A program made the translations under genes and the position numbers. Below, one piece after another: positions 1 to 64,000 of a stretch of DNA of 64,000 nt; the stretch's first letter is position 1; each line of letters starts with the position of its first letter. Origin of the DNA: Bradyrhizobium sp. CER78 (GTDB taxonomy: Bacteria; Pseudomonadota; Alphaproteobacteria; Rhizobiales; Xanthobacteraceae); contig NZ_JARVWP010000004.1 in the NCBI RefSeq assembly GCF_029846235.1, forward strand, positions 1 to 64,000, written 5' to 3'. The notes under the pieces were generated by a model, which saw only the letters and a program-made list of their open reading frames with translations, was not told the DNA's origin and did no database searches.

Positions 1-3
1 GAA

Positions 4-124
4 GGCCGGGACCCATAACCACCGCGTTTGATTGTGATCGGGAACGTGGCCCCAGCGTCGCGCCGCAACCAACGTTTGGAGTAATTGGGTCCCGGCCCCG
101 GTGCGCATTGCGCACCAGGCCGGG
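4..124. repeat. Intergenic palindromic repeat with nested hairpin
   Basis: An arm reading GGCCGGGACCCA (4-15) is inverted as TGGGTCCCGGCC (86-97). Within the right part a second hairpin has GGTGCGC (100-106) and GCGCACC (110-116) around a 3-base loop, enclosed by CCCGGCC (91-97) and GGCCGGG (118-124). It lies just downstream of the minus-strand binding-protein gene, so the hairpin could also end its transcript, but no T-run follows. The left part may belong to a repeat that starts outside the window. Confidence 0.5.
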
Positions 125-138
125 ACGACGTTGCGTCT

Positions 139-1113
139 TCACTCCACCTTCACGTTGGCGGCCTTGATCATCGGCCACCACTTCGCGATTTCCGCCTTCT
201 GCCAGGCGCCGAGTGCTTCCGGCTTCAGCTGGTCTTGCGGCGGCATCTGCAAGCCGAGATTTTCGAGCTGCTTCCTCACGGCGGGATCACGCAGCGCCTG
301 GATCGCAGCCGTGTTGAGCTTGGCCACGATCTCCTGCGGCGTGCCCTTCGGCACCCAGAGGCCGGACCACAGCGTCATGTGGAAGCCGGGCAGGCCTGCC
401 TCATCGACCGTCGGGACTTCGGGCGCATTCGCGACCCGCTTGGAATCGGTGACGGCATAGGCGCGGATGTTGCCGGCACGAACCTGGTTGATCGAGTTCG
501 AGGTCTGATCGACGATGATGTCGATCTGGCCGGCGACGAGGTCGTTCAGCGCCGGCCCGGTGCCGCGATAGGGCACGTATTGCAGCTTGATGCCGGAGAC
601 ATTCTCGAAATAGAGCCCCGCGATATGGCTGCCGCTGCCGGCGCCGGCGGTGCCTGCGGTCGGCGGCGCCGGCCGCGACTTCAGCCATGCGAGCAGCTCC
701 TTCAACGTCTTCGCCGGCACGTCGTTCTTGCTGACGATGATCATCGGATTGCTCGGCAGCAGCACCACCGGCTCGAGATCCTCGACGAGGTCGTAGCCGA
801 GCTTGTAGATCGCGCCGTTTGCGACGTGGGTACCGAGATGGCCGAACGAAACGGTGTAGCCGTCCGGCGCCGCGCGCACCGCGCGGCCGACGCCGATCGA
901 ACCGCCCGCTCCGGTCACGTTCTCGATCAGGACCACCTCACCGAGCGACTGCTTCATCCGCTCGGCAAGAATGCGCGCCATGGCATCCGACGGACCGCCG
1001 GCGGCGAACGGCACGACGATGGTGATCGGGTGCGCGGGCCAGGTTTCCGCGTGTGCAGCGCCGACTAGCGTCACAAACGCGGCCAAAACAGCCCACAGGA
1101 TTCGACGCATCAT
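139..1113 (-). CDS. Bug/TctC-family tripartite tricarboxylate transporter substrate-binding protein
   Basis: The 324-residue protein starts with a clear Sec signal peptide (MRRILWAVLAAFVTL, Ala-rich cleavage region ending AHA around residue 22). The mature start WPAHPITIVVPFAAGGPSD is the usual Bug-family opening, and the length is typical of the family. Such periplasmic receptors bind carboxylates or other small metabolites for TctAB permeases or sensory partners. No tctA or tctB gene is adjacent, so the protein is an orphan receptor here, as is common in Bradyrhizobium and Bordetella. The ligand cannot be told from sequence. It lies downstream of the threonine synthase-like gene on the same strand, separated by a palindromic repeat, so co-transcription is uncertain. 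Confidence 0.9.
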   Translation of the reverse strand: MMRRILWAVLAAFVTLVGAAHAETWPAHPITIVVPFAAGGPSDAMARILAERMKQSLGEVVLIENVTGAGGSIGVGRAVRAAPDGYTVSFGHLGTHVANGAIYKLGYDLVEDLEPVVLLPSNPMIIVSKNDVPAKTLKELLAWLKSRPAPPTAGTAGAGSGSHIAGLYFENVSGIKLQYVPYRGTGPALNDLVAGQIDIIVDQTSNSINQVRAGNIRAYAVTDSKRVANAPEVPTVDEAGLPGFHMTLWSGLWVPKGTPQEIVAKLNTAAIQALRDPAVRKQLENLGLQMPPQDQLKPEALGAWQKAEIAKWWPMIKAANVKVE

Positions 1114-1132
1114 TCACTCCATCAAATGACAC

Positions 1133-1216
1133 CGTCATTGCGAGGAGCGAAGCGACGAAGCAATCCATGGTTCAGCAAGCGGTGAGATGGATTGCTTCGC
1201 TGCGCTCGCAATGACG
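1133..1216. repeat. Palindromic intergenic repeat (CGTCATTGCGAGGAGCGAAG type)
   Basis: The left arm begins CGTCATTGCGAGGAGCGAAG and ends in caatccat. The right arm 1187-1216 begins atggattgcttcgctgcgct and ends cgcaatgacg, the inverted counterpart. The element fills the gap between two minus-strand genes. It could form a long hairpin in RNA and resembles REP/BIME-like elements widespread in Bradyrhizobium intergenic DNA. Confidence 0.8.
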
Positions 1217-1230
1217 ACTGCAACAACAGG

Positions 1231-2481
<1,251 letters not shown>

Positions 2482-2513
2482 CGCCTTTCTTGTTCTGCTC
2501 TATTGCTGTTAGA

Positions 2514-2625
2514 CCCGTCACCCTGAGGAGGTCGCGAAGCGGCCGTCTCTAAGGGCGAACGGCCCGCTGTTCGATCCGGGCCGTGCATCCTTCGAGACGC
2601 GCTCCGCGCTCCTCAGGATGACGGG
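2514..2625. repeat. Palindromic intergenic repeat (CGTCA-CCTGAGGAG type)
   Basis: The left end reads cccgtcaccctgaggag and the right end ctcctcaggatgacggg, the inverted counterpart. Internal segments are also complementary (cttcgagacgcgctccgcgc against the left-arm gaagcggccgtctc). Related copies are at 27827-27928 and 33387-33488. It separates lpdA from the threonine synthase-like gene and could terminate or process the pdh transcript. Confidence 0.8.
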
Positions 2626-2647
2626 ACCGTGGCCGCCGTCCGCGGCC

Positions 2648-4069
2648 TCAGATATTCAGCACGCGCCCATAGGCGTCGAGCACCGCTTCCTTCATCATTT
2701 CCGACAAGGTCGGATGCGGGAACACGGTGTGCATCAACTCCTCTTCGGTGGTCTCCAGATTCATCGCCACCACATAGCCTTGGATCAGCTCGGTGACTTC
2801 GGCGCCGATCATGTGTGCGCCGAGCAGCTGGCCGGTCTTCTTGTCAAACACCACCTTGACGAGGCCCTGGTCTTCGCCGAGCGCGATCGCCTTGCCGTTG
2901 CCGACAAACGGGAAACGGCCGACGCGGATCTCGCGGCCGCCTTCCTTGGCCTTGGCTTCGGTGAGGCCGACGGAGGCGACTTGCGGGTTGCAGTAGGTGC
3001 AGCCCGGGATCATCAGCTTGTCCATCGGATGCGGATGCAGACCCTTGATCGCTTCGATGCAGATCACGCCCTCATGCTCGGCCTTGTGCGCGAGCATCGG
3101 CGGTCCCGCGACGTCGCCGATCGCGTAGATGCCGGGGACGTTGGTCTTGCCGAGGCCGTCGATCACGATGCAGCCGCGATCGGTTTTGACGCCGAGCTTT
3201 TCCAGCCCGAGACCCTCGATATTGCCGACCACGCCGACCGCCGAGATCACGCGCTCGAATTCCTTGGTCTGCGGCTGGCCCTTGCCGTCGTCGATGGTCG
3301 CGACCACGCTGTCGGCCTTCTTCTCCAGCTTGGTCACCTTGGTCGAGGACATGATCTTGATGCCCATCTTCTCGAACCGCTTGCGCGCGAGGCCGGCGAT
3401 CTCCGCGTCTTCCACGGGGAGGATCTGCGGCAGCACCTCGACCACGGTGACGTCGGCACCCATGGTGTGGAAGAACGAGGCGAACTCGATGCCGATCGCA
3501 CCGGAGCCGACCACCAGCAGCGACTTCGGCATCCGCTCCGGCACCATCGCCTCGAAATAGGTCCAGATCAGCTTCTTGTCGGGCTCGAGCCCGGGCAGCA
3601 CGCGCGGCCGCGCGCCGGTCGCAATGATGATGTGCTTGGCCTGGTAGGTGCCCTCGCCGCTCGCGCCCTTCGGCGCCTCGACCGCGGACTTCTTCACCGT
3701 GATCTTGCCGGGCGCGTCGATCGTGGCATCGCCCCAGATCACCGTGACCTTGTTCTTCTTCATCAGGAAGCCGACGCCGTCGTTGAGGCGCTTCGACACG
3801 CCGCGCGAGCGCTGCACCACCGCTTTCGGATCGAACGAGACATTGTCGGCCGACAGCCCGTAATCCTTGGCGTGCTGCATGTAGTGATAGATCTCGGCGG
3901 AGCGCAGCAGCGCCTTGGTCGGAATGCAGCCCCAGTTCAGGCAGATGCCGCCGAGATAGGACTTCTCCACGATCGCGGTCTTGAAGCCGAGCTGCGCGGC
4001 GCGGATCGCGGTCACGTAGCCGCCGGGGCCGGAGCCGATGATGATGACGTCAAAGGATGTGTCGGCCAT
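2648..4069 (-). CDS. lpdA: Dihydrolipoyl dehydrogenase (E3 of pyruvate dehydrogenase)
   Basis: The 473-residue flavoprotein re-oxidises dihydrolipoyl groups on the E2 and E1-beta subunits with NAD+. Visible are the FAD-binding GSGPGGYV loop near the N-terminus, the redox disulfide in GGICLNWGCIPTK (Cys43 and Cys48), a second Rossmann NAD loop GSGAIGIEFA, the second FAD motif IYAIGDVAGPPMLAH, and the C-terminal HPTLSE motif with catalytic His452 and Glu457. The length is normal for the family. It is the last gene of the pdhA-pdhB-DUF5076-pdhC-small-small-lpdA run, so it is the E3 dedicated to PDH. A second lpd for the 2-oxoglutarate complex would be expected elsewhere. Confidence 0.97.
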   Translation of the reverse strand: MADTSFDVIIIGSGPGGYVTAIRAAQLGFKTAIVEKSYLGGICLNWGCIPTKALLRSAEIYHYMQHAKDYGLSADNVSFDPKAVVQRSRGVSKRLNDGVGFLMKKNKVTVIWGDATIDAPGKITVKKSAVEAPKGASGEGTYQAKHIIIATGARPRVLPGLEPDKKLIWTYFEAMVPERMPKSLLVVGSGAIGIEFASFFHTMGADVTVVEVLPQILPVEDAEIAGLARKRFEKMGIKIMSSTKVTKLEKKADSVVATIDDGKGQPQTKEFERVISAVGVVGNIEGLGLEKLGVKTDRGCIVIDGLGKTNVPGIYAIGDVAGPPMLAHKAEHEGVICIEAIKGLHPHPMDKLMIPGCTYCNPQVASVGLTEAKAKEGGREIRVGRFPFVGNGKAIALGEDQGLVKVVFDKKTGQLLGAHMIGAEVTELIQGYVVAMNLETTEEELMHTVFPHPTLSEMMKEAVLDAYGRVLNI

Positions 4070-4086
4070 GGCGGCTCCCGTTCAAC

Positions 4087-4329
4087 TCAACGTGTAACGC
4101 CGCGGGCGCGGCTTCTTGCGATCAACGACCTGACCAGCCATTCGAGCCCGATCGCCACGGCCATAATGGCCAGGGCCGTCAGCACGATCGGCTGGGCGAT
4201 ATTCCGTGCCAGCTGTTCGCCGGCGAAGAACGCGGAGTGCAGCAAATCGAACCCGACCGGATTGCACACCAGCACGGCCGACAGCAGCAGCGAAATCCAG
4301 GGCCAGCGCGTGCGGGCCAAGCCGGCCAC
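4087..4329 (-). CDS. Small membrane protein of unknown function in the pdh operon (80 aa)
   Basis: A GTG start lies immediately after the TGA of the preceding small gene (TGA at 4332-4330, GTG at 4329-4327), which implies translational coupling. The protein has a hydrophobic segment at about residues 10-28 (WISLLLSAVLVCNPVGFDLL) and a second at about 45-65 (IVLTALAIMAVAIGLEWLV), then a basic tail RSRARGVTR, so two membrane spans are likely. It lies between pdhC and lpdA with 17 bases to lpdA. I do not recognise a family. The coupling and hydrophobic pattern argue for a real gene, and its position suggests a link to the PDH complex or simply shared expression. Confidence 0.65.
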   Translation of the reverse strand: MAGLARTRWPWISLLLSAVLVCNPVGFDLLHSAFFAGEQLARNIAQPIVLTALAIMAVAIGLEWLVRSLIARSRARGVTR

Positions 4330-4506
4330 TCATCGGTACTCCTGCCATACCGCACCGAGAAATATGGTCCACACCAGCGCCAGCACACCGGCGCCGATCA
4401 TCATCAACCGGAACTGGAACGTCGATATCAGGTCGCGGTTGACCGCGACGAGCAGCGCAACGGCTATGGCGGCGAGCAGAACGTACGGACCTGACATCGC
4501 GTACAT
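4330..4506 (-). CDS. Small membrane protein of unknown function in the pdh operon (58 aa)
   Basis: This reading frame translates as MYAMSGPYVLLAAIAVALLV onward and ends in IFLGAVWQEYR, with two hydrophobic spans at about residues 8-21 and 36-52. Two in-frame ATGs are possible (4506 and 4497) and neither has a strong Shine-Dalgarno sequence. Its stop abuts the start of the 80-residue membrane protein, and its first ATG lies 12 bases after the pdhC stop, so it fits tightly in the operon. No known domain is recognised. The two short genes may act as a pair. The alternative, a non-coding spacer, is less likely given the exact packing and membrane-like composition. Confidence 0.6.
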   Translation of the reverse strand: MYAMSGPYVLLAAIAVALLVAVNRDLISTFQFRLMMIGAGVLALVWTIFLGAVWQEYR

Positions 4507-4518
4507 GGCGGATGCCCG

Positions 4519-5877
4519 TCACACCATCATCATCACGGGATTTTCGATCAGCTGCTTGAAGGCGCCGATCAGCTCGGCGCCGAGCGCGCCGTCGATGGCG
4601 CGGTGATCGCACGACAGGGTCACGCTCATGACGTTCGCGATCTCGATCTTGCCGCCGCGCACGACGGGGCGCTCCTCCGAGGTGCCGACCGCGAGGATCG
4701 AGGCGTGCGGCGGATTGATCACGGCGGTGAAGTGGTTGATGCCGTACATGCCGAGGTTGGAGACCGCGGTGGTGCCGCCCTGGTATTCTTCCGGCTTCAG
4801 CTTACGGGCGCGGGCGCGCGCGGCAAAATCCTTCATCTCGTTCGAGATGGTCGAGAGCGTCTTGGTCTCGGCCTTGCGGATGATCGGCGTGATCAGGCCG
4901 CCCGGCATCGCCACCGCGACGCCGACGTCGGAATGCTTGTGCTTGAGCATGCCGCCTTCGGTCCAGCTGACGTTGCAGTTCGGAATCTTCTGCAGCGCGA
5001 CCGCCATCGCCTTGATGACGAAGTCGTTGACCGAGATCTTGTAGAGCGGCTTCTTCTCCTTGTCCTTCGGCGCGGCGGCGTTGATCTCTTCGCGCGCGGC
5101 GAGCAGCTTGCCGATGTCGCAGTCGATGGTGAGATAGAAGTGCGGGACGTTCTGCACCGAGGCGGTGAGACGCTGCGCGATGGTGCGGCGCATGCCGTCA
5201 TGCGGCACGACTTCATACGAGCCTGGCTCGAACAGCGCCAGGATCTGCTTGTCCGACATCGACGGCGCGATGCTCGGCCCCGCGGCGGCGGGCGCCGCCG
5301 CCGGCGCCTTCAGGCCCTTGCCGGACTTGGCGTCGTCGACATCGCGCGCGATGACGCGGCCGTGCGGTCCGGTGCCGGTGATGCGGGAAAGATCGATGCC
5401 GGCTTCCTTTGCCAACCGGCGCGCCAGGGGCGAAGAAAAGACGCGGGCGTGGCCGTTGGCTTGCGCGGCGGGTGCCGCAGCAGGCTGCGGCGCCGGCGCT
5501 GCGGCCGGTGCCGGCGCAGCCACTGGTGCGGGAGCCGCGGCAGGCGCGGCCTGCGCGGCGGGCTTCGGGGCTTCGGCGGGCTTGGCGGCCGGAGCAGTGC
5601 CGGCTCCGGCGCTGGCTGCCGCCTTCACATCCTCGCCGTCGCCGGCCATGACCGCGATGACGTCGTTGACCGGCACGTCCTGCGTGCCCTCCGGCACCAG
5701 GATCTTGGCGATCGTGCCCTCGTCGACCGCCTCGACTTCCATCGTCGCCTTGTCGGTCTCGATCTCCGCGATCACGTCGCCGGACTTGACCTTGTCGCCC
5801 TCTTTCTTGAGCCACTTGGCGAGATTGCCCTTTTCCATCGTCGGCGACAGCGCGGGCATGAGAATATTGATCGGCAT
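4519..5877 (-). CDS. pdhC: Dihydrolipoamide acetyltransferase (E2 of pyruvate dehydrogenase)
   Basis: The 452-residue protein moves the acetyl group from E1 to CoA. It has one N-terminal lipoyl domain ([18 protein letters not shown], lipoylated Lys43 in [10 protein letters not shown]), an Ala/Pro-rich linker at about residues 85-145, a peripheral-subunit-binding domain ([16 protein letters not shown]), and a C-terminal acyltransferase domain ending with the catalytic [10 protein letters not shown] motif. An upstream in-frame extension was rejected because the lipoyl domain starts at this ATG, which follows the DUF5076 stop by two bases. A single lipoyl domain on E2 together with one on E1-beta is the usual alphaproteobacterial arrangement. 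Confidence 0.97.
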
Positions 5878-5879
5878 TG

Positions 5880-6185
5880 TCAGTGACCTTGTTGCGACCG
5901 CGGTTTGGTTTGGCCCATGTCGGTCGGCCGGGCGATTTCGGCTTCGAACATCTCGACGATGCGCGCGAGCGCCTCGTCCTCGGTGTATTCGCTCTCGCGC
6001 GAATAGGCGCGCGCGGCGTGGCGGGCGATGTCGACGAGCATCAGCCCCCACATGTCCGGCTCCTCGAAGGCGCGCTGGAACGCGATCGACAGGCCGCCGT
6101 CGACGACAAAGGCGCGCAGCACCTCGACGGCGTCGTCGCGGCCTATCACGTCAGGCGGCAGCGGCTGCTCCTTGGGACCGGCCAT
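5880..6185 (-). CDS. DUF5076 family protein
   Basis: The 101-residue soluble protein matches the DUF5076 pattern, with [26 protein letters not shown] in its middle (residues about 38-63) and a conserved acidic helix [16 protein letters not shown]. Members of this family are typically found between pdhB and pdhC in Rhizobiales, exactly as here: its start follows the pdhB stop by five bases, and its own stop is two bases before pdhC. The molecular role is not known. Constant placement inside the operon suggests an accessory function for the PDH complex. There is no signal peptide or membrane span. Confidence 0.85.
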
Positions 6186-6190
6186 CGGCG

Positions 6191-7588
6191 TTACCGGTAG
6201 GACACGGCCTTGGCGGCCGCGACCACCTCGGCGACGGAAGGCAGAGCAAGCTTTTCGAGATTGGCGGCATAGGGCATCGGCACATCCTTGCCGGAGACGC
6301 GCGCGACCGGCGCATCGAGATAGTCGAACGCATGCTCCATGATGCGCGCGGCGACCTCGGAGCCGACGCCGCTCTGCTGCCAGCCCTCCTCCACCGTGAC
6401 CGCACGGCCGGTCTTCTTCACCGAGTTGATGATGGTCTCCGTGTCCATCGGACGGATGGTGCGCAGGTCGATCACCTCGGCGTCGATGCCCTCCTTGGCG
6501 AGCTCGTCCGCGGCCTTCAGCGCATACGACATGCCCATCGCCCAGGACACGAGGGTGACGTCCTTGCCGGCGCGCGCAATCCGCGCCTTGCCGATCGGCA
6601 CAATGAAATCGGCGAGCTTTGGCACCTCGCCGGTGTGGCCGTACAGCACCTCGTTCTCGAGGAAGATCACCGGATTGGGATCGCGGATCGCGGCCTTGAG
6701 CAGGCCCTTGTAGTCGGCGGCCGAATACGGCGCGATCACCTTGAGGCCCGGAATCTGCGAGTACCAGGCGGCGTAGTCCTGGCTGTGTTGGGCGGCGACG
6801 CGCGCAGCGGCGCCGTTCGGGCCGCGGAACACGATCGAGCAGCCCATCTGGCCGCCAGACATATAGAGCGTCTTGGCGGCGGAGTTGATGATCTGGTCGA
6901 TCGCCTGCATCGCGAAATTCCAGGTCATGAACTCGACGATCGGCTTCAGCCCGGCCATCGCCGCGCCGACGCCGACGCCGGCAAAACCGTGCTCGGTGAT
7001 CGGCGTGTCGATCACGCGCCGCGCACCGAATTCCTGCAACAGGCCCTGCGTCACCTTGTAGGCGCCCTGATACTCGGCGACCTCCTCGCCCATGATGAAG
7101 ACGTCGCCGTCGCGGCGCATCTCCTCGGCCATCGCATCGCGCAGCGCCTCGCGGATGGTCTGCGTGACCATCTCGGTGCCCGCGGGAATTTCCGGATCGG
7201 GCAGCGCCTCGCTGACCGGCGCGGCCGGCGCCTTTGCTGCCGGCTGCGGCGCTTCCGCCTTGGCTTCGGCAGCAGGCGCAGCCTCCGCCGCCTTCGGCTG
7301 CGGCGCTGGTGCCGCAGGCACCTTGGCGAGGTCGGCGGCGCTTTCGCCGTCCGCCAGAATCGTGGCGATCGGCGTGTTCACCGCGACATCGGCGGTGCCT
7401 TCCGGAATCAGGATCTTGCCGAGCGTGCCCTCGTCGGTTGCCTCGACCTCCATCGTCGCCTTGTCGGTCTCGATCTCGGCGATCACGTCACCGGACTTGA
7501 TGGTCTCGCCTTCCTTTTTCAGCCATTTGGCGAGGTTGCCCTTCTCCATGGTGGGCGACAGCGCAGGCATCAGCACTTGAATGGGCAT
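6191..7588 (-). CDS. pdhB: Pyruvate dehydrogenase E1 component, beta subunit, with lipoyl domain
   Basis: The 465-residue protein combines an N-terminal lipoyl domain ([18 protein letters not shown], Lys43 in [10 protein letters not shown]), an Ala/Pro linker at about residues 85-130, and the E1-beta transketolase pyrimidine and C-terminal domains ([40 protein letters not shown]). With PdhA it decarboxylates pyruvate using thiamine diphosphate. The start is placed at the lipoyl domain and a longer in-frame extension is ignored. The first 50 residues are almost the same as those of PdhC, consistent with domain duplication within the operon. Confidence 0.97.
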
Positions 7589-7634
7589 ATCGGCTCCCGA
7601 AATCGATCTTGAAATTCGTCTGCGCGGGGTGGGG

Positions 7635-8654
7635 TCAGCGGTAGATGTCGGTGTAGAGCTCGGATGCATCCGGCTCCGGATCGTGCTGCGCGAAGTCGGC
7701 GGCTTCGTTGACGATCTCGCGCACCTCGGCGTCGATCGCCTTCAGATCCTGCTCGCTGACGCCCGACGCCAGCAAGCGGTTGCGCACCTGCTCGATCGGG
7801 TCCTGGTCGTGACGAACCTTCTCGACTTCCTCGCGCGTGCGGTACTTCGCGGGATCGGACATCGAGTGGCCGCGATAGCGGTAGGTCTGCATCTCGAGGA
7901 TCATCGGACCATTGCCGCCGCGGCACCATGCTGTGGCCTCATCGGCGGCGGCCTTGACCGCGCGCACGTCCATGCCGTCGACCTGCCTGCCGGGAATGTT
8001 GAAGGAGGCGCCGCGCTTGGAGAAATCCTGCTGCGCCGAAGCGCGCGACACCGAGGTGCCCATCGCGTAGCGATTGTTCTCGATGACGTAAATCACCGGC
8101 AGCTTCCACAGCTCAGCCATGTTGAAGCTCTCGTAGACCTGGCCCTGGTTGGCCGCGCCGTCGCCGAAATAGGTCACGCTGACGTTATCGTTGCCGCGAT
8201 AGCGGTTGGCGAAGGCAAGGCCGGTGCCGAGCGACACCTGCGCGCCCACGATTCCGTGACCGCCGTAGAAATGCTTCTCCTTGCTGAACATGTGCATGGA
8301 GCCGCCCTTGCCGCGGGAATAGCCGCCGCGGCGTCCGGTCAATTCGGCCATCACGCCCTTAGCTTCCATGTCGCAGGCCAGCATGTGGCCGTGGTCGCGG
8401 TAGCCCGTTATGACCTCGTCGCCCTGCTTCAGCGCCATCTGCATGCCAACCACAACGGCTTCCTGGCCAATATAGAGATGGCAGAAGCCGCCGATCGCAC
8501 CCATGCCGTAGAGCTGACCGGCCTTCTCCTCGAAGCGCCGGATCAGGAGCATGTCCCGCAGTGCCTTGAACTCCTGCTCCTTGGAGAATTCGGGGGGAGA
8601 ACCAGCCTTCTCTTGCCCTGATTCTTTTGCGACGGTTTTCTTGGGTGCGGCCAT
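7635..8654 (-). CDS. pdhA: Pyruvate dehydrogenase E1 component, alpha subunit
   Basis: The 339-residue protein carries the thiamine diphosphate and magnesium motif [17 protein letters not shown] and the regulatory-loop region [15 protein letters not shown] typical of E1-alpha. A short Lys/Glu-rich N-terminal extension precedes the core ([20 protein letters not shown]). It heads the PDH operon, with 46 bases to pdhB. The 159-base gap to ftsB holds its promoter. The phosphorylatable serines of mitochondrial homologues fall in the same loop, but there is no evidence of kinase control here. Confidence 0.97.
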
Positions 8655-8813
8655 GGCAATTCCGGGTGAGAGAAGTCGGAGAACCCTCTCTAACCCAACT
8701 CAAATCACCTTGGAAGGATTGCGTTCGCTCGATGGAATTTTGCTATGCCGCACTGCAGCGCGGCGCGACACTTTTGTGATAGCACGCGATTATTTTTGAA
8801 ATTTGAGAACGCG

Positions 8814-9131
8814 TCAGTTCGACTTGTTGATCCGGACCAGATCACGCGGGTTGGCGTAGTCGAGCTGGAAGCGCGCGCGCTCGTCCAGCATGTCGGGATC
8901 GACCCGGTCCGACCGCAACAGCGACACCCGCTGCTCGCCCTCGGCGCGTTCCTTCTTCAGCCGCGCGAGCTCCGAGGTCAGCGCGATGATTTCCTGGTCG
9001 AGCTCCTGCCGCGCGTTCAGGCCGTATTTGCCGGTATAGGCGTTGACGCCGAAATAGCCGACCATCAGCGCCGCCAGCGTGTAGAGCGCGAGCCCGGTCA
9101 GAATCGATTTGAGGCGCGTACGGGAAACCAT
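8814..9131 (-). CDS. ftsB: FtsB/DivIC-type septum formation initiator
   Basis: The 105-residue protein has one N-terminal membrane span (about residues 10-30, LTGLALYTLAALMVGYFGV) followed by a coiled coil (about 38-75, LDQEIIALTSELARLKKERAEG) and a short C-terminal region with the family-typical DPDMLDERAR segment. It is expected to act in the inner membrane at the division site with FtsL and FtsQ. Its position between eno and pdhA is the normal rhizobial place for this gene. The start codon lies in the stem of a perfect 10-bp hairpin and no Shine-Dalgarno sequence is seen. Confidence 0.85.
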   Translation of the reverse strand: MVSRTRLKSILTGLALYTLAALMVGYFGVNAYTGKYGLNARQELDQEIIALTSELARLKKERAEGEQRVSLLRSDRVDPDMLDERARFQLDYANPRDLVRINKSN

Positions 9132-9152
9132 GGCCGCGAAGATGCGGCCATG
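9127..9152 (-). promoter_or_regulatory. Hairpin covering the ftsB start codon
   Basis: CCATGGCCGC (9127-9136) pairs perfectly with GCGGCCATGG (9143-9152) around a six-base loop. The ATG at 9131-9129 is inside the stem, so the start would be hidden if the transcript begins upstream. Whether it forms in vivo is not known. Confidence 0.4.
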
Positions 9153-9154
9153 GG

Positions 9155-9169
9155 GTTAACGGAGTGCTA
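9155..9169. promoter_or_regulatory. Possible CtrA half-matching box upstream of ftsB
   Basis: TTAA-CGGAGTG-CTAA differs by one base from the alphaproteobacterial CtrA consensus TTAA-N7-TTAA and sits 24-38 bases upstream of a division gene. It is a single imperfect match and could be chance. Confidence 0.25.
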
Positions 9170-9173
9170 AACC

Positions 9174-9223
9174 AAAGCGTTTTCGAGCGAAGTGGATGCC
9201 GGTTCGCGTGAAGAAAACGCGTC
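9174..9223. repeat. Short palindromic repeat (GCGTTTT ... GAAAACGC)
   Basis: GCGTTTT at about 9176-9182 is inverted in GAAAACGC at about 9213-9220, with gcgaagtggatgccggttcg between. The same kind of element (gaagtggaaaccggttt) recurs near 11178 and 13873 and is a common Bradyrhizobium intergenic motif. It lies between the FMN reductase stop and ftsB. Confidence 0.4.
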
Positions 9224-9230
9224 AACAAGG

Positions 9231-9782
9231 TCAGCCGTTCTGCTTTTCGATAAAGGCCGCGAAGGCGCCGAGATACTGCTGCAGCACGCCCTTGAGCGAC
9301 TCCTTGGTCAGTTCGCCCTTGTCGTCGAAGGCATCGCCGACACCGTTGAGATAGGCTTCCGGCTGGCCGAGGATCGGACCGGAAATGCCCGGCAGGATGT
9401 TCTGCAGATGCTTCACCGCGCTGACGCCGCCGAGCGGTCCCGGCGAATTGCCGATGATGCCGATCGGCTTGCCGATAAACGAGCTCTTGCCGTAGGGCCG
9501 CGAGGCGACGTCGATCGCGTTCTTCAGCACGCCCGGAATCGAGCGGTTGTATTCGGGGGTCACGAACAGCACGCCGTTCGACTTCTGCAACTTCTCGCGG
9601 AAGGCCAGCCAGTCCGCCGGCGGGGCGGCCTCGAGGTCCTGGTTGAAGAAGGAAATGCCTTCGAGGGTCGTCACGTCGAGCTTCAGCGATGCCGGTGCGA
9701 GCTTGGCCAGCGCATTGGCAATCTTGAGCGAGAAGCTCTGTTTGCGGATGCTGCCGACGATGGTGACGATGTTATAGGCCAT
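9231..9782 (-). CDS. NADPH-dependent FMN reductase family protein
   Basis: The 183-residue flavodoxin-like protein starts with the FMN phosphate-binding loop TIVGSIRKQSFS and has the family signature PEYNRSIPGVLKNAIDVASR. Members reduce FMN, quinones, azo dyes or chromate in the cytosol with NAD(P)H. The start at 9782 is chosen because GAGGGAA stands just upstream, and a 14-residue extension has no support. It is transcribed away from the ddl gene, with 277 bases of shared upstream DNA, and it is not in a clear operon. Confidence 0.9.
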   Translation of the reverse strand: MAYNIVTIVGSIRKQSFSLKIANALAKLAPASLKLDVTTLEGISFFNQDLEAAPPADWLAFREKLQKSNGVLFVTPEYNRSIPGVLKNAIDVASRPYGKSSFIGKPIGIIGNSPGPLGGVSAVKHLQNILPGISGPILGQPEAYLNGVGDAFDDKGELTKESLKGVLQQYLGAFAAFIEKQNG

Positions 9783-10059
9783 AGCAATTTCCCTCGGGTT
9801 GTGCGTGAAGCTCGCGCACTTCACCTACCGGCGCTCCGAGAAAGATGCAAGTGCATGGATCGTTCAATTCCGGAAACCCAGTGTTCACGAAATTTGACCG
9901 AACGGCCATGAGGCTCTGCCCCCAAAGCGTTGGCGCCTCCGGATCGGCCACCGGCCGCTCCGCCCGAAAACCGCGTCGGGCGAGCGCTCGGGGCCAATTG
10001 TCGACACGTTCCTCCAAACATACTGTTGCCGGATTCGACCGCCGACCGAAGAGCGGACA

Positions 10060-11175
10060 ATGGCAGAGCGCAAGAGACGGATTGCAATCCTGTTCGGCGG
10101 ACGATCGGCCGAACATGACGTGTCGCGGGCGTCGGCGGCGAACGTGCTTCGCTCGCTCGACCCGGATCGCTATGAGGCCACGGCGATCGGCATCACCCGG
10201 GATGGCCGCTGGATCGTTGCCGATGCCGGCAACGGCGCCGGCGCGGGTGGCGGCGCGCTGACCATTCCGGACCATGGGCCGCAACTCGCGCTGCTGCCGG
10301 GCGGACAGGGCCGCGTCGTGGTGCTTCCGGGACCTGAGGCAGTGCCGGCGGAATTGCCGGCATTCGATGTCGTCTTCCCGGTCCTGCATGGCCCCAATGG
10401 CGAGGATGGCACGGTGCAGGGTGCGCTGGAGTTGTCCGACGTGGCCTATGTCGGCTCGCGCGTGATGGGCTCGGCGGCCGGAATGGACAAGGACATCGCC
10501 AAGCGCCTGCTGCGCGAGGCGGGATTGCCGATCGTCCCCTTTGTCGTGATGTCGGTCGCCGCCCCGGTCAGCTACGACGACGCGGTCAGCGCCCTCAGCT
10601 CGCAGGAGCTGTTCGTCAAGCCGGCCAACATGGGATCATCGGTCGGCGTGTCGAAGGCGCGCAACGCGGCGGAATTCGAGGCCGGCTGCAAACTGGCGTT
10701 CCGCTTCGACACCAAGATCCTGATCGAGCGCTGCATCGCGCCGATCCGGGAGGTCGAGTGCTCCGTGCTCGAGGATGCCGAGGGCCGCGTGCGTGCCTCG
10801 CAGCTCGGCGAGATCGTGCCGTCCGACAAGCACGGCTTCTACTCCTACGACGCGAAGTATCTCGATGCGGATGGTGCCCTGCTTCAGGTGCCCGCCGACG
10901 TCCCGCCCGCCGTGGCAGATCGCATCAGGGAGCTCGCGATCAAGACGTTCGGCGTGCTGGGTTGCGAAGGCATGGCGCGCATCGACTTCTTCCTGCACGG
11001 CGAGCAGGCGTTCGTGAACGAGGCGAACACCCTGCCCGGCTTCACCAACATCAGCATGTATCCGCGGCTGTGGGAGGCCAGCGGCCTGCCGCAATCCGAG
11101 CTGATGGACGTCCTGATCGGCCATGCCCTGGAGCGTCACAAACGCTCCAGGGCACTGGCATTCGAGCGCGACTAG
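10060..11175 (+). CDS. ddl: D-alanine-D-alanine ligase
   Basis: The 371-residue ATP-grasp enzyme joins two D-alanines for peptidoglycan. It has the N-terminal FGGRSAEHDVSRASA loop, the central KPANMGSSVGVSKA and EVECSVLED motifs, and the C-terminal metal and product-binding NEANTLPGFTNISMYP signature. The length is close to DdlA-type ligases (about 360) and longer than the DdlB enzyme usually found in the mur cluster, which is not here, so this may be a second ligase. The gene stands alone, followed by a strong hairpin. Substrate preference (D-Ala against D-Lac or D-Ser) was not determined. Confidence 0.93.
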   Translation: MAERKRRIAILFGGRSAEHDVSRASAANVLRSLDPDRYEATAIGITRDGRWIVADAGNGAGAGGGALTIPDHGPQLALLPGGQGRVVVLPGPEAVPAELPAFDVVFPVLHGPNGEDGTVQGALELSDVAYVGSRVMGSAAGMDKDIAKRLLREAGLPIVPFVVMSVAAPVSYDDAVSALSSQELFVKPANMGSSVGVSKARNAAEFEAGCKLAFRFDTKILIERCIAPIREVECSVLEDAEGRVRASQLGEIVPSDKHGFYSYDAKYLDADGALLQVPADVPPAVADRIRELAIKTFGVLGCEGMARIDFFLHGEQAFVNEANTLPGFTNISMYPRLWEASGLPQSELMDVLIGHALERHKRSRALAFERD

Positions 11176-11177
11176 CA

Positions 11178-11221
11178 GGATCCGGAAAAGTGCGAAGCGG
11201 TTTTCCGGAAGGATCATGCTC
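11178..11221. repeat. Short palindromic repeat (GGATCCGGAAAAGTG type)
   Basis: The sequence ggatccggaaaagtgcgaag is followed by cggttttccggaaggatcat, giving complementary ATCCGGAAAA / TTTTCCGGA arms. A related copy is at 13873-13909 (gaaaaccggtttccactttt then ccggatcatgct). It lies directly after ddl. Confidence 0.6.
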
Positions 11222-11233
11222 AAACAAGAATCC

Positions 11234-11272
11234 AAAGCGCGATGACGATTCAACCTAATCTCATCGCGCTTT
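11234..11272. terminator. Hairpin between convergent ddl and dehydrogenase genes
   Basis: AAAGCGCGATGA (11234-11245) pairs with TCATCGCGCTTT (11261-11272), a perfect 12-bp stem with a 15-base loop. It lies between two convergent genes, so it can stop both transcripts. There is no long T-run. Confidence 0.65.
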
Positions 11273-11285
11273 AACCTCCGCTCGG

Positions 11286-12425
11286 TTACGCGCCCTTGTT
11301 CGGATTGATCAGGAATTTCTCGCCGGTCGCGCGCTTGCCGTAGACGGCGATGTTGTCGAGCTGCAGGGTTTCCTGCAACGACACCACCTTGGTGTAGTGA
11401 CTGGCGAAGGTGGTCTTCAACTCGGCAACCACCCGCTGGCGCAGCTTGTTGCCCGCCTCCGGACCGATCTTCATCAGGAACGGGAACAAGAGCCAGCCGC
11501 CGACGCCCCAGGCCATGCCGAAGCCGCGCGGCAACTCGATCGAGCGGGTGTCGAGGCTGCCGTAGACATAGACCTGCTTGTGCACATTCGAGCCGTAGCG
11601 GCTGTAAGCCTTGGCGGTCTTGTTGATCGCAGTCTCCATCGCGACCAGGATCTGGCCCGCGAGCTTGCCGCCGCCGATCGCATCGAAGGCGATGGTCGCG
11701 CCGGTCTCGACCAGTGCGCCGGTGAGCTTGTCCATGAAGTCGGGCGCGCTGGAATCGACGATATGCTTGGCGCCGATCTTGTGCAGGATGTCGGCCTGCT
11801 CCTTGTTGCGCACGATGTTGACGAGGCCGATGCCGTCCTTGAGGCAGATCCTGTTCAGCATCTGACCGAGGTTCGACGCCGCCGCCGTGTGCACCAGCGC
11901 CTTGTGGCCCTCGCGACGCATCGTCTCGGTCATGCCGAGCGCGGTCAGCGGATTGACGAAGCAGGACGCGCCTTCCGCGGGCGTGGTGCCTTCGGGCAGC
12001 GGCAGGCATTCGTTGACACGCAGCGTGCGGTATTGCGCATACATCGCACCACCGATCATCGCGACGGTCTTGCCCATCAGCGCTTTCGCCGCGTCCGACG
12101 AGCCGGTCCGGATCACGACGCCGGCGCCTTCATTGCCGACCGGCATCGACTCGTCGAGCCGGGCGGCAAGGCCCGGCAACGCCGCTTCCGGCACGCGCGC
12201 AGTCACCACGGGCAATTCCTTGCTGCCGGAGACCTTGGCGGCCGACATGTCGGCCGGGCCGATTAAAAGCCCAAGGTCGGACGGATTGATCGGGGTCGCC
12301 TCGACCCGGACCACGACCTCGTCGGGACCGGGCTCGGGGGTCGGGACATTGACCAACGACAATTCCAGTTCGCCATCCTTCTTGAGCAGCGAACGTAGTT
12401 GCAGACCGTTCTTGCCGTCACTCAT
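11286..12425 (-). CDS. Zinc-type alcohol dehydrogenase-like oxidoreductase (MDR superfamily)
   Basis: The 379-residue protein is a medium-chain dehydrogenase/reductase with an N-terminal GroES-like domain (EATPINPSDLGLLIGP) and a C-terminal Rossmann domain. The zinc-binding Cys/His set of true alcohol dehydrogenases is not evident, so a quinone oxidoreductase or enoyl-CoA-reductase-like NADPH enzyme is more likely. The start at 12425 follows GGGGAGG; an earlier in-frame extension reads through spacer DNA beyond it. It lies 47 bases downstream of eno on the same strand and may be co-transcribed with it. The substrate is unknown. Confidence 0.82.
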   Translation of the reverse strand: MSDGKNGLQLRSLLKKDGELELSLVNVPTPEPGPDEVVVRVEATPINPSDLGLLIGPADMSAAKVSGSKELPVVTARVPEAALPGLAARLDESMPVGNEGAGVVIRTGSSDAAKALMGKTVAMIGGAMYAQYRTLRVNECLPLPEGTTPAEGASCFVNPLTALGMTETMRREGHKALVHTAAASNLGQMLNRICLKDGIGLVNIVRNKEQADILHKIGAKHIVDSSAPDFMDKLTGALVETGATIAFDAIGGGKLAGQILVAMETAINKTAKAYSRYGSNVHKQVYVYGSLDTRSIELPRGFGMAWGVGGWLLFPFLMKIGPEAGNKLRQRVVAELKTTFASHYTKVVSLQETLQLDNIAVYGKRATGEKFLINPNKGA

Positions 12426-12472
12426 CCCGACCTCCCCTTTTGCGTTTTGTTCAGTCCCGATCAATTGGGGCG

Positions 12473-13798
<1,326 letters not shown>

Positions 13799-13872
13799 CT
13801 ACCGCAATGCATCGAGGGGGAAAAGGCCGGGTGACCGGCGGCATTGCCCTCCTTTGCATGGGGTTGATTTGC

Positions 13873-13909
13873 AGGAAAACCGGTTTCCACTTTTCCGGAT
13901 CATGCTCTA
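13873..13909. repeat. Short palindromic repeat copy upstream of queF
   Basis: The sequence caggaaaaccggtttccact is followed by tttccggatcatgct. It matches the inverted form of the element at 11178-11221 and lies 24 bases before the queF start. Confidence 0.5.
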
Positions 13910-13932
13910 TGAGGACCCCACGGAGACCCCTC

Positions 13933-14409
13933 ATGGCGAAGAAATCCAGCAAATCAACGACCTCCTCCGGCCTGCAACTCGGCCGTGCGGTGGAATGGCC
14001 CGACGCGCCTGAGAAGGCGCAGCTCGACCGCGTGCCTAATCCGCAGGCTGGTACCGATTATCTGGTACGCTTCACGGTGCCGGAATTCACCTCGATCTGC
14101 CCGGTAACGGGCCAACCGGATTTCGCGCATCTGGTGATCGACTACGTGCCCGGCCGCTGGCTGCTGGAATCCAAATCGCTGAAACTGTTCGCCGCAAGCT
14201 TCCGCAACCATGGCGCCTTCCATGAGGATTGCACGGTCATGATCGGCAAGCGGATTACGGACGAGATCAAGCCGAAATGGCTGCGCATCGGCGGCTACTG
14301 GTATCCGCGCGGCGGCATCCCGATCGACGTGTTCTTCCAGACCGGCAGGCTGCCGAAGGGCCTCTGGGTCCCCGACCAGGGCGTCGCGACGTATCGCGGG
14401 CGGGGTTAG
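13933..14409 (+). CDS. queF: NADPH-dependent 7-cyano-7-deazaguanine reductase (preQ0 reductase)
   Basis: The 158-residue protein is the short, single-domain type of QueF, which reduces preQ0 to preQ1 in queuosine synthesis. The active site is visible in [16 protein letters not shown]: Cys56 forms the thioimide and Asp63 is the proton donor. The NADPH-binding and closing motifs follow ([20 protein letters not shown]). An in-frame ATG at 13909 would add eight residues, but the chosen ATG gives the family-typical N-terminus MAKKSSKS. Other queuosine genes (queC, queD, queE) are not nearby. It is divergent from eno. Confidence 0.95.
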
Positions 14410-14460
14410 GTGGGCGCCAAAAATTGGCCGCGTGAAGTGGTCTCGCTACAGGAGCCTTCT

Positions 14461-14790
14461 ATGACGCGAGATAATGAAGCTATCGAACGGGTCCGATCCG
14501 ACGGTCGACAAAAGACCTTTGCCATTAGCCCGGATCGAGAGATCAAAATCGCGTTCCTTATCCGCGGCGATGATTGGCTTCCTCTCAGAGCGCCGTGGTG
14601 GCGGGGGAAAGATGTCTCGATTATTGGCGCAGACCTCGACGGCAACTTCATCCTTCGCCATTGCGATGGCTCGGTGCGATTGTGGGATCATTCAGAGCAC
14701 GCCGACGAAATTCTTGCGTCCGGAGTAGTGGATTTTTGTAAGCGCCTGGGGCCGCCATTCCAAACCAGGCCGACACAAAGTTCAATCTAG
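14461..14790 (+). CDS. Hypothetical protein, possibly SUKH/SMI1-like
   Basis: The 109-residue reading frame has a good ribosome binding site (AGGAG, six bases before the ATG). The C-terminal part, IIGADLDGNFILRHCDG then VRLWDHSEHADEI and DFCKRLG, has the shape of SMI1/KNR4 (SUKH) proteins: a nucleotide- or partner-binding fold with an alternating strand, turn and final helix. It lacks the N-terminal half of that fold, so the assignment is weak. It follows queF after 51 bases on the same strand and ends within a few bases of a transporter remnant, which suggests a rearranged region. Function is unknown. Confidence 0.55.
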   Translation: MTRDNEAIERVRSDGRQKTFAISPDREIKIAFLIRGDDWLPLRAPWWRGKDVSIIGADLDGNFILRHCDGSVRLWDHSEHADEILASGVVDFCKRLGPPFQTRPTQSSI

Positions 14791-14793
14791 GCG

Positions 14794-14943
14794 CTAAGGA
14801 TCGCTAAGCCTCGACTTCAGGCCGCGATCCGCATCGGCCGGACGGCGCTGCTTCAAAAATCTCGCGCAAATAAATCCGAGCACGACCATCACGGCGGCGG
14901 CCGAGACGAGCGTCGTCGCCTTGCCGGCGTTATTGAAGCCCAC
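14794..14943 (-). pseudogene. Remnant of an MFS transporter 3' end
   Basis: The minus strand reads GKATTLVSAAAVMVVLGFIC followed by ARFLKQRRPADA, almost identical to the C-terminus of the intact transporter at 18324-19520 (GKTATLVSAAAVMVVLGFIC, ARFLKQRAPADA). The shared DNA is about 95 bases, from 14848 to 14942. Upstream of it the frame closes at a stop near 14979, and nothing else of the transporter is present. It has an extended tail before a TAG at 14796-14794. It is therefore a truncated duplicate, and the secreted repeat-protein gene lies between it and the intact copy. Confidence 0.8.
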
Positions 14944-15169
14944 GTCGCGCGAAGCCAATTCGTGCGACACTGCGGCTTATTCTTGAAAGTTGTGAGGCAG
15001 GGTTCCGCGCTGCCGTTTGCAGCATCGCTAAAGCGATTGAGCGACAACGCGGATTCCCAACGTGCGAAATGTTCCGCAAGCGCAGAAAAATTTGCGCGGC
15101 CAATCGTCACATACGCGTCGTCCGTCAGGTGTCTCTTCCGCTCCTCATCTCACCCCAGGGAGCATCGAA

Positions 15170-18100
15170 ATGGCTACGATCAGCGGAATGAAAACCTTCG
15201 CGTCGGGCGCGGCGGTTGGCGCAACGGCTCCGGACTCCGTTACGACTGCGAACGGGACGATCTTCGTCGAATACGGCAATGGTGCAGACTCGACCGGCGC
15301 CGGCGGCTCAAGCACGATCGTGCAGTACGACAAGAACGGCAAGGTCGAACACACCTACACGATCGCCGGATCGGTCGATGGCTTGAAGTACAATCCGTTC
15401 ACCGGCGAGATCTGGGCGCTTCAGAATCAGGACGGAAACTCCACACTTACCCTGATCGATCCCCTCACCCACAAGGTGACGGGCCCGCTGAGCTTTGCCG
15501 ATCCATCCGCGACGCGCGGCTATGACGACGTCGTCTTCAAGGGCGACAAGGTGTTCCTGAGCTACACCAATCCGAACGGAGCCGGCGATCCGACGCTCGT
15601 CGAACTGCTCAATGGCGATCATCCAAGTGGAACATTGTTGACGGCGACGATCCTGACCGATGGCGCCACCGGCTTCAACACGGTCACGGGCGCCACCGAA
15701 GTTGTCCCGCAGTCCGATCCGGATTCGCTCAAGCTCGCGCCCGACGGCGATCTGATCTTCACTGACGGCGCCGACGGCACCATCATCGACGTTCAGCATC
15801 CCGGGACGGCCAGCCAGGCGATCGCGTTCACGACGATCAAGGGCATTCCAGCCGGCTCCGTCGGCAATGCCGGCCTCGACGACGTGATCAAGCCCGGCGC
15901 TACTGCCGGCACGTTCTATATGACCGACACGAAGACCGGGAACGTCTATTCGTTCCACGCGAGCGGCCTCAACACCAACGACTATTACGCGTCGGTTGCG
16001 AGCCTCGGCGGGTTCGGCCAGGTCGATCCGACCACCGGCGTCTTCACGCCGCTGGTCACGGGAGCGAACTTTTCCGCCGCGCACGGCCTGATCTTCGTTC
16101 CGGACAAGAACGCGTCCCCGATGGCGCATGTGGATTCAATCACGACATTTGCCGCTCCGCCGAATGGGGTGACCGGACTGGATTCGATCACCATCGCGAA
16201 CAAGTACGTGTTCGTGGAGTACGGCAATGGCGTCGACTCGACCGGCGCCGTGCCGGGCGACAGCACGATCATCCAGTACGACCGCGCGGGACACTTCGTG
16301 CACGCTTATTCGATCGAGGGATCGGTCGACGGGCTGAAGTACAATCCCGAGACCGGAATGGTCTGGGCATTGCAGAACCAGGACGGCCGCTCATCACTGT
16401 CGCTGATCGATCCCAACACGCAAACGGTCACCGCGCATTTCGACTATGCCAACCCGTCGACCTCGCGCGGCTATGACGACGTGGTGTTCAAGGGCAACGA
16501 AGTATTCCTCAGCTATACGAACCCGACCGGCAACGGTGATCCCACCATCGTGAAGCTCCTGAACGGCCCGAACCCGAAAGCTGGCGACCTGCTCACCACC
16601 GCTCCCGTGTTGCTCGACGGCGCCGTGGGTTACGATACCGTCACCGGCAAGATGGAGGTGGTGCCGCAGGCCGACCCGGACTCGCTGAAGCTTGCCGCGA
16701 ACGGCGATCTAATCTTCTCCAGCGGCGATGACGGCGCGATCATCGACGTCCAGAATCCGGGCACTTCCCACCAGGCGATCGCGTTCACTCCGATCCAGGG
16801 AATTCCTGCCGGATCAGGCGCCGGCCTCGACGACGTCATCAAGCCATCCGCGACGTCGGGCACCTTCTACATTTCGGACGCAAAGGACGGCCATGTCCTG
16901 GCGGTGTATGCGAGCGGCCTCAATCCCAACGACTACTATGCCTCGGTGGGTTCGCTCGGGGCGTTCGGCCAGGTCGACGAGAACACCGGCACCTTCACCG
17001 CGCTGGTGTCCAGCGAGAATGCACCCGGCTTCAGCTTCGGCTCGCCGCACGGCGTTGCCTTCGTTCCCGACAAGAATGCGACGCCATTTCCCGAGATCAG
17101 TGCGGTCAAGACCTTCCAGGCCCCACCCGACGGGGCGACCCAGCCCGATTCCGTCACCACTGCACACGGCTCGACCTTTGTCGAATACGGCAATGGCGCC
17201 GATTCGACCGGCGCCGGAGGCTCCAGCACCATCGTGCAATACGACAAGCACGGCGACGTGGAATTCACATACTCGATCACGGGATCGGTCGATGGCCTGA
17301 AATACAACCCAACGACCGGCGATATCTGGGCACTCCAGAATCAGGACGGCAATCCCACCCTGACGTTGATCAATCCGGAGACGCATGCGGTCTCCGCGCC
17401 GCTCAGCTATGCCGATTCGAGTGCGAGCCGCGGCTTTGACGACGTGGTGTTCAAGGGCGACAAGGTGTTCCTGAGCGAGACCAACCCCGTCAATCCCGGC
17501 GATGCAACCGTGGTCCAGCTCCTCAACGGCGATCATCCGTCTGGCACGTTGACGACCAAGCCCATTCTTGAATTTGGCGCTACCGGTCTGGACACCGTGA
17601 CCGGCAAGACCGAGGTCGTGCCTCAGAACGATCCGGACTCGTTGAAGCTCGCCCCGAACGGCGACCTGTTGCTGTCGAGCGGCGACGACGGGACCATCAT
17701 CGATATCAAGAATCCCGGCACGACCCACCAATCGGTGTCGTTTACGCCGATTGCGGGCGTCGGCGCCAAGGCTGGTCTCGACGATGTCATTGAAACAGGT
17801 GCCAAGTCGGGCACGTTCACATTGACCGATACGGCCACCGACAAGGTCTTCTCGTTTCACGCGACTGGCCTGAACCCCGACGATTACTACGCCTCGGTCG
17901 GCAGCCTGAAGGCGTTCGGCCAGGTCGACCCGACCACCGGCGCATTCACGCCGCTGCTGTCGGCCGACAATGCGCCCGGCTTCGACTTCAGCTCTCCGCA
18001 CGGCGTCAGCTTCACGCCCGACCCTTCTCCCGCGGCCGGTCATGTCGCGACATCGGTGCACGCCGATAGCTTCGTGTTTGCCGATGGCGGCAACAACGCC

Positions 18101-18265
18101 GGCGCCGCAGCCGGCACTCCCCAGCCGTTCTCATTTGAAGGCCCTTCACATGCAGAACAGCTTGCGCAACTTGCTTCCGACGTCTCGCATAGCAGTTCGG
18201 ATTGGCTGCACGAGACTACGATGCAGTACGTGGCGATGGGGCACGATGCCTTCCATCTGACCTAG
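15170..18265 (+). CDS. Large exported protein of three tandem ~320-residue repeats
   Basis: The 1031-residue protein consists of three homologous units starting near residues 3, 320 and 641 (DNA about 15176, 16130 and 17093). Each opens like MKTFASGAAVGATAPDSVTT, then FVEYGNGADSTGAGGSST and SVDGLKYNPTTGDIWALQNQ, and closes with LDDVI, GTFY.TD, NDYYASVGSLGAFGQVD and SPHGV.F.PD. The pattern resembles NHL- or SMP30-like beta-propellers, so each unit may be one propeller. There is no N-terminal signal peptide. The C-terminal 65 residues (ADSFVFADGGNNAG to MGHDAFHLT) resemble type I secretion tails of Bradyrhizobium proteins. AGGGAG before ATG 15170 sets the start. No secretion genes are adjacent. 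The ligand or enzyme activity is unknown. Confidence 0.85.
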   Translation: MATISGMKTFASGAAVGATAPDSVTTANGTIFVEYGNGADSTGAGGSSTIVQYDKNGKVEHTYTIAGSVDGLKYNPFTGEIWALQNQDGNSTLTLIDPLTHKVTGPLSFADPSATRGYDDVVFKGDKVFLSYTNPNGAGDPTLVELLNGDHPSGTLLTATILTDGATGFNTVTGATEVVPQSDPDSLKLAPDGDLIFTDGADGTIIDVQHPGTASQAIAFTTIKGIPAGSVGNAGLDDVIKPGATAGTFYMTDTKTGNVYSFHASGLNTNDYYASVASLGGFGQVDPTTGVFTPLVTGANFSAAHGLIFVPDKNASPMAHVDSITTFAAPPNGVTGLDSITIANKYVFVEYGNGVDSTGAVPGDSTIIQYDRAGHFVHAYSIEGSVDGLKYNPETGMVWALQNQDGRSSLSLIDPNTQTVTAHFDYANPSTSRGYDDVVFKGNEVFLSYTNPTGNGDPTIVKLLNGPNPKAGDLLTTAPVLLDGAVGYDTVTGKMEVVPQADPDSLKLAANGDLIFSSGDDGAIIDVQNPGTSHQAIAFTPIQGIPAGSGAGLDDVIKPSATSGTFYISDAKDGHVLAVYASGLNPNDYYASVGSLGAFGQVDENTGTFTALVSSENAPGFSFGSPHGVAFVPDKNATPFPEISAVKTFQAPPDGATQPDSVTTAHGSTFVEYGNGADSTGAGGSSTIVQYDKHGDVEFTYSITGSVDGLKYNPTTGDIWALQNQDGNPTLTLINPETHAVSAPLSYADSSASRGFDDVVFKGDKVFLSETNPVNPGDATVVQLLNGDHPSGTLTTKPILEFGATGLDTVTGKTEVVPQNDPDSLKLAPNGDLLLSSGDDGTIIDIKNPGTTHQSVSFTPIAGVGAKAGLDDVIETGAKSGTFTLTDTATDKVFSFHATGLNPDDYYASVGSLKAFGQVDPTTGAFTPLLSADNAPGFDFSSPHGVSFTPDPSPAAGHVATSVHADSFVFADGGNNAGAAAGTPQPFSFEGPSHAEQLAQLASDVSHSSSDWLHETTMQYVAMGHDAFHLT

Positions 18266-18287
18266 CGATCGCGCGTTTTCGGAACGG

Positions 18288-18319
18288 TGCTGCGAGGACG
18301 CGGACAGTTCCTCGCAGCA
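18288..18319. terminator. Bidirectional hairpin between repeat protein and MFS gene
   Basis: TGCTGCGAGGA (18288-18298) pairs with TCCTCGCAGCA (18309-18319), an 11-bp perfect stem with a ten-base loop, between two convergent genes. Confidence 0.7.
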
Positions 18320-18323
18320 GCGC

Positions 18324-19520
18324 TCAGGAGCCGGCATGCGCGTCAGCGGGCGCACGCTGCTTGAGGAATCTGGCGCAGATGAATCCGAGCACGACCATCA
18401 CGGCGGCGGCCGAGACCAGCGTTGCGGTCTTGCCGGCATGTTGAAGACCAAAACCATAGGCGATCGGGCCGACGGTCTGGCCCATGAAAAAGAAGAACGA
18501 GTGCAGCGACAGCGCGGTGGCGCGCGCTTCGACCGATAGCTCGCTGGCGAACACCTGCAGACAGCCGTGGATCATGTAGAAGCCAAGACCCATCACCAGC
18601 AGGCCCGCCATCTGCAATTTCCAGTGCGGGCCGAAGGCGACGCCGACCAGTTGAATCGCGACCAGCGTCGCGCCGACGATCATCATCCCCCTCACCCCGA
18701 TCAATGGCAAAAGCCGCGCCACCGTCAGCGTGTAGAGCAATCCGCCGATCGCAAAGCCTGCGATCACGATGCCGGCGATCGACAGTGAGGTCTCGCCGAG
18801 CTCGAACAGGAACGAGGCGATGAAGGGAAACAGCCCAAGCACGCAGCAGCCTTCGACGAAGACGGCCGAATAGCAGATCCGCGCGTTCGGATTGGTGAAG
18901 ATGGTGCGATAGCCGTGGCGCAGCGCCTTCAGGCTGGTACGCGGCGGACGGTTCAGCTCAGCGCCGCGGAAGCCGGCCGCAACCGCCAGCGCGACAATGA
19001 TCACGAGGCCGCCGAGCACCGCGAGCACGCCGCGCCAGCCGAGCAGATCGCCAATCAGGCCAGAGGCCGTGGCGCCGAGCAGATTGCCGGTCATCGAGCC
19101 CGCCAGCGTACGGCCGATCGCGAGCTGCCGCTTGTCAGGGCCGACCAGATCGCTGGTCAGCGACAGCGCCACCGGAAACACGCCGCCCGAGCCGATGCCT
19201 GCAAGGATACGGGTCACGAACAGCATCGGGAACGAGGTCGAGAGCGCGCCGAGGATGTTGGCCGCGCCGAGCAACACCAGGCAGATCGTCATCAGCCGCG
19301 CCTTGCCGAACAGATCGGCGGCGGCGCCGATCGCCGGCTGGATTGCGGCAAAGGTGAAGGCGAACACCGCAGCAAAGCTCGCCGCGGTCGCAATGCTGAC
19401 GCTGAAATCCTCCGCGACATGCGGCAGCACCGGATCGAGCGCGCGCACCGACAGGCTCGCCGCGAATGTCGCCAGCGTGATGACGTTGAGAACCGGCGGC
19501 ATGCCGCTCTTTGCGGTCAT
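18324..19520 (-). CDS. Major facilitator superfamily transporter
   Basis: The 398-residue protein has about 12 hydrophobic spans and the arrangement of drug/proton antiporters. Loop 2-3 carries AIGAAADLFGKARLMTICLV, a form of the MFS DxxGrr motif, and the fifth span region has LAGSMTGNLLGATASGLIGD, resembling antiporter motif C. Efflux of a small molecule from the cytosol is likely, but the substrate is unknown. Its 3' end is duplicated as a remnant at 14794-14943. It is 15 bases downstream of kdsA on the same strand and could be read through from it. Confidence 0.88.
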   Translation of the reverse strand: MTAKSGMPPVLNVITLATFAASLSVRALDPVLPHVAEDFSVSIATAASFAAVFAFTFAAIQPAIGAAADLFGKARLMTICLVLLGAANILGALSTSFPMLFVTRILAGIGSGGVFPVALSLTSDLVGPDKRQLAIGRTLAGSMTGNLLGATASGLIGDLLGWRGVLAVLGGLVIIVALAVAAGFRGAELNRPPRTSLKALRHGYRTIFTNPNARICYSAVFVEGCCVLGLFPFIASFLFELGETSLSIAGIVIAGFAIGGLLYTLTVARLLPLIGVRGMMIVGATLVAIQLVGVAFGPHWKLQMAGLLVMGLGFYMIHGCLQVFASELSVEARATALSLHSFFFFMGQTVGPIAYGFGLQHAGKTATLVSAAAVMVVLGFICARFLKQRAPADAHAGS

Positions 19521-19535
19521 GTCGTCGTCACCCCG

Positions 19536-20420
19536 TCAGGCCGCGGTCTTGGCCAGCGCGTCGAAGGCCATCAGCCGCCTGACGAGGGCTTCGAAGTCGC
19601 GCAGCGGCACCATGTTGGGGCCATCGGACGGCGCGTGATCCGGATCGGGATGGGTCTCGATGAATACGCCGGCGACGCCGACCGCAACCGCGGCGCGCGC
19701 CAGCACCGGCACGAATTCGCGTTCGCCGCCCGACGAGGTGCCCTTGCCGCCGGGCTGCTGCACCGAATGGGTGGCGTCGAAGATCACCGGCGCACCGGTG
19801 GTGCGCGAAAGGATCGGCAGCGCGCGCATGTCGGAAACCAGCGTGTTGTAGCCGAACGACGCGCCGCGCTCGGTGACCAGCACATTGGCATTGCCGGCGC
19901 CTGTGATCTTGCTGACCACATTCGCCATGTCCCACGGCGCCAGGAACTGGCCCTTCTTGACGTTGACCACCTTGCCGGTCGCGGCCGCGGCCAGCAGGAG
20001 ATCGGTCTGCCGGCACAGGAAGGCCGGGATCTGCAGCACGTCGACCGCCTGCGCGGCCTCGGCGCACTGGTCAGGCTCATGCACGTCAGTCAGCACGGGC
20101 AGCCCGAGCGAGGAACGGATCTCGGCGAAGATCGGCAGCGCCTGCTTCAGCCCGATGCCGCGCGCGGCCGACGCGCTGGTGCGGTTCGCCTTGTCGAACG
20201 AGGTCTTGTACACCAGACCGACTTTGAGCCGGGCCGCGATCTCTTTCAGCGCGGAGGCCACTTCAAGCGCGTGCGCGCGGCTTTCAAGCTGGCAGGGACC
20301 GGCGATGATCGAGATTGGCAAGGCATTGCCGAATTTGGCCGATCCGACGGCAACGATCGGCGCAGCGGCTTGCGCGGAAACCTGATTGGTCAAAATGTGC
20401 ATCCTTTTGCCGGCGACCAT
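19536..20420 (-). CDS. kdsA: 3-deoxy-8-phosphooctulonate synthase (KDO-8-P synthase)
   Basis: The roughly 294-residue aldolase condenses phosphoenolpyruvate with arabinose-5-phosphate on the way to the Kdo of lipopolysaccharide. Motifs are [46 protein letters not shown] and [12 protein letters not shown]. The start at 20420 ([10 protein letters not shown]) is preferred because AGGA lies six bases before it. The ATG at 20402 (MHILTNQ) has no spacing for a Shine-Dalgarno sequence and a longer one at 20444 has no support. It is divergent from the PAAR-like gene and sits in its conserved place between pyrG and eno. Confidence 0.96.
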
Positions 20421-20558
20421 GCAGTCCTGTGCGGGGTGGATCAAGCCATCCCGCGCGATGAGGGGGTTGCGCTGACGCCGTGGGTGCGCCGTGCTATCAC
20501 AATCCTGCCCTATCCGCCCCTATAGATTGGCGCGGAACAGATTCCCATGAGGAACGAC

Positions 20559-20885
20559 ATGCGCCTTTTGCTTGTGATCGTTGCTGCGGCCGCCTTGCCG
20601 GGCCTTGCCTACGGCCAGGCCAGCAGCCAGCCCGGGGTCGTCACCAGCGGCGCCAACGGCGTCACCGTCAATGGCAAGCCGGCGGCGCGTAGCGGCGACA
20701 CCACCAGCAATGGCGGCCCGCTCGTCGAAGGCGTGCCCAATGTCCTGATCAACGGCAAGCCGGCGGTGGTCATGGGCGATCGCACGCATTGCGGCGGCAA
20801 GACGACCTCCGGCAGCCACGGCGTCTTCATCAACGGCAAGCCGATGGTGACCCAAGGCGATCAGACCTCGGGCTGCCCGCAATAG
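20559..20885 (+). CDS. Exported PAAR-like domain protein
   Basis: The 108-residue protein has a Sec signal peptide (MRLLLVIVAAAALPGLAYG, cleavage after GQA) followed by a PAAR-like fold: three repeats of the shape NGKPA-x-GD (VNGKPAARSGDTT, INGKPAVVMGDRTHCGG, INGKPMVTQGDQT). PAAR proteins normally cap type VI secretion spikes from the cytosol and have no signal peptide. This one is directed to the periplasm and no T6SS genes are near. Cys and His in DRTHCGG and the final GCPQ could bind a metal as in PAAR tips. The start at 20559 follows GAGGA by five bases; an ATG at 20547 is possible. Confidence 0.75.
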   Translation: MRLLLVIVAAAALPGLAYGQASSQPGVVTSGANGVTVNGKPAARSGDTTSNGGPLVEGVPNVLINGKPAVVMGDRTHCGGKTTSGSHGVFINGKPMVTQGDQTSGCPQ

Positions 20886-20942
20886 GCCAGGCGGTGACTG
20901 GGCGCGACGAGGTCTCGCCATCGCGCCCTTGCGGCACCCGTT

Positions 20943-21269
20943 TCATTTCACCGACGAAAACGCGGTCGGCACCAAAAGCTGGTTTTCGATGTTGAGAACG
21001 ATCTGGCCGTCTTCCTCGCTCTTGGCGCGCCCGGCGATCCATTCCGGATCGCTCGTGAACGCGGTCCATTTCTTCTCGCGCTCGGCGAGCGATTCCCAGG
21101 CCAGCAGATAGGTCAGGTCCTGGTTGGATTCGCCGACCAGCGTCGTGAAGAAGCCGGCCTGCCTGATGCCGTGCTTGTCCCAGAGCTTCAGCGTGATGGT
21201 CTCGAAGCGCTTGAGCAGCGCCGGCAGCCGGCCCGGCAGGCAACGATAGACGCGGGTCTCGTAGATCAT
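20943..21269 (-). CDS. NIPSNAP family protein
   Basis: The 108-residue alpha/beta-barrel protein begins MIYETRVYRCLPGRLPALLK and has the family segment LTYLLAWESLAEREKKWTAF and a WIAGRAKSEEDG segment. NIPSNAP proteins form dimeric ferredoxin-like folds. Their bacterial functions are mostly unknown. The ATG at 21269 has GGGAG upstream; a TTG two codons earlier is possible. It is convergent with the PAAR-like gene and divergent from the response regulator. Confidence 0.88.
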   Translation of the reverse strand: MIYETRVYRCLPGRLPALLKRFETITLKLWDKHGIRQAGFFTTLVGESNQDLTYLLAWESLAEREKKWTAFTSDPEWIAGRAKSEEDGQIVLNIENQLLVPTAFSSVK

Positions 21270-21374
21270 CGGCAATTCTCCCGGATTTGTGTGCGAGGGT
21301 TATAGCCAGCAAGTTCCGGACTGTCTTGGGGGGTGGCAACATGGCACCCCTGCTCGCGGCAGGCGGCCATTTCC

Positions 21375-21391
21375 GCAATGTTGTTGCAATG
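21375..21391 (+). promoter_or_regulatory. Direct-repeat element GCAATG-N5-GCAATG upstream of response regulator
   Basis: GCAATG at 21375-21380 and 21386-21391 are in direct repeat with an 11-bp period, the typical layout of OmpR-family binding sites. The element lies 45 bases upstream of the regulator's start codon. A nearly identical element is at 23515-23531. Confidence 0.5.
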
Positions 21392-21436
21392 TCACTTGCC
21401 TTAAAACCGGCTGTTCGGGATCTGGACCAAGAGGAC

Positions 21437-22111
21437 ATGCGGATACTGCTGGTGGAAGATGAGGCGGAGATGGCGGCGGCGCTGGCGCAGGCGCTGAAGG
21501 GCTACGACATGGTGGTCGACCATGTGCCGAGCCTCGCCGAGGCCGAGGAGGCGATTTCCGCCGACGTCCATGGCGCGGTGCTGCTCGACCGCCAGCTTCC
21601 CGACGGCGACGGCCTCACGTTGATCCCGAAGCTGCGCGCCAAGGCCGACGGCGTTCCAATCATCGTGCTGACGGCGCGCGGCGACCTCGCCGACCGCATC
21701 ATTGGGCTCGACAGCGGCGCCGACGACTATCTGGCCAAGCCGTTCGCGGTCGAGGAGCTGCTGGCGCGGCTGCGCGCCGTGCTGCGCCGTCCCGCCGGCC
21801 TGCAGCTCGAGATCATCAAGGCCGGCCGCATGGCGTTCGATTGCAGCCATCGCGAGGCCAGCGTCGATGGCCGCCCGCTCGACCTGCCGCGGCGTGAGCT
21901 TCTGGTGCTGGAGACGCTGCTGCGCCGCCTCGGCCGCACCGTGTTGCGCGCGACGCTCGAGGAGGCCGTGTACAATTTCGAGGACGAGATCCAGTCGAAC
22001 GCGCTCGACGCCCATGTGTCGCGGCTGCGGCGCAAGCTCGCCGATACCGACGCCGGCGTCGAGATCCACAGCATCCGCGGCGTCGGCTACCTGCTCAAGC
22101 AGGTGTCATGA
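21437..22111 (+). CDS. OmpR-family response regulator
   Basis: The 224-residue protein has an N-terminal receiver domain (acidic pair in LLVEDEAEM, phosphorylated Asp51 in LLDRQLPDGDG, Thr79, Lys101 in YLAKPF) and a C-terminal winged helix (DLPRRELLVLETLLRR to NALDAHVSRLRRKL). The start at 21437 is set by the receiver opening MRILLVEDEA and a purine-rich AAGAGG just upstream; a 50-residue extension is rejected. Its stop overlaps the histidine kinase start by four bases (ATGA), so the two are translationally coupled. It resembles TctD/QseB-type regulators. The signal is unknown. Confidence 0.93.
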   Translation: MRILLVEDEAEMAAALAQALKGYDMVVDHVPSLAEAEEAISADVHGAVLLDRQLPDGDGLTLIPKLRAKADGVPIIVLTARGDLADRIIGLDSGADDYLAKPFAVEELLARLRAVLRRPAGLQLEIIKAGRMAFDCSHREASVDGRPLDLPRRELLVLETLLRRLGRTVLRATLEEAVYNFEDEIQSNALDAHVSRLRRKLADTDAGVEIHSIRGVGYLLKQVS

Positions 22112-23478
22112 GCGAACCCGCCGACCACTATTGCCTGCGCTCGCAACTGAGCTGGCGACTGGTCGGGCTGCAAGCGCTGCTGCTTGCCATGCTGATCGTT
22201 TGCCTGATCAGCGCATTGTGCGTCACCGGTTTCCTGATCGTCCCGCGCGATGAGGATCACGTCATCTCCATCGTGCAGAACGCGATCGCACGCGATGGGA
22301 AAGGCGACCTTATTTTGCGCTCGACGGCCGAACTCAAGCAGCTTCGCGACAACACGCCCGACCTCTGGTTCCTGGTGCGCGACCGGCAAGGCCATTCGCT
22401 GTCGGAAGGCGCAGTGCCGTCCGAATTTGCACGAATCGGTGATGCACTCGACCAGATCAGCCAGGCCAGGCTCGGCTGGCAGATGTTCGAGGACGATCCC
22501 CGCAAGCCGCCGGCGCGGCTGAAGCGCGTCAATTCCGACGCCGGCCCGGTGCAGGTGCTCACGGCCACGCAAGGGCCGACATCGAGCGTCAAGACAGCCC
22601 TCGCCACGACGCTGGCGTTCCTGGCCGTTGCCCTGCCCGGCCTGCTGCTGATGGCGTGCGCCACCTTCATCGCAACGCCGATGGTGGTGAAGCGCGCTTT
22701 CGCCGGCCTCGACACCGCGGCCGATCAGGCGCGCCGGATCGACTTCCGCCAGCGCGGCAGCCGGCTGTCGGCCGACCACCTGCCGCTCGAGGTCGCGCCG
22801 CTGGTGACCGCCGTCAACGATGCGCTGACGCGGCTCGACGACGGCTATTCGCGCCACCAGCGCTTCGTCGCGGATGCCGCGCACGAATTGCGCACCCCGA
22901 TCGCGATCCTCAACACGCGGCTGGAGTCGCTGCCGTCGGGGCCAGAGAAAACCCGCCTGCTCGAGGACTCTGCGCGGCTTGCAACGCTCGCCGAGCAGCT
23001 GCTCGACATCCAGCGCTTCGACCAGTGCCGCAACCCCTTCGGCCGCATCGATCTCGTCGCGGTCGCGCGCAATGTCGCCGCCGATCTCGCGCCGCTCGCG
23101 ATCGCGGGCGGTTACGAATTGTCGCTCGATAGCGCCGCCGACCGCGTCGAAACGCTGGGCGACCGCGCCGCGCTGGAGCGCGCACTGACCAATCTCGTAC
23201 AGAACGCCATCCAGCATGGCGGCCGCCGCGGCACCATCACCATCCATGTCGGCAACGCCGCGACGGTCGACGTGACCGACGAAGGCGACGGCATTCCGAA
23301 GCATGAGCGCACGCGGATCTTCGATCCGTTTTATCGGCTCGCGCCGCTCGACCGCGGCGCCGGCCTTGGTCTGAACATGGTGCGCGAGATCGCAAGGCTG
23401 CATGGCGGTCACGTCTCCGTGCTCGACGGACCGAAGGGCGGCGCATGCTTCCGTCTTACACTACCGCCTGCGCCCTAG
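22108..23478 (+). CDS. Membrane sensor histidine kinase
   Basis: The 456-residue kinase has a first membrane span at about residues 18-42, a periplasmic loop of about 115 residues, a second span at about 165-190 (LALPGLLLM-type region), a HAMP-like linker, the H-box DAAHELRTPIAIL with phosphorylated His259, and an ATP-binding domain with N box NLVQNAIQHGG, G1 DEGDGIPKHE and G2 GAGLGLNMVREIARLHGG. It pairs with the overlapping upstream regulator, which it would phosphorylate. The periplasmic loop has no domain I recognise, so the stimulus is open. The next gene downstream encodes a phospholipid-methyltransferase-like enzyme. Confidence 0.93.
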   Translation: MSEPADHYCLRSQLSWRLVGLQALLLAMLIVCLISALCVTGFLIVPRDEDHVISIVQNAIARDGKGDLILRSTAELKQLRDNTPDLWFLVRDRQGHSLSEGAVPSEFARIGDALDQISQARLGWQMFEDDPRKPPARLKRVNSDAGPVQVLTATQGPTSSVKTALATTLAFLAVALPGLLLMACATFIATPMVVKRAFAGLDTAADQARRIDFRQRGSRLSADHLPLEVAPLVTAVNDALTRLDDGYSRHQRFVADAAHELRTPIAILNTRLESLPSGPEKTRLLEDSARLATLAEQLLDIQRFDQCRNPFGRIDLVAVARNVAADLAPLAIAGGYELSLDSAADRVETLGDRAALERALTNLVQNAIQHGGRRGTITIHVGNAATVDVTDEGDGIPKHERTRIFDPFYRLAPLDRGAGLGLNMVREIARLHGGHVSVLDGPKGGACFRLTLPPAP

Positions 23479-23514
23479 GCATCGTGATGCCAGAGCGCTT
23501 TCCAGCAACATCGC

Positions 23515-23531
23515 GCAATGTTCTCGCAATG
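23515..23531 (+). promoter_or_regulatory. Direct-repeat element GCAATG-N5-GCAATG upstream of methyltransferase
   Basis: The sequence GCAATGTTCTCGCAATG matches the element at 21375-21391 (GCAATGTTGTTGCAATG) at 15 of 17 positions. It lies 37 bases after the kinase stop and 71 bases before the methyltransferase start, a suitable place for a binding site of the neighbouring OmpR-type regulator. Confidence 0.5.
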
Positions 23532-23602
23532 CAGCCCGCGCAAAGAGGAGATCGCGCCGCGCGATCGAGTCGCGACGCGACGACACTTTGCTGGGAATCC
23601 CA

Positions 23603-24268
23603 ATGGCACATGATCTCCTTTCTTTCTTCACGGCGTGGATGGCTGCCCCCGGCCGCGTCGGGGCCATCGCGCCTTCGGGCGCAGCGCTCGCCGAACTGAT
23701 CACCCGCGACATCGGCGCCAACACCGGCCCGGTGCTGGAGCTCGGCCCAGGAACGGGCGCCTTCACCTATCAGCTGTTGAAGCGCGGCGTGCGCCAGCAG
23801 GATCTCACGCTGATCGAATACGGCTCGGATTTCATGCGGCTGTTGCAGCTGCGCTTTCCCGGCGCGCGCGTGCTGTGGATGGACGCCGCGCGGCTGGCCT
23901 CGGAACGGCTGTATGACGGCGCGCCGGTCGGCGCCGTGGTCAGCGGACTGCCGCTGCTCAACATGTCGCCGCGCAAGGTCATCTCGATCGTCGGCGGCGC
24001 ATTCAGCTACATGCGTCCCGGCGGCGCGTTCTATCAATTCACCTATGGGATGCGCTGCCCGATACGGCGGCCGATCCTCGACCGGCTCGGCCTGCGCGCC
24101 ACGTTGGTCGATCGCGCCATCCTCAACGTGCCGCCCGCCGCGGTCTACCGGCTGACGCGGCGACCGCAGTACAAGCTGTTGACGCGTGACGTTACACCGG
24201 CGGCCGGCACCAACGTTTCACCGATCAAGAAGGAACGCCAGGCGAGCGAGGACTGCGCCGCCGTGTGA
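23603..24268 (+). CDS. Class I SAM methyltransferase, phospholipid N-methyltransferase-like
   Basis: The 221-residue protein has the opening MAHDLLSFFTAWMAAPGRVG and a SAM-binding motif I VLELGPGTGAFTYQLL. It also has the later region VVSGLPLLNMSPRKV and PGGAFYQFTYGMRCP, typical of the rhizobial/Rhodobacter PmtA group, which methylates phosphatidylethanolamine towards phosphatidylcholine. There is no membrane span, and such enzymes act at the inner-membrane surface. Bradyrhizobium is known to carry several Pmt paralogues, so this may be one of the PmtX type rather than the main PmtA. Its Ala-rich linker-like C-terminal tail is not conserved. It follows a two-component system with a shared promoter element. 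Confidence 0.78.
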   Translation: MAHDLLSFFTAWMAAPGRVGAIAPSGAALAELITRDIGANTGPVLELGPGTGAFTYQLLKRGVRQQDLTLIEYGSDFMRLLQLRFPGARVLWMDAARLASERLYDGAPVGAVVSGLPLLNMSPRKVISIVGGAFSYMRPGGAFYQFTYGMRCPIRRPILDRLGLRATLVDRAILNVPPAAVYRLTRRPQYKLLTRDVTPAAGTNVSPIKKERQASEDCAAV

Positions 24269-24286
24269 CGGCGCAGCTGACCACCG

Positions 24287-25924
<1,638 letters not shown>

Positions 25925-25944
25925 TTACCTTTAAGCCGACTCCA

Positions 25945-25965
25945 CCGATTCGCAAAACGAATCGG
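25945..25965. terminator. Hairpin between secG and pyrG
   Basis: CCGATTCG (25945-25952) pairs with CGAATCGG (25958-25965) around CAAAA, an 8-bp perfect stem in the pyrG leader. It may attenuate read-through from secG or be part of pyrG control. Confidence 0.45.
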
Positions 25966-26045
25966 CTGTTCCCGGCAAACAAACCACCGGGCTGTGGGTT
26001 ACGTTAAATTGAGAGCGATTTCAGACTATTGATGGGTATTCCTGA

Positions 26046-26071
26046 TGCAGGATGCCAGCTGGTATCCTGCA
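26046..26071. terminator. 26-bp near-palindrome just after secG
   Basis: TGCAGGAT (26046-26053) pairs with ATCCTGCA (26064-26071), and the centre CCAGCTGG is itself palindromic; only one G-T pair breaks full symmetry. It begins 13 bases after the secG stop on the minus strand. No T-run follows, so it could be a terminator or a binding site. Confidence 0.45.
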
Positions 26072-26084
26072 TGGCCACCCTGCT

Positions 26085-26474
26085 TTATTGCGACCGAGGC
26101 GCCTGCGGGCCGCTCGGGGCCTGCTGGCCCTGCTGCTCGTCGGTCTTCTTCAGCGAATCGAGGATGCCGCCGGACGTCGGGGGCGTCAGCGGCGCGCCGC
26201 CGGCCGGCTGGGTCTGCGCCGGTGCGCCGGTGCCGATGATCGAGCTCGGCTTGCGGTCGTAGCCCGCGTACCAGGACAGAAACAGGCTGGTGAGGAAGAA
26301 GCCGGCCGCGAGGATCGCGGTGGTCCGCGACAACAGATTCGCGGTGCCGCGGCTCGACATGAAGCCGGCGCCGCCGCCCATGCCCAAGCCGCCGCCTTCA
26401 GATTTCTGCAGCAACACGGCGCCGATCATGACGGCGACGATCATGAGATGAATAATGATAACGACAGTCTGCAT
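26085..26474 (-). CDS. secG: Preprotein translocase subunit SecG
   Basis: The 129-residue protein has two membrane spans (about residues 2-20 and 55-73) with the SecG signature between them (VLLQKSEGGGLGMGGGAGF). It joins SecYE in the inner membrane and aids protein export. The long Pro/Gly/Gln-rich cytoplasmic tail after residue 80 is normal in Rhizobiales. The start MQTVVIIIHLMIV is chosen over a 13-residue extension. It lies upstream of pyrG and downstream of the tpiA region in the conserved order. Confidence 0.93.
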   Translation of the reverse strand: MQTVVIIIHLMIVAVMIGAVLLQKSEGGGLGMGGGAGFMSSRGTANLLSRTTAILAAGFFLTSLFLSWYAGYDRKPSSIIGTGAPAQTQPAGGAPLTPPTSGGILDSLKKTDEQQGQQAPSGPQAPRSQ

Positions 26475-26642
26475 CGCAAGCCTTCCGTCACAAGCCGCCA
26501 AGCGGCCAGACAAACGGCGCTATCGGCTCTACGGTTTTCGTGAAGTCGCGCCCTGTTACACGATTGCACCGGGCATTGTCACCCCCGAGATAGTCGCATC
26601 GGCTGACATCACAAGCGATGCCGATCACGCGCCCCCGCATCT

Positions 26643-26678
26643 TGATCGGAATTGGCCAATTCCATTATAATAGACATA
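26643..26678 (+). promoter_or_regulatory. Leaderless promoter with palindromic operator for the XRE-cupin gene
   Basis: TTGATC (26643-26648) and TATAAT (26666-26671) are spaced by 17 bases, near the sigma-70 consensus. The ATG at 26678 is seven bases after the -10 box, so transcription would start at or next to the start codon. The perfect 16-bp palindrome GGAATTGGCCAATTCC (26648-26663) fills the spacer, a classic repressor site. Confidence 0.65.
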
Positions 26679-27244
26679 TGGATACTTTGATAGACGACCT
26701 GAGCGAGCGCTTGGCGCAACGGATCAGGCTCGAACGCGACAGCCGGGGCTGGTCGCTGGCCGAGCTTGCCGAACGCGCCGGCGTCTCCAAGGCAACGATC
26801 AGCAAGATCGAGCGCGCCGAGGTCAGCCCGACCGCGGTCGTCCTGGTGCGCCTCGCCTCCGCCTTCGACCTCACGCTTGCCGGTCTGATGCTGCGCGCCG
26901 AGGGCCAGGGCGAACGGCTGTCGCGCGCCGACGCGCAACCGATCTGGCGCGATCCTGAGTCCGGCTATCTGCGCCGCCAAGTGTTCAGCCGTCCCGATCA
27001 TCCGGTCGAGCTGGTGCGGGTCGAGCTGCCGCCGAAGCAATCCGTCACCCTGCCCGCCTCGTCCTACACGCATATCCGCCAACTGGTCTGGGTGCTGAGC
27101 GGCAGCCTCGTCATCACCCAAGGCGGCGCACGCCATGTGCTGGCGGCCGGCGACTGCCTCGGCTTCGGCCCGCCGGCGGAAACCACCTTCGCCAACGAAA
27201 CCAATGCCGGGTGCACCTACGTGGTCACCCTGGCCCGGAGCTGA
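26678..27244 (+). CDS. XRE-family regulator with C-terminal cupin domain
   Basis: The 188-residue regulator has an N-terminal helix-turn-helix (about residues 12-66, LAELAERAGVSKATISKIER) and a cupin sensor domain (about 105-185, HIRQLVWVLSGSLVITQGG). Such proteins usually repress small operons and sense a metabolite. The ATG lies seven bases after a TATAAT, consistent with a leaderless transcript, and a palindrome in the promoter suggests autoregulation. It is followed four bases later by a GNAT acetyltransferase gene, forming a two-gene operon. An in-frame upstream start was rejected because it would lie before the promoter. Confidence 0.9.
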   Translation: MDTLIDDLSERLAQRIRLERDSRGWSLAELAERAGVSKATISKIERAEVSPTAVVLVRLASAFDLTLAGLMLRAEGQGERLSRADAQPIWRDPESGYLRRQVFSRPDHPVELVRVELPPKQSVTLPASSYTHIRQLVWVLSGSLVITQGGARHVLAAGDCLGFGPPAETTFANETNAGCTYVVTLARS

Positions 27245-27247
27245 TGC

Positions 27248-27778
27248 ATGCCGCAGTTTTCCATCAAGCCGCTTGCCGACGAGCCCGGGATTCGCGACGC
27301 GCTCAGCGAATTGCTGATCGAGACCGTCGCCAGCGGCGGCTCAGTGAGCTTCATGCATCCGCTGGCGCCGGAGGATGCTGATGCGTTTTGGCAGGATTCG
27401 CTCAACGCTGCGGCGCGCAGCGAGCGAGCAGTGCTCGGCGCGTTCGACGGCAATGATCTGATCGGCACCGTGACGCTGCTGCTGAAGCTGCCGCCGAACC
27501 AGCCGCATCGGGCGGAAATCGCAAAAATGATGACGCGCGTCGCCCGCCGCGGTCGCGGCGTGGCGACCGCGTTGATGCGCGCCGCCGAGCAGCTTGCGAT
27601 CACGCACGGACGCACGCTGCTGGTGCTCGACACCGCCGAGGAAGACGGCGCCGGGCCATTTTATGAACGGCTTGGATTTCAGCTCACCGGCCTGATCCCG
27701 GATTACGCGCTGAAGCCGCACGGTGGCCTCACCGGGACGTTGATCTATTGGAAGCGGATCGGGGCGGCGGCGGCTTGA
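27248..27778 (+). CDS. GNAT family N-acetyltransferase
   Basis: The 176-residue protein has the acetyl-CoA binding motif VARRGRGVATALMRAAE and the closing GPFYERLGFQLTGLIPDYAL of the GNAT fold, near the family's usual length. The substrate is not evident; a small amine or amino acid is likely. It starts four bases after the stop of the XRE-cupin regulator, so the pair is one operon and the regulator probably controls it. It is convergent with tpiA, with a palindromic repeat between them. Confidence 0.9.
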   Translation: MPQFSIKPLADEPGIRDALSELLIETVASGGSVSFMHPLAPEDADAFWQDSLNAAARSERAVLGAFDGNDLIGTVTLLLKLPPNQPHRAEIAKMMTRVARRGRGVATALMRAAEQLAITHGRTLLVLDTAEEDGAGPFYERLGFQLTGLIPDYALKPHGGLTGTLIYWKRIGAAAA

Positions 27779-27826
27779 TCCTGCGGCACAGATGTAGACG
27801 GCACCAGCTTCGCAACACTGACAATC

Positions 27827-27928
27827 CCGTCACCCTGAGGAGCGCGCAGCGCGTCTCGAAGGGTCGACGGCCACCAGCCGGGTCGTCGACCCTTCGAGGC
27901 TCGCTCCGCTCGCACCTCAGGGTGACGG
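27827..27928. repeat. Palindromic intergenic repeat (CGTCA-CCTGAGG type)
   Basis: The left end reads ccgtcaccctgaggagcgcg and the right end cgcacctcagggtgacgg, the inverted counterpart, with agcgcgtctcgaagggtcga opposite tcgacccttcgaggctcgct inside. It is a relative of 2514-2625 and 33387-33488 and lies between convergent genes. Confidence 0.85.
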
Positions 27929-27964
27929 TGAGCGAGCCCAATCCGCGGCACGATGCACGGCCGC

Positions 27965-28717
27965 CTAGCAGCCGGCCGCGATCGCCAGGAAGTCGGATGC
28001 CTTCAGGCTGGCGCCGCCGACCAGGGCACCGTTGACATTGGCGACGGCCATCAGCTCAGCGGCATTCGACGGCTTCACCGAGCCGCCATAGAGGATCCTG
28101 ATCTTGTTTCCCTCGCCCTTGAAGCGATCGGTGAGCTGACCGCGGATAAACCTGTGAACTTCCTCGATATCTCCGGCGGTCGGGGTCAGGCCGGTGCCGA
28201 TCGCCCAGACCGGTTCATAGGCCACCACCAGATTGGCCGCGGTCGAGCCGTCGGGCAGCGAGCCGGCAAGCTGGGTGCCGCAGACATCGAGCGTCTTGCC
28301 GGCGTCGCGCTGCTCGCGCGTCTCGCCGATGCAGACGATGGCGGTCAACCCCGCGCGCCACACCGCCTCGGCCTTTTGACGAATCAAGGCATCGGTCTCG
28401 CCGTGGTCGGCGCGCCGCTCGGAGTGCCCGACGATGATGGCGACCGCGCCAAGGTCCTTAAACATTTCGGCCGAGAGGTCGCCGGTGTGGGCGCCCGATG
28501 GCTTCGGGTGGCAATCCTGAGCGCCGACGGCGACCTTCGAGCCGCGCGCCTTGTCGGCAAAGGCACCGACCAACGTCGCCGGCGGACAGACCAAGAGATC
28601 GGCCTTCCCGGCGACATCGCCGGCGCCGGCCAGCATCGCGTCGAACTCGGCAAAAGAGGATTTCAGGCCGTTCATTTTCCAGTTGCCGGCGATCAGCGGC
28701 CGGATGGCGTCGGTCAT
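27965..28717 (-). CDS. tpiA: Triosephosphate isomerase
   Basis: The 250-residue TIM-barrel enzyme interconverts glyceraldehyde-3-phosphate and dihydroxyacetone phosphate. Catalytic motifs are GNWKMNG (Lys), IIVGHSERR (His) and [11 protein letters not shown] (Glu), and the phosphate loop is near [11 protein letters not shown]. The start [11 protein letters not shown] is preferred over a seven-residue extension; GGGAAAT stands upstream. It is divergent from ppiD, with the conserved order secG-tpiA-ppiD. Confidence 0.97.
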
Positions 28718-28969
28718 GTCGGATTTCCCATCATTCAAGCGTCCCCTGCGCTATCAGAGCCGGGCGGTGACTTCCAGAGCGCGGCTTGAAGCCCGCTGCG
28801 CGGCGCTTTACCGCTTCGATCTGTCCCCCTTACCCATGGTTGCGGGGGGGCTTCGGCCACTTTATAAGCGTTTTCAATTCGGTGACGCCCTGTTGCCGGA
28901 CGAAAAGTCCCGACTTTTGGTCCCATTTGGGCGCGACCCGGTTCCCCTCCTGTAAAACAAGTTGGACCC

Positions 28970-30871
28970 ATGCTTCGAGGAATGCGGAAAGCCTCATCAA
29001 ACTGGCTCGGCAAGACGATTATGGCCGTGGTGATGGGCGTTTTGATCGTCAGTTTCGGAATTTGGGGTATTGCCGACATTTTCAAGGGGTTTGGCCAGTC
29101 GACCTTCGCCAAGGTTGGCGGGACCGAGATTTCCGCCGAGCAGTTCCGCCAGATCTACACCGATCGCTTGCAGCAGCTTGGCCGCCAGTTCGGCCGTCCG
29201 CTGACGCCGGACCAGGCGCGCGCCTTCGGGATTGATCGCCAGGTGCTGCAGCAGACGCTCGCGGAGGCCGCACTCGATGAAGAAGCGCGCCGCATGGGCC
29301 TCAACCAGTCCGATGCCGAAGTGCTGCGCACGATCTACAACGATCCGAACTTCAAGGGCCTCAACGGCCAGTTCGATCCGCAGCGCTTCCAGTCCGTGAT
29401 CCGCAACTTCGGCTACACCGAGGGCCGCTACATCGCCGAGCAGCGCCGCGTCGGCCTGCGGCGGCAGATCGCCGGCACCATCTCGTCCGGGATCGAGCCG
29501 ACCAAATCGATGATCGAGGCGCTGACCCGCTTCCAGAACGAGCAGCGCTCGATCGACTACGTCACGCTCGGCGCCGCGCAGGCCGGCACCATCGATCCGC
29601 CCTCGCCCGAGGCGCTCGCCGCCTATTTCGAGGACCACAAGGTCCAGTTCCGTGCGCCCGAATACCGCAAGATCTCCTTCGTCGCGATCACGCCGGAGGA
29701 AATCGGCAAGTGGGAAGCCGTGTCGGACGAGGATGCCAAGAAGCTGTTCGAGGAGCGCAAGGACCGGCTCAGCACGCCCGAGAAGCGTGAGGTCTCGCAG
29801 ATCGTGTTTCCGGACGCCGGCGAGGCGCAGGCCGCCCGCGCGCGCATCACGTCAGGCACCTCGTTCGACGACATCGCCAAGGAACGCAAGCTCAGCCCGG
29901 CCGACGTCAATCTCGGCCTGGTCGCAAAGTCGGCGATCCTAGATCCGGCCGTCGGCGATGTCGCTTTCTCTCTCCCTTCGGGCGAAGTCAGCCAGCCGGT
30001 CCAGGGCCGCTTCGGCATCGCGCTGGTCAAGGTCGGCAAGATCGAGCCCGGCGTGACCCCGACCTATGACAGCGTGGCGCAGCAGGTGAAGAACGAGATC
30101 GCCTCCGAGCGCGCCCGCACCAAGGTCGCCGAACTGCGCGACAAGATGGAAGACGAGCGCGGCGGCGGCTCCAGCGTGATCGACGCGGCACAGAAGCTGA
30201 AACTGAACGCCGTCACGATCGATGCGGTCGATCGCTCGGGCCGCCTGCCGAACGGCCAGGTCGCGTCAAACATCCCGCGCGGCCTCGACGTGGTGTCGCA
30301 GGCCTTCAACAGCGACGTCGGCGTCGACAACGACCCGATCCAGTTCAACAACGGCTATGTCTGGTACGACGTGCTCGGCATCACGCCGTCGCGCGAGCGC
30401 CCCCTCGACGAGGTCCGCGACCAGGTCGAGGCGAAGTGGCGCGAGGACCAGATCTCCGCCAAGCTGCGCGCCAAGGCCACCGAGATGGTCCAGAAGCTCG
30501 ACAGCGGCACCAAGCTCGCCGACGAGGCGGCCGCTGCCGGCGTCAAGGTCGAGACCGCCGCCAACTTCAACCGCGAGGCCACCCTGCCCGGCGTGCCGGC
30601 CGGCGTGATCGCGGCCGCGTTCCGCACCGCCAAGGATGGCGACGGACAGACATCGACCGCCGGCGGCAGCCAGTGGGTCGTGTTCCGCGTCACCAATGTG
30701 ACGGTGCCGCCGGTCGACTTCGCCTCCGACGCCGCCAAGCAGCTCGCCGAGGCGCTGCGGCGCTCGATGAGCGACGAGCAGGTCGCGCAGTATGTCAGCA
30801 AGATCGAGTCCGATATCGGCGTAACCGTCAACCAGGCCGCCTTCGCACAGGTGACAGGCGCAAATAATTGA
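28970..30871 (+). CDS. PpiD-like periplasmic peptidyl-prolyl isomerase
   Basis: The 633-residue protein is anchored by one N-terminal span (about residues 17-40, [20 protein letters not shown]) with a SurA-N-like region at about 45-170 and a parvulin-type PpiC domain at about 265-360 ([14 protein letters not shown] to [13 protein letters not shown]). It assists folding of exported proteins in the periplasm. Length and layout match PpiD of Alphaproteobacteria. Start 28970 is used, with ATG 28982 (GAGGA overlapping) as an alternative. It is upstream of trpD with a hairpin in the gap. The key PPIase residues are not all clear, so chaperone rather than isomerase action is possible. Confidence 0.85.
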
Positions 30872-30879
30872 GCATGATC

Positions 30880-30905
30880 CGGACAGCGCGACGGCGCGCT
30901 GTCCG
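30880..30905. terminator. Hairpin between ppiD and trpD
   Basis: CGGACAGCGCG (30880-30890) pairs with CGCGCTGTCCG (30895-30905) around ACGG, an 11-bp perfect stem eight bases after the ppiD stop. No T-run follows, so it may reduce but not stop read-through into trpD. Confidence 0.6.
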
Positions 30906-30941
30906 CAGATCAAGCTCCAACAACAGACCCTGAGCCAGCGA

Positions 30942-31955
30942 ATGGACGACCTGAAATCGATCATCGGAAAAGTCGCCACCGGCGCCACGCTGACGCGTGA
31001 AGAAGCAGCGTCCGCCTTCGACAGCATGATGTCGGGCGAAGCCACGCCCTCGCAGATGGGCGGGCTGTTGATGGCGCTGCGGGTGCGCGGCGAGACCGTC
31101 GAGGAAATCACCGGAGCCGTCACCGCGATGCGCGGCAAGATGCTGCCGGTCAAGGCGCCGGCCGAGGCCGTCGACATCGTCGGCACCGGCGGCGACGGCT
31201 CCGGCTCGGTCAACGTCTCGACCTGCGCCGCTTTCATCGTGGCCGGCGCCGGCGTGCCCGTCGCCAAACACGGCAACCGCGCGCTGTCGTCGCGCTCGGG
31301 CGCCGCCGACGTGCTGGCCTCGCTCGGGGTCAAGCTCGATCTGACGCCGGCACAGGTCGGACGCTGCGTCGCGGAGGCCGGCATCGGCTTCATGTTCGCG
31401 CCCGCGCATCATCCGGCGATGAAGAATGTCGGCCCGACCCGGGTCGAGCTCGCCACCCGCACCATCTTCAACCTGCTCGGACCGCTGTCGAACCCGGCCG
31501 GCGTCAAGCGGCAGATGGTCGGCGTGTTCTCGCGGCAGTGGGTGCAGCCGCTGGCGCAGGTGCTGAAGAATCTCGGCTCGGACAAGGTCTGGGTCGTGCA
31601 CGGCTCCGATGGCCTCGATGAGATCACCCTCACCGGTCCGACCTTCGTCGCGACGCTCGAGGACGGCGAGATCAGGACGTCAGAGGTGACGCCCGAGGAG
31701 GCTGGCCTTGGCCGCGTCGGCGGCGAGGCGCTGAAGGGCGGCGATGCCGACGCCAATGCGATCGCGCTCTCCAGCGTGCTCCAGGGCAAGCCGAGCGCCT
31801 ATCGCGACGTCGCCCTGCTCAACGCCGCCGCCGCACTGATCGTGGCCGGCCGCGCCAAGGATCTCAAGGAAGGCGTTGCGATCGGCACCCAGTCGCTCGA
31901 CAGCGGTGCGGCCGCTGCGCGGCTCAAGCATCTGATCGCGGTGTCCAACGGCTGA
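30942..31955 (+). CDS. trpD: Anthranilate phosphoribosyltransferase
   Basis: The 337-residue enzyme transfers phosphoribosyl to anthranilate in tryptophan synthesis. It has the PRPP-binding loop [17 protein letters not shown], the motif [21 protein letters not shown], and the anthranilate-side [17 protein letters not shown]. The length is normal and no glutamine amidotransferase domain is fused. trpE and trpG are not in the window. It is 11 bases before trpC. Confidence 0.97.
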
Positions 31956-31966
31956 GAACGAAAATC

Positions 31967-32788
31967 ATGTCCGACATCCTGACCAAGATCGAGGCCTACA
32001 AGCGCGAGGAGATCACCGCCGCAAAGCGCGCGCGTCCGCTCGCCGTCATCGAGGCGCAGGCAAAGGTGGCCTCGGCCCCGCGCGGCTTCGTCCGCGCGCT
32101 CAGGGATAAGCATGCACGCGGCGACTATGCGCTGATCGCGGAAGTGAAGAAGGCCTCGCCCTCGAAGGGGCTGATCCGGGCCGACTTCGATCCGCCCGTG
32201 CTCGCAAAGGCCTATGAAGCCGGCGGCGCGGCCTGCCTGTCGGTGCTGACGGACGCGCCCTCGTTCCAGGGCCATCTCGACTTCATGGTCGCGGCCCGCG
32301 CGGCGACCAGCCTGCCGGTGCTGCGTAAGGATTTCATGTTCGACACCTACCAGGTGGCGGAGGCACGCGCCCATGGCGCCGACTGCATCCTGATCATCAT
32401 AGCCGCGCTCGACGACGCGGCGGCGAAGGAGATCGAGGACGCCGCGCTGTCGTATGGCATGGACGTGCTGATCGAGATCCACGACCGCACCGAGCTCGAC
32501 CGTGCGCTGAAACTTCGCTCGTCGATGATCGGCGTCAACAACCGCAATCTGCGCACCTTCGAGACCACGCTTGTGACCAGCGAGGCGCTGGCACCGCTGA
32601 TCCCGCGCGACCGGATGATCGTCGGCGAGAGCGGCATCTTCACGCCTGACGATCTCGCCCGCCTCGAGCGCGTCGGGATGTCGACCTTCCTGGTCGGCGA
32701 GAGCCTGATGCGCCAGCAGGACGTCACTGCGGCCACCCGCGCCCTGCTGACGCGGCAGGGCGCGCCGCGCGCCACCGCAACGCGCTGA
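31967..32788 (+). CDS. trpC: Indole-3-glycerol phosphate synthase
   Basis: The 273-residue TIM-barrel enzyme closes the indole ring in tryptophan synthesis. Motifs are [20 protein letters not shown] (catalytic Lys and Glu), [34 protein letters not shown] and [12 protein letters not shown], then VGESGI near the end. No TrpF domain is fused. It is linked to trpD upstream and lies four bases before moaC, a joint operon also usual in Rhizobiales. Confidence 0.97.
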
Positions 32789-32792
32789 CGCG

Positions 32793-33317
32793 ATGGCGCG
32801 AAAGACCAAGGCCAGGACGACTAAGGCCGAGCCGCCGGGCACGGCCCTCACCCATATCGACGCCAAGGGCGACGCGCGCATGGTCGACGTCTCGGCCAAG
32901 CCGGCGACCGAACGAACCGCGGTCGCCGAAGGCCGCGTCCTGATGAGCAAGGCAACGCTGGCACTGATCGAATCCGGCCAGGCCAAGAAAGGCGATGTAC
33001 TGGCGACGGCGCGGATCGCCGGCATCATGGCGGCGAAGCGGACCTCGGAATTGATCCCGCTCTGCCATCCGCTGGCGCTCACCAAGGTCACGATCGACAT
33101 CGCAACCGACCGCAAGCTGCCCGGCTGCATCGTCCGCGCCAGCGTCAAGGTGACCGGGCCGACCGGCGTCGAGATGGAGGCACTGACCGCGGTCTCGGTC
33201 GCGTGCCTCACGATCTACGACATGATCAAGGCGGTCGAGCGCGGCGTGCGCATCGAGGGCATTCATCTGATCGAGAAGATAGGCGGCAAGTCCGGGCACT
33301 ATCGCGCCGGCGCGTGA
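32793..33317 (+). CDS. moaC: Cyclic pyranopterin monophosphate synthase
   Basis: The 174-residue protein makes cyclic pyranopterin monophosphate in molybdenum cofactor synthesis. The family motif is [20 protein letters not shown] followed by [13 protein letters not shown], then [20 protein letters not shown] and the final KIGGKSG. A basic Lys/Ala-rich N-terminus precedes the core. It is four bases after trpC, so it is the last gene of the ppiD-trpD-trpC-moaC run. Its usual partner moeA is found 14.3 kb away. Confidence 0.96.
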
Positions 33318-33643
33318 TCGCAACGGGCGCGCATCGCGGGACTGACAGCTTCAGCTGATCTACCTGTCGGCCGGACGTCTCTATCCCCGTCATCCTGAGG
33401 AGCGCGAAGCGCGTCTCGAAGGATGCACGGCCCGGCTGCTGGCCGTCGATCCTTCGAGGCTCGCTCCGCACGCACCTCAGGATGACGGTGACAGAGCCGA
33501 GCGCAGTCCAACCGCCAATGTCCACAGCCATTCGTTAACCAATCTCGCTAACCCGCGCTCCATTTCGTTTGGATACGACTTTCGCGGGCCGGAGGTGCGC
33601 GAAACCTACTTCCGGGTGAAACGCCTGGAAGCGATAGCGACAC
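33318..33643. other. Intergenic stretch without a gene between moaC and GGDEF-EAL gene
   Basis: Apart from the palindromic repeat at 33387-33488 nothing coding is seen. The last 150 bases hold the probable promoter of the GGDEF-EAL gene, with ttaaccaatctcgctaacc at about 33535-33553, but no clear box pair. Confidence 0.5.
33387..33488. repeat. Palindromic intergenic repeat (CGTCATCCTGAGGAGC type)
   Basis: The left end reads ccgtcatcctgaggagcgcg and the right end cgcacctcaggatgacgg, with aagcgcgtctcgaaggatgc opposite gatccttcgaggctcgctcc. It marks the junction where the accessory block splits moaC from moeA. Confidence 0.85.
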
Positions 33644-36376
33644 ATGAATCCAAACGGCAACGCCTCGTTCAATATCACCTCGGTGATCGGCAGCGGTCCG
33701 ATCCGCTGGCTGATCCTTGGCGGCGCCGTGCTGATGGCCGCGATCGCGATCGGCGCCACCCTGATGGCCGAAAATTTCCGCGAGCGCGCCCTGCACAACA
33801 GCGAGCGCGAGCTCGAGAATACGGTGCTGTTGCTGGCGCGGCATTTCGACCAACAGCTCGACGATCTCGAAGTGGTTCAGCGCGACCTGATCGCGTTCAT
33901 GCGCGACAACGGGATCGCGACGGCTGAGAACTACAAGCGCCGGATGTCGTCCGCCGACGTCCACGCGATGCTGAAGTCCAAGATGGACGCGCTGTCCAAC
34001 GTCGGCAGCCTCAACGTGTTCGACGCCGACGGCGTGCTGATCAACAGCTCGGGCGCCTGGCCGCTGCCGCAGGCCTCGATCGCCGATCGCGACTACTTCA
34101 ACATCTTCAGATCCAGCCCCTACTCGCCCGACATGATGGTCGCGCCGGTGGTCAGCCGCGTCAGCGGAAACTGGACCACCGCCATCGTCCGCAAGGTCAC
34201 CGGTCCGCACGGCGAGTTCCTTGGCGTGGTCGGACGCGGCATCGAGCCGGCGACCTTCGAGAAGTTCTTCTCCACCGTCGCGCTTGGCGAAGGCGCCGCG
34301 ATCGCGATGCACCATCGCGACGGCACGCTGCTGGCGCGCTATCCGCATGTCGAGGAGATGATCGGGAAGAATTTCCGCGCTGGCCCGGCCAGCCAGCAGC
34401 AGGTGTTCGAGCTGCCAGCGAGCACCGCGCGGCTGACCAGCCCGGTCGACGGCAAGGACCGCCTGGTGTCGTCGCGGGCGCTGACCAAATTCCCGATCGT
34501 CGTGGTCGCCACGACCACAACGGAAGCGGCGCTCGCCAACTGGCGCGAGCAGATCGGCATCCTGATCGCGGTGACCGCCGCATCCGTGCTGGCGATCGCG
34601 ATCCTGCTGACGCTGGTGGTGCGCAAGCTGATGCAGCAGCATCGCGCCCAGCAGCAGCGCCTGACGCTGGAGAAGCTGCGGCTCGACACCGCCGTCAACA
34701 ACATGACGCAGGGGCTGTTGCTGTTCGATGCCGCGCAACGGCTGGTGATCTGCAACAAGCGCTATATCGAGATGTACGGATTGTCCGCCGACGTCATCCG
34801 TCCCGGCTGCAGCTTCCGCGACGTCATCATGCATCGCCATTTGACCGGCTCGTTCCAGGGCGACGTCGAGCGCTATGTCAACCTCGTGCTGCGCGACGTC
34901 GGCATCCGCAACACCATGGTGATCGCGACGCCCGACGGGCGCTCGATCCAGGTCGTCAACGAGCCGCTGGCCGATGGCGGCTGGCTTGCGACCCACGAGG
35001 ACGTCACCGAGCGCCGCCGCGCCGAGGAGCGCATCACGCATCTTGCCCACTACGATGCCCTCACCGACCTGCCGAACCGCGCGCTGTTCCACGAGGAGAT
35101 CAAGCGCGAGCTGCCGCACGTCGCGCCCGACAGCCAGCTCGCGGTGCTCTATATCGACATCGACGAATTCAAGGGCGTCAACGACTCGCTCGGCCACATG
35201 GTCGGCGATGAACTGCTCAAATCCGTCGCGCGGACGCTGAGCGGCGTGATCGGCGACGGCGATTTCGTGGCGCGGCTCGGCGGCGACGAATTCGCGATCG
35301 TGCAGACCGACGTGAACAGCGAGCTCGAGGTCAGCGACCTCGTCGCGCGCATCTACGAGGTGATCCGCACGCCCTATCAATGCCTCGGCCACCAGGTCAC
35401 GACCGACGCCAGCATCGGCATCGCGCTGGCGCCGAGGGACGGCACCGATCTCGACCAGATCATGAAGAACGCCGATCTTGCGATGTATGCGGCGAAGTCG
35501 GCCGGCCGGCGCGTCGCGCGCTTCTTCGAGCCGGCGATGGATGCCGACGCCCGCGCCCGCCGGGAGCTCGAGATGGAGTTGCGGCAGACGATCTCGGCCG
35601 GCAGCGGGCTCGAAGTGTATTACCAGCCCTGCGTCGACCTGCGCAGCAACGAGATCACCGGCTGCGAGGCGCTGGTGCGCTGGCGGCACCCAGTGCGCGG
35701 CATGATCTCGCCGGCCGAGTTCGTGCCGATCGCGGAGGAGACCGGCCTGATCAACCAGCTCGGCGAATGGGTGCTGATGACGGCCTGCAAGGAGGCCGTG
35801 AACTGGCCCGATCACATCAGGCTCGCGGTCAACGTTTCGCCGGTCCAGTTCCGCAGCGGCACGCTGGCGCTGAAGGTGATCGGAGCGCTCGCGGCGTCCG
35901 GCCTGTCAGCCGGCCGGCTCGAGCTCGAGATCACCGAGGCCGTGCTGATCCGCGACGACGAGACCGCGCTGGCCGCGCTGCACCAGCTCCGCGCCATCGG
36001 CATCCGGATCGCGCTCGACGATTTCGGCACCGGCTATTCGTCGCTGAGCTATCTGAAGCGCTTCCCGTTCGACAAGATCAAGATCGACCGCTGCTTCGTC
36101 ACCGACATCGCCGACCCGCAAGGCTCGGCCGGCATCGTCGAAGCCGTTGTCAGCATCGCGGCCGAGCGCAGCATGACGACGACGGCGGAAGGCGTCGAGA
36201 CCGCGCAGCAGCAGCAATTGCTGCGCGAGCTCGGCTGTTCGGAAATGCAGGGCTATCTCTTCAGCCCGCCGAAGCCGGCCGCCCAGATCCGCGAGCTGCT
36301 GGCCGAACATCGCCGCGGCCCGGCCGCGGGAACGGGCGCCACGCGCCGGCGCAAGCCTGTCGCCGGCGCGGCGTAA
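33644..36376 (+). CDS. Membrane diguanylate cyclase/phosphodiesterase (Cache-PAS-GGDEF-EAL)
   Basis: The 910-residue protein has a first membrane span at about residues 17-40, a periplasmic Cache-like sensor region at about 45-300 (SIADRDYFNIFRSSPYSPDM), a second span at about 300-325, a PAS-like region at about 345-440 (NMTQGLLLFDAAQRLVICNK), a GGDEF domain with GGDEF at residue 546, and an EAL domain with EAL at 675 plus DDFGTGYSSLSYLKRFP and EGVETAQQQ. Active-site residues of both domains look intact. The RxxD inhibitory site before GGDEF is absent (it reads GDGD). It sets cyclic-di-GMP levels in response to an external ligand. It stands alone, with repeats on both sides. Confidence 0.93.
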   Translation: MNPNGNASFNITSVIGSGPIRWLILGGAVLMAAIAIGATLMAENFRERALHNSERELENTVLLLARHFDQQLDDLEVVQRDLIAFMRDNGIATAENYKRRMSSADVHAMLKSKMDALSNVGSLNVFDADGVLINSSGAWPLPQASIADRDYFNIFRSSPYSPDMMVAPVVSRVSGNWTTAIVRKVTGPHGEFLGVVGRGIEPATFEKFFSTVALGEGAAIAMHHRDGTLLARYPHVEEMIGKNFRAGPASQQQVFELPASTARLTSPVDGKDRLVSSRALTKFPIVVVATTTTEAALANWREQIGILIAVTAASVLAIAILLTLVVRKLMQQHRAQQQRLTLEKLRLDTAVNNMTQGLLLFDAAQRLVICNKRYIEMYGLSADVIRPGCSFRDVIMHRHLTGSFQGDVERYVNLVLRDVGIRNTMVIATPDGRSIQVVNEPLADGGWLATHEDVTERRRAEERITHLAHYDALTDLPNRALFHEEIKRELPHVAPDSQLAVLYIDIDEFKGVNDSLGHMVGDELLKSVARTLSGVIGDGDFVARLGGDEFAIVQTDVNSELEVSDLVARIYEVIRTPYQCLGHQVTTDASIGIALAPRDGTDLDQIMKNADLAMYAAKSAGRRVARFFEPAMDADARARRELEMELRQTISAGSGLEVYYQPCVDLRSNEITGCEALVRWRHPVRGMISPAEFVPIAEETGLINQLGEWVLMTACKEAVNWPDHIRLAVNVSPVQFRSGTLALKVIGALAASGLSAGRLELEITEAVLIRDDETALAALHQLRAIGIRIALDDFGTGYSSLSYLKRFPFDKIKIDRCFVTDIADPQGSAGIVEAVVSIAAERSMTTTAEGVETAQQQQLLRELGCSEMQGYLFSPPKPAAQIRELLAEHRRGPAAGTGATRRRKPVAGAA

Positions 36377-36395
36377 GCTTTTTGGGAGAGGTGGT

Positions 36396-36482
36396 GTAGC
36401 CCGGATGAAGCGAAGCGCAATCCGGGGACTTTGCAGCCCCGATGGACCGCTCCCGGATTTCGCTTCGCTCCATCCGGGCTAC
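36396..36482. repeat. Palindromic intergenic repeat (GTAGCCCGGATG type)
   Basis: The left end reads tgtagcccggatgaagcgaa and the right end cgcttcgctccatccgggct followed by ac. It lies between convergent genes and shares the aagcgaagcg core with 1133-1216. Confidence 0.8.
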
Positions 36483-36496
36483 GGGGGGCTCAAGCT

Positions 36497-37849
36497 CTAG
36501 TTCGGTACCGGCCGCTTCTGCGCGGCCTTGGTGTCGGCATTCTTGGCGTCGGCGTTGACAGTGACGCCGCGCAGCTGATTGAACGCTGCCGCCAGCGCCT
36601 TGTCGTTCTTCTCGTCCGGCGGCACATACGATTGCGAGCCGGTCTGCTCGGCGCCCTCGGCGGAGAGATGCCCGCGCATCGAGGCCTCGCCCTTGATCTC
36701 GGAGCGGGTCTTGAACTCGTCCGGCACGTCCTGCAGCACCTCGATGTCGGGCTTAATGCCGAGCGCCTGGATCGAATGGCCTGACGGCGTGAAGTAGCGC
36801 GCCGTGGTCAGCGCCAGCGCGCCGTTGCCGGCGCCGAGCGGAATGATGGTCTGCACCGAGCCCTTGCCGAACGAGCGGGTGCCGATCAGGGTCGCGCGCT
36901 TGTGATCGTGCAGCGCGCCGGCGACGATCTCCGAGGCCGAGGCCGAACCGCCATTGATCAGCACGACGAGCGGCTTGCCCTTGGTCATGTCGCCGCCATG
37001 GGCGGTGAAGCGCTGGGTCTCTTCCGGATTGCGGCCGCGGGTCGAGACCACCTCGCCGCGCTGCATCAGCGTCGAGGTCACCGAGACCGCCTGGTCGAGC
37101 AGGCCGCCCGGATTGTTGCGGAGGTCGACGACGTAGCCGGCGAGCTTGTCCTGCGGGACTTCCTTCTGGATCTCGCCGATCGCCTTGCGCAGGCCCTCGG
37201 TGGTCTGCTCGTTGAAGGAGGTGATGCGGATATAGCCGATGTCGCCGCCCTCGACGTGATACTTCACCGGGCGGACGCGGATGATCTCGCGGGTGATCGA
37301 GACCTCGATCGGCTTGTCGGCGTCCTTGCGGACGATCTTCAGCCGGATCGAGCTGTTGGGGGCGCCCTTCATCTTGTTGACGGCCTGGTCGAGCGTCATG
37401 CCCTGGATCTGCTCGTCGTCGATCGAGGTGATCACGTCGCCCGACATGATGCCGGCGCGCGAGGCCGGCGTGTCGTCGATCGGCGCCACCACCTTGACGA
37501 AGCCGTCCTCCATCGTGACCTCGATGCCGAGCCCGCCGAACTCGCCATGCGTGGTCTCCTGCATCTCCGCCCAGCCCTTCTCGTTCATGTAGCGGGAGTG
37601 CGGATCGAGCGAGGAGATCATGCCGTTGATCGCGCCCTCGACGAGCTTGGAATCCTCTGGCTTCTCGACGTAATCGGTCTTGATCTTCTCGAACACCTCG
37701 CCGAACAGATTGAGCTGCGAATAGGTGTTGTCGGAATGCGCGGCGGCATTGGCGACGGCGAACAGATGCGCCCCCTGCGGCGAGGCCACGAGCAGGGTGA
37801 GACACGCCCCCGCAACCGTCCCGAGGAAGAAGCCAACATGTTTGCGCAT
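36497..37849 (-). CDS. ctpA: C-terminal processing S41 family peptidase
   Basis: The 450-residue periplasmic protease has a signal or anchor segment (residues 7-22, FFLGTVAGACLTLLVA), a PDZ domain at about 100-180 (GGLGIEVTMEDGFVKV), and a serine/lysine catalytic domain with Ser304 in GGSASASEIVAGAL and Lys329 in GTRSFGKGSVQ, the 25-residue spacing known from Prc. It trims proteins from their C-termini. The C-terminal 60 residues are low-complexity Ala/Lys/Asp. In many Rhizobiales the gene is near rppH and divK, which are absent here. Confidence 0.95.
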   Translation of the reverse strand: MRKHVGFFLGTVAGACLTLLVASPQGAHLFAVANAAAHSDNTYSQLNLFGEVFEKIKTDYVEKPEDSKLVEGAINGMISSLDPHSRYMNEKGWAEMQETTHGEFGGLGIEVTMEDGFVKVVAPIDDTPASRAGIMSGDVITSIDDEQIQGMTLDQAVNKMKGAPNSSIRLKIVRKDADKPIEVSITREIIRVRPVKYHVEGGDIGYIRITSFNEQTTEGLRKAIGEIQKEVPQDKLAGYVVDLRNNPGGLLDQAVSVTSTLMQRGEVVSTRGRNPEETQRFTAHGGDMTKGKPLVVLINGGSASASEIVAGALHDHKRATLIGTRSFGKGSVQTIIPLGAGNGALALTTARYFTPSGHSIQALGIKPDIEVLQDVPDEFKTRSEIKGEASMRGHLSAEGAEQTGSQSYVPPDEKNDKALAAAFNQLRGVTVNADAKNADTKAAQKRPVPN

Positions 37850-38035
37850 TATCCGTGATCCCTTCGCTAGCGGCCGGCAACGTTTCGCAACATACGGCCC
37901 ACCTCACCCCGACGCGGGGCACCACACAACGGCTTTTTGGTCGGATCAAGGCCGCCCCGTCCCCGGACCATTACGGTCCTGTCACGATGCCTCGGTCAGC
38001 GCCAAATCAACAACTTAGTCAGCACCCAGTCAGCC

Positions 38036-39223
38036 TCAAGTCAGCTCCCGGTCGGCCTCTGGCCCAGCCTCCCGCAACCCGTTCTGCCAGGTCGACGGCC
38101 GGGTCCCGAATCCGCGCTTGGCCCGGGTGCCCAGCCAATAGCCAAACTGCGGGGGAACATTGCGAAATGGCCCTTCAACCCCGAGTTTCAATGCCGCATC
38201 CATCGGCCAGTTGGGGTTATTGAGGATTTCACGGCCGACCGCGATCAAATCTGCTTGTTTATCACGCAGGATCTGCTCGGCCTGGTCACCATGGATGATC
38301 AGGCCGACCGCCATGGTCATGATATCGGCATGGGCGCGGACATATTCCGCCAGCGGCACCTGATAGTTGTATTTGATCTCCTTGCCGAGGATCGGCGCCA
38401 TCTCGCTGATTCCGCCCGACGAGCAGTCGATCACGTCGACGCCCTTGGGCTTCAGGATCGCCGCCAGCCGGGCGCTTTGCTCCGGACCCCAGCCGGCATT
38501 GTCCTCGACCGACAGCCGCACGAACAGCGGCTTGTGATCCGGCCAGTGCGCGCGCACCGCCTCGGTCACCTCGATCAGGAAACGCATCCGATTGGCTTCC
38601 GAGCCGCCATATTCGTCGCTGCGCTGGTTGGAGCGCCCGGAGAGGAATTCGTGCACGAGATAGCCGTGGGCGCCGTGCAGTTCGAGCACCTCGAAGCCGG
38701 CCTCGTGCGCACGCCGCGCCGCCTGCCCCCAGGCCGCGACGAGGTCCTTCACCTCGTGCGTCTCAAGCGCCCGCGGCACCGGCCAGCGCTCGCTGTGAGC
38801 GATCGCGCTCGGTGCCACCGGCGTCCAGGCATCCCAATCCTCGATCTCGGCGCTGCGTTCGAGCGGACGGTCGCCCTCCCAGGGGCGGCTCGCCCGCGCC
38901 TTGCGGCCGGAATGACCGAGCTGGATGCCGGCGACCGCGTTCTGCTGCTTGATGAAGCTCGCGACACGGCTGAGCGGCGCGATGAACTTGTCGTCCCAGA
39001 TGCCGAGGTCGCCGATGGTGCCGCAACCGCGGCGTTCGACCTTGGTCGATTCGACGATCACGAGGCCGGCGCCGCCGGCGGCGAACTTGCCGGCATTCAT
39101 CAAATGCCAGTCGGTCGGAAAGCCCTTCTCGGCCGAATATTGATGCATCGGCGGCACCACGATGCGGTTCTTCAGCGTGACGCCGCGGATGGTCATCGGC
39201 GAAAACAGCAGCATGTCGGACAT
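38036..39223 (-). CDS. Old Yellow Enzyme family NADH:flavin oxidoreductase
   Basis: The 395-residue FMN protein resembles the YqjM (class III) branch: LKNRIVVPPMHQYSAEKGFP at the N-terminus, GIQLGHSGRKA (His-x-x-Arg pair), ELHGAHGYLVHEFLSGRSNQ, and NAGWGPEQ. It reduces activated double bonds, for example of enones, with NAD(P)H. The C-terminal part around the YWLGTRAKRGFG segment is a divergent tail. It stands alone and reads away from the small exported protein gene. The substrate is not evident. Confidence 0.93.
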   Translation of the reverse strand: MSDMLLFSPMTIRGVTLKNRIVVPPMHQYSAEKGFPTDWHLMNAGKFAAGGAGLVIVESTKVERRGCGTIGDLGIWDDKFIAPLSRVASFIKQQNAVAGIQLGHSGRKARASRPWEGDRPLERSAEIEDWDAWTPVAPSAIAHSERWPVPRALETHEVKDLVAAWGQAARRAHEAGFEVLELHGAHGYLVHEFLSGRSNQRSDEYGGSEANRMRFLIEVTEAVRAHWPDHKPLFVRLSVEDNAGWGPEQSARLAAILKPKGVDVIDCSSGGISEMAPILGKEIKYNYQVPLAEYVRAHADIMTMAVGLIIHGDQAEQILRDKQADLIAVGREILNNPNWPMDAALKLGVEGPFRNVPPQFGYWLGTRAKRGFGTRPSTWQNGLREAGPEADRELT

Positions 39224-39434
39224 TCGCTTCCTCGCAGAGCGTCGTTACCCGGCGCGCCGGGCCGATCTTGGCTTTCCCAGCGACGATATACGCGCCGCGC
39301 GATGACCGATAGAGGCACGCCGTGGCCACGCGCGTTCGTCGAAATTGTCTGTTCCACCGCATCGAAATTATTGCGCGCGGAGGAAATCATGATCGCCGCG
39401 CGCGTTGTCTCTGGCAACCCGAAGGAGGAAACTC

Positions 39435-39842
39435 ATGAGGACCAGCACAATCGCGTTGTTCATCGCCGGTGTCATGGCAACCGGCCCGATGATCACGGGA
39501 CAGGCAGCTGCCCAGAACCTGCAAAACGAGGCCGATAAGGGCGCCAAGACCCGCAACTCCGGTGAATCCGGTTATGTCGGCAACCAGGATAGACCCGGCG
39601 CGGCCGCCACGCCTCCGGGACGCCCCGATGCCACAACCGATTCCACGAATGCCGCGACATCTCCGAGCGCCCAGAATTCGGGGACCGGAATCAGCGGAGC
39701 GCCGGGTAACAAGAACGGGCCGCCGGCCAAGGGACAGAGCACGGTGGGCTCGAATTCGCAGAACCAGCATGTTCGGCAACAGGATCCTTCAAACGTCAAG
39801 GGATTGCCCGGCAACAAGAGCGGCGAGCCTGCGAAACGCTAA
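39435..39842 (+). CDS. Small exported low-complexity protein
   Basis: The 135-residue reading frame has an excellent ribosome binding site (AAGGAGG six bases before ATG) and a Sec signal peptide (MRTSTIALFIAGVMATGPMI, cleavage after QAAA). The mature part is rich in Gly, Asn, Pro, Ser and Thr, with repeats such as SGAPGNKNGPPAKGQ and VKGLPGNKSGEPAKR. No domain or active residue is recognisable and it is probably disordered. There are no Cys residues. Similar exported proteins occur in Bradyrhizobium, with unknown function. It is not in an operon. Confidence 0.75.
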   Translation: MRTSTIALFIAGVMATGPMITGQAAAQNLQNEADKGAKTRNSGESGYVGNQDRPGAAATPPGRPDATTDSTNAATSPSAQNSGTGISGAPGNKNGPPAKGQSTVGSNSQNQHVRQQDPSNVKGLPGNKSGEPAKR

Positions 39843-39931
39843 CGCCTGCCGGTCTTCAACGGAAGCGACGCCGATCAATGAGCCTGATCGGCGTCGCTTG
39901 AATTACGCTGCTGATCGGATCAGTTCTGATC

Positions 39932-40081
39932 CTACTGAGCGGGTTTCCGGCTCGCCGACACATCCGTCGGGCAGTTCGCGCCGCATGCAATCGCTTTCTT
40001 CTGGTCGCCGACACGCCACACCAGCAGCGCGACCAGGACAATGATGGTGACCGTAAGCTTGGCCAATGTGTCGTGATTCAA
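39932..40081 (-). CDS. Possible small single-span membrane protein (49 aa, TTG start)
   Basis: The frame encodes MNHDTLAKLTVTIIVLVALL then VWRVGDQKKAIACGANCPTD and SASRKPAQ. One membrane span at about residues 7-23 is followed by a basic patch and two cysteines (ACGANC). The TTG start has GGAG six bases upstream; a longer frame extends without support. No family is recognised and the start codon is rare, so this is a moderate call. Confidence 0.4.
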   Translation of the reverse strand: MNHDTLAKLTVTIIVLVALLVWRVGDQKKAIACGANCPTDVSASRKPAQ

Positions 40082-40522
40082 TTTCAGCTCCGAACAACAA
40101 TCGGCATAACCAGGAAAATCAGTTGCACGCAGAATATGGCCCAGCGAGACTTCGGAGGCCGATGCCGGGATCATCGACCAGACCCGGATTCTAATCGGGT
40201 TGATCGACGTCATCATGATACGACCGCGGCGCGGCCTGCAACCTTCTCGGCCTGCATGGCAGCACGGCACAGCCGCAGACGGCTGGAACATTCGCCGCCG
40301 TGTGCCGTTCAGTCGCCGTGCTCTGAATCATTGCCCCAGAGGCACACAACACCTCCTGCGGCCCCAGTCGTCACGCTGGGGCCGTAAAATATTCGAGTTC
40401 CACGCACCCCGGGGAGCAGGGTGGACGGAGTCCGCAGCGATCTTGCGGGAACCGCGCGTCAATGACGCGGCGTCAAGTCGCCGATCCCTAGCCCAAATGG
40501 GCTACGTCCGCATTACCAATTG
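40082..40522. other. Intergenic stretch without a clear gene
   Basis: About 440 bases between the small membrane gene and the orphan binding protein. Overlapping open frames exist but have no start support or protein-like composition. One strong hairpin is at 40359-40384. No promoter is evident. Confidence 0.5.
40359..40384. terminator. GC-rich hairpin followed by an A/T-rich run
   Basis: CGGCCCCAG (40359-40367) pairs with CTGGGGCCG (40376-40384) around an eight-base loop; TAAAATATT follows on the plus strand. It could end a plus-strand transcript, although no gene is seen there, or mark the 3' end of the binding-protein transcript. Confidence 0.4.
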
Positions 40523-41530
40523 TCAGATCCGCGCGAGGCTGGCCGCGCCCGCGGCGATCGCGTCGTTGAAGCTCGTGTCCCAGAATTTTCCGACCTCGGC
40601 GCGCGCGTCGAGCACGCCGAGCTTGAGGAAGGTGTCGGCGACCTTCTGGTGGGTGTCCGGCACGTCAGGCGTCACGCCGGCGAGCGAGAAGTCGTCGCTG
40701 CGACGGGCGAACTGGTCGAGGATGTCCTGTAACGGCAGATGGGTTTCGGCCACCTGCGCGGCCGCATAGGCCGGAAAATTCTTGTTGGCGAACGCATAGG
40801 CGCGCTGGATCCGCAGCAACAGGTCGCTCACCGCCGCGTGGCGCAGCGGATCATCGACCGCCCTCGGATTGGCGTAGATCGGGAAATTGCCCGAGAGATA
40901 GCCGACGCCGGTCTTGAGCAGGCGCGCGCCCTGCTTGGCGATCGCAAGCTGCCCGTTGTAGCCATAGATCGCCCAGGCATCGAGCTTGCCGGAGGCGAAC
41001 GCGGTGTAACCATCCGACGGCGTCAGGTTGATGGCCTCGATATCGCCGAACCCAAGGCCTGCTTCTTCGAGTTGCTTGGCAAGAAAATAATGCGCCGTCG
41101 TCGCGCGCACATAACCGACGCGCTTTCCCCTGAGGTCGGCTATCGAACGGATCGGCGCATCCTTCGCCGCCACCGTGACCTGGATGTTGAGATCCTCATG
41201 GGTGACGGCGATGAAGCGCACCTTGGCATTCTGGCGCGCGGCGAACATCGCCGGAATCTCGCTGCCTGATCCGATGTCGAGCGCGTCGCCGTTCAGCGCC
41301 TCGATATGGAGCACACCATTGTTGAGCTCCTTCCATTCGATCCTGTACGGCGTCTTGTCCTCGCCGGCGGCCTGCAGCAGCGGCCGCCAGCCGCCCTTGT
41401 AATACGCGACACGCAGGGTGACGCCGCCGAGATCGGCCGACCCGGTTTGGGCGCGCGCACCGCCAGCGACCAGACTTCCGGCGAGCACGCCAAGCGCGGA
41501 ACGTCGAGAGAGAGAAAATGGCGTAGTCAA
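40523..41530 (-). CDS. SsuA-like ABC transporter solute-binding protein (Tat signal)
   Basis: The 335-residue protein has a twin-arginine signal (SRRSALGVLAGSLVAGGARA) and the fold of aliphatic sulfonate/taurine/nitrate binding proteins (LRVAYYKGGWRPLLQAAGED, LRGKRVGYVRATTAHYFLAKQL, TPSDGYTAFASGKLDAWAIY). The start is a TTG at 41530 with AGGAG eight bases upstream; a TTG seven codons earlier is the alternative. No permease or ATPase is adjacent, so it is an orphan periplasmic receptor. The ligand is unknown, possibly a sulfonate or other small anion. Confidence 0.88.
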   Translation of the reverse strand: MTTPFSLSRRSALGVLAGSLVAGGARAQTGSADLGGVTLRVAYYKGGWRPLLQAAGEDKTPYRIEWKELNNGVLHIEALNGDALDIGSGSEIPAMFAARQNAKVRFIAVTHEDLNIQVTVAAKDAPIRSIADLRGKRVGYVRATTAHYFLAKQLEEAGLGFGDIEAINLTPSDGYTAFASGKLDAWAIYGYNGQLAIAKQGARLLKTGVGYLSGNFPIYANPRAVDDPLRHAAVSDLLLRIQRAYAFANKNFPAYAAAQVAETHLPLQDILDQFARRSDDFSLAGVTPDVPDTHQKVADTFLKLGVLDARAEVGKFWDTSFNDAIAAGAASLARI

Positions 41531-41725
41531 CGGCCTGCTCCTGATCAGCAATCACAACGCTGCAAGCTTAGGAGAAAAACCGCCGATGTATATGAGAAGC
41601 TATTTCGTTTTTGGCGTCGTGCGCGAAATGCCGTTCCAAGGATTGGTGGCTTAGCGCGGTGATCCGCTTTCCGGTCGCGTCATTGGCCAAACGTAGAACC
41701 AGGCTGCACCCGCGTCGCACAGTGC

Positions 41726-41807
41726 GTAGGATGGGTAGAGCGGAGCGAAACCCATCGCTCATCCCGCGGCCCGAATGATGGGTATCGCTTCGCTCCACCC
41801 ATCCTAC
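41726..41807. repeat. Palindromic intergenic repeat (GTAGGATGGGTAG type)
   Basis: The left end reads gtaggatgggtagagcggag and the right end gcttcgctccacccatccta followed by c, with internal cgaaacccatc and gatgggtatcg. It lies just downstream of the minus-strand binding-protein gene at 41814. Confidence 0.8.
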
Positions 41808-41813
41808 TCCGCG

Positions 41814-42725
41814 CTACTTCGCAACCTCATACACATCAGGATCGTAGCTCGAGCTCGGATTTTTGAACGCACTCCGCAACGCCGGCGACATCGGGACGTT
41901 GTAATTGATGCCTTTCGGCGGGGTCGGCGATTCCAGCCACTTCTTGTACATCACCTCGATCTCGGGGCTCATGTAGAGCTCCGCCGTGGCGCGGTCGGCC
42001 AGCGCCTTGAACGGCGCGTCCTCCCGGCGCAGCATGACGCCGAACGGCTCCGCTTTCGAGAAGACATCATCGCTGATCATGTAGAGCGAAGGCTGCTTCG
42101 ACCGCGCGATCGCGACCGCGAGCTGGACGTCGTCGAGCGCGTAGGCCTGGGCCCGATCGGTCTCCAACATCAGGAAGGCCTCGGCCTGGTCCTTGGCCGG
42201 CAGAACGTTGATGCCGAGCTTGCGTTCGGTATTGACCTTGATCAGCTGCGCCAGGTTCACCGAGCCGGCAACGGCGGTGACCGATTTGCCCTTGAGGTCG
42301 TCGATCGTATTGATGCCGAGGGATTTCTTGGCGGCAAAACGCGTTGCGCTCAGGAAGTGCGTGTTGGTGAAGGTCACCTGCTTCTGGCGATCCGCGCTGT
42401 TGGTGGTCGCCGAGCAGTGCAGATCGATCGTGCCGTTGACCATCAGGGGGATGCGGTTCGACGAGGTGACAGGAAGGTAATCGACCGCGATGTCCGGAAT
42501 GCCGAGATCCTTCTTCACGGCATCGACGATCCTGAGGCAGATATCGAGCGCAAAGCCGATCGGCCGCGCGTCGTCGTCGAGATAGCTGAAGGGAACGGAC
42601 GCTTCCTGAAAGCCGAGCGTAACCTTCCTGGTCTCCTTGATCTTCTGCAGCGTGCCCGACAACTCCTCGGCTGCCACCGGGCTCGCGGCGAGCGTGAGAG
42701 CGAAAAGGATGGCGGGCAAGCGCAT
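41814..42725 (-). CDS. Amino-acid-type ABC transporter solute-binding protein
   Basis: The 303-residue protein has a Sec signal peptide (MRLPAILFALTLAASPVAA) and the family-3 solute-binding fold typical of GltI-like receptors: VPFSYLDDDARPIGFALDIC, MVNGTIDLHCSATTNSADR, VTFTNTHFLSATRFAAKK, LKGKSVTAVAGSVNLAQLIK and AYALDDVQLAV. The AGGAG before ATG sets the start. It probably binds an acidic or polar amino acid in the periplasm. No partner permease is near, so it is another orphan receptor. Confidence 0.9.
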   Translation of the reverse strand: MRLPAILFALTLAASPVAAEELSGTLQKIKETRKVTLGFQEASVPFSYLDDDARPIGFALDICLRIVDAVKKDLGIPDIAVDYLPVTSSNRIPLMVNGTIDLHCSATTNSADRQKQVTFTNTHFLSATRFAAKKSLGINTIDDLKGKSVTAVAGSVNLAQLIKVNTERKLGINVLPAKDQAEAFLMLETDRAQAYALDDVQLAVAIARSKQPSLYMISDDVFSKAEPFGVMLRREDAPFKALADRATAELYMSPEIEVMYKKWLESPTPPKGINYNVPMSPALRSAFKNPSSSYDPDVYEVAK

Positions 42726-42860
42726 CGGCGGCTCCTGTGCGGTGATCAGACGGCGTTGATAACCCACGCACAGGCCCGGCGATAGACGACGGCGTGTCTA
42801 ACAGCTATCGCGCTTTGCTATAGTCCGCCTGCAATCCGCCGAACGCCGTCGCCGGCAGGG

Positions 42861-43793
42861 CTAGCGCTGCGCCCCGCCCTCGAGCAGGCGGTCGCCGACC
42901 AGATGGACCGCGCCGCGGGTCCAGGAATAATCGGCGCCCATCCGCAGGCCGCTGTCGCCGCGTGAGACGACCTCGCCGCTGCGTGCGTCGCGCACCTGGA
43001 AGCCGACGGTGTATTCGGTCCGGCTGACCCGCCTGATCACGCCGATCAGCGATCGATCGGCGCCGAGCTCTTTCGCGATCGCGGCCTCGCAGCCGTTGCA
43101 ATCGCGCAGTGCGCGCGCCTTGACGGGCTGCGCGGTCGCGCCGGTGATATCGACCAGGCGATAGCGGCCCGATTGCGCGAGCCGGTCACGCACGCCACGG
43201 GTCACATCGGCCAGATAGGCCGCATCGGAGCCGGCAAGGCCGGACGCGGGTGCCGCGGAATTATCCTCGAGCTCGAACTCGAACACTGCAAGCCCGATCG
43301 GCGCTGCGGCGGTGACCTGTGCCGGCGGCAGCGCGGCTGCAAGGGCAGCGCGCACCTCGCGCGACACGAATATCCGCGCATGGTCCCACGCCTCGTCATT
43401 GTCGCCGCGAAACGTGTAGAGTTTCTCGTACAGGACACGGCTCGCGCCGACATCGATCACCGCGACCTTGGCCCATTGGATCAGCGTGCTCATCTTCTGC
43501 ACGCCGCCGACAACCTTGATCCGGGCCTCGCCTGCGGGCGCCGCCGACGGGACCAGGCGATAGCGCGGCTCTGCGGCCACATCGGCGCGCAGCGCGGCCA
43601 TGAATGCGTCGAGCCGCTTCTGATGCGCGGCGGTCTGATCGACCACCTCGCCCGAGGTGTCGACATAGCTGAAATCGTCGATGCTGACGCCGAGTGGGGA
43701 TGTCTGCGCGGCGGCTTCGGCGCGAAGCGGATCAGGTCCGGCCAGGAGGCCGATCAACGCGACGGCGTACAAGACGAGGCGAGACTGGCGCAT
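42861..43793 (-). CDS. Exported protein with DUF3280/DUF2380-like halves
   Basis: The 310-residue protein has a signal peptide (residues 1-27, LVLYAVALIGLLAG) and two related halves: residues about 35-160 (GVSIDDFSYVDTSGEVVDQT, RYRLVPSAAPAGEA) and about 170-305 (IGLAVFEFELEDNSA, GRYRLVDITGATAQP, GADRSLIGVIRRVSRTEYTV). The pattern matches DUF3280 and DUF2380, families seen in periplasmic proteins of Bradyrhizobium, often beside histidine kinases. A catalytic residue is not evident and a role as periplasmic sensor or stress protein is inferred only. It is divergent from the kinase-regulator pair at 44018-46104. Confidence 0.75.
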   Translation of the reverse strand: MRQSRLVLYAVALIGLLAGPDPLRAEAAAQTSPLGVSIDDFSYVDTSGEVVDQTAAHQKRLDAFMAALRADVAAEPRYRLVPSAAPAGEARIKVVGGVQKMSTLIQWAKVAVIDVGASRVLYEKLYTFRGDNDEAWDHARIFVSREVRAALAAALPPAQVTAAAPIGLAVFEFELEDNSAAPASGLAGSDAAYLADVTRGVRDRLAQSGRYRLVDITGATAQPVKARALRDCNGCEAAIAKELGADRSLIGVIRRVSRTEYTVGFQVRDARSGEVVSRGDSGLRMGADYSWTRGAVHLVGDRLLEGGAQR

Positions 43794-44017
43794 GATCCGG
43801 GCCTTTCGGGTGCTGGTGCGGGCTGGTCGACCGGAGGTCTAGGGCGGCCACCTCCGCACCGCAGCGGAGCGTCTCCCGGCCGGTGCCGGGAAAATTTCAC
43901 GACCGCGGTCCGCCCCCACCACGGCGCTTCTCGACCGGTCCATTCTGCCGTTTAATGCGCATGGCGGCCCTGCCCGCAACGGGCGTCGAAGCCGCCTGCT
44001 ACCCCGAGGATACGCCA

Positions 44018-45445
44018 ATGCGGAATTGGTCCGGAAGCGATCTGAAGCTGCGGCTGACCTTGCGTGTGGCCGCCGTTGCCACCCTCTGCTTTGCCGTGAT
44101 CTCCGGCTACTTCCTGTTCGACTCCGACCGCTCGGTGCGCGCCAGGATCGCCGCCGTTGCCGATGTCGCCGCCCGGACGCTGGAGCTGCAGCAGAACAAG
44201 ATCCAGTGGCTGAACAATGCGCGCGCCGAGTTCCCCGATCTTGAGGGCGTTGCCGCCTCGGTCATGGCGCCGGGCTTGTGCCTCGCATTTCGCAGCAATG
44301 GCGGCGAGATCAGCCAGCGCTTCTGCGGCGGCGCGCAGACCGATACGGCCGCGCCGCCGCTCGCCTTTGCGGCGCTCTATCGCCGCCTGTTCGATCCCGG
44401 CCGCGAGACCGTGCGCCCGGTGGTTGCGCGCGGCCATGCGATCGGCGAGGCCGTGGTCTGGGTCGACCCTGCCGTGCTGACGGCCGAGGCCTGGCACGAT
44501 GCCGGCCGGCTGATGGCCGTGCTCATGATCGCGCTGCCGCTGCTCTGCGCGCTGGTCTATGCGGCGTTGTCGCGTGCGCTGCGTCCGACCCGGCTGATCC
44601 GCGACGGGCTCGAGCGGATCGCCGCAAGCGACCTCGCCGCACGCCTGCCGCCGTTCGACCTCGCCGAATTGTCGGCGATCGGCGACGTCTTCAACCAGCT
44701 CGCGGCGCGCCTCGCCGCAGCGCTCGCCGACCGCAATGCGCTGACGCAAAAACTGATCCTGGTACAGGACGAGGAACGCCGGCATCTCGCGCGCGAGCTG
44801 CATGACGAGTTCGGGCAATCGCTGGCCGCGATCCGTGCGCTCGCGGCCTCCGCGCGCCTGACCGCGGTCCGGGATTGCACGCCCTTGCTCGCTGAATGCG
44901 ACGGCATTGCGCGGACCGCGACCGACATGATGGAGACGTTGCGCGGCGCCCTGTTCAGACTGCGCCCGCCCGATGTCGACGAGCTCGGTCTAGCCGCCAG
45001 CCTGGAGGGATTGATCGCCGGCTGGAACGGCCGCAGCCGCGGGCAGCCACGGTTCGAGATCGTCCTATCGGGATCGTTCGCGCGCCTGCCCTCCTCCGTC
45101 AACGCCAATCTCTACCGCATCGTGCAGGAGGCGCTCACCAACGCGGCCAAGCACGCCGGCGCCACGCGCGTGGTGCTGCGGCTGCAGATGCGCGAGGCGG
45201 CTTCCGGCGACGGCGAAATCGCGCTCGCGGTCGAAGATGATGGCAGGCCCGGCGATGGGCAAAGCGATCCCCACGGCGATCTACAGGTCAAGTCCGGCAT
45301 GGGCCTGCTCGGCATGCGCGAGCGGGTCGCCGCGCTCGGCGGACGGTTGAGCTTCGAGGTCGTGCAGCCCCATGGCACATCCCTCCGCGTCGTCGTTCCC
45401 GTTGCTGCCGGCGCCGAGGCCGCGGCCGTGGAACGCGCGGCATGA
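44018..45445 (+). CDS. Membrane sensor histidine kinase, NarX/HisKA_3 type
   Basis: The 475-residue kinase has a first span at about residues 15-34, a periplasmic loop of about 130 residues, a second span at about 165-185, a HAMP linker, and a HisKA_3 domain with the phosphorylated His262 in LARELHDEFGQSLAAI. The HATPase domain has NLYRIVQEALTNAAKHA and GMGLLGMRERVAALGG. The start ATG 44018 is chosen for the transmembrane opening LRLTLRVAAVATLCFAVI. Its stop overlaps the response regulator by four bases (ATGA). The ligand is unknown; a divergent exported DUF3280 protein may be part of the sensory path. Confidence 0.93.
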   Translation: MRNWSGSDLKLRLTLRVAAVATLCFAVISGYFLFDSDRSVRARIAAVADVAARTLELQQNKIQWLNNARAEFPDLEGVAASVMAPGLCLAFRSNGGEISQRFCGGAQTDTAAPPLAFAALYRRLFDPGRETVRPVVARGHAIGEAVVWVDPAVLTAEAWHDAGRLMAVLMIALPLLCALVYAALSRALRPTRLIRDGLERIAASDLAARLPPFDLAELSAIGDVFNQLAARLAAALADRNALTQKLILVQDEERRHLARELHDEFGQSLAAIRALAASARLTAVRDCTPLLAECDGIARTATDMMETLRGALFRLRPPDVDELGLAASLEGLIAGWNGRSRGQPRFEIVLSGSFARLPSSVNANLYRIVQEALTNAAKHAGATRVVLRLQMREAASGDGEIALAVEDDGRPGDGQSDPHGDLQVKSGMGLLGMRERVAALGGRLSFEVVQPHGTSLRVVVPVAAGAEAAAVERAA

Positions 45446-46104
45446 GCAATGCGGCGCGAACCATCATGCTGGTCGACGATCACGCCGTGGTTCGGGAGGG
45501 CTACCGGGCGATGCTGCAGAAGCAGCCGGGCCTCCGTGTCGTCGCCGAGGCTTCCGACGGCGTCGAGGCCTACCGCCTCTACAAGGAGACCGGGCCCGAT
45601 CTCGTGATCATGGACCTGTCGATGCCCGGCATCGGCGGCATCGAGGCGATCCGGCGCCTCAGGCAGTGGGACAAGCGCGCAAAGATCCTGGTGTTCACCA
45701 TGCACCAGAACGCGGCCTTTGCCATGCAGGCGATCCGCGCCGGCGCGAGCGGCTATGTCACCAAGACCAGCCCGCCGGAGACGCTGGTGCATGCCGTGAT
45801 GGATGCGCTGTCGGGCAAGATCGCGATCAGTCCGGACATCGACCACGAGCTCGCGCTCAGCCACCTCGCCCGCGAGCGCGCCGCCGCCGACCTCCTGACC
45901 GCGCGGGAGTTCGAAGTGCTGCGCATGCTGCTCGCGGAAAAGACCACCGACGAGATCGCCGAGGCGCTGCATCTCAGCCCCAAGACGGTCGCGAACCTGC
46001 ATTCGATGATCAAGGACAAGCTCGGCGTCGGCACGGATATCGAGCTGGTTCGCCTCGCGCTGCGGCAGGGCATCCTGACGCAGGTCGATCTGCGCGAACA
46101 GTGA
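45442..46104 (+). CDS. NarL/LuxR-family response regulator
   Basis: The 220-residue regulator has a receiver domain (MLVDDHAVVREGYRAMLQ, phosphorylated Asp58 in LVIMDLSMPGIGG, Lys108 in GYVTKTSPPE) and a C-terminal LuxR helix-turn-helix (LTAREFEVLRMLLAEKTTDE, then LSPKTVANLHSMIKDKLG). It overlaps the kinase gene by four bases and is the obvious partner. Its targets are unknown, and the divergent DUF3280 gene is the nearest candidate. Confidence 0.95.
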   Translation: MSNAARTIMLVDDHAVVREGYRAMLQKQPGLRVVAEASDGVEAYRLYKETGPDLVIMDLSMPGIGGIEAIRRLRQWDKRAKILVFTMHQNAAFAMQAIRAGASGYVTKTSPPETLVHAVMDALSGKIAISPDIDHELALSHLARERAAADLLTAREFEVLRMLLAEKTTDEIAEALHLSPKTVANLHSMIKDKLGVGTDIELVRLALRQGILTQVDLREQ

Positions 46105-46530
46105 GCCCGCGGCGGCACCTGATGATGCGGTCCGGCGCCCATCGAGATCGGTGTTGCAAACAAAGGGCCCCAGCGAGGGGGGTCGCCGGGGCCAGAGCAA
46201 CTCAGTCGCATCATCCTAGACCTTATCGCGACGCTTTGCTCCGCTCCTTCGGATGACCGGAATCGTACGGGGCCGAAACCGTGAACCCTGCTCGGCTCTC
46301 GTCCGTATCCGTACAGGTCAGGATTTTGCCATCCCTCCTGGGGCTAGAACCAACGCCGTCCGCCCGTATTCAATGCGGGCGGCGTTGCTCGTTTCCGGCC
46401 TGGAACAGCAAATGGCGACCCCAGCCTGTCACGCGCCTGGCATTCATCGAAGTTCCCGGGCAGGAACCGGAACGGACCTTCATCGACGTGAGTTGGACAG
46501 AATGATTTTCGACGAAGGAGCGTCATCGCC
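46105..46530. other. Intergenic stretch without a clear gene
   Basis: About 425 bases between the response regulator and a short gene. No coding frame with a start signal is seen and no tRNA-like T-arm. One GC hairpin is at 46360-46382. The sequence gaccttatcgcgacgctttgctccgctccttcgg near 46211-46250 looks like a decayed repeat arm. Confidence 0.5.
46360..46382. terminator. GC hairpin downstream of the NarL-type system
   Basis: CCGCCCG (46360-46366) pairs with CGGGCGG (46376-46382) around nine bases. It is 256 bases past the regulator stop, and no T-run follows. Confidence 0.3.
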
Positions 46531-46638
46531 GTGACCCGGAAAACCCTACAGGCACGTTCGGAGCAGGCGCTCGTCGTCATCATTCTCAGCACCGGCGCGC
46601 TCATCGCCTATCTCGGCCTAGCGCTATCCAGAATGTGA
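46531..46638 (+). CDS. Very small single-span protein (35 aa)
   Basis: A GTG start ten bases after AGGAG encodes MTRKTLQARSEQALVVIILS then TGALIAYLGLALSRM. It has a basic N-terminus and one hydrophobic span at about residues 13-31, like many small inner-membrane proteins. No family is recognised. The Shine-Dalgarno sequence and amphipathic layout support it, but chance cannot be excluded for 35 codons. Confidence 0.4.
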   Translation: MTRKTLQARSEQALVVIILSTGALIAYLGLALSRM

Positions 46639-46685
46639 GAGGGTCTGCGCTCGCGCGCGCCGAAAGCTGTATCCCCATCCTCAAC

Positions 46686-46797
46686 TGTCATCGCCCGGCT
46701 CGACCGGGCGATCCAGTACGCCGCGGCTTCTCGATTCAAGCACCGCCGTCTCTGGAATACTGGATCACCCCGCCTTCGCCTTTCGCGGGTGATGACA
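46686..46797. repeat. Palindromic intergenic repeat (TGTCATCGCCCG type)
   Basis: The left part tgtcatcgcccggctcgacc then gggcgatccagta is opposed by tactggatcaccccgccttc and cgcgggtgatgaca. It lies before the HAD phosphatase gene. Confidence 0.75.
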
Positions 46798-46900
46798 CCG
46801 TGCGCGCGGGAACGACAGCGCGCTTAACCGCGTCGCATGCCTGCCGCACAAATCGGGGACATTGCCGCCCGCCCGCAATTCTCGTACACGGTTTCACGCA

Positions 46901-47527
46901 ATGACCTCGCAACTCTCCCCCGATTCCGTCGACGTGCTGCTGTTCGATATCGGCCGCGTCGTGCTCGACATCGACTTCGACAAGGTGATGGCGCACTGGG
47001 CGCAGCATGCCGGCTGCGCACCGGCCGAGCTCGCCAGCCGCTTCGTCGTCGACGACAGCTTCAAGCATCACGAGATCGGCCGGATCGACGATGCGGCATT
47101 CTTCGCCAATCTGCGCCAGTCGCTCGGCATCGGTCTCAGCGACGCGCAATTCCTCGAGGGCTGGAATTCGATCTTCACCGGCGAGATGCCGGGCATCGCG
47201 CCGCTGCTCGCGTCCGCCGCGAAGCGTATGCCGCTCTACGCGTTTTCCAACACCAATCCGGCCCATGTCGCGCATTTCTCGGCCGCCCATGCCGAGTTGC
47301 TCGGCCATTTCCGCAGCGTCTTCCTGTCCTCGAGCATCGGCTTTCGCAAACCCGACGCCGAGGCCTACGATCATGTGGTAAAAGCCATCGGCGTGCCGGC
47401 GTCGCGGATCCTGTTCTTCGACGATTTGGCTGCCAATATCGAGGGTGCGCGGGCGCGCGGCCTTCATGCCATCCACGTGACATCGACGGATGACGTGGCA
47501 AGGGCGCTGACTGCACTTGGGATTTGA
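46901..47527 (+). CDS. HAD-superfamily phosphatase, YihX-like
   Basis: The 208-residue protein has the HAD core: nucleophile segment VLLFDIGRVVLDIDF (Asp-Ile-Gly, the variant of motif I also found in YihX, a glucose-1-phosphate phosphatase), motif II around LYAFSNTNPAHV, the lysine region SSSIGFRKPDAEAY, and motif IV RILFFDDLAANIEGA. It is cytosolic and likely hydrolyses a sugar or other small phosphate ester. The start at 46901 gives a family-type N-terminus. Its stop codon is the first unit of a 14-bp tandem repeat that runs up to moeA. Confidence 0.9.
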   Translation: MTSQLSPDSVDVLLFDIGRVVLDIDFDKVMAHWAQHAGCAPAELASRFVVDDSFKHHEIGRIDDAAFFANLRQSLGIGLSDAQFLEGWNSIFTGEMPGIAPLLASAAKRMPLYAFSNTNPAHVAHFSAAHAELLGHFRSVFLSSSIGFRKPDAEAYDHVVKAIGVPASRILFFDDLAANIEGARARGLHAIHVTSTDDVARALTALGI

Positions 47528-47597
47528 ACATTGGGACTTGAACCTCGGGATTTGAACCTCGGGATTTGAACCCTGGATTTGAACCCTAAATTTGAGG
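47517..47597. repeat. Tandem repeat of a 14-bp unit between HAD gene and moeA
   Basis: The units are TTGGGATTTGAACA, TTGGGACTTGAACC, TCGGGATTTGAACC (twice), CTGGATTTGAACC and CTAAATTTGAGG. About six copies lie end to end. The first contains the stop codon (TGA) of the HAD gene and the last leads into the moeA ribosome binding site GAGGAG. The repeat is of low GC compared with its surroundings. Confidence 0.85.
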
Positions 47598-47607
47598 AGC
47601 TCTGAGC

Positions 47608-48819
47608 GTGGCCTTGATGCCGGTTGCCGATGCCCTGTCCGCCGTTCTCGCCGGTGCCGAGCCGCTGCCGCAGGAGATGGTCGCGCTCGATGCCGCCTAC
47701 CACCGCACCCTGGCCGGTGACCTTGCCGCACTCCGCACCCAGCCGCCGCAGCCGATGTCGGCAATGGACGGCTATGCAGTGCGGGCAGCCGACGCGGCCG
47801 ATCTGAAAGCCCGGCTCAAGGTGATCGGCGAAGTCGCCGCCGGCCGGCCGTTCGAGCGGACGGTCAGTGCCGGCGAGGCGGTGCGGATCTTTACCGGCGG
47901 CGTGATCCCCAACGGCGCCGACGCCGTCATCATCCAGGAGGACACCAGGGTCGACGGCGACCACATCGCGATATCAGAGGCGGCAGCCGCCGGACGGCAC
48001 ATCCGCGCCGCAGGCGTCGACTTCCGCGAGGGCGACGTGCTGCTCGCCGCCGGCAGCTGCCTCTCCGACCGCGCGCTGTCGCTGGCCGCGGCCATGAACT
48101 ATCCGGAGCTCGCGGTCCGCCGCCGGCCGAAGGTCGCGGTGCTGGCGACCGGCGATGAGCTGGTGATGCCGGGATCAAAGCCCGGCCCCGGCCAGATCGT
48201 CTATTCCAACGGCTACGCGCTGCGCGCGCTGGCGCGGGCCGAAGGCGCAGAGACCGTCGACCTCGGGATCGCCGCTGACACCGTGGAGGCGACCACGGCC
48301 GGCATCCGCCGGGCGCGCGAGGCCGGTGCCGATATCCTGATCACCACCGGCGGCGCATCGGTCGGCGACCACGATCTCGTCAAGCAGTCGCTGGAGGCCG
48401 AGGGCGTCGAGATGGCGTTCTGGCGGATCGCGATGCGGCCCGGCAAGCCGATGATGCACGGCCGACTAGGGGCGATGCGGGTGATCGGCCTGCCCGGCAA
48501 TCCGGTGTCCTCCTATGTCTGCGCCTTCCTGTTCCTGGTGCCGTTGATTCGCGCATTGAGCGGCCGGAAAGTGATTCATCATCGCCGCGCGAGCGCCCTG
48601 CTCGGCCGCGACCTCGCCGCCAACGACCAGCGCGAGGACTATCTGCGCGCGCGCCTGGACGAGCGCGAAGACGGCACGCTGATCGCAACGCCTGTCATGC
48701 AGCAGGACAGTTCGCTGCTCGGGAATCTCGCTGCGGCACGGGCACTTCTCGTGCGTCCGCCGTTTGCGCCGGCGGCTGTCAAAGGCGCCGAGTGCGAGAT
48801 CCTGACGCTGCCTGAGTGA
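47608..48819 (+). CDS. moeA: Molybdopterin molybdenumtransferase
   Basis: The 403-residue protein inserts molybdate into molybdopterin. It shows the N-terminal MSAMDGYAVRAADA, IFTGGVIPNGADAVIIQED, the central nucleotide-type motif TGDELVMPG then ITTGGASVGDHDLV, and PGKPMMHGRLGAMRVIGLPG then NPVSSYVCAF. The start is GTG with GAGGAG ten bases upstream. It is normally next to moaC but here is separated by 14.3 kb. lexA follows downstream. Confidence 0.97.
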   Translation: MALMPVADALSAVLAGAEPLPQEMVALDAAYHRTLAGDLAALRTQPPQPMSAMDGYAVRAADAADLKARLKVIGEVAAGRPFERTVSAGEAVRIFTGGVIPNGADAVIIQEDTRVDGDHIAISEAAAAGRHIRAAGVDFREGDVLLAAGSCLSDRALSLAAAMNYPELAVRRRPKVAVLATGDELVMPGSKPGPGQIVYSNGYALRALARAEGAETVDLGIAADTVEATTAGIRRAREAGADILITTGGASVGDHDLVKQSLEAEGVEMAFWRIAMRPGKPMMHGRLGAMRVIGLPGNPVSSYVCAFLFLVPLIRALSGRKVIHHRRASALLGRDLAANDQREDYLRARLDEREDGTLIATPVMQQDSSLLGNLAAARALLVRPPFAPAAVKGAECEILTLPE

Positions 48820-48881
48820 GGCTTTCGCGGCCCGCTCATTGTGCGTCGCCGAGCGCGTTCACCGGAAATTAAGTGGTTGCG

Positions 48882-48896
48882 GAACACATATCGAAC
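48882..48896. promoter_or_regulatory. SOS box upstream of lexA
   Basis: GAAC-ACATATC-GAAC is an exact GAAC-N7-GAAC, the reverse of the alphaproteobacterial LexA-binding consensus GTTC-N7-GTTC. It lies 166 bases before the lexA start. Confidence 0.7.
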
Positions 48897-48907
48897 ATAT
48901 AGTGTCC

Positions 48908-48922
48908 GTTCATGATTTGTTT
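48908..48922. promoter_or_regulatory. Second, imperfect SOS-like box upstream of lexA
   Basis: GTTC-ATGATTT-GTTT matches the GTTC-N7-GTTC consensus with one mismatch, 12 bases after the first box and in the opposite orientation. It may be a second site or a chance match. Confidence 0.4.
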
Positions 48923-49062
48923 CGAGTACTGGTGTCTACAAACGGGAGGCCACCAGGGAGCGCTTGCAGCAAGCACGATGCTCCTGAGGTCAGGCCCGGC
49001 CTGCAGGCCCCACTGAAGAGTCTCGGAATCGAACGACGCTATCAACCGGGGGAATACTCGAG

Positions 49063-49767
49063 ATGCTCACGCGCAAACAGTACGAACTTCTGCGTTTCAT
49101 CAATGAACGTCTGAAAGAGGCCGGCGTGCCGCCCTCCTTCGACGAGATGAAGGATGCGCTCGACCTGCGCTCGAAGTCCGGTATCCACCGCCTGATCACT
49201 GCACTGGAGGAGCGCGGCTTCATCCGCCGCCTGCCCAACCGCGCCCGCGCCATCGAAGTCATCAAGTTGCCCGAGCTCGCAGCCGGCGGCGGCAACGGCC
49301 GCCGCGGCTTCACGCCAAGCGTCATCGAAGGCACCCTCGGCAAGCGCACCAGCACGCCCCCGGTCGCCGAGGACGACGGCAACCGTCCGGTCGCCGTGCC
49401 CGTGATGGGCCGGATCGCCGCCGGTACGCCGATCGAGGCGCTGCAGACCCGCAGCCACACCATCAGCGTGCCGCCCGACATGCTCGGCGCCGGCGAGCAT
49501 TATGCGCTGGAAGTGCGCGGCGACTCGATGGTCGATGCCGGCATCCTCGACGGCGACATGGCGCTGATCCAGCGCAACGACGTCGCCAACACCGGCGACA
49601 TCGTGGTGGCGCTGATCGACGAGGAGGAAGCCACCCTGAAACGCTTCCGCCGCCGCGGCGCATCGATCGCGCTTGAGCCGGCCAACACCGCCTATGAAGT
49701 GCGCATCCTGCCGCCGAACCGGGTCCGCATCCAGGGCAAGCTGATCGGCCTCTATCGCAAGTACTGA
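49063..49767 (+). CDS. lexA: SOS regulator LexA repressor
   Basis: The 234-residue repressor has a winged-helix DNA-binding domain (residues about 1-65, [20 protein letters not shown]), a linker of about 40 residues typical of Alphaproteobacteria, the self-cleavage site at Ala120-Gly121 in GRIAAGTP, and the protease residues Ser155 (GDSMVDAGI) and Lys193 (EATLKRF). It represses DNA-damage genes and cleaves itself when RecA is activated. Two boxes upstream (48882 and 48908) imply autoregulation. Its start is ATG 49063 with GGGGGAAT upstream. moeA is before it and comEC lies beyond two unknown genes. Confidence 0.97.
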
Positions 49768-50033
49768 GCGCAAATACTTGCGGCGGCGAGGAACGAGCAA
49801 CACATCGGATCGTTCCTTGAAGGATGGCGCAACGCGCGGCTTCTCGTGCGGCCTGCCTGACGCGCTCCGATACCTCTCACGCAGCGTCGCGTGTTTGTGA
49901 TTGAGGCGGCCTCGGGCCAGTCGTACAATCGCCCAGAAACGAGCAGACACTCGTTCGCTATCGTCCACTCTGGTAGAGGCCCTATGCCTCAAGGAGAGGC
50001 ACGGGTCGCTACCTCGAAATGAGGAGCCAACCG

Positions 50034-50462
50034 ATGTGTGACTATAGTCTGCACGCCGTGGCATCGCGCCCCGCCATTGTCGGAGAGACGCTTATCACGA
50101 CGACCTTCCGCGGCACGTCGACCCGCGGCTTTGCTTCGGAGAACGATCCCACTGTCGCGGTCTGCATGCTGCCAGGCACCGAGCTCGCTTTCGCCGAGAA
50201 CGTTCGCTACGACAGCCGCTGGATCTGGACCAAGACGATGAACTTCCGCGTCGGCGTGTTCAACGAAGTCGAGCCCGACGTGCCCGATCGCCATCACGAC
50301 GCGGTCGAATTCCCCGACGGCAGCCATGTGCTGGTGACCCAGCTCGTCGAGGGACAGCGCGTCAGCGTGCTGCAACTGCCGGCGCTGCATCCGCCGGTCG
50401 AGCAGAAGCCGAAGGTTGTGGAGCGGCGGCCCTCCGCATTCGCGTCGCTGTTTTTGGGTTGA
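50034..50462 (+). CDS. Conserved-looking hypothetical protein (142 aa)
   Basis: The protein begins MCDYSLHAVASRPAIVGETL and contains FRGTSTRGFASENDPTVAVC, GTELAFAENVRYDSRWIWTK and FRVGVFNEVEPDVPDRHHDA. The composition is normal for a cytosolic protein with four Cys/His-rich patches; no signal peptide or span is present. GAGGAG lies eight bases before the ATG, supporting the start. I do not recognise the family and no function is offered. It is not co-directional with comEC and may be a stand-alone gene after lexA. Confidence 0.7.
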   Translation: MCDYSLHAVASRPAIVGETLITTTFRGTSTRGFASENDPTVAVCMLPGTELAFAENVRYDSRWIWTKTMNFRVGVFNEVEPDVPDRHHDAVEFPDGSHVLVTQLVEGQRVSVLQLPALHPPVEQKPKVVERRPSAFASLFLG

Positions 50463-50607
50463 ACGCATCGTCGCCACGGAATGACCCGTTCGGCGGCGGA
50501 TGACCTAAGCGATTTCGAGCGACCCCGGACGTCGGGTTCCGGGGCGCAACAGGAGATTTGCGTCGGCGGACGGCTTGGCGCATCATCGTGCACGGAGGAC
50601 GTGCGCG

Positions 50608-50835
50608 GTGGTCGATAAGGTCACATGGCAAAAAGCTGGACGCGTCACGGAGCCGGGCCGCTACATGTTCCGGTTCGGCTGGCTGACGGTCACGGCCGAC
50701 GACCTGAAGGTCTGGCAACGGTTTCCCGAGGCGGTCTTCACTCTCGTCAAGAAGCCCGACGGCGGCCCCGACTCCGACGAATACCATCTCGGCCTGTTTG
50801 AGCTGCCCTCCGGCACCTCGCTCGATCCCGGCTAA
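50608..50835 (+). CDS. Hypothetical protein (75 aa, GTG start)
   Basis: The frame starts with GTG ten bases after GGAGG and encodes VTWQKAGRVTEPGRYMFRFG then WLTVTADDLKVWQRFPEAVF. It is a small soluble alpha/beta protein with three Trp and an acidic C-terminus. No family is recognised. It lies 145 bases after the 142-residue gene on the same strand and could be its partner. It ends 12 bases before the comEC stop on the opposite strand. Confidence 0.6.
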   Translation: MVDKVTWQKAGRVTEPGRYMFRFGWLTVTADDLKVWQRFPEAVFTLVKKPDGGPDSDEYHLGLFELPSGTSLDPG

Positions 50836-50846
50836 TCCTCGCCTTA

Positions 50847-53135
50847 CTAATCCTCGCCTTGCAGATCGACCTCGGACGGCGTCGCGTCGACGGCGGGCCG
50901 CGGCACGGCGGCGGGTGCGCGCAGCGTCGTCTCGCTCTCGCCATCGCCGGGAACCGCCGGCGACCACGGCCGGTCGATCCCGCCCGGCTTGACCGCATCG
51001 ATGGCGTAGCCGTCCCGGATCCGCCGCAGCATCAGCGCGCCGTGGCGCCGCAGCCGCTCGGCGTCGATCACTGAGGCGGCGCAGTCCCGCGGCGGTGGCG
51101 GCCGCGCGGTCACGATCAGCGCCGCGCGCTCGCAATCGTCGGCCAACGCCTCCGGCCGGGTCGCCAGCGCGACGAAGGCGCCGTTGGGCCCTTGCGTCAC
51201 GCAGCCGCTCGGATCGCAGGAGACCCCCTCGCCGAGCGACGCATCCGTAGCAGTCCGCGCGTCAGCATCCGCCGCCAGCCATTCCTTCACGAGAAAGGCA
51301 TCCTTGGCGCTGTGCATCAGATGTAGCCGCCCGTCGCCGCCACGCACCGCGACGTTGCGACCGTCGGCCGAGACCAGGACGTCCGGCTGCGGCACCCGCA
51401 CCGCCCAGACCGAGGCGACCACGAGCAACGCGGCCCCCGACCAGCGCAGCGGCGAACGCAACAATCCGAGCAGGATCAGACCGGCACTCGCCAGGATCAT
51501 CGGCCCGACGCCGAACGCCGCCATCCGGCCGACCGCGCCGGGCAGCGCCGCGACCCATTGCGTCACCAGGATCATCCAGTCGATTCCGAACCCCATGATC
51601 GCCCAGAACACCCCGTCGAAGCCGAACGGCATGGCGAGGAGCCCGAGCAGGCCCGCCGGCATCACCACGGCCGACACCACCGGCATGGCCGCGAGGTTCG
51701 CGAGCAGCCCGTACGGGGTGACGCGATGGAAATGGAACGCGGCGTAGGGCGTCGTCGCGAGCCCCGCGACCAGCGAGGCCAGCGTCAGCATCGTCAGCTC
51801 GCGCCCGCCCCACAGCGCGACCCGCGCGGTCGCCGAATGGTCGGGTGACGCCAGCAGGTTCGGCAGCCCGATCTGCACCAGCGCCACCAGCCCAAGCGTC
51901 GCGGCAAACGACATCTGGAAGCTGGGATGCACCAGCGCCTCCGGCGCGATCGCGAGCACGATCAGCGCCGCCACCGCCAGCGTGCGGAAGGTGATGGCGC
52001 GGCGGTCGACCATCACGGCGATCAGCACCACGGCCGTCATGAAGAACGACCGCTGGGTCGCGACCTCTGCTCCCGACAGCAAAAGATAGAACGCTGCGGC
52101 GACGAGCGCCGCCGCAGCAGCCCATTTCTTGATCGGCTGTCCCGCCGTCAGCGCCGGAAACAGCGCAAGCAGCGCGCGGATCGTGAAGAACACGACGCCT
52201 GCGACGACCGCCATGTGGTAGCCGGAGATCGACAGCACATGGCCGAGCCCCGAGATGAACATCGCATCGTTAACCGGCGTCGTGATCGCATCGCGCCGCC
52301 CGGTGAGCAGCGCGGTTGCGATCGCGCGCTGATCGCCGTCGAGCGTAGTGCGGATGCGTGCGTCGATGGCGTCGCGCAGCCACTGCATGAAGGCTGCGTA
52401 GCGCAGCGCGAGGCCACCGGCCGCCGGCGGCTCCCTGGTCTTGACCGCCCCCATCACGAAGCCGGACGCTCCGATGCCCTGGAAATACAGGTCGCGGCCG
52501 AAATCATAGGAGCCCGGACGCTGCGGCCCAAGCGGCGGCATCAGCCGCGCCTTCAATTCGACGAAGCTGCCGACTTCGGGCGCGGTGCCCTTCTTCACCG
52601 ACAGCCTGACACGCTCCAACTTCGTATTGTCGCGCGGGCTCTCCATCGAGACCACCCGCAGCACGAAGCGATCGGTCTTCTCTCTGATGTCGCGCGTCTC
52701 GACGAAGCCGGTCAGCGCCACGGAGAACATCGGCCGCGCCAGCACGCCATGGGCGATCCGCGCCGTTTTCCATGTCGCGGTCGCAAAGCCCGCGGCAACC
52801 GCAGCCAGCATTACGACGGCGGGAAACACACTGCGCCGCCGGAGCAGCAGCGCCAGCAGGCAGAGCACGATCGCGACAGTGGCCGCGACCGACAGCACCG
52901 GCTCGTGCTCGGCCGCGAAATAGAATGCGATGCCGGTGCCGAACGCCACCGGCACCCACGGCAACAGCCGACCGGCGCCCGCCTCCGCGCGCGCCCATTC
53001 CCGCAACGTCTCGACGAAGGGCCGCCAGATGCTGGCAGGCGTCGGCAGATAGCCGCCGGCAGGAACGACGGCACGCGGCGGCCACGTCCCCGCGTAGCCG
53101 CGTTTGCCGCCCGGCGTCGTGCCCTGCTCCGCCAT
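50847..53135 (-). CDS. comEC: ComEC/Rec2-type DNA uptake channel protein
   Basis: The 762-residue inner-membrane protein has an N-terminal region with spans at about residues 63-110 and the DUF4131-like extracytoplasmic segment (about 110-245, GSFVELKARLMPPLGPQRPG). The competence membrane domain follows at about 270-560 (GLGHVLSISGYHMAVVAGVV, ALLTGRRDAITTP). The C-terminal 170 residues end in ERLRRHGALMLRR but show no HxHxDH motif of the metallo-beta-lactamase domain found in many ComEC proteins. It would import single-stranded DNA. Position next to lexA is the usual one. Other competence genes are absent. Confidence 0.9.
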   Translation of the reverse strand: MAEQGTTPGGKRGYAGTWPPRAVVPAGGYLPTPASIWRPFVETLREWARAEAGAGRLLPWVPVAFGTGIAFYFAAEHEPVLSVAATVAIVLCLLALLLRRRSVFPAVVMLAAVAAGFATATWKTARIAHGVLARPMFSVALTGFVETRDIREKTDRFVLRVVSMESPRDNTKLERVRLSVKKGTAPEVGSFVELKARLMPPLGPQRPGSYDFGRDLYFQGIGASGFVMGAVKTREPPAAGGLALRYAAFMQWLRDAIDARIRTTLDGDQRAIATALLTGRRDAITTPVNDAMFISGLGHVLSISGYHMAVVAGVVFFTIRALLALFPALTAGQPIKKWAAAAALVAAAFYLLLSGAEVATQRSFFMTAVVLIAVMVDRRAITFRTLAVAALIVLAIAPEALVHPSFQMSFAATLGLVALVQIGLPNLLASPDHSATARVALWGGRELTMLTLASLVAGLATTPYAAFHFHRVTPYGLLANLAAMPVVSAVVMPAGLLGLLAMPFGFDGVFWAIMGFGIDWMILVTQWVAALPGAVGRMAAFGVGPMILASAGLILLGLLRSPLRWSGAALLVVASVWAVRVPQPDVLVSADGRNVAVRGGDGRLHLMHSAKDAFLVKEWLAADADARTATDASLGEGVSCDPSGCVTQGPNGAFVALATRPEALADDCERAALIVTARPPPPRDCAASVIDAERLRRHGALMLRRIRDGYAIDAVKPGGIDRPWSPAVPGDGESETTLRAPAAVPRPAVDATPSEVDLQGED

Positions 53136-53567
53136 TCCACTTGTGATCCCTGCCGGGCGGCAAGGCTACCGGAAGCAGTGACCTCACCGCTAGCGGAACG
53201 GATGCAGAATACGGACCGGCAAGGCGGGATACGAGGACCGACCTGCGCCGCGCGGCTCCCCGCACGGGCCACAGCTCCTGCCCGCGTCAGACCGATCGAG
53301 CCGAAAGTCGCATTAGGTACCAATCCGGTTGGGATTAGACTGCCCTGACGCCTGCATTCCCGGACAGACAGGGATGAGGCGCTAACGGCTCGCGGCACTG
53401 AAGGCCGCTGGAGCTCTTCTCAGGTGGTCCAAAACTCCCCTGAGACCAGGCGTTGCGGACGAACTCGCAAATCTCGCCTGCAACGCCGCGCACCACGCGC
53501 ACTCCGCGAGCGGATTGATCGCTGAAAAAACGCGAGGAGTAGCGTCTGCATTTGATAGGAGCAGCAC
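53136..53567. other. Intergenic stretch without a clear gene
   Basis: About 430 bases between comEC and the MHS transporter. No supported coding frame, tRNA or repeat is seen. The transporter promoter must lie here; AGGAG with a nine-base spacing precedes its start. Confidence 0.5.
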
Positions 53568-54896
53568 ATGGCAATTCAAGTACCTAGCGATTTTCGTCGC
53601 GTGATTGTCGCTGCGTCAGTGGGAAACATCATTGAATGGTACGACTTCTATATTTTTGGCAGCCTTGCCGCCGTTCTATCGGTCAAGTTCTTTGAGCAAT
53701 CCCACCCCGTCGCAGCCCTGCTGAGCACAATCGCACTGTTCACTGCGGGATTCCTGATCCGTCCGCTGGGGGCCTTCCTGTTCGGATGGATGGGCGATCG
53801 GGTCGGCCGCAAATATACATTTCTCATTACGTTGAGCGGAATGGGCCTGGGAACGGGAGCAATCGGACTGATTCCAACCTATCAGTCGATCGGCCTGACG
53901 GCCGCATTCATTCTGTTCGGTTTGCGGATGATCCAGGGTCTGTGCCTCGGCGGCGAATATGGCGGCGCCATCACCTATGTCGCCGAGCATGTTCCGGACG
54001 ACAGCCGCGGCTACTACACGGGCTGGCTACAAACCTCGCCGACGCTCGGGATCGTGGTGTCGCTGGCCGTGATCGTCCTGACCCGGAGCTGGGCCGGCAA
54101 TCAGGCCTTCGACGAATGGGCCTGGCGCGTTCCGTTCCTGCTCTCGTTCGTGCTGGTGGCCATCGCCATCTACATCCGCCTCCAGCTCCAGGAGACGCCG
54201 ATTTTCCAGGAGATCAAGGCACGCGGACAGATGACCAGGAATCCGTGGAAGGAAGCCTTCCTCAGCGCCAACATCAAGTACATCGGGATCGCCATCGTCG
54301 TCCTGATCGGACAGGGCGTGGTCTGGTACAGCGGTCAATTCTGGGCACTGTACTTCCTGCAGCAGGTTTCGAAGGTGGACGCGCTCTCCTCGGCCTACAT
54401 CGTAGGAGCAGCATTGCTGATCGCAACACCGAGCCTGATCTTCTTTGGCTGGCTGTCGGATCAGATCGGCCGCAAGCCCGTGATCCTGGGAGGGATGCTG
54501 CTCGCCGCGATCACCTACTATCCGCTGTATCTGTGGCTCGGCACGGTCACACAGCCGGGACACATCAACTATCCGGCCGCCGTCTTCATCGTCTTTATCC
54601 TCGTCTGCTATGTCGGGATGGTGTACGGGCCGGTCGGCGCGTTCCTGGCGGAATTCTTCCCAGGGAGGATCAGGTACACCTCAGTCTCGGTGCCGTATCA
54701 TATCGGCAACGGCTGGGGCGGCGGCTTGGTGCCGTTCATCACATCGGCCGCTTTCGCGGCCACCGGCAGCATCGGCTACGCGCTGATCTACCCGATTGTC
54801 GTTCCGGCGGTGTGTTTCGTGATTGCCCTGCTCGTCATGCCTGAGACACGCAAGACCAGAATTTGGGAGCAGATCGAGGCGAGCGTCGCATCGTAA
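53568..54896 (+). CDS. MFS transporter of the metabolite:H+ symporter (MHS) family
   Basis: The 442-residue protein has 12 predicted spans and the MHS signatures NIIEWYDFYIFGSLAAVL at the first span, FLIRPLGAFLFGWMGDRVGR at loop 2-3 and GGEYGGAITYVAEHVP in span 4. MHS members (ProP, KgtP, CitA, ShiA types) import osmolytes or organic acids with protons. The length is typical. The start ATG follows AGGAG. The exact substrate is not evident. It stands alone. Confidence 0.93.
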   Translation: MAIQVPSDFRRVIVAASVGNIIEWYDFYIFGSLAAVLSVKFFEQSHPVAALLSTIALFTAGFLIRPLGAFLFGWMGDRVGRKYTFLITLSGMGLGTGAIGLIPTYQSIGLTAAFILFGLRMIQGLCLGGEYGGAITYVAEHVPDDSRGYYTGWLQTSPTLGIVVSLAVIVLTRSWAGNQAFDEWAWRVPFLLSFVLVAIAIYIRLQLQETPIFQEIKARGQMTRNPWKEAFLSANIKYIGIAIVVLIGQGVVWYSGQFWALYFLQQVSKVDALSSAYIVGAALLIATPSLIFFGWLSDQIGRKPVILGGMLLAAITYYPLYLWLGTVTQPGHINYPAAVFIVFILVCYVGMVYGPVGAFLAEFFPGRIRYTSVSVPYHIGNGWGGGLVPFITSAAFAATGSIGYALIYPIVVPAVCFVIALLVMPETRKTRIWEQIEASVAS

Positions 54897-55125
54897 CGAA
54901 GTGACCTTGCTGCGGGGCGACTGCGGCAGGAGTCATGGCCGTCTTCCAGCAGGTGCGGACGATGATTCTGAATCGTCCCGCACTCGCGGTCCCTTGCGTG
55001 ATTTCTCTGCAGAACTTGCGTCCGCGTGACATCGATGCGGCCTGGAGGGGACCCTGCTCCATGCAACCAAACCTCTGCGGCCGCCAGTGATAGGCGGTTA
55101 GACCAACACTTCCGTTGGCTTCCTC

Positions 55126-55488
55126 TCAGCCAGCCCGGTGATGCCACCGATCGTGCCACCAGGTGGTGAAATCACGATCCGTGGTCAGCTCCCAGCAAGC
55201 GAGCACGATCACCACGATGCCGGCGAGCACGCTGCCCGTCGTGACCGATCCGTGTTCGTAGCTGAACGTCCAGGGTGCCAGCACCAGAGCCAACCCCATC
55301 AGCATCTCGCCCCATTCCTCCAGATAGGACGGAATGATGAATGCCTCCAAGGCAAACAGCACGACGCCCAATCCGAGTGCGATGGAGATCCAGAGAGCTG
55401 CCCCGGAGAAGCCCAGTGCAAACGGCGACGCGACCAGCCAAACGCCCACCAACAGGCTGGCAGCATCCTGCCAGTGTTGAATGCGCAT
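55126..55488 (-). CDS. SPW-repeat membrane protein
   Basis: The 120-residue protein has two SPW motifs (GVWLVASPFALGF and LVLAPWTFSYEHG, the latter with the Pro-Trp variant) and about four spans at residues 7-25, 32-52, 62-80 and 88-106. The SPW family is of unknown function. The start MRIQHWQDAASL follows GAGGTGAGG; a much longer in-frame extension is not supported. It stands alone, divergent from the small gene at 55735. Confidence 0.85.
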   Translation of the reverse strand: MRIQHWQDAASLLVGVWLVASPFALGFSGAALWISIALGLGVVLFALEAFIIPSYLEEWGEMLMGLALVLAPWTFSYEHGSVTTGSVLAGIVVIVLACWELTTDRDFTTWWHDRWHHRAG

Positions 55489-55734
55489 AATCCTCACCTC
55501 CCTCTTCCGAAGATATGGTGCGGTGGGGACAAAAAAACCTGTCCAGCCTGCGTTGTGTTGCCGCTGCTGATCGGTGAGCCGGCGACCATGCTGGCATCCC
55601 TCCGCCCGGAGAGCGCTCTTGTAATCGCGCTGCAGCAAGATGCACACTGTGTGAGCTTGACTAGGTGTCAACGTCTGCGGTTCGCGGTCCACCGGTATTC
55701 ACGGCTGCGCTCAGGACGAGAGGAGTATGACGCC

Positions 55735-55917
55735 ATGCGAGAAATCGAAATCCACAACTATGCGCGGCAATTGCTCGAGGCACATGGCGCCAAGGCCATT
55801 GCAGAAGCGGCGCAAAACGCCATCGAGCTCGAAGCAAAGGGCGAGGCCGAGCTGGCCAAAACGTGGCGGCATATCGAAGACGCTATGAAGCTGATGCGCG
55901 GGCCGCACCAAAGCTGA
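55735..55917 (+). CDS. Small hypothetical helical protein (60 aa)
   Basis: The frame [20 protein letters not shown] then [20 protein letters not shown] is Glu/Ala-rich and mostly helical, with one His-rich end, and no span or signal. GAGAGGAG lies upstream of the ATG. It resembles short uncharacterised proteins that accompany stress or nitrogen genes in Bradyrhizobium, but the family was not identified. It ends 112 bases before the glutamine synthetase gene on the same strand. Confidence 0.65.
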
Positions 55918-56029
55918 GCTGCTAGCGCGCAGTGCAGAACGTGGAGCAGTATCCGTCTCAAGTCGCCTTGTGACGGCTGAACGGCAGCATGATCTCTACG
56001 ACCCGGCTCTCGATGACAGGAGCGAAGCT

Positions 56030-57460
56030 ATGTTTCCAAAATGTGCAACAGCCGAAGATCTCGTAAAGGCGATCAAGGACGAGAAAGTGCAGATGATCGA
56101 TCTGCGCTTCACCGACTTGCCGGGGCTATGGCAACATTTTTCTGTCCCGCCGAGCGCGGCGAACGTCGATGCTCTCAGCGAAGGGATTGGATTCGACGGC
56201 TCATCGATCCGCGGCTTTCAGGAAATTCAGGAAAGCGACATGCTGGTCGTCCCGGACCCGACCACGGCTTTCCTCGACCCGTATTCCCCTGCATCCACCC
56301 TGGTATTGATCTGCAACATCCGCGACCCCGTCACCGGTCAATCATATAGCCGTGATGCCCGCTACATCGCCCAGAAAGCCGAAACTCACCTGAAGGCTAC
56401 GGGCCACGCCGATACCAGCTACTTCGGTCCGGAGGCGGAGTTCTTCGTGTTCGACAGCGTGCGCTACGGACAAGGCATCAATTACGCTTTCCACGAAATC
56501 GATTCCGGTGAAGGCAGCTGGAACACGGGCACGGAGGAAGCGCCCAATCTGGGACACAAGCCGCGCCCGAAAGAGGGATACTTTCCGGTGCCCCCAACGG
56601 ACAGCATGCAGGCGCTGCGCACCGAGATGGTGTTGATCATGGAGCAGTTGGGCATCCAGATCGAAGCCCACCACCATGAAGTCGCAACCGGTGGACAGAA
56701 CGAAATCGACATGCGCTTCACCACGCTGACGCGCATGGCGGACAATCTGATGATCTACAAATACGTGGTGAAGAACACCGCCCGCCAGAACGGCATGACC
56801 GCGACGTTCATGCCAAAACCGCTGTTCGAGGACAACGCGTCCGGAATGCATGTCCATCAGTCGCTGTGGAAGGGCGAGACCAACCTGTTCTACGACAGGG
56901 GCGACTATGCCGAACTGAGCCAACTCGCTCGCCATTATATCGGCGGCCTGTTGACCCATGCCTGGGCATTGTGCGGGCTTTGCGCCCCAACCACCAACTC
57001 CTATCGACGACTGGTGCCGGGCTATGAGGCTCCGATCAATCTGGTCTATTCCCAACGCAACCGATCAGCTTGCTGCCGCATTCCGATGTATTCGCCGAAT
57101 CCGAAGGCCAAGCGCGTCGAATTTCGCTCGCCGGATCCCTCCTGCAATCCCTATCTGGCCTTTGCCGCAATGCTGATGGCAGGCCTCGACGGCATCCACA
57201 ACAAGATCGACCCGGGCAGCCCGATCGACAAGAACCTCTACGACCTGCCGCCAGCCGAGGCGAAGGAGGTGAAGTCGACGCCGGGGTCATTGGACCAGGC
57301 GCTGGATGCGCTCGAACGCGATCACGCGTTCCTGCTGCGGAACGATGTCTTCACCGCGGACGTGATCGAAACCTGGCTCGACTACAAACGGAAGAAGGAG
57401 GTCGATCCCATCAGATTGCGACCTCACCCCTACGAATTCCATTTGTACTACGACATCTAG
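56030..57460 (+). CDS. glnA: Type I glutamine synthetase
   Basis: The 476-residue enzyme joins glutamate and ammonia with ATP. The GSI hallmarks are visible: [62 protein letters not shown] and [10 protein letters not shown], where Tyr404 is in the place adenylylated by GlnE. The start at 56030 is set by AGGAG and the family opening. glnB is not upstream, as it would be for the main glnBA operon, so this may be a paralogue. It has normal length for GSI. Confidence 0.95.
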
Positions 57461-57586
57461 CGGCGACCGCCGACGAGCGGCGGCCGCAAGGCGCACGACG
57501 CCCGGCCTCGCGAACTGCCTACGCACTATCGCTCAATACGAGGCGCGCCAGCCCTCAACTTCTTGTGCCGCGTTCCAGCGCGAAGC

Positions 57587-57973
57587 CTAGATCAACGGCG
57601 TCCGCGAGGAGACGTGATGGCAGACGATCTTCCAGTCGCCGTCCTCGCGAGCGATCACCCAGGTGATCTTGACGGCAAGCGCGGGCGCATCGCCGTCGAG
57701 GAAGAATGATGCGACGCCCGCCATGTTGACGAGATCGGCATTCACCCGTTCGGTCCTGATATCGCTGAACCGAGCGCGCGGCGCGTGCCAGCGCGGCAGG
57801 CCGTCAAAGTAGGCTTTGACGCCGTCGCGGCCGCGATACAGCGTCGGATTCGAGCCGAAGAAGAACGCGCTCTTCGAATAGAGCGCGGCAAGCGCATCCG
57901 CATCGAGCTTGCTGAAGCCCGCAGACCAGCTCGCGATCATAGCGGAGGCGATATCGTCGGCTTCACTCGGCAT
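57587..57973 (-). CDS. NTF2/SnoaL-like small protein
   Basis: The 128-residue protein has an NTF2-type cone fold of the SgcJ/EcaC group: MPSEADDIASAMIASWSAGF then YSKSAFFFGSNPTLYRGRDG, DGLPRWHAPRARFS and ITWVIAREDGDWKIVCHHVS near the C-terminus. Such proteins bind small hydrophobic ligands or act as isomerases; no catalytic pair is obvious. It is cytosolic. It lies 35 bases downstream of glnS on the same strand and may be co-transcribed. Confidence 0.85.
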   Translation of the reverse strand: MPSEADDIASAMIASWSAGFSKLDADALAALYSKSAFFFGSNPTLYRGRDGVKAYFDGLPRWHAPRARFSDIRTERVNADLVNMAGVASFFLDGDAPALAVKITWVIAREDGDWKIVCHHVSSRTPLI

Positions 57974-58008
57974 CGATCGCCTCCGTCCGTTATCCGCGCG
58001 GGACCAAG

Positions 58009-59688
58009 CTAGCCCTTGCCGCCGACTTCCTTGGCGAAGGTGTCGCGCAGGCCGATGGTGCGGTTGAACACGAGCTTGTCCGGCCTCGAATCCGCATCGC
58101 GCACGAAATAGCCCTGCCGCTCGAACTGCATCGCGTCAGGTGAATTGCCCTCGGCGATCGCAGGCTCGACCCGCGCATCGCTGAGCACTTCCAGCGACTG
58201 CGGATTGAGGTCGGCGGCAAAATCGGCGGCGTTCGGGCTCGGGTTGGCGAACAGCTGATTGTAGACGCGGATCTCCGCCGGCTTCGACTGTGCCGCCGGC
58301 AGCCAGTGCATCGTCGCCTTCACCTTGCGGCCGTCGGGCGCATTGCCGCCCTTGGTCAGGGGATCGTAGGTCGCGCGGAGCTCTGCGATCTCGCCGGCGT
58401 CGTTCTTGATCACGCCCGTGCACTTGATGAAATAGGCATAGCGCAGCCGCACCTCGTTGCCGGGCGAGAGGCGGAAGAACTTCTTCGGCGGGTTCTCCAT
58501 GAAGTCGTCGCGCTCGATAAAGAGCTCGCGGCCGAACGCGATTCTGCGGGTGCCGGCTTCCGGATTGTCGGGATGGTTGATCGCCTCGATCTCCTCGACC
58601 TGGCCTTCCGGATAGTTCTCGATCACGACCTTGAGCGGCCGCAGCACCGCCATGCGGCGCAGCGCGGTGCGGTTCAGCTCCTCGCGGATGCAGAATTCGA
58701 GCATGCCGACGTCGACCACGCTGTTGGCCTTGGCGACGCCGATGCGCTTGATGAACTCGCGCACCGCGGCCGGCGGCACGCCGCGCCGCTTCAGGCCGGC
58801 GATGGTCGGCATGCGCGGATCGTCCCAGCCCGAGACATGCCCGTCACGGACGAGCTGGGTCAGGACGCGCTTCGAGAGCAGCGTGTAGGTTAGGTTCAGT
58901 CGCGCCATTTCGTACTGGCGCGGCGTCGAGGGCACCGGCAGCTTGTCGAGCAGCCACTCATAGAGCGGACGGTGGTCCTCGAACTCCAGCGTGCAGATCG
59001 AATGGGTGATCCCCTCGATCGCGTCCGACTGGCCGTGCGCGTAGTCGTAGCTCGGATAGATCGACCATTTGTCGCCGGTGCGCGGATGGTGGGCATGCAG
59101 GATGCGGTAGAGCACGGGGTCGCGCAAATTGATGTTGCCCGCCGCCATGTCGATCTTGGCGCGCAGCACGCGGGTACCGTTCGGAAACTCGCCGGCCTTC
59201 ATGCGGCGGAACAGGTCGAGGTTCTCCTCGACCGAACGGTCGCGGAACGGCGAGTTCTTGCCGGGCTCGGTCAGCGTGCCGCGGGACGCGCGGATCTCCT
59301 CCTGCGACTGGTCGTCGACATAGGCATAGCCGGCCTTGATCAGGCCCTCGGCCCAATCATACAGGCGCTCGAAATAGTCAGACGCATAGAAGAGGTTCTT
59401 GCCCCAATCGTAGCCGAGCCAATGGACGTCGGCCTGGATCGAGTCGATGTACTCCTGCTCCTCCTTGGTCGGATTGGTGTCGTCGAAGCGCAAATTGCAC
59501 TGGCCGCCGAACTCCTGCGCGATGCCGAAATTTAAGGCGATCGACTTGGCGTGGCCGATATGCAGGTAGCCGTTCGGCTCCGGCGGGAAGCGGGTCACGA
59601 TCCGGTCGTGCTTGTGGGAGGAGAGATCGGCCTGGACGATGTCGCGGATGAAGTCGCGCCCTGCCTCTGCCGTCGTGTCAGTCGTCAT
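58009..59688 (-). CDS. glnS: Glutaminyl-tRNA synthetase
   Basis: The 559-residue class I synthetase shows [17 protein letters not shown] (the HIGH motif) and LLSKRVL as the KMSKS-like loop, and [13 protein letters not shown] near the active site. A C-terminal anticodon-binding domain follows (about residues 340-550). The start [13 protein letters not shown] at 59688 is preferred over a 32-residue extension. The gene is absent from some Alphaproteobacteria that use GatCAB, so both routes may exist. It is divergent from gltX. Confidence 0.97.
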
Positions 59689-59853
59689 CAAAGGGTTCCC
59701 TGGAGGATTAGGCCCAACCTTCTGCCAAATTCGTGCCGTCCGGCCAAGCCCGGTTTCGAGCCGGTTTGACGGGCAAAAGGTCAACCGAGGCTTTAGTTAT
59801 GTCCGGTTCCTGCTATACACCACCGCCCGTTCCCGCATACGTCTCGCTCGATC

Positions 59854-61275
59854 ATGGCCAATCCCGTCGTTACCCGCTTCGCCCCCTCACCGACCGGCTT
59901 CCTCCATATCGGAGGTGCCCGCACCGCGCTGTTCAACTGGCTCTATGCCCGGAAGCTCGGCGGCAAGATGCTGCTCCGGATCGAGGACACCGACCGTGAA
60001 CGCTCCACCAAGGAGGCGATCGACGCCATCCTCGACGGCCTGAAATGGCTCGAGCTCGATTGGGACGGCGACGTCATCTACCAGTTCAGCCGCGCCGCCC
60101 GCCATCGCGAGGTCGCCGAGGGCCTGCTCGCCGCCGGGCGCGCCTATTACTGCTACGCCACGCCCGAGGAGCTGGCCGCGATGCGCGAGAAGGCCCGCGC
60201 CGAGGGGCGCACCCGGCTCTATGACGGCATGTGGCGTGACCGTGATCCGGCCACCGCGCCCTCGGACGTCAAGCCGACCATCCGCCTGAAAGCGCCGCAG
60301 ACCGGCGAGACCGTGATCGAGGACCAGGTCCAGGGCCGCGTGGTCTGGCAGAACGAGAACCTCGACGACCTCGTCCTGCTGCGCGGCGACGGTACCCCGA
60401 CCTACATGCTCGCGGTCGTGGTCGACGACCACGACATGGGCGTCACCCATATCATTCGTGGCGACGACCACCTGATCAACGCCGCGCGCCAGAAGCAGAT
60501 CTACGACGCGCTGGAGTGGGAGCTTCCGAGCATGTCCCACATTCCGCTGATCCACGGCCCCGACGGCTCGAAACTGTCGAAGCGCCATGGCGCGCTCGGC
60601 GTCGATGCCTACCGCGCGCTCGGCTATCTGCCGGCCGCCCTGCGCAACTACCTCGTCCGGCTCGGCTGGAGCCATGGCGACCAGGAGATCTTCTCGACCC
60701 AGGAGATGATCGACGCGTTCGATCTCCCGGGCATCGGCCGCTCGGCGGCCCGGTTCGATTTCGCCAAGCTGGAGAACCTCAACGGTCACTATATCCGGCA
60801 GAGCGACGATCAATCCCTCGTGACCCAGTTCGAGAGCGTGCTGGACTATGTTCCTGAAGGCGCCGCGCTTAAGGCCAAGCTCAACGACACCACCCGCGCG
60901 CAGTTGCTGCGCGCAATGCCGAGCCTGAAGGAGCGCGCCAAGACGCTGATCGAGCTGATCGCGGGCGCCTACTTCATTTTCGCCGATCGGCCGCTCGAGC
61001 TCGATCCGAAAGCGGCAGCGCTACTCACGCCGGAAACACGCGCATTGATCGGCCGGCTGCGCACCGCGCTGGAAACCGTGAATGACTGGACCGCGGAAAC
61101 CACCGAGACCGCCATGCGGAATTTCGCCGAGCAGAACAATCTGAAGCTCGGCGGCGTCGCCCAGCCGCTGCGGGTGGCGCTGACCGGACGCACAACGTCG
61201 CCGGGCATCTTCGACGTGCTGGCCGTCCTGGGACGCCAGGAGTGTCTGGCCCGCCTCGCCGATCAGGCGGCGTAA
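59854..61275 (+). CDS. gltX: Glutamyl-tRNA synthetase
   Basis: The 473-residue class I synthetase starts [20 protein letters not shown] (HIGH motif), has the [11 protein letters not shown] loop (KMSKS motif), and an all-helical anticodon-binding C-terminal domain. The length is standard for bacterial GltX. Rhizobiales often have two gltX copies. The chromosomal order comEC-gltX-gltA is conserved, but here the accessory genes and glnS sit between comEC and gltX. Confidence 0.97.
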
Positions 61276-61281
61276 TCCTGC

Positions 61282-61303
61282 ATGGACCCCCTCCAGGGTC
61301 CAT
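61282..61303. terminator. Hairpin after gltX
   Basis: ATGGACCC (61282-61289) pairs with GGGTCCAT (61296-61303) around CCTCCA, an 8-bp stem a few bases after the gltX stop. No T-run follows, so it is a weak terminator or processing site before gltA. Confidence 0.55.
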
Positions 61304-61435
61304 CTTGCAGCGCACATTGCAATGAGCTACCCATCCCCGGACGCTTTCTCAACAAGCCGTTCCGCCCGGCCATGGGCCGCACATTAGCGACTGGGCATGG
61401 TCGGTTTTCGCAACGAATTCATCGGGGATATCGCG

Positions 61436-62737
<1,302 letters not shown>

Positions 62738-62761
62738 GCTGCATTTCTGAGTGAGTCCGAG

Positions 62762-62798
62762 ACGGCGCCGTCATTCCTGACGGCGCCGTTTTCGTTTG
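62762..62798 (+). terminator. Rho-independent terminator of gltA
   Basis: ACGGCGCCGTCA (62762-62773) pairs with TGACGGCGCCGT (62778-62789) around TTCC, a perfect 12-bp GC-rich stem followed by TTTTCGTTT. It overlaps the last codons of the convergent arsR gene (stop at 62771-62773). Confidence 0.85.
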
Positions 62799-63106
62799 CC
62801 GCGCGCGACTTCGGTCGCGAGCGCATCGAGGCGCGGCAGCCAGAACGCCCTGAAGCGGTCGAGCCAGTCGTCGACCTCGCGCAGCCGCTGTGGCTCCACG
62901 GCATAGATCCGGCGGGTACCGTCGGCGCGCACCGACGCGAAACCGGCCTCGCGCAGGATTCGCAGCTGCTGCGAGACCGCCGATTGCGTGATACCGAATT
63001 CGCGCTGCACGACGGCGACGACATCGCCCGAACTGTGCTCGCCGGTCGCCAGCAGCTCCAGGATGCGCCGGCGGACGGGATCGCCGAGGATGTCGAAGGC
63101 ATGCAC
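62771..63106 (-). CDS. ArsR-family transcriptional regulator
   Basis: The 111-residue winged-helix regulator opens MHAFDILGDPVRRRILELLA and has the recognition helix region GITQSAVSQQLRILREAGFA then RADGTRRIYAVEPQRL. There are no Cys pairs of the metal-sensing type, which fits the group that pairs with SRPBCC proteins. It is preceded by the SRPBCC gene, ending five bases before its start. The C-terminus is basic (RGKRKRRRQE). A palindrome upstream of the pair at 63795-63810 is the probable operator. Confidence 0.92.
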   Translation of the reverse strand: MHAFDILGDPVRRRILELLATGEHSSGDVVAVVQREFGITQSAVSQQLRILREAGFASVRADGTRRIYAVEPQRLREVDDWLDRFRAFWLPRLDALATEVARGKRKRRRQE

Positions 63107-63111
63107 GCGCG

Positions 63112-63768
63112 CTAACCTCCGCCCGGCTCAGGCTCGCCGCAATAGAACGCCGTGGTGTTGGCCTCTGCGCGCCGCGCGGCGCTCTCGTCGGTCCCAGCCT
63201 TGATCGAAGCCCGGCACCAGTCTGCGCTGCTGCGGCGGATGAAATCCTTGCCGTCGTCCGAGCCGGGCCAGGCCGCGGCCGCCGCGCGGTCGAAAAGCTG
63301 TCCCGGCGCTGTGGCGAGGCACAAAGCGAGCCCCATCAAGGCGAGGTCCCAGCCAACGCCGACTGCGCCAGGCCCATAGCGGTCCCAGAAGTCACCTTCG
63401 ATGAGCGAGAGATGCTCAAGTTCCAGACGGGTTCCTCTGGAACCGTCATCAGCCAAGGTTACGGTCAACCAGCTGACGGTGCCCATCGCCTCCCAAGTCA
63501 CGGCAAGCCGGCGCGGCGGCTCACACGTCGTGATCTCGCCGCCCGCCTGGCCCTGGAACTGGTAGCGGCCGCCGAGCTTCAGATCGCCCGAGATCGGCAG
63601 AAACCAGCGTGGAATGCGCTCGGGATTGGTCAGCGCGTCCCAGAGATCGGCAATGTCGGTGTCGTAGCTGCGCGTTGCAATCACCGCCCGCGCCGGTTTG
63701 CCGTCGCGCTCCCGGACGGCGACTTCACGAACGACGGCTCCGACATAGGCGACAGGATCGATCTTCAT
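63112..63768 (-). CDS. SRPBCC (AHSA1-like) protein
   Basis: The 218-residue protein has the activator-of-Hsp90-homologue / START-like fold: ATRSYDTDIADLWDALTNPE, RIPRWFLPISGDLKLGGRYQ, the PPRRLAVTWEAMG strand and the DGSRGTRLELEHL strand, then an extra C-terminal part of about 70 residues. It forms a unit with the ArsR-type regulator, a common pairing that controls expression in response to a ligand bound by the SRPBCC protein. The start at 63768 follows GGAG; ATG 63780 is an alternative. The ligand is unknown. Confidence 0.9.
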   Translation of the reverse strand: MKIDPVAYVGAVVREVAVRERDGKPARAVIATRSYDTDIADLWDALTNPERIPRWFLPISGDLKLGGRYQFQGQAGGEITTCEPPRRLAVTWEAMGTVSWLTVTLADDGSRGTRLELEHLSLIEGDFWDRYGPGAVGVGWDLALMGLALCLATAPGQLFDRAAAAAWPGSDDGKDFIRRSSADWCRASIKAGTDESAARRAEANTTAFYCGEPEPGGG

Positions 63769-63783
63769 GGAGGGCTCCATAGC

Positions 63784-63822
63784 AATATTAGATAACGCTA
63801 ATATTAGCGTAGTCTAAATATT
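63784..63822. promoter_or_regulatory. Nested palindromic operator upstream of SRPBCC-ArsR pair
   Basis: A perfect 16-bp palindrome ACGCTAATATTAGCGT (63795-63810) is enclosed by AATATTAGA (63784-63792) and TCTAAATATT (63813-63822), an almost perfect second inverted repeat. The whole lies directly upstream of the SRPBCC start, where an ArsR-type repressor would bind. It is very AT-rich for this genome. Confidence 0.7.
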
Positions 63823-63882
63823 CGAGGCAAGCGGAACCGTTGCGGCGGTATATCGCCGCTGAATGAAGACATGATCGATTGG

Positions 63883-64000
63883 CTAGGTCGGACGCCGGCC
63901 CAGTTCGGCCAGCACGATGTCGGCGGCGCGGACGCTCGGCGGCTGGTCGCCGGTCGACATCTTGCCGTCCATCGTCGCGAACGCCACCAGCTGCCGCAGA
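63883..64000 (-). CDS. lpxB: 3' end of a gene, probably lipid-A-disaccharide synthase
   Basis: The 38 codons at the window edge read LVAFATMDGKMSTGDQPPSV then RAADIVLAELGRRPT before a TAG. The ending with ...AADIVLAEL and the place after gltA on the opposite strand fit LpxB, which follows gltA in many Alphaproteobacteria. The catalytic part is outside the window, so the call rests on the C-terminal residues and gene order. Confidence 0.55.
   Translation of the reverse strand, partial: LRQLVAFATMDGKMSTGDQPPSVRAADIVLAELGRRPT

Follow-up and report, generated by a model that had tools for sequence, protein, structure and literature searches.

Whether a membrane sensor tunes a phospholipid-modifying enzyme is the question raised by a locus of Bradyrhizobium sp. 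CER78, in which genes for a response regulator (RR1), a sensor histidine kinase (HK1) and a phospholipid N-methyltransferase follow one another on the forward strand, and a GCAATG direct repeat precedes both the regulator gene and the methyltransferase gene. The stretch of DNA that was analysed, referred to here as the window, comprises 64,000 nucleotides (positions 1 to 64,000 of contig NZ_JARVWP010000004.1). A first-pass annotation of this DNA had proposed that the regulator acts through the two repeats on its own gene and on the neighbouring methyltransferase gene.

The paired repeats and the genes that they precede

RR1 (positions 21437..22111, + strand, 224 amino acids) is a complete OmpR-family response regulator with a receiver domain (PF00072, 1.9e-25) and a Trans_reg_C domain (PF00486, 5.6e-19). 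Its best NCBIfam models were PmrA and TctD, both far below cut-off (184.1 bits for the PmrA equivalog NF007928, the cut-off being 330). HK1 (22108..23478, + strand, 456 amino acids) is likewise a complete kinase, scoring above cut-off with Pfam HisKA (PF00512) and HATPase_c (PF02518); in order, it comprises a membrane helix, a predicted periplasmic PDC/PAS-like domain, a second helix, HisKA and HATPase, and the H-box FVADAAHELRTP is present in the translation. Because the RR1 and HK1 genes overlap by 4 bases, they are suggested to form one operon. The methyltransferase gene (23603..24268, + strand) encodes a Sinorhizobium-type enzyme of 221 amino acids. A receiver plus winged helix, a HisKA/HATPase_c kinase and a direct-repeat operator of ∼11-bp period at the promoters are among the features by which the OmpR/PhoB family is recognized, and each of these was found here.

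The sensor half of HK1 was predicted to be PDC/PAS-like in a model of middling quality (mean pLDDT 66.7). Foldseek returned no match to this model at E≤0.001. By VIA, PhoQ sensor domains ranked first, at a score barely above the usual background (Z 8.9, rmsd 3.5, 105 residues aligned to 3bq8). We propose no more than that HK1 may respond to an envelope or periplasmic signal, and no ligand is claimed.

Operator 1 (GCAATGTTGTTGCAATG, 21375..21391, + strand) lies 45 bp upstream of the RR1 ATG at 21437, and operator 2 (GCAATGTTCTCGCAATG, 23515..23531, + strand) lies 71 bp upstream of the methyltransferase ATG at 23603. The two are identical at 15 of 17 positions, and each consists of two GCAATG half-sites with an 11-bp period; positions, spacing, identity and period had all been given correctly, to the base, in the first-pass annotation. 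A mechanical list of open reading frames offers longer frames for both RR1 (TTG at 21287) and the methyltransferase (ATG at 23402), which would begin before the operators; the starts at 21437 and 23603 were adopted because relatives align from there while the sequence upstream diverges. No third exact copy of GCAATG-N5-GCAATG was found in the 64-kb window, as had also been noted earlier. When two mismatches were allowed, the window yielded 8 matches compared with 7.8 expected; the loose motif is thus uninformative, and the signal resides in the two exact copies.

Conservation of the repeat in related loci

The closest named relatives of the locus are in Bradyrhizobium, for example B. tropiciagri SEMIA 6148, whose methyltransferase is 99% identical. 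Among 80 loci of named relatives with a related methyltransferase, 74 had the regulator, kinase and methyltransferase genes on one strand, and 70 of these 74 had the site at both promoters with one mismatch or none (in 50 of 74, the two sites were both exact). The expectation that the repeat would be conserved upstream of orthologues was thereby borne out. After four loci were added, both sites were present in 73 of 78 linked loci, operator 1 being found in 76 and operator 2 in 74 at the same threshold; some genomes of this sample may duplicate others. The exceptions were L100, where the regulator site has two mismatches; L107, where the site is present (4791) yet an insertion splits the methyltransferase gene; the Chelatococcus loci L113 and L114, which have a site before the regulator only, the methyltransferase promoter being without one; and L187.

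Relatives were then dereplicated so that flanks were <80% identical. In the resulting sets (n=48 and 45), the majority base accounted for a mean of 98% at the 12 half-site positions, 85–88% in the spacer and 51–52% in the flanks, and the best flank window of the same layout reached 65%; the 98% figure is conditional, as these sets had been preselected for a site at ≤2 mismatches, whereas the count of 70 in 74 is unconditional. Half-sites that are conserved while their flanks diverge point to strong selection on the repeat itself. The predicted site, its strict conservation and its linkage to the regulator, kinase and methyltransferase genes all emerge from comparison of these loci.

Promoter layout and a proposed mechanism

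At both promoters, a −10-like hexamer begins ∼9–10 bp 3′ of the repeat. For the regulator, the putative element is TAAAAC (21402..21407, + strand; consensus TAGAA), which begins 10 bp past operator 1 and was derived from column counts over 48 dereplicated relatives at positions +11 to +15. For the methyltransferase, the candidate element CAAAGA (23541..23546, + strand) is weak: relatives show the pattern xAxAxT, with the A at +11 invariant in column counts over 45 dereplicated relatives, and the window's own hexamer is a poor match. PhoB boxes have a class II activation layout, with the repeat at −35 and the −10 element ∼10 bp downstream. The operators described here resemble the pho box in their head-to-tail repeat, 11-bp period, downstream −10 position and replaced −35 element, and differ from it in half-site sequence and regulon. 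Given that the repeat occupies the −35 position and that a −10-like hexamer follows ∼9–10 bp later, activation is the likelier mode.

Repression of the methyltransferase gene by RR1, with the signal releasing it, seems unlikely to us. A protein bound over the −35 position could block polymerase, but the −10-like element ∼10 bp past the repeat fits class II activation, and its weakness at the methyltransferase promoter is as expected of promoters that need help. Repression would also fit the reported silence of the likely orthologue in B. japonicum (PMC3972451).

We therefore favor activation, as part of a self-regulating module that we consider probable overall. HK1 would sense an envelope or periplasmic signal and phosphorylate RR1, and phosphorylated RR1 would bind GCAATG-N5-GCAATG as a head-to-tail dimer. 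At two promoters, both weak, the bound repeat would overlap the −35 position, and phosphorylated RR1 would switch on its own operon together with the adjacent methyltransferase gene (probably the orthologue of pmtX4, see below), which would be off in the absence of the signal. Upon induction, phosphatidylethanolamine (PE) would be converted to mono- and dimethyl-PE, in addition to the PmtA route. That RR1 binds the repeat and activates instead of repressing, which lipid this strain makes as a result, and what kind of signal is sensed are inferred. As judged from the comparative data, it is very probably the linked OmpR-family regulator that binds the predicted site, which would couple a membrane sensor to a phospholipid N-methyltransferase.

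Linkage of the site to the two-component system

In 24 of 60 genomes of the genus, a kinase 69–100% identical to HK1 directly adjoins a methyltransferase 75–100% identical to that of the window; the sole methyltransferase of this grade without an adjoining kinase was G053:C144. In another genome (G073), the kinase and methyltransferase genes are both broken and both sites are still there. Related methyltransferases were also examined where no regulator or kinase was linked: 12 of 13 lacked a rightly oriented site and one had it. A site at the methyltransferase was thus present in 74 of 78 linked compared with 1 of 13 unlinked loci (Fisher p 7e-11, uncorrected for shared ancestry). Excluded from the unlinked count were L184 (identical with the L106 gene), two cases at contig edges that do have the site (L111/L185 and L094), L192 (contig edge, partial kinase, 3 mismatches) and L120 (a methyltransferase of the type described below as 41% identical, no site); L124, which has a reversed one-mismatch site far upstream, was scored as lacking the site. 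The one unlinked methyltransferase with a site (L127) belongs to a genome, G018, that retains a linked system elsewhere, which hints at regulation in trans.

Paralogous regulators share the motif

A second, divergent module was found on contig 36 of the same genome, comprising a methyltransferase, MT2 (192 amino acids, 65% identical), a regulator, RR2 (64%), and a kinase, HK2 (51%). Upstream of RR2 lies GCAAGGTTGCCGCAATG, and in each of 8 such divergent modules the site at the RR2 promoter departs from the motif at one position at most. All that precedes MT2 is a degenerate element, 2 mismatches away from the motif and ∼93 bp upstream; among four aligned relatives, two had 3 mismatches and the other two had no such element. 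The genes on the 3′ side of MT2 encode a DedA-type (VTT) protein, a calcineurin-like phosphoesterase, which weakly resembles LpxH, and a glycosyltransferase.

RR3, a third such regulator with 42% identity to RR1, is encoded opposite a MipA/OmpV-type gene (the MipA assignment was made by Pfam in one genome). At E≤1e-60, RR3 was detected in 14 of 60 genus genomes and was not found in the window's own genome. All 14 RR3 genomes had the motif with one mismatch or none, and in 11 it was exact. The recurrent exact match GCAATGTTSGGGCAATG is in the RR3 promoter region, where it or a near version occurs in 14 of 14 RR3 genomes; once this was recognized, the notion of a private operator was dropped. 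The GCAATG motif is hence the mark of a subfamily of regulators, and its use extends beyond the pair of RR1 and the methyltransferase. Its presence before RR1, RR2 and RR3 strengthens the claim that such regulators bind it and weakens any claim of privacy; it also makes cross-regulation possible. The original proposal that RR1 controls itself and the methyltransferase gene therefore stands in so far as the predicted site is conserved at both promoters, but exclusivity does not, as RR2, RR3 and more distant relatives share the motif.

It is conceivable that a paralogous regulator of the same subfamily is the main binder, in which case control would lie elsewhere than in the linked system or be shared with it. 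The recognition helices of RR1, RR2 and RR3 are alike, and the RR3 site is present in all 14 genomes, including two (G041 and G016) in which no HK1 was found at E≤1e-60. We nonetheless rate this possibility as low, because the methyltransferase site tracks RR1/HK1 linkage in the counts given above and because RR3 was detected in just 14 of the 60 genus genomes, and not in the genome that carries the window. Control by the linked RR1 remains our preferred reading.

Identity of the methyltransferase

The window enzyme scored 92.8 bits with the PmtA model NF045881 (PLipidMtase_Agro), below the cut-off of 250, and OlsG was next with 43.4 bits. A solved methyltransferase structure (PDB 9ko3) aligned with residues 16–186 (E 7.6e-20). 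Another Pmt of the same genome, 41% identical to the window enzyme, scored 157.3 bits with PLipidMtase_Agro, likewise below 250; Pmt enzymes of this type (34–43% identical to the window enzyme) are encoded in 60 of 60 genus genomes. As this enzyme, too, misses the cut-off, the cut-off is narrow, and the miss of the window enzyme says little about its substrate.

The window enzyme is most likely the orthologue of PmtX4 of B. diazoefficiens, as judged from accession arithmetic, mass and genus-wide gene content. PmtX4 is given as BAC50069 and PmtA as BAC45946 (PMC11409717). PmtX4 is reported to be ∼25 kDa and PmtX3 ∼21 kDa (PMC8590670). At 24.0 kDa, the window enzyme fits PmtX4 better than PmtX3. 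We take PmtA to be blr0681, in which case the accession offset places PmtX4 at number 4804; that region presumably contains pyrG, and the window gene adjoins what we take to be a CTP-synthase gene. In the literature on locus tags of the 4804 region, we found no paper confirming this numbering.

When expressed in E. coli, PmtX4 yielded 65% monomethyl-PE (MMPE) and 15% dimethyl-PE (DMPE) (PMC8590670). The substrate could be a different lipid, such as ornithine lipid, in which case PE methylation would not be tuned by the system; against this, PmtX3 and PmtX4, which are the other enzymes of the Sinorhizobium type, have been found to methylate PE in E. coli (PMC8590670). The position of OlsG as second-best specific model and the low score with the PmtA model would speak for another lipid, but the 41%-identical Pmt of the same genome is under the cut-off as well, and we hold the idea to be improbable. 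PE methylation is therefore retained as the putative output of the module. Expression of PmtX2, PmtX3 and PmtX4 was reported to be absent under standard conditions (PMC3972451).

Frequency of the motif in the genome and the genus

A scan of the genome for GCAATG-N5-GCAATG, as proposed in the first-pass annotation, returned 3 exact copies in 7.97 Mb (both strands), two of which are the window promoters. The third, at C23:149790, is intergenic by codon score and lies ∼275 bp upstream of a gene that we take to be rimO-like. All 3 copies are outside genes, in line with the original proposal, although for the window pair this depends on the chosen start codons. A reversed control pattern gave no exact match in the whole genome, and in 60 genus genomes there were 160 exact matches to the motif versus 15 to the control pattern. 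With at most one mismatch, the genome contained 47 matches, including the 3 exact ones. A codon score, for which just 8 window genes served as the training set, placed only 14 of the 45 outside the window between genes; the loose motif is therefore without useful power to define a regulon. At this threshold, the reversed-pattern comparison (9 versus 47) is not counted as evidence, since the dinucleotides of the two patterns differ. A further recurrent exact match, GCAATGCGCGCGCAATG, was rejected as an operator because it lies inside a coding sequence (presumably that of a cysE-like gene), and is treated as a coincidence.

That the shared repeat is itself a coincidence or a generic dispersed repeat, as the 47 one-mismatch matches and the recurrent exact match within a coding sequence might suggest, is effectively ruled out by the rarity of exact matches and by an extreme positional conservation, 70 of 74 loci having kept it, with one mismatch or none, at both promoters.

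Distribution across the order

Relatives of HK1 (E≤1e-80) were present in 30 of 297 genomes. Among the 43 matches listed, 34 were taken; those omitted were 4 from within the genus, 1 that falls within another region, and a further 4. The region upstream of the regulator contained a site with ≤2 mismatches on either strand in 24 of the 34, compared with 6% of random 250-bp windows from the same loci, a background that can include real sites; the remaining 10 regulator promoters had no site within 2 mismatches.

In 18 regions the kinase was at least 45% identical to HK1. A methyltransferase was linked in 13 of these, followed in 11 of the 13 by a DedA-type gene; L288, L295, L296, L312 and L313 have such a kinase yet lack the methyltransferase. 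Six of the 13 methyltransferase promoters had a site with ≤2 mismatches at −80 to −172 (L286, L289–L292 and L294), and the Pmt-linked divergent loci L289, L290, L291, L292 and L294 had a site at both promoters. The promoter of L284 has a doubtful site at −30, those of L283 and L285 have 3 mismatches, and no rightly oriented site was found at those of L282, L287, L293 and L297. No linked methyltransferase was found in the 16 regions with kinases 37–43% identical, three of which (L301, L306 and L307) end at contig ends. Divergent genes encode HlyD-type membrane-fusion proteins in L299, L302 and L304, an AcrB-type pump gene lies upstream in L311, and a patatin-like phospholipase gene lies downstream in L312 (kinase 62% identical).

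A broader and, in our estimation, doubtful possibility is that a regulon for the defence of envelope lipids, recognizable by the GCAATG box, exists throughout Hyphomicrobiales. PhoQ/PmrB-like sensors might then detect PE-binding or other membrane-active antimicrobials and induce PE methylation, as a counterpart of cinnamycin immunity in Gram-negative non-producers. In some modules, this would be accompanied by DedA-type transporters, an LpxH/PlcP-like phosphoesterase and a glycosyltransferase, and the box is shared by sister systems that adjoin genes for RND-type efflux, for a MipA-type outer-membrane protein or for a patatin-like phospholipase.

Relation to known systems

In gammaproteobacteria, the OmpR-family pair PmrAB adjoins pmrC (eptA), the gene of a membrane-lipid-modifying enzyme, and RR1 is similar in that it scores best with the NCBIfam model of PmrA (184.1 bits, below the cut-off of 330). 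PmrAB differs in that its target modifies lipid A with phosphoethanolamine and its half-site is of the CTTAAT type. Phosphatidylcholine status is tied to the two-component system ExoS/ChvI in Sinorhizobium meliloti (PMC8343143). That system differs in being activated by the absence of phosphatidylcholine, and the available portion of the source presents no linked Pmt over which it would have dedicated control (PMC8343143).

The first-pass annotation knew of no phospholipid N-methyltransferase described as being under its own dedicated, linked two-component system. Such a case is on record in the cinnamycin cluster of Streptomyces cinnamoneus, where cinKR governs a linked gene for a PE monomethyltransferase, cinorf10, and duramycin induces this gene (PMC5408092). 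The likeness is one of layout only, a linked kinase and regulator beside a PE N-methyltransferase; CinKR–cinorf10 serves lantibiotic immunity in an actinobacterium, its inducer is cinnamycin or duramycin, and the induced enzyme makes monomethyl-PE (PMC5408092). In the available portions of two sources, PmtX4 of B. diazoefficiens is described without mention of a regulator (PMC11409717, PMC8590670). A literature search covering titles and abstract openings, with most subscription journals outside its scope, found no report of the Pmt-linked two-component system described here. What is new in this work is the occurrence of such control, as proposed, in a Gram-negative, phosphatidylcholine-making genus, together with the operator and a possible reason why a Pmt goes unexpressed. 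The likely PmtX4 identity and the second such module in the same genome were missing from the first-pass annotation.

Implications for membrane lipid biology in Bradyrhizobium

An uninduced, dedicated two-component system would explain the silence of PmtX4, and a shared, conserved switch may thus account for a lipid enzyme that is silent in the laboratory. If the window enzyme is PmtX4, its silence would be traceable to a dedicated sensor that has not been triggered, which is cheaply testable. The comparison also yields a precise operator, GCAATG-N5-GCAATG, for a subfamily of regulators repeatedly encoded next to envelope genes. For Bradyrhizobium, the question would then shift from the purpose of an extra Pmt to what HK1 senses.

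Relatives of the kinase-regulator pair were also found adjoining genes for RND-type efflux or for a phospholipase of the patatin-like kind, namely at five loci with a divergent HlyD-type gene (L299, L302 and L304), an upstream AcrB-type pump gene (L311) or a downstream patatin-like gene (L312). In each of these, the GCAATG-N5-GCAATG box was present 5′ of the regulator with no more than two mismatches. The paralogous RR3-HK3 system, located opposite a MipA/OmpV-type gene (L163, about 4115-8153; also L193-L206), is separate from that of the window, and its loci carry their own conserved GCAATG repeat.

Two modules are in decay. At L107 (4791-6549) the methyltransferase gene is interrupted by an insertion, and at L188 (G073:C101) both kinase and methyltransferase are broken, with the sites still present.

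Within the window, the regulator is preceded on the plus strand by a gene for a 112-aa PAAR-motif protein (20547-20885), which appeared by eye to have a signal-peptide-like start and to be secreted; its neighbour on the other side is presumably a KDO-8-P synthase-like gene. Proteins of the PAAR family are typically located at the tip of the type VI secretion spike. Further upstream, a 1067-aa protein (15062-18265, plus strand) apparently consists, as judged by eye, of a block of about 300 aa present in three copies in tandem.

Elsewhere in the same genome, an RR2-type box, GCAAGG-N5-GCAATG (L237, 1001-1017; G000:C34:247799), lies 74 bp upstream of a gene that we take to resemble porphobilinogen synthase. 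This genome also encodes a second Pmt-two-component module (L119, G000:C36:8000-26000, 5725-11497), in which the methyltransferase gene is followed by DedA-type, LpxH/PlcP-like phosphoesterase and glycosyltransferase genes; this module may be a lipid-remodelling unit.
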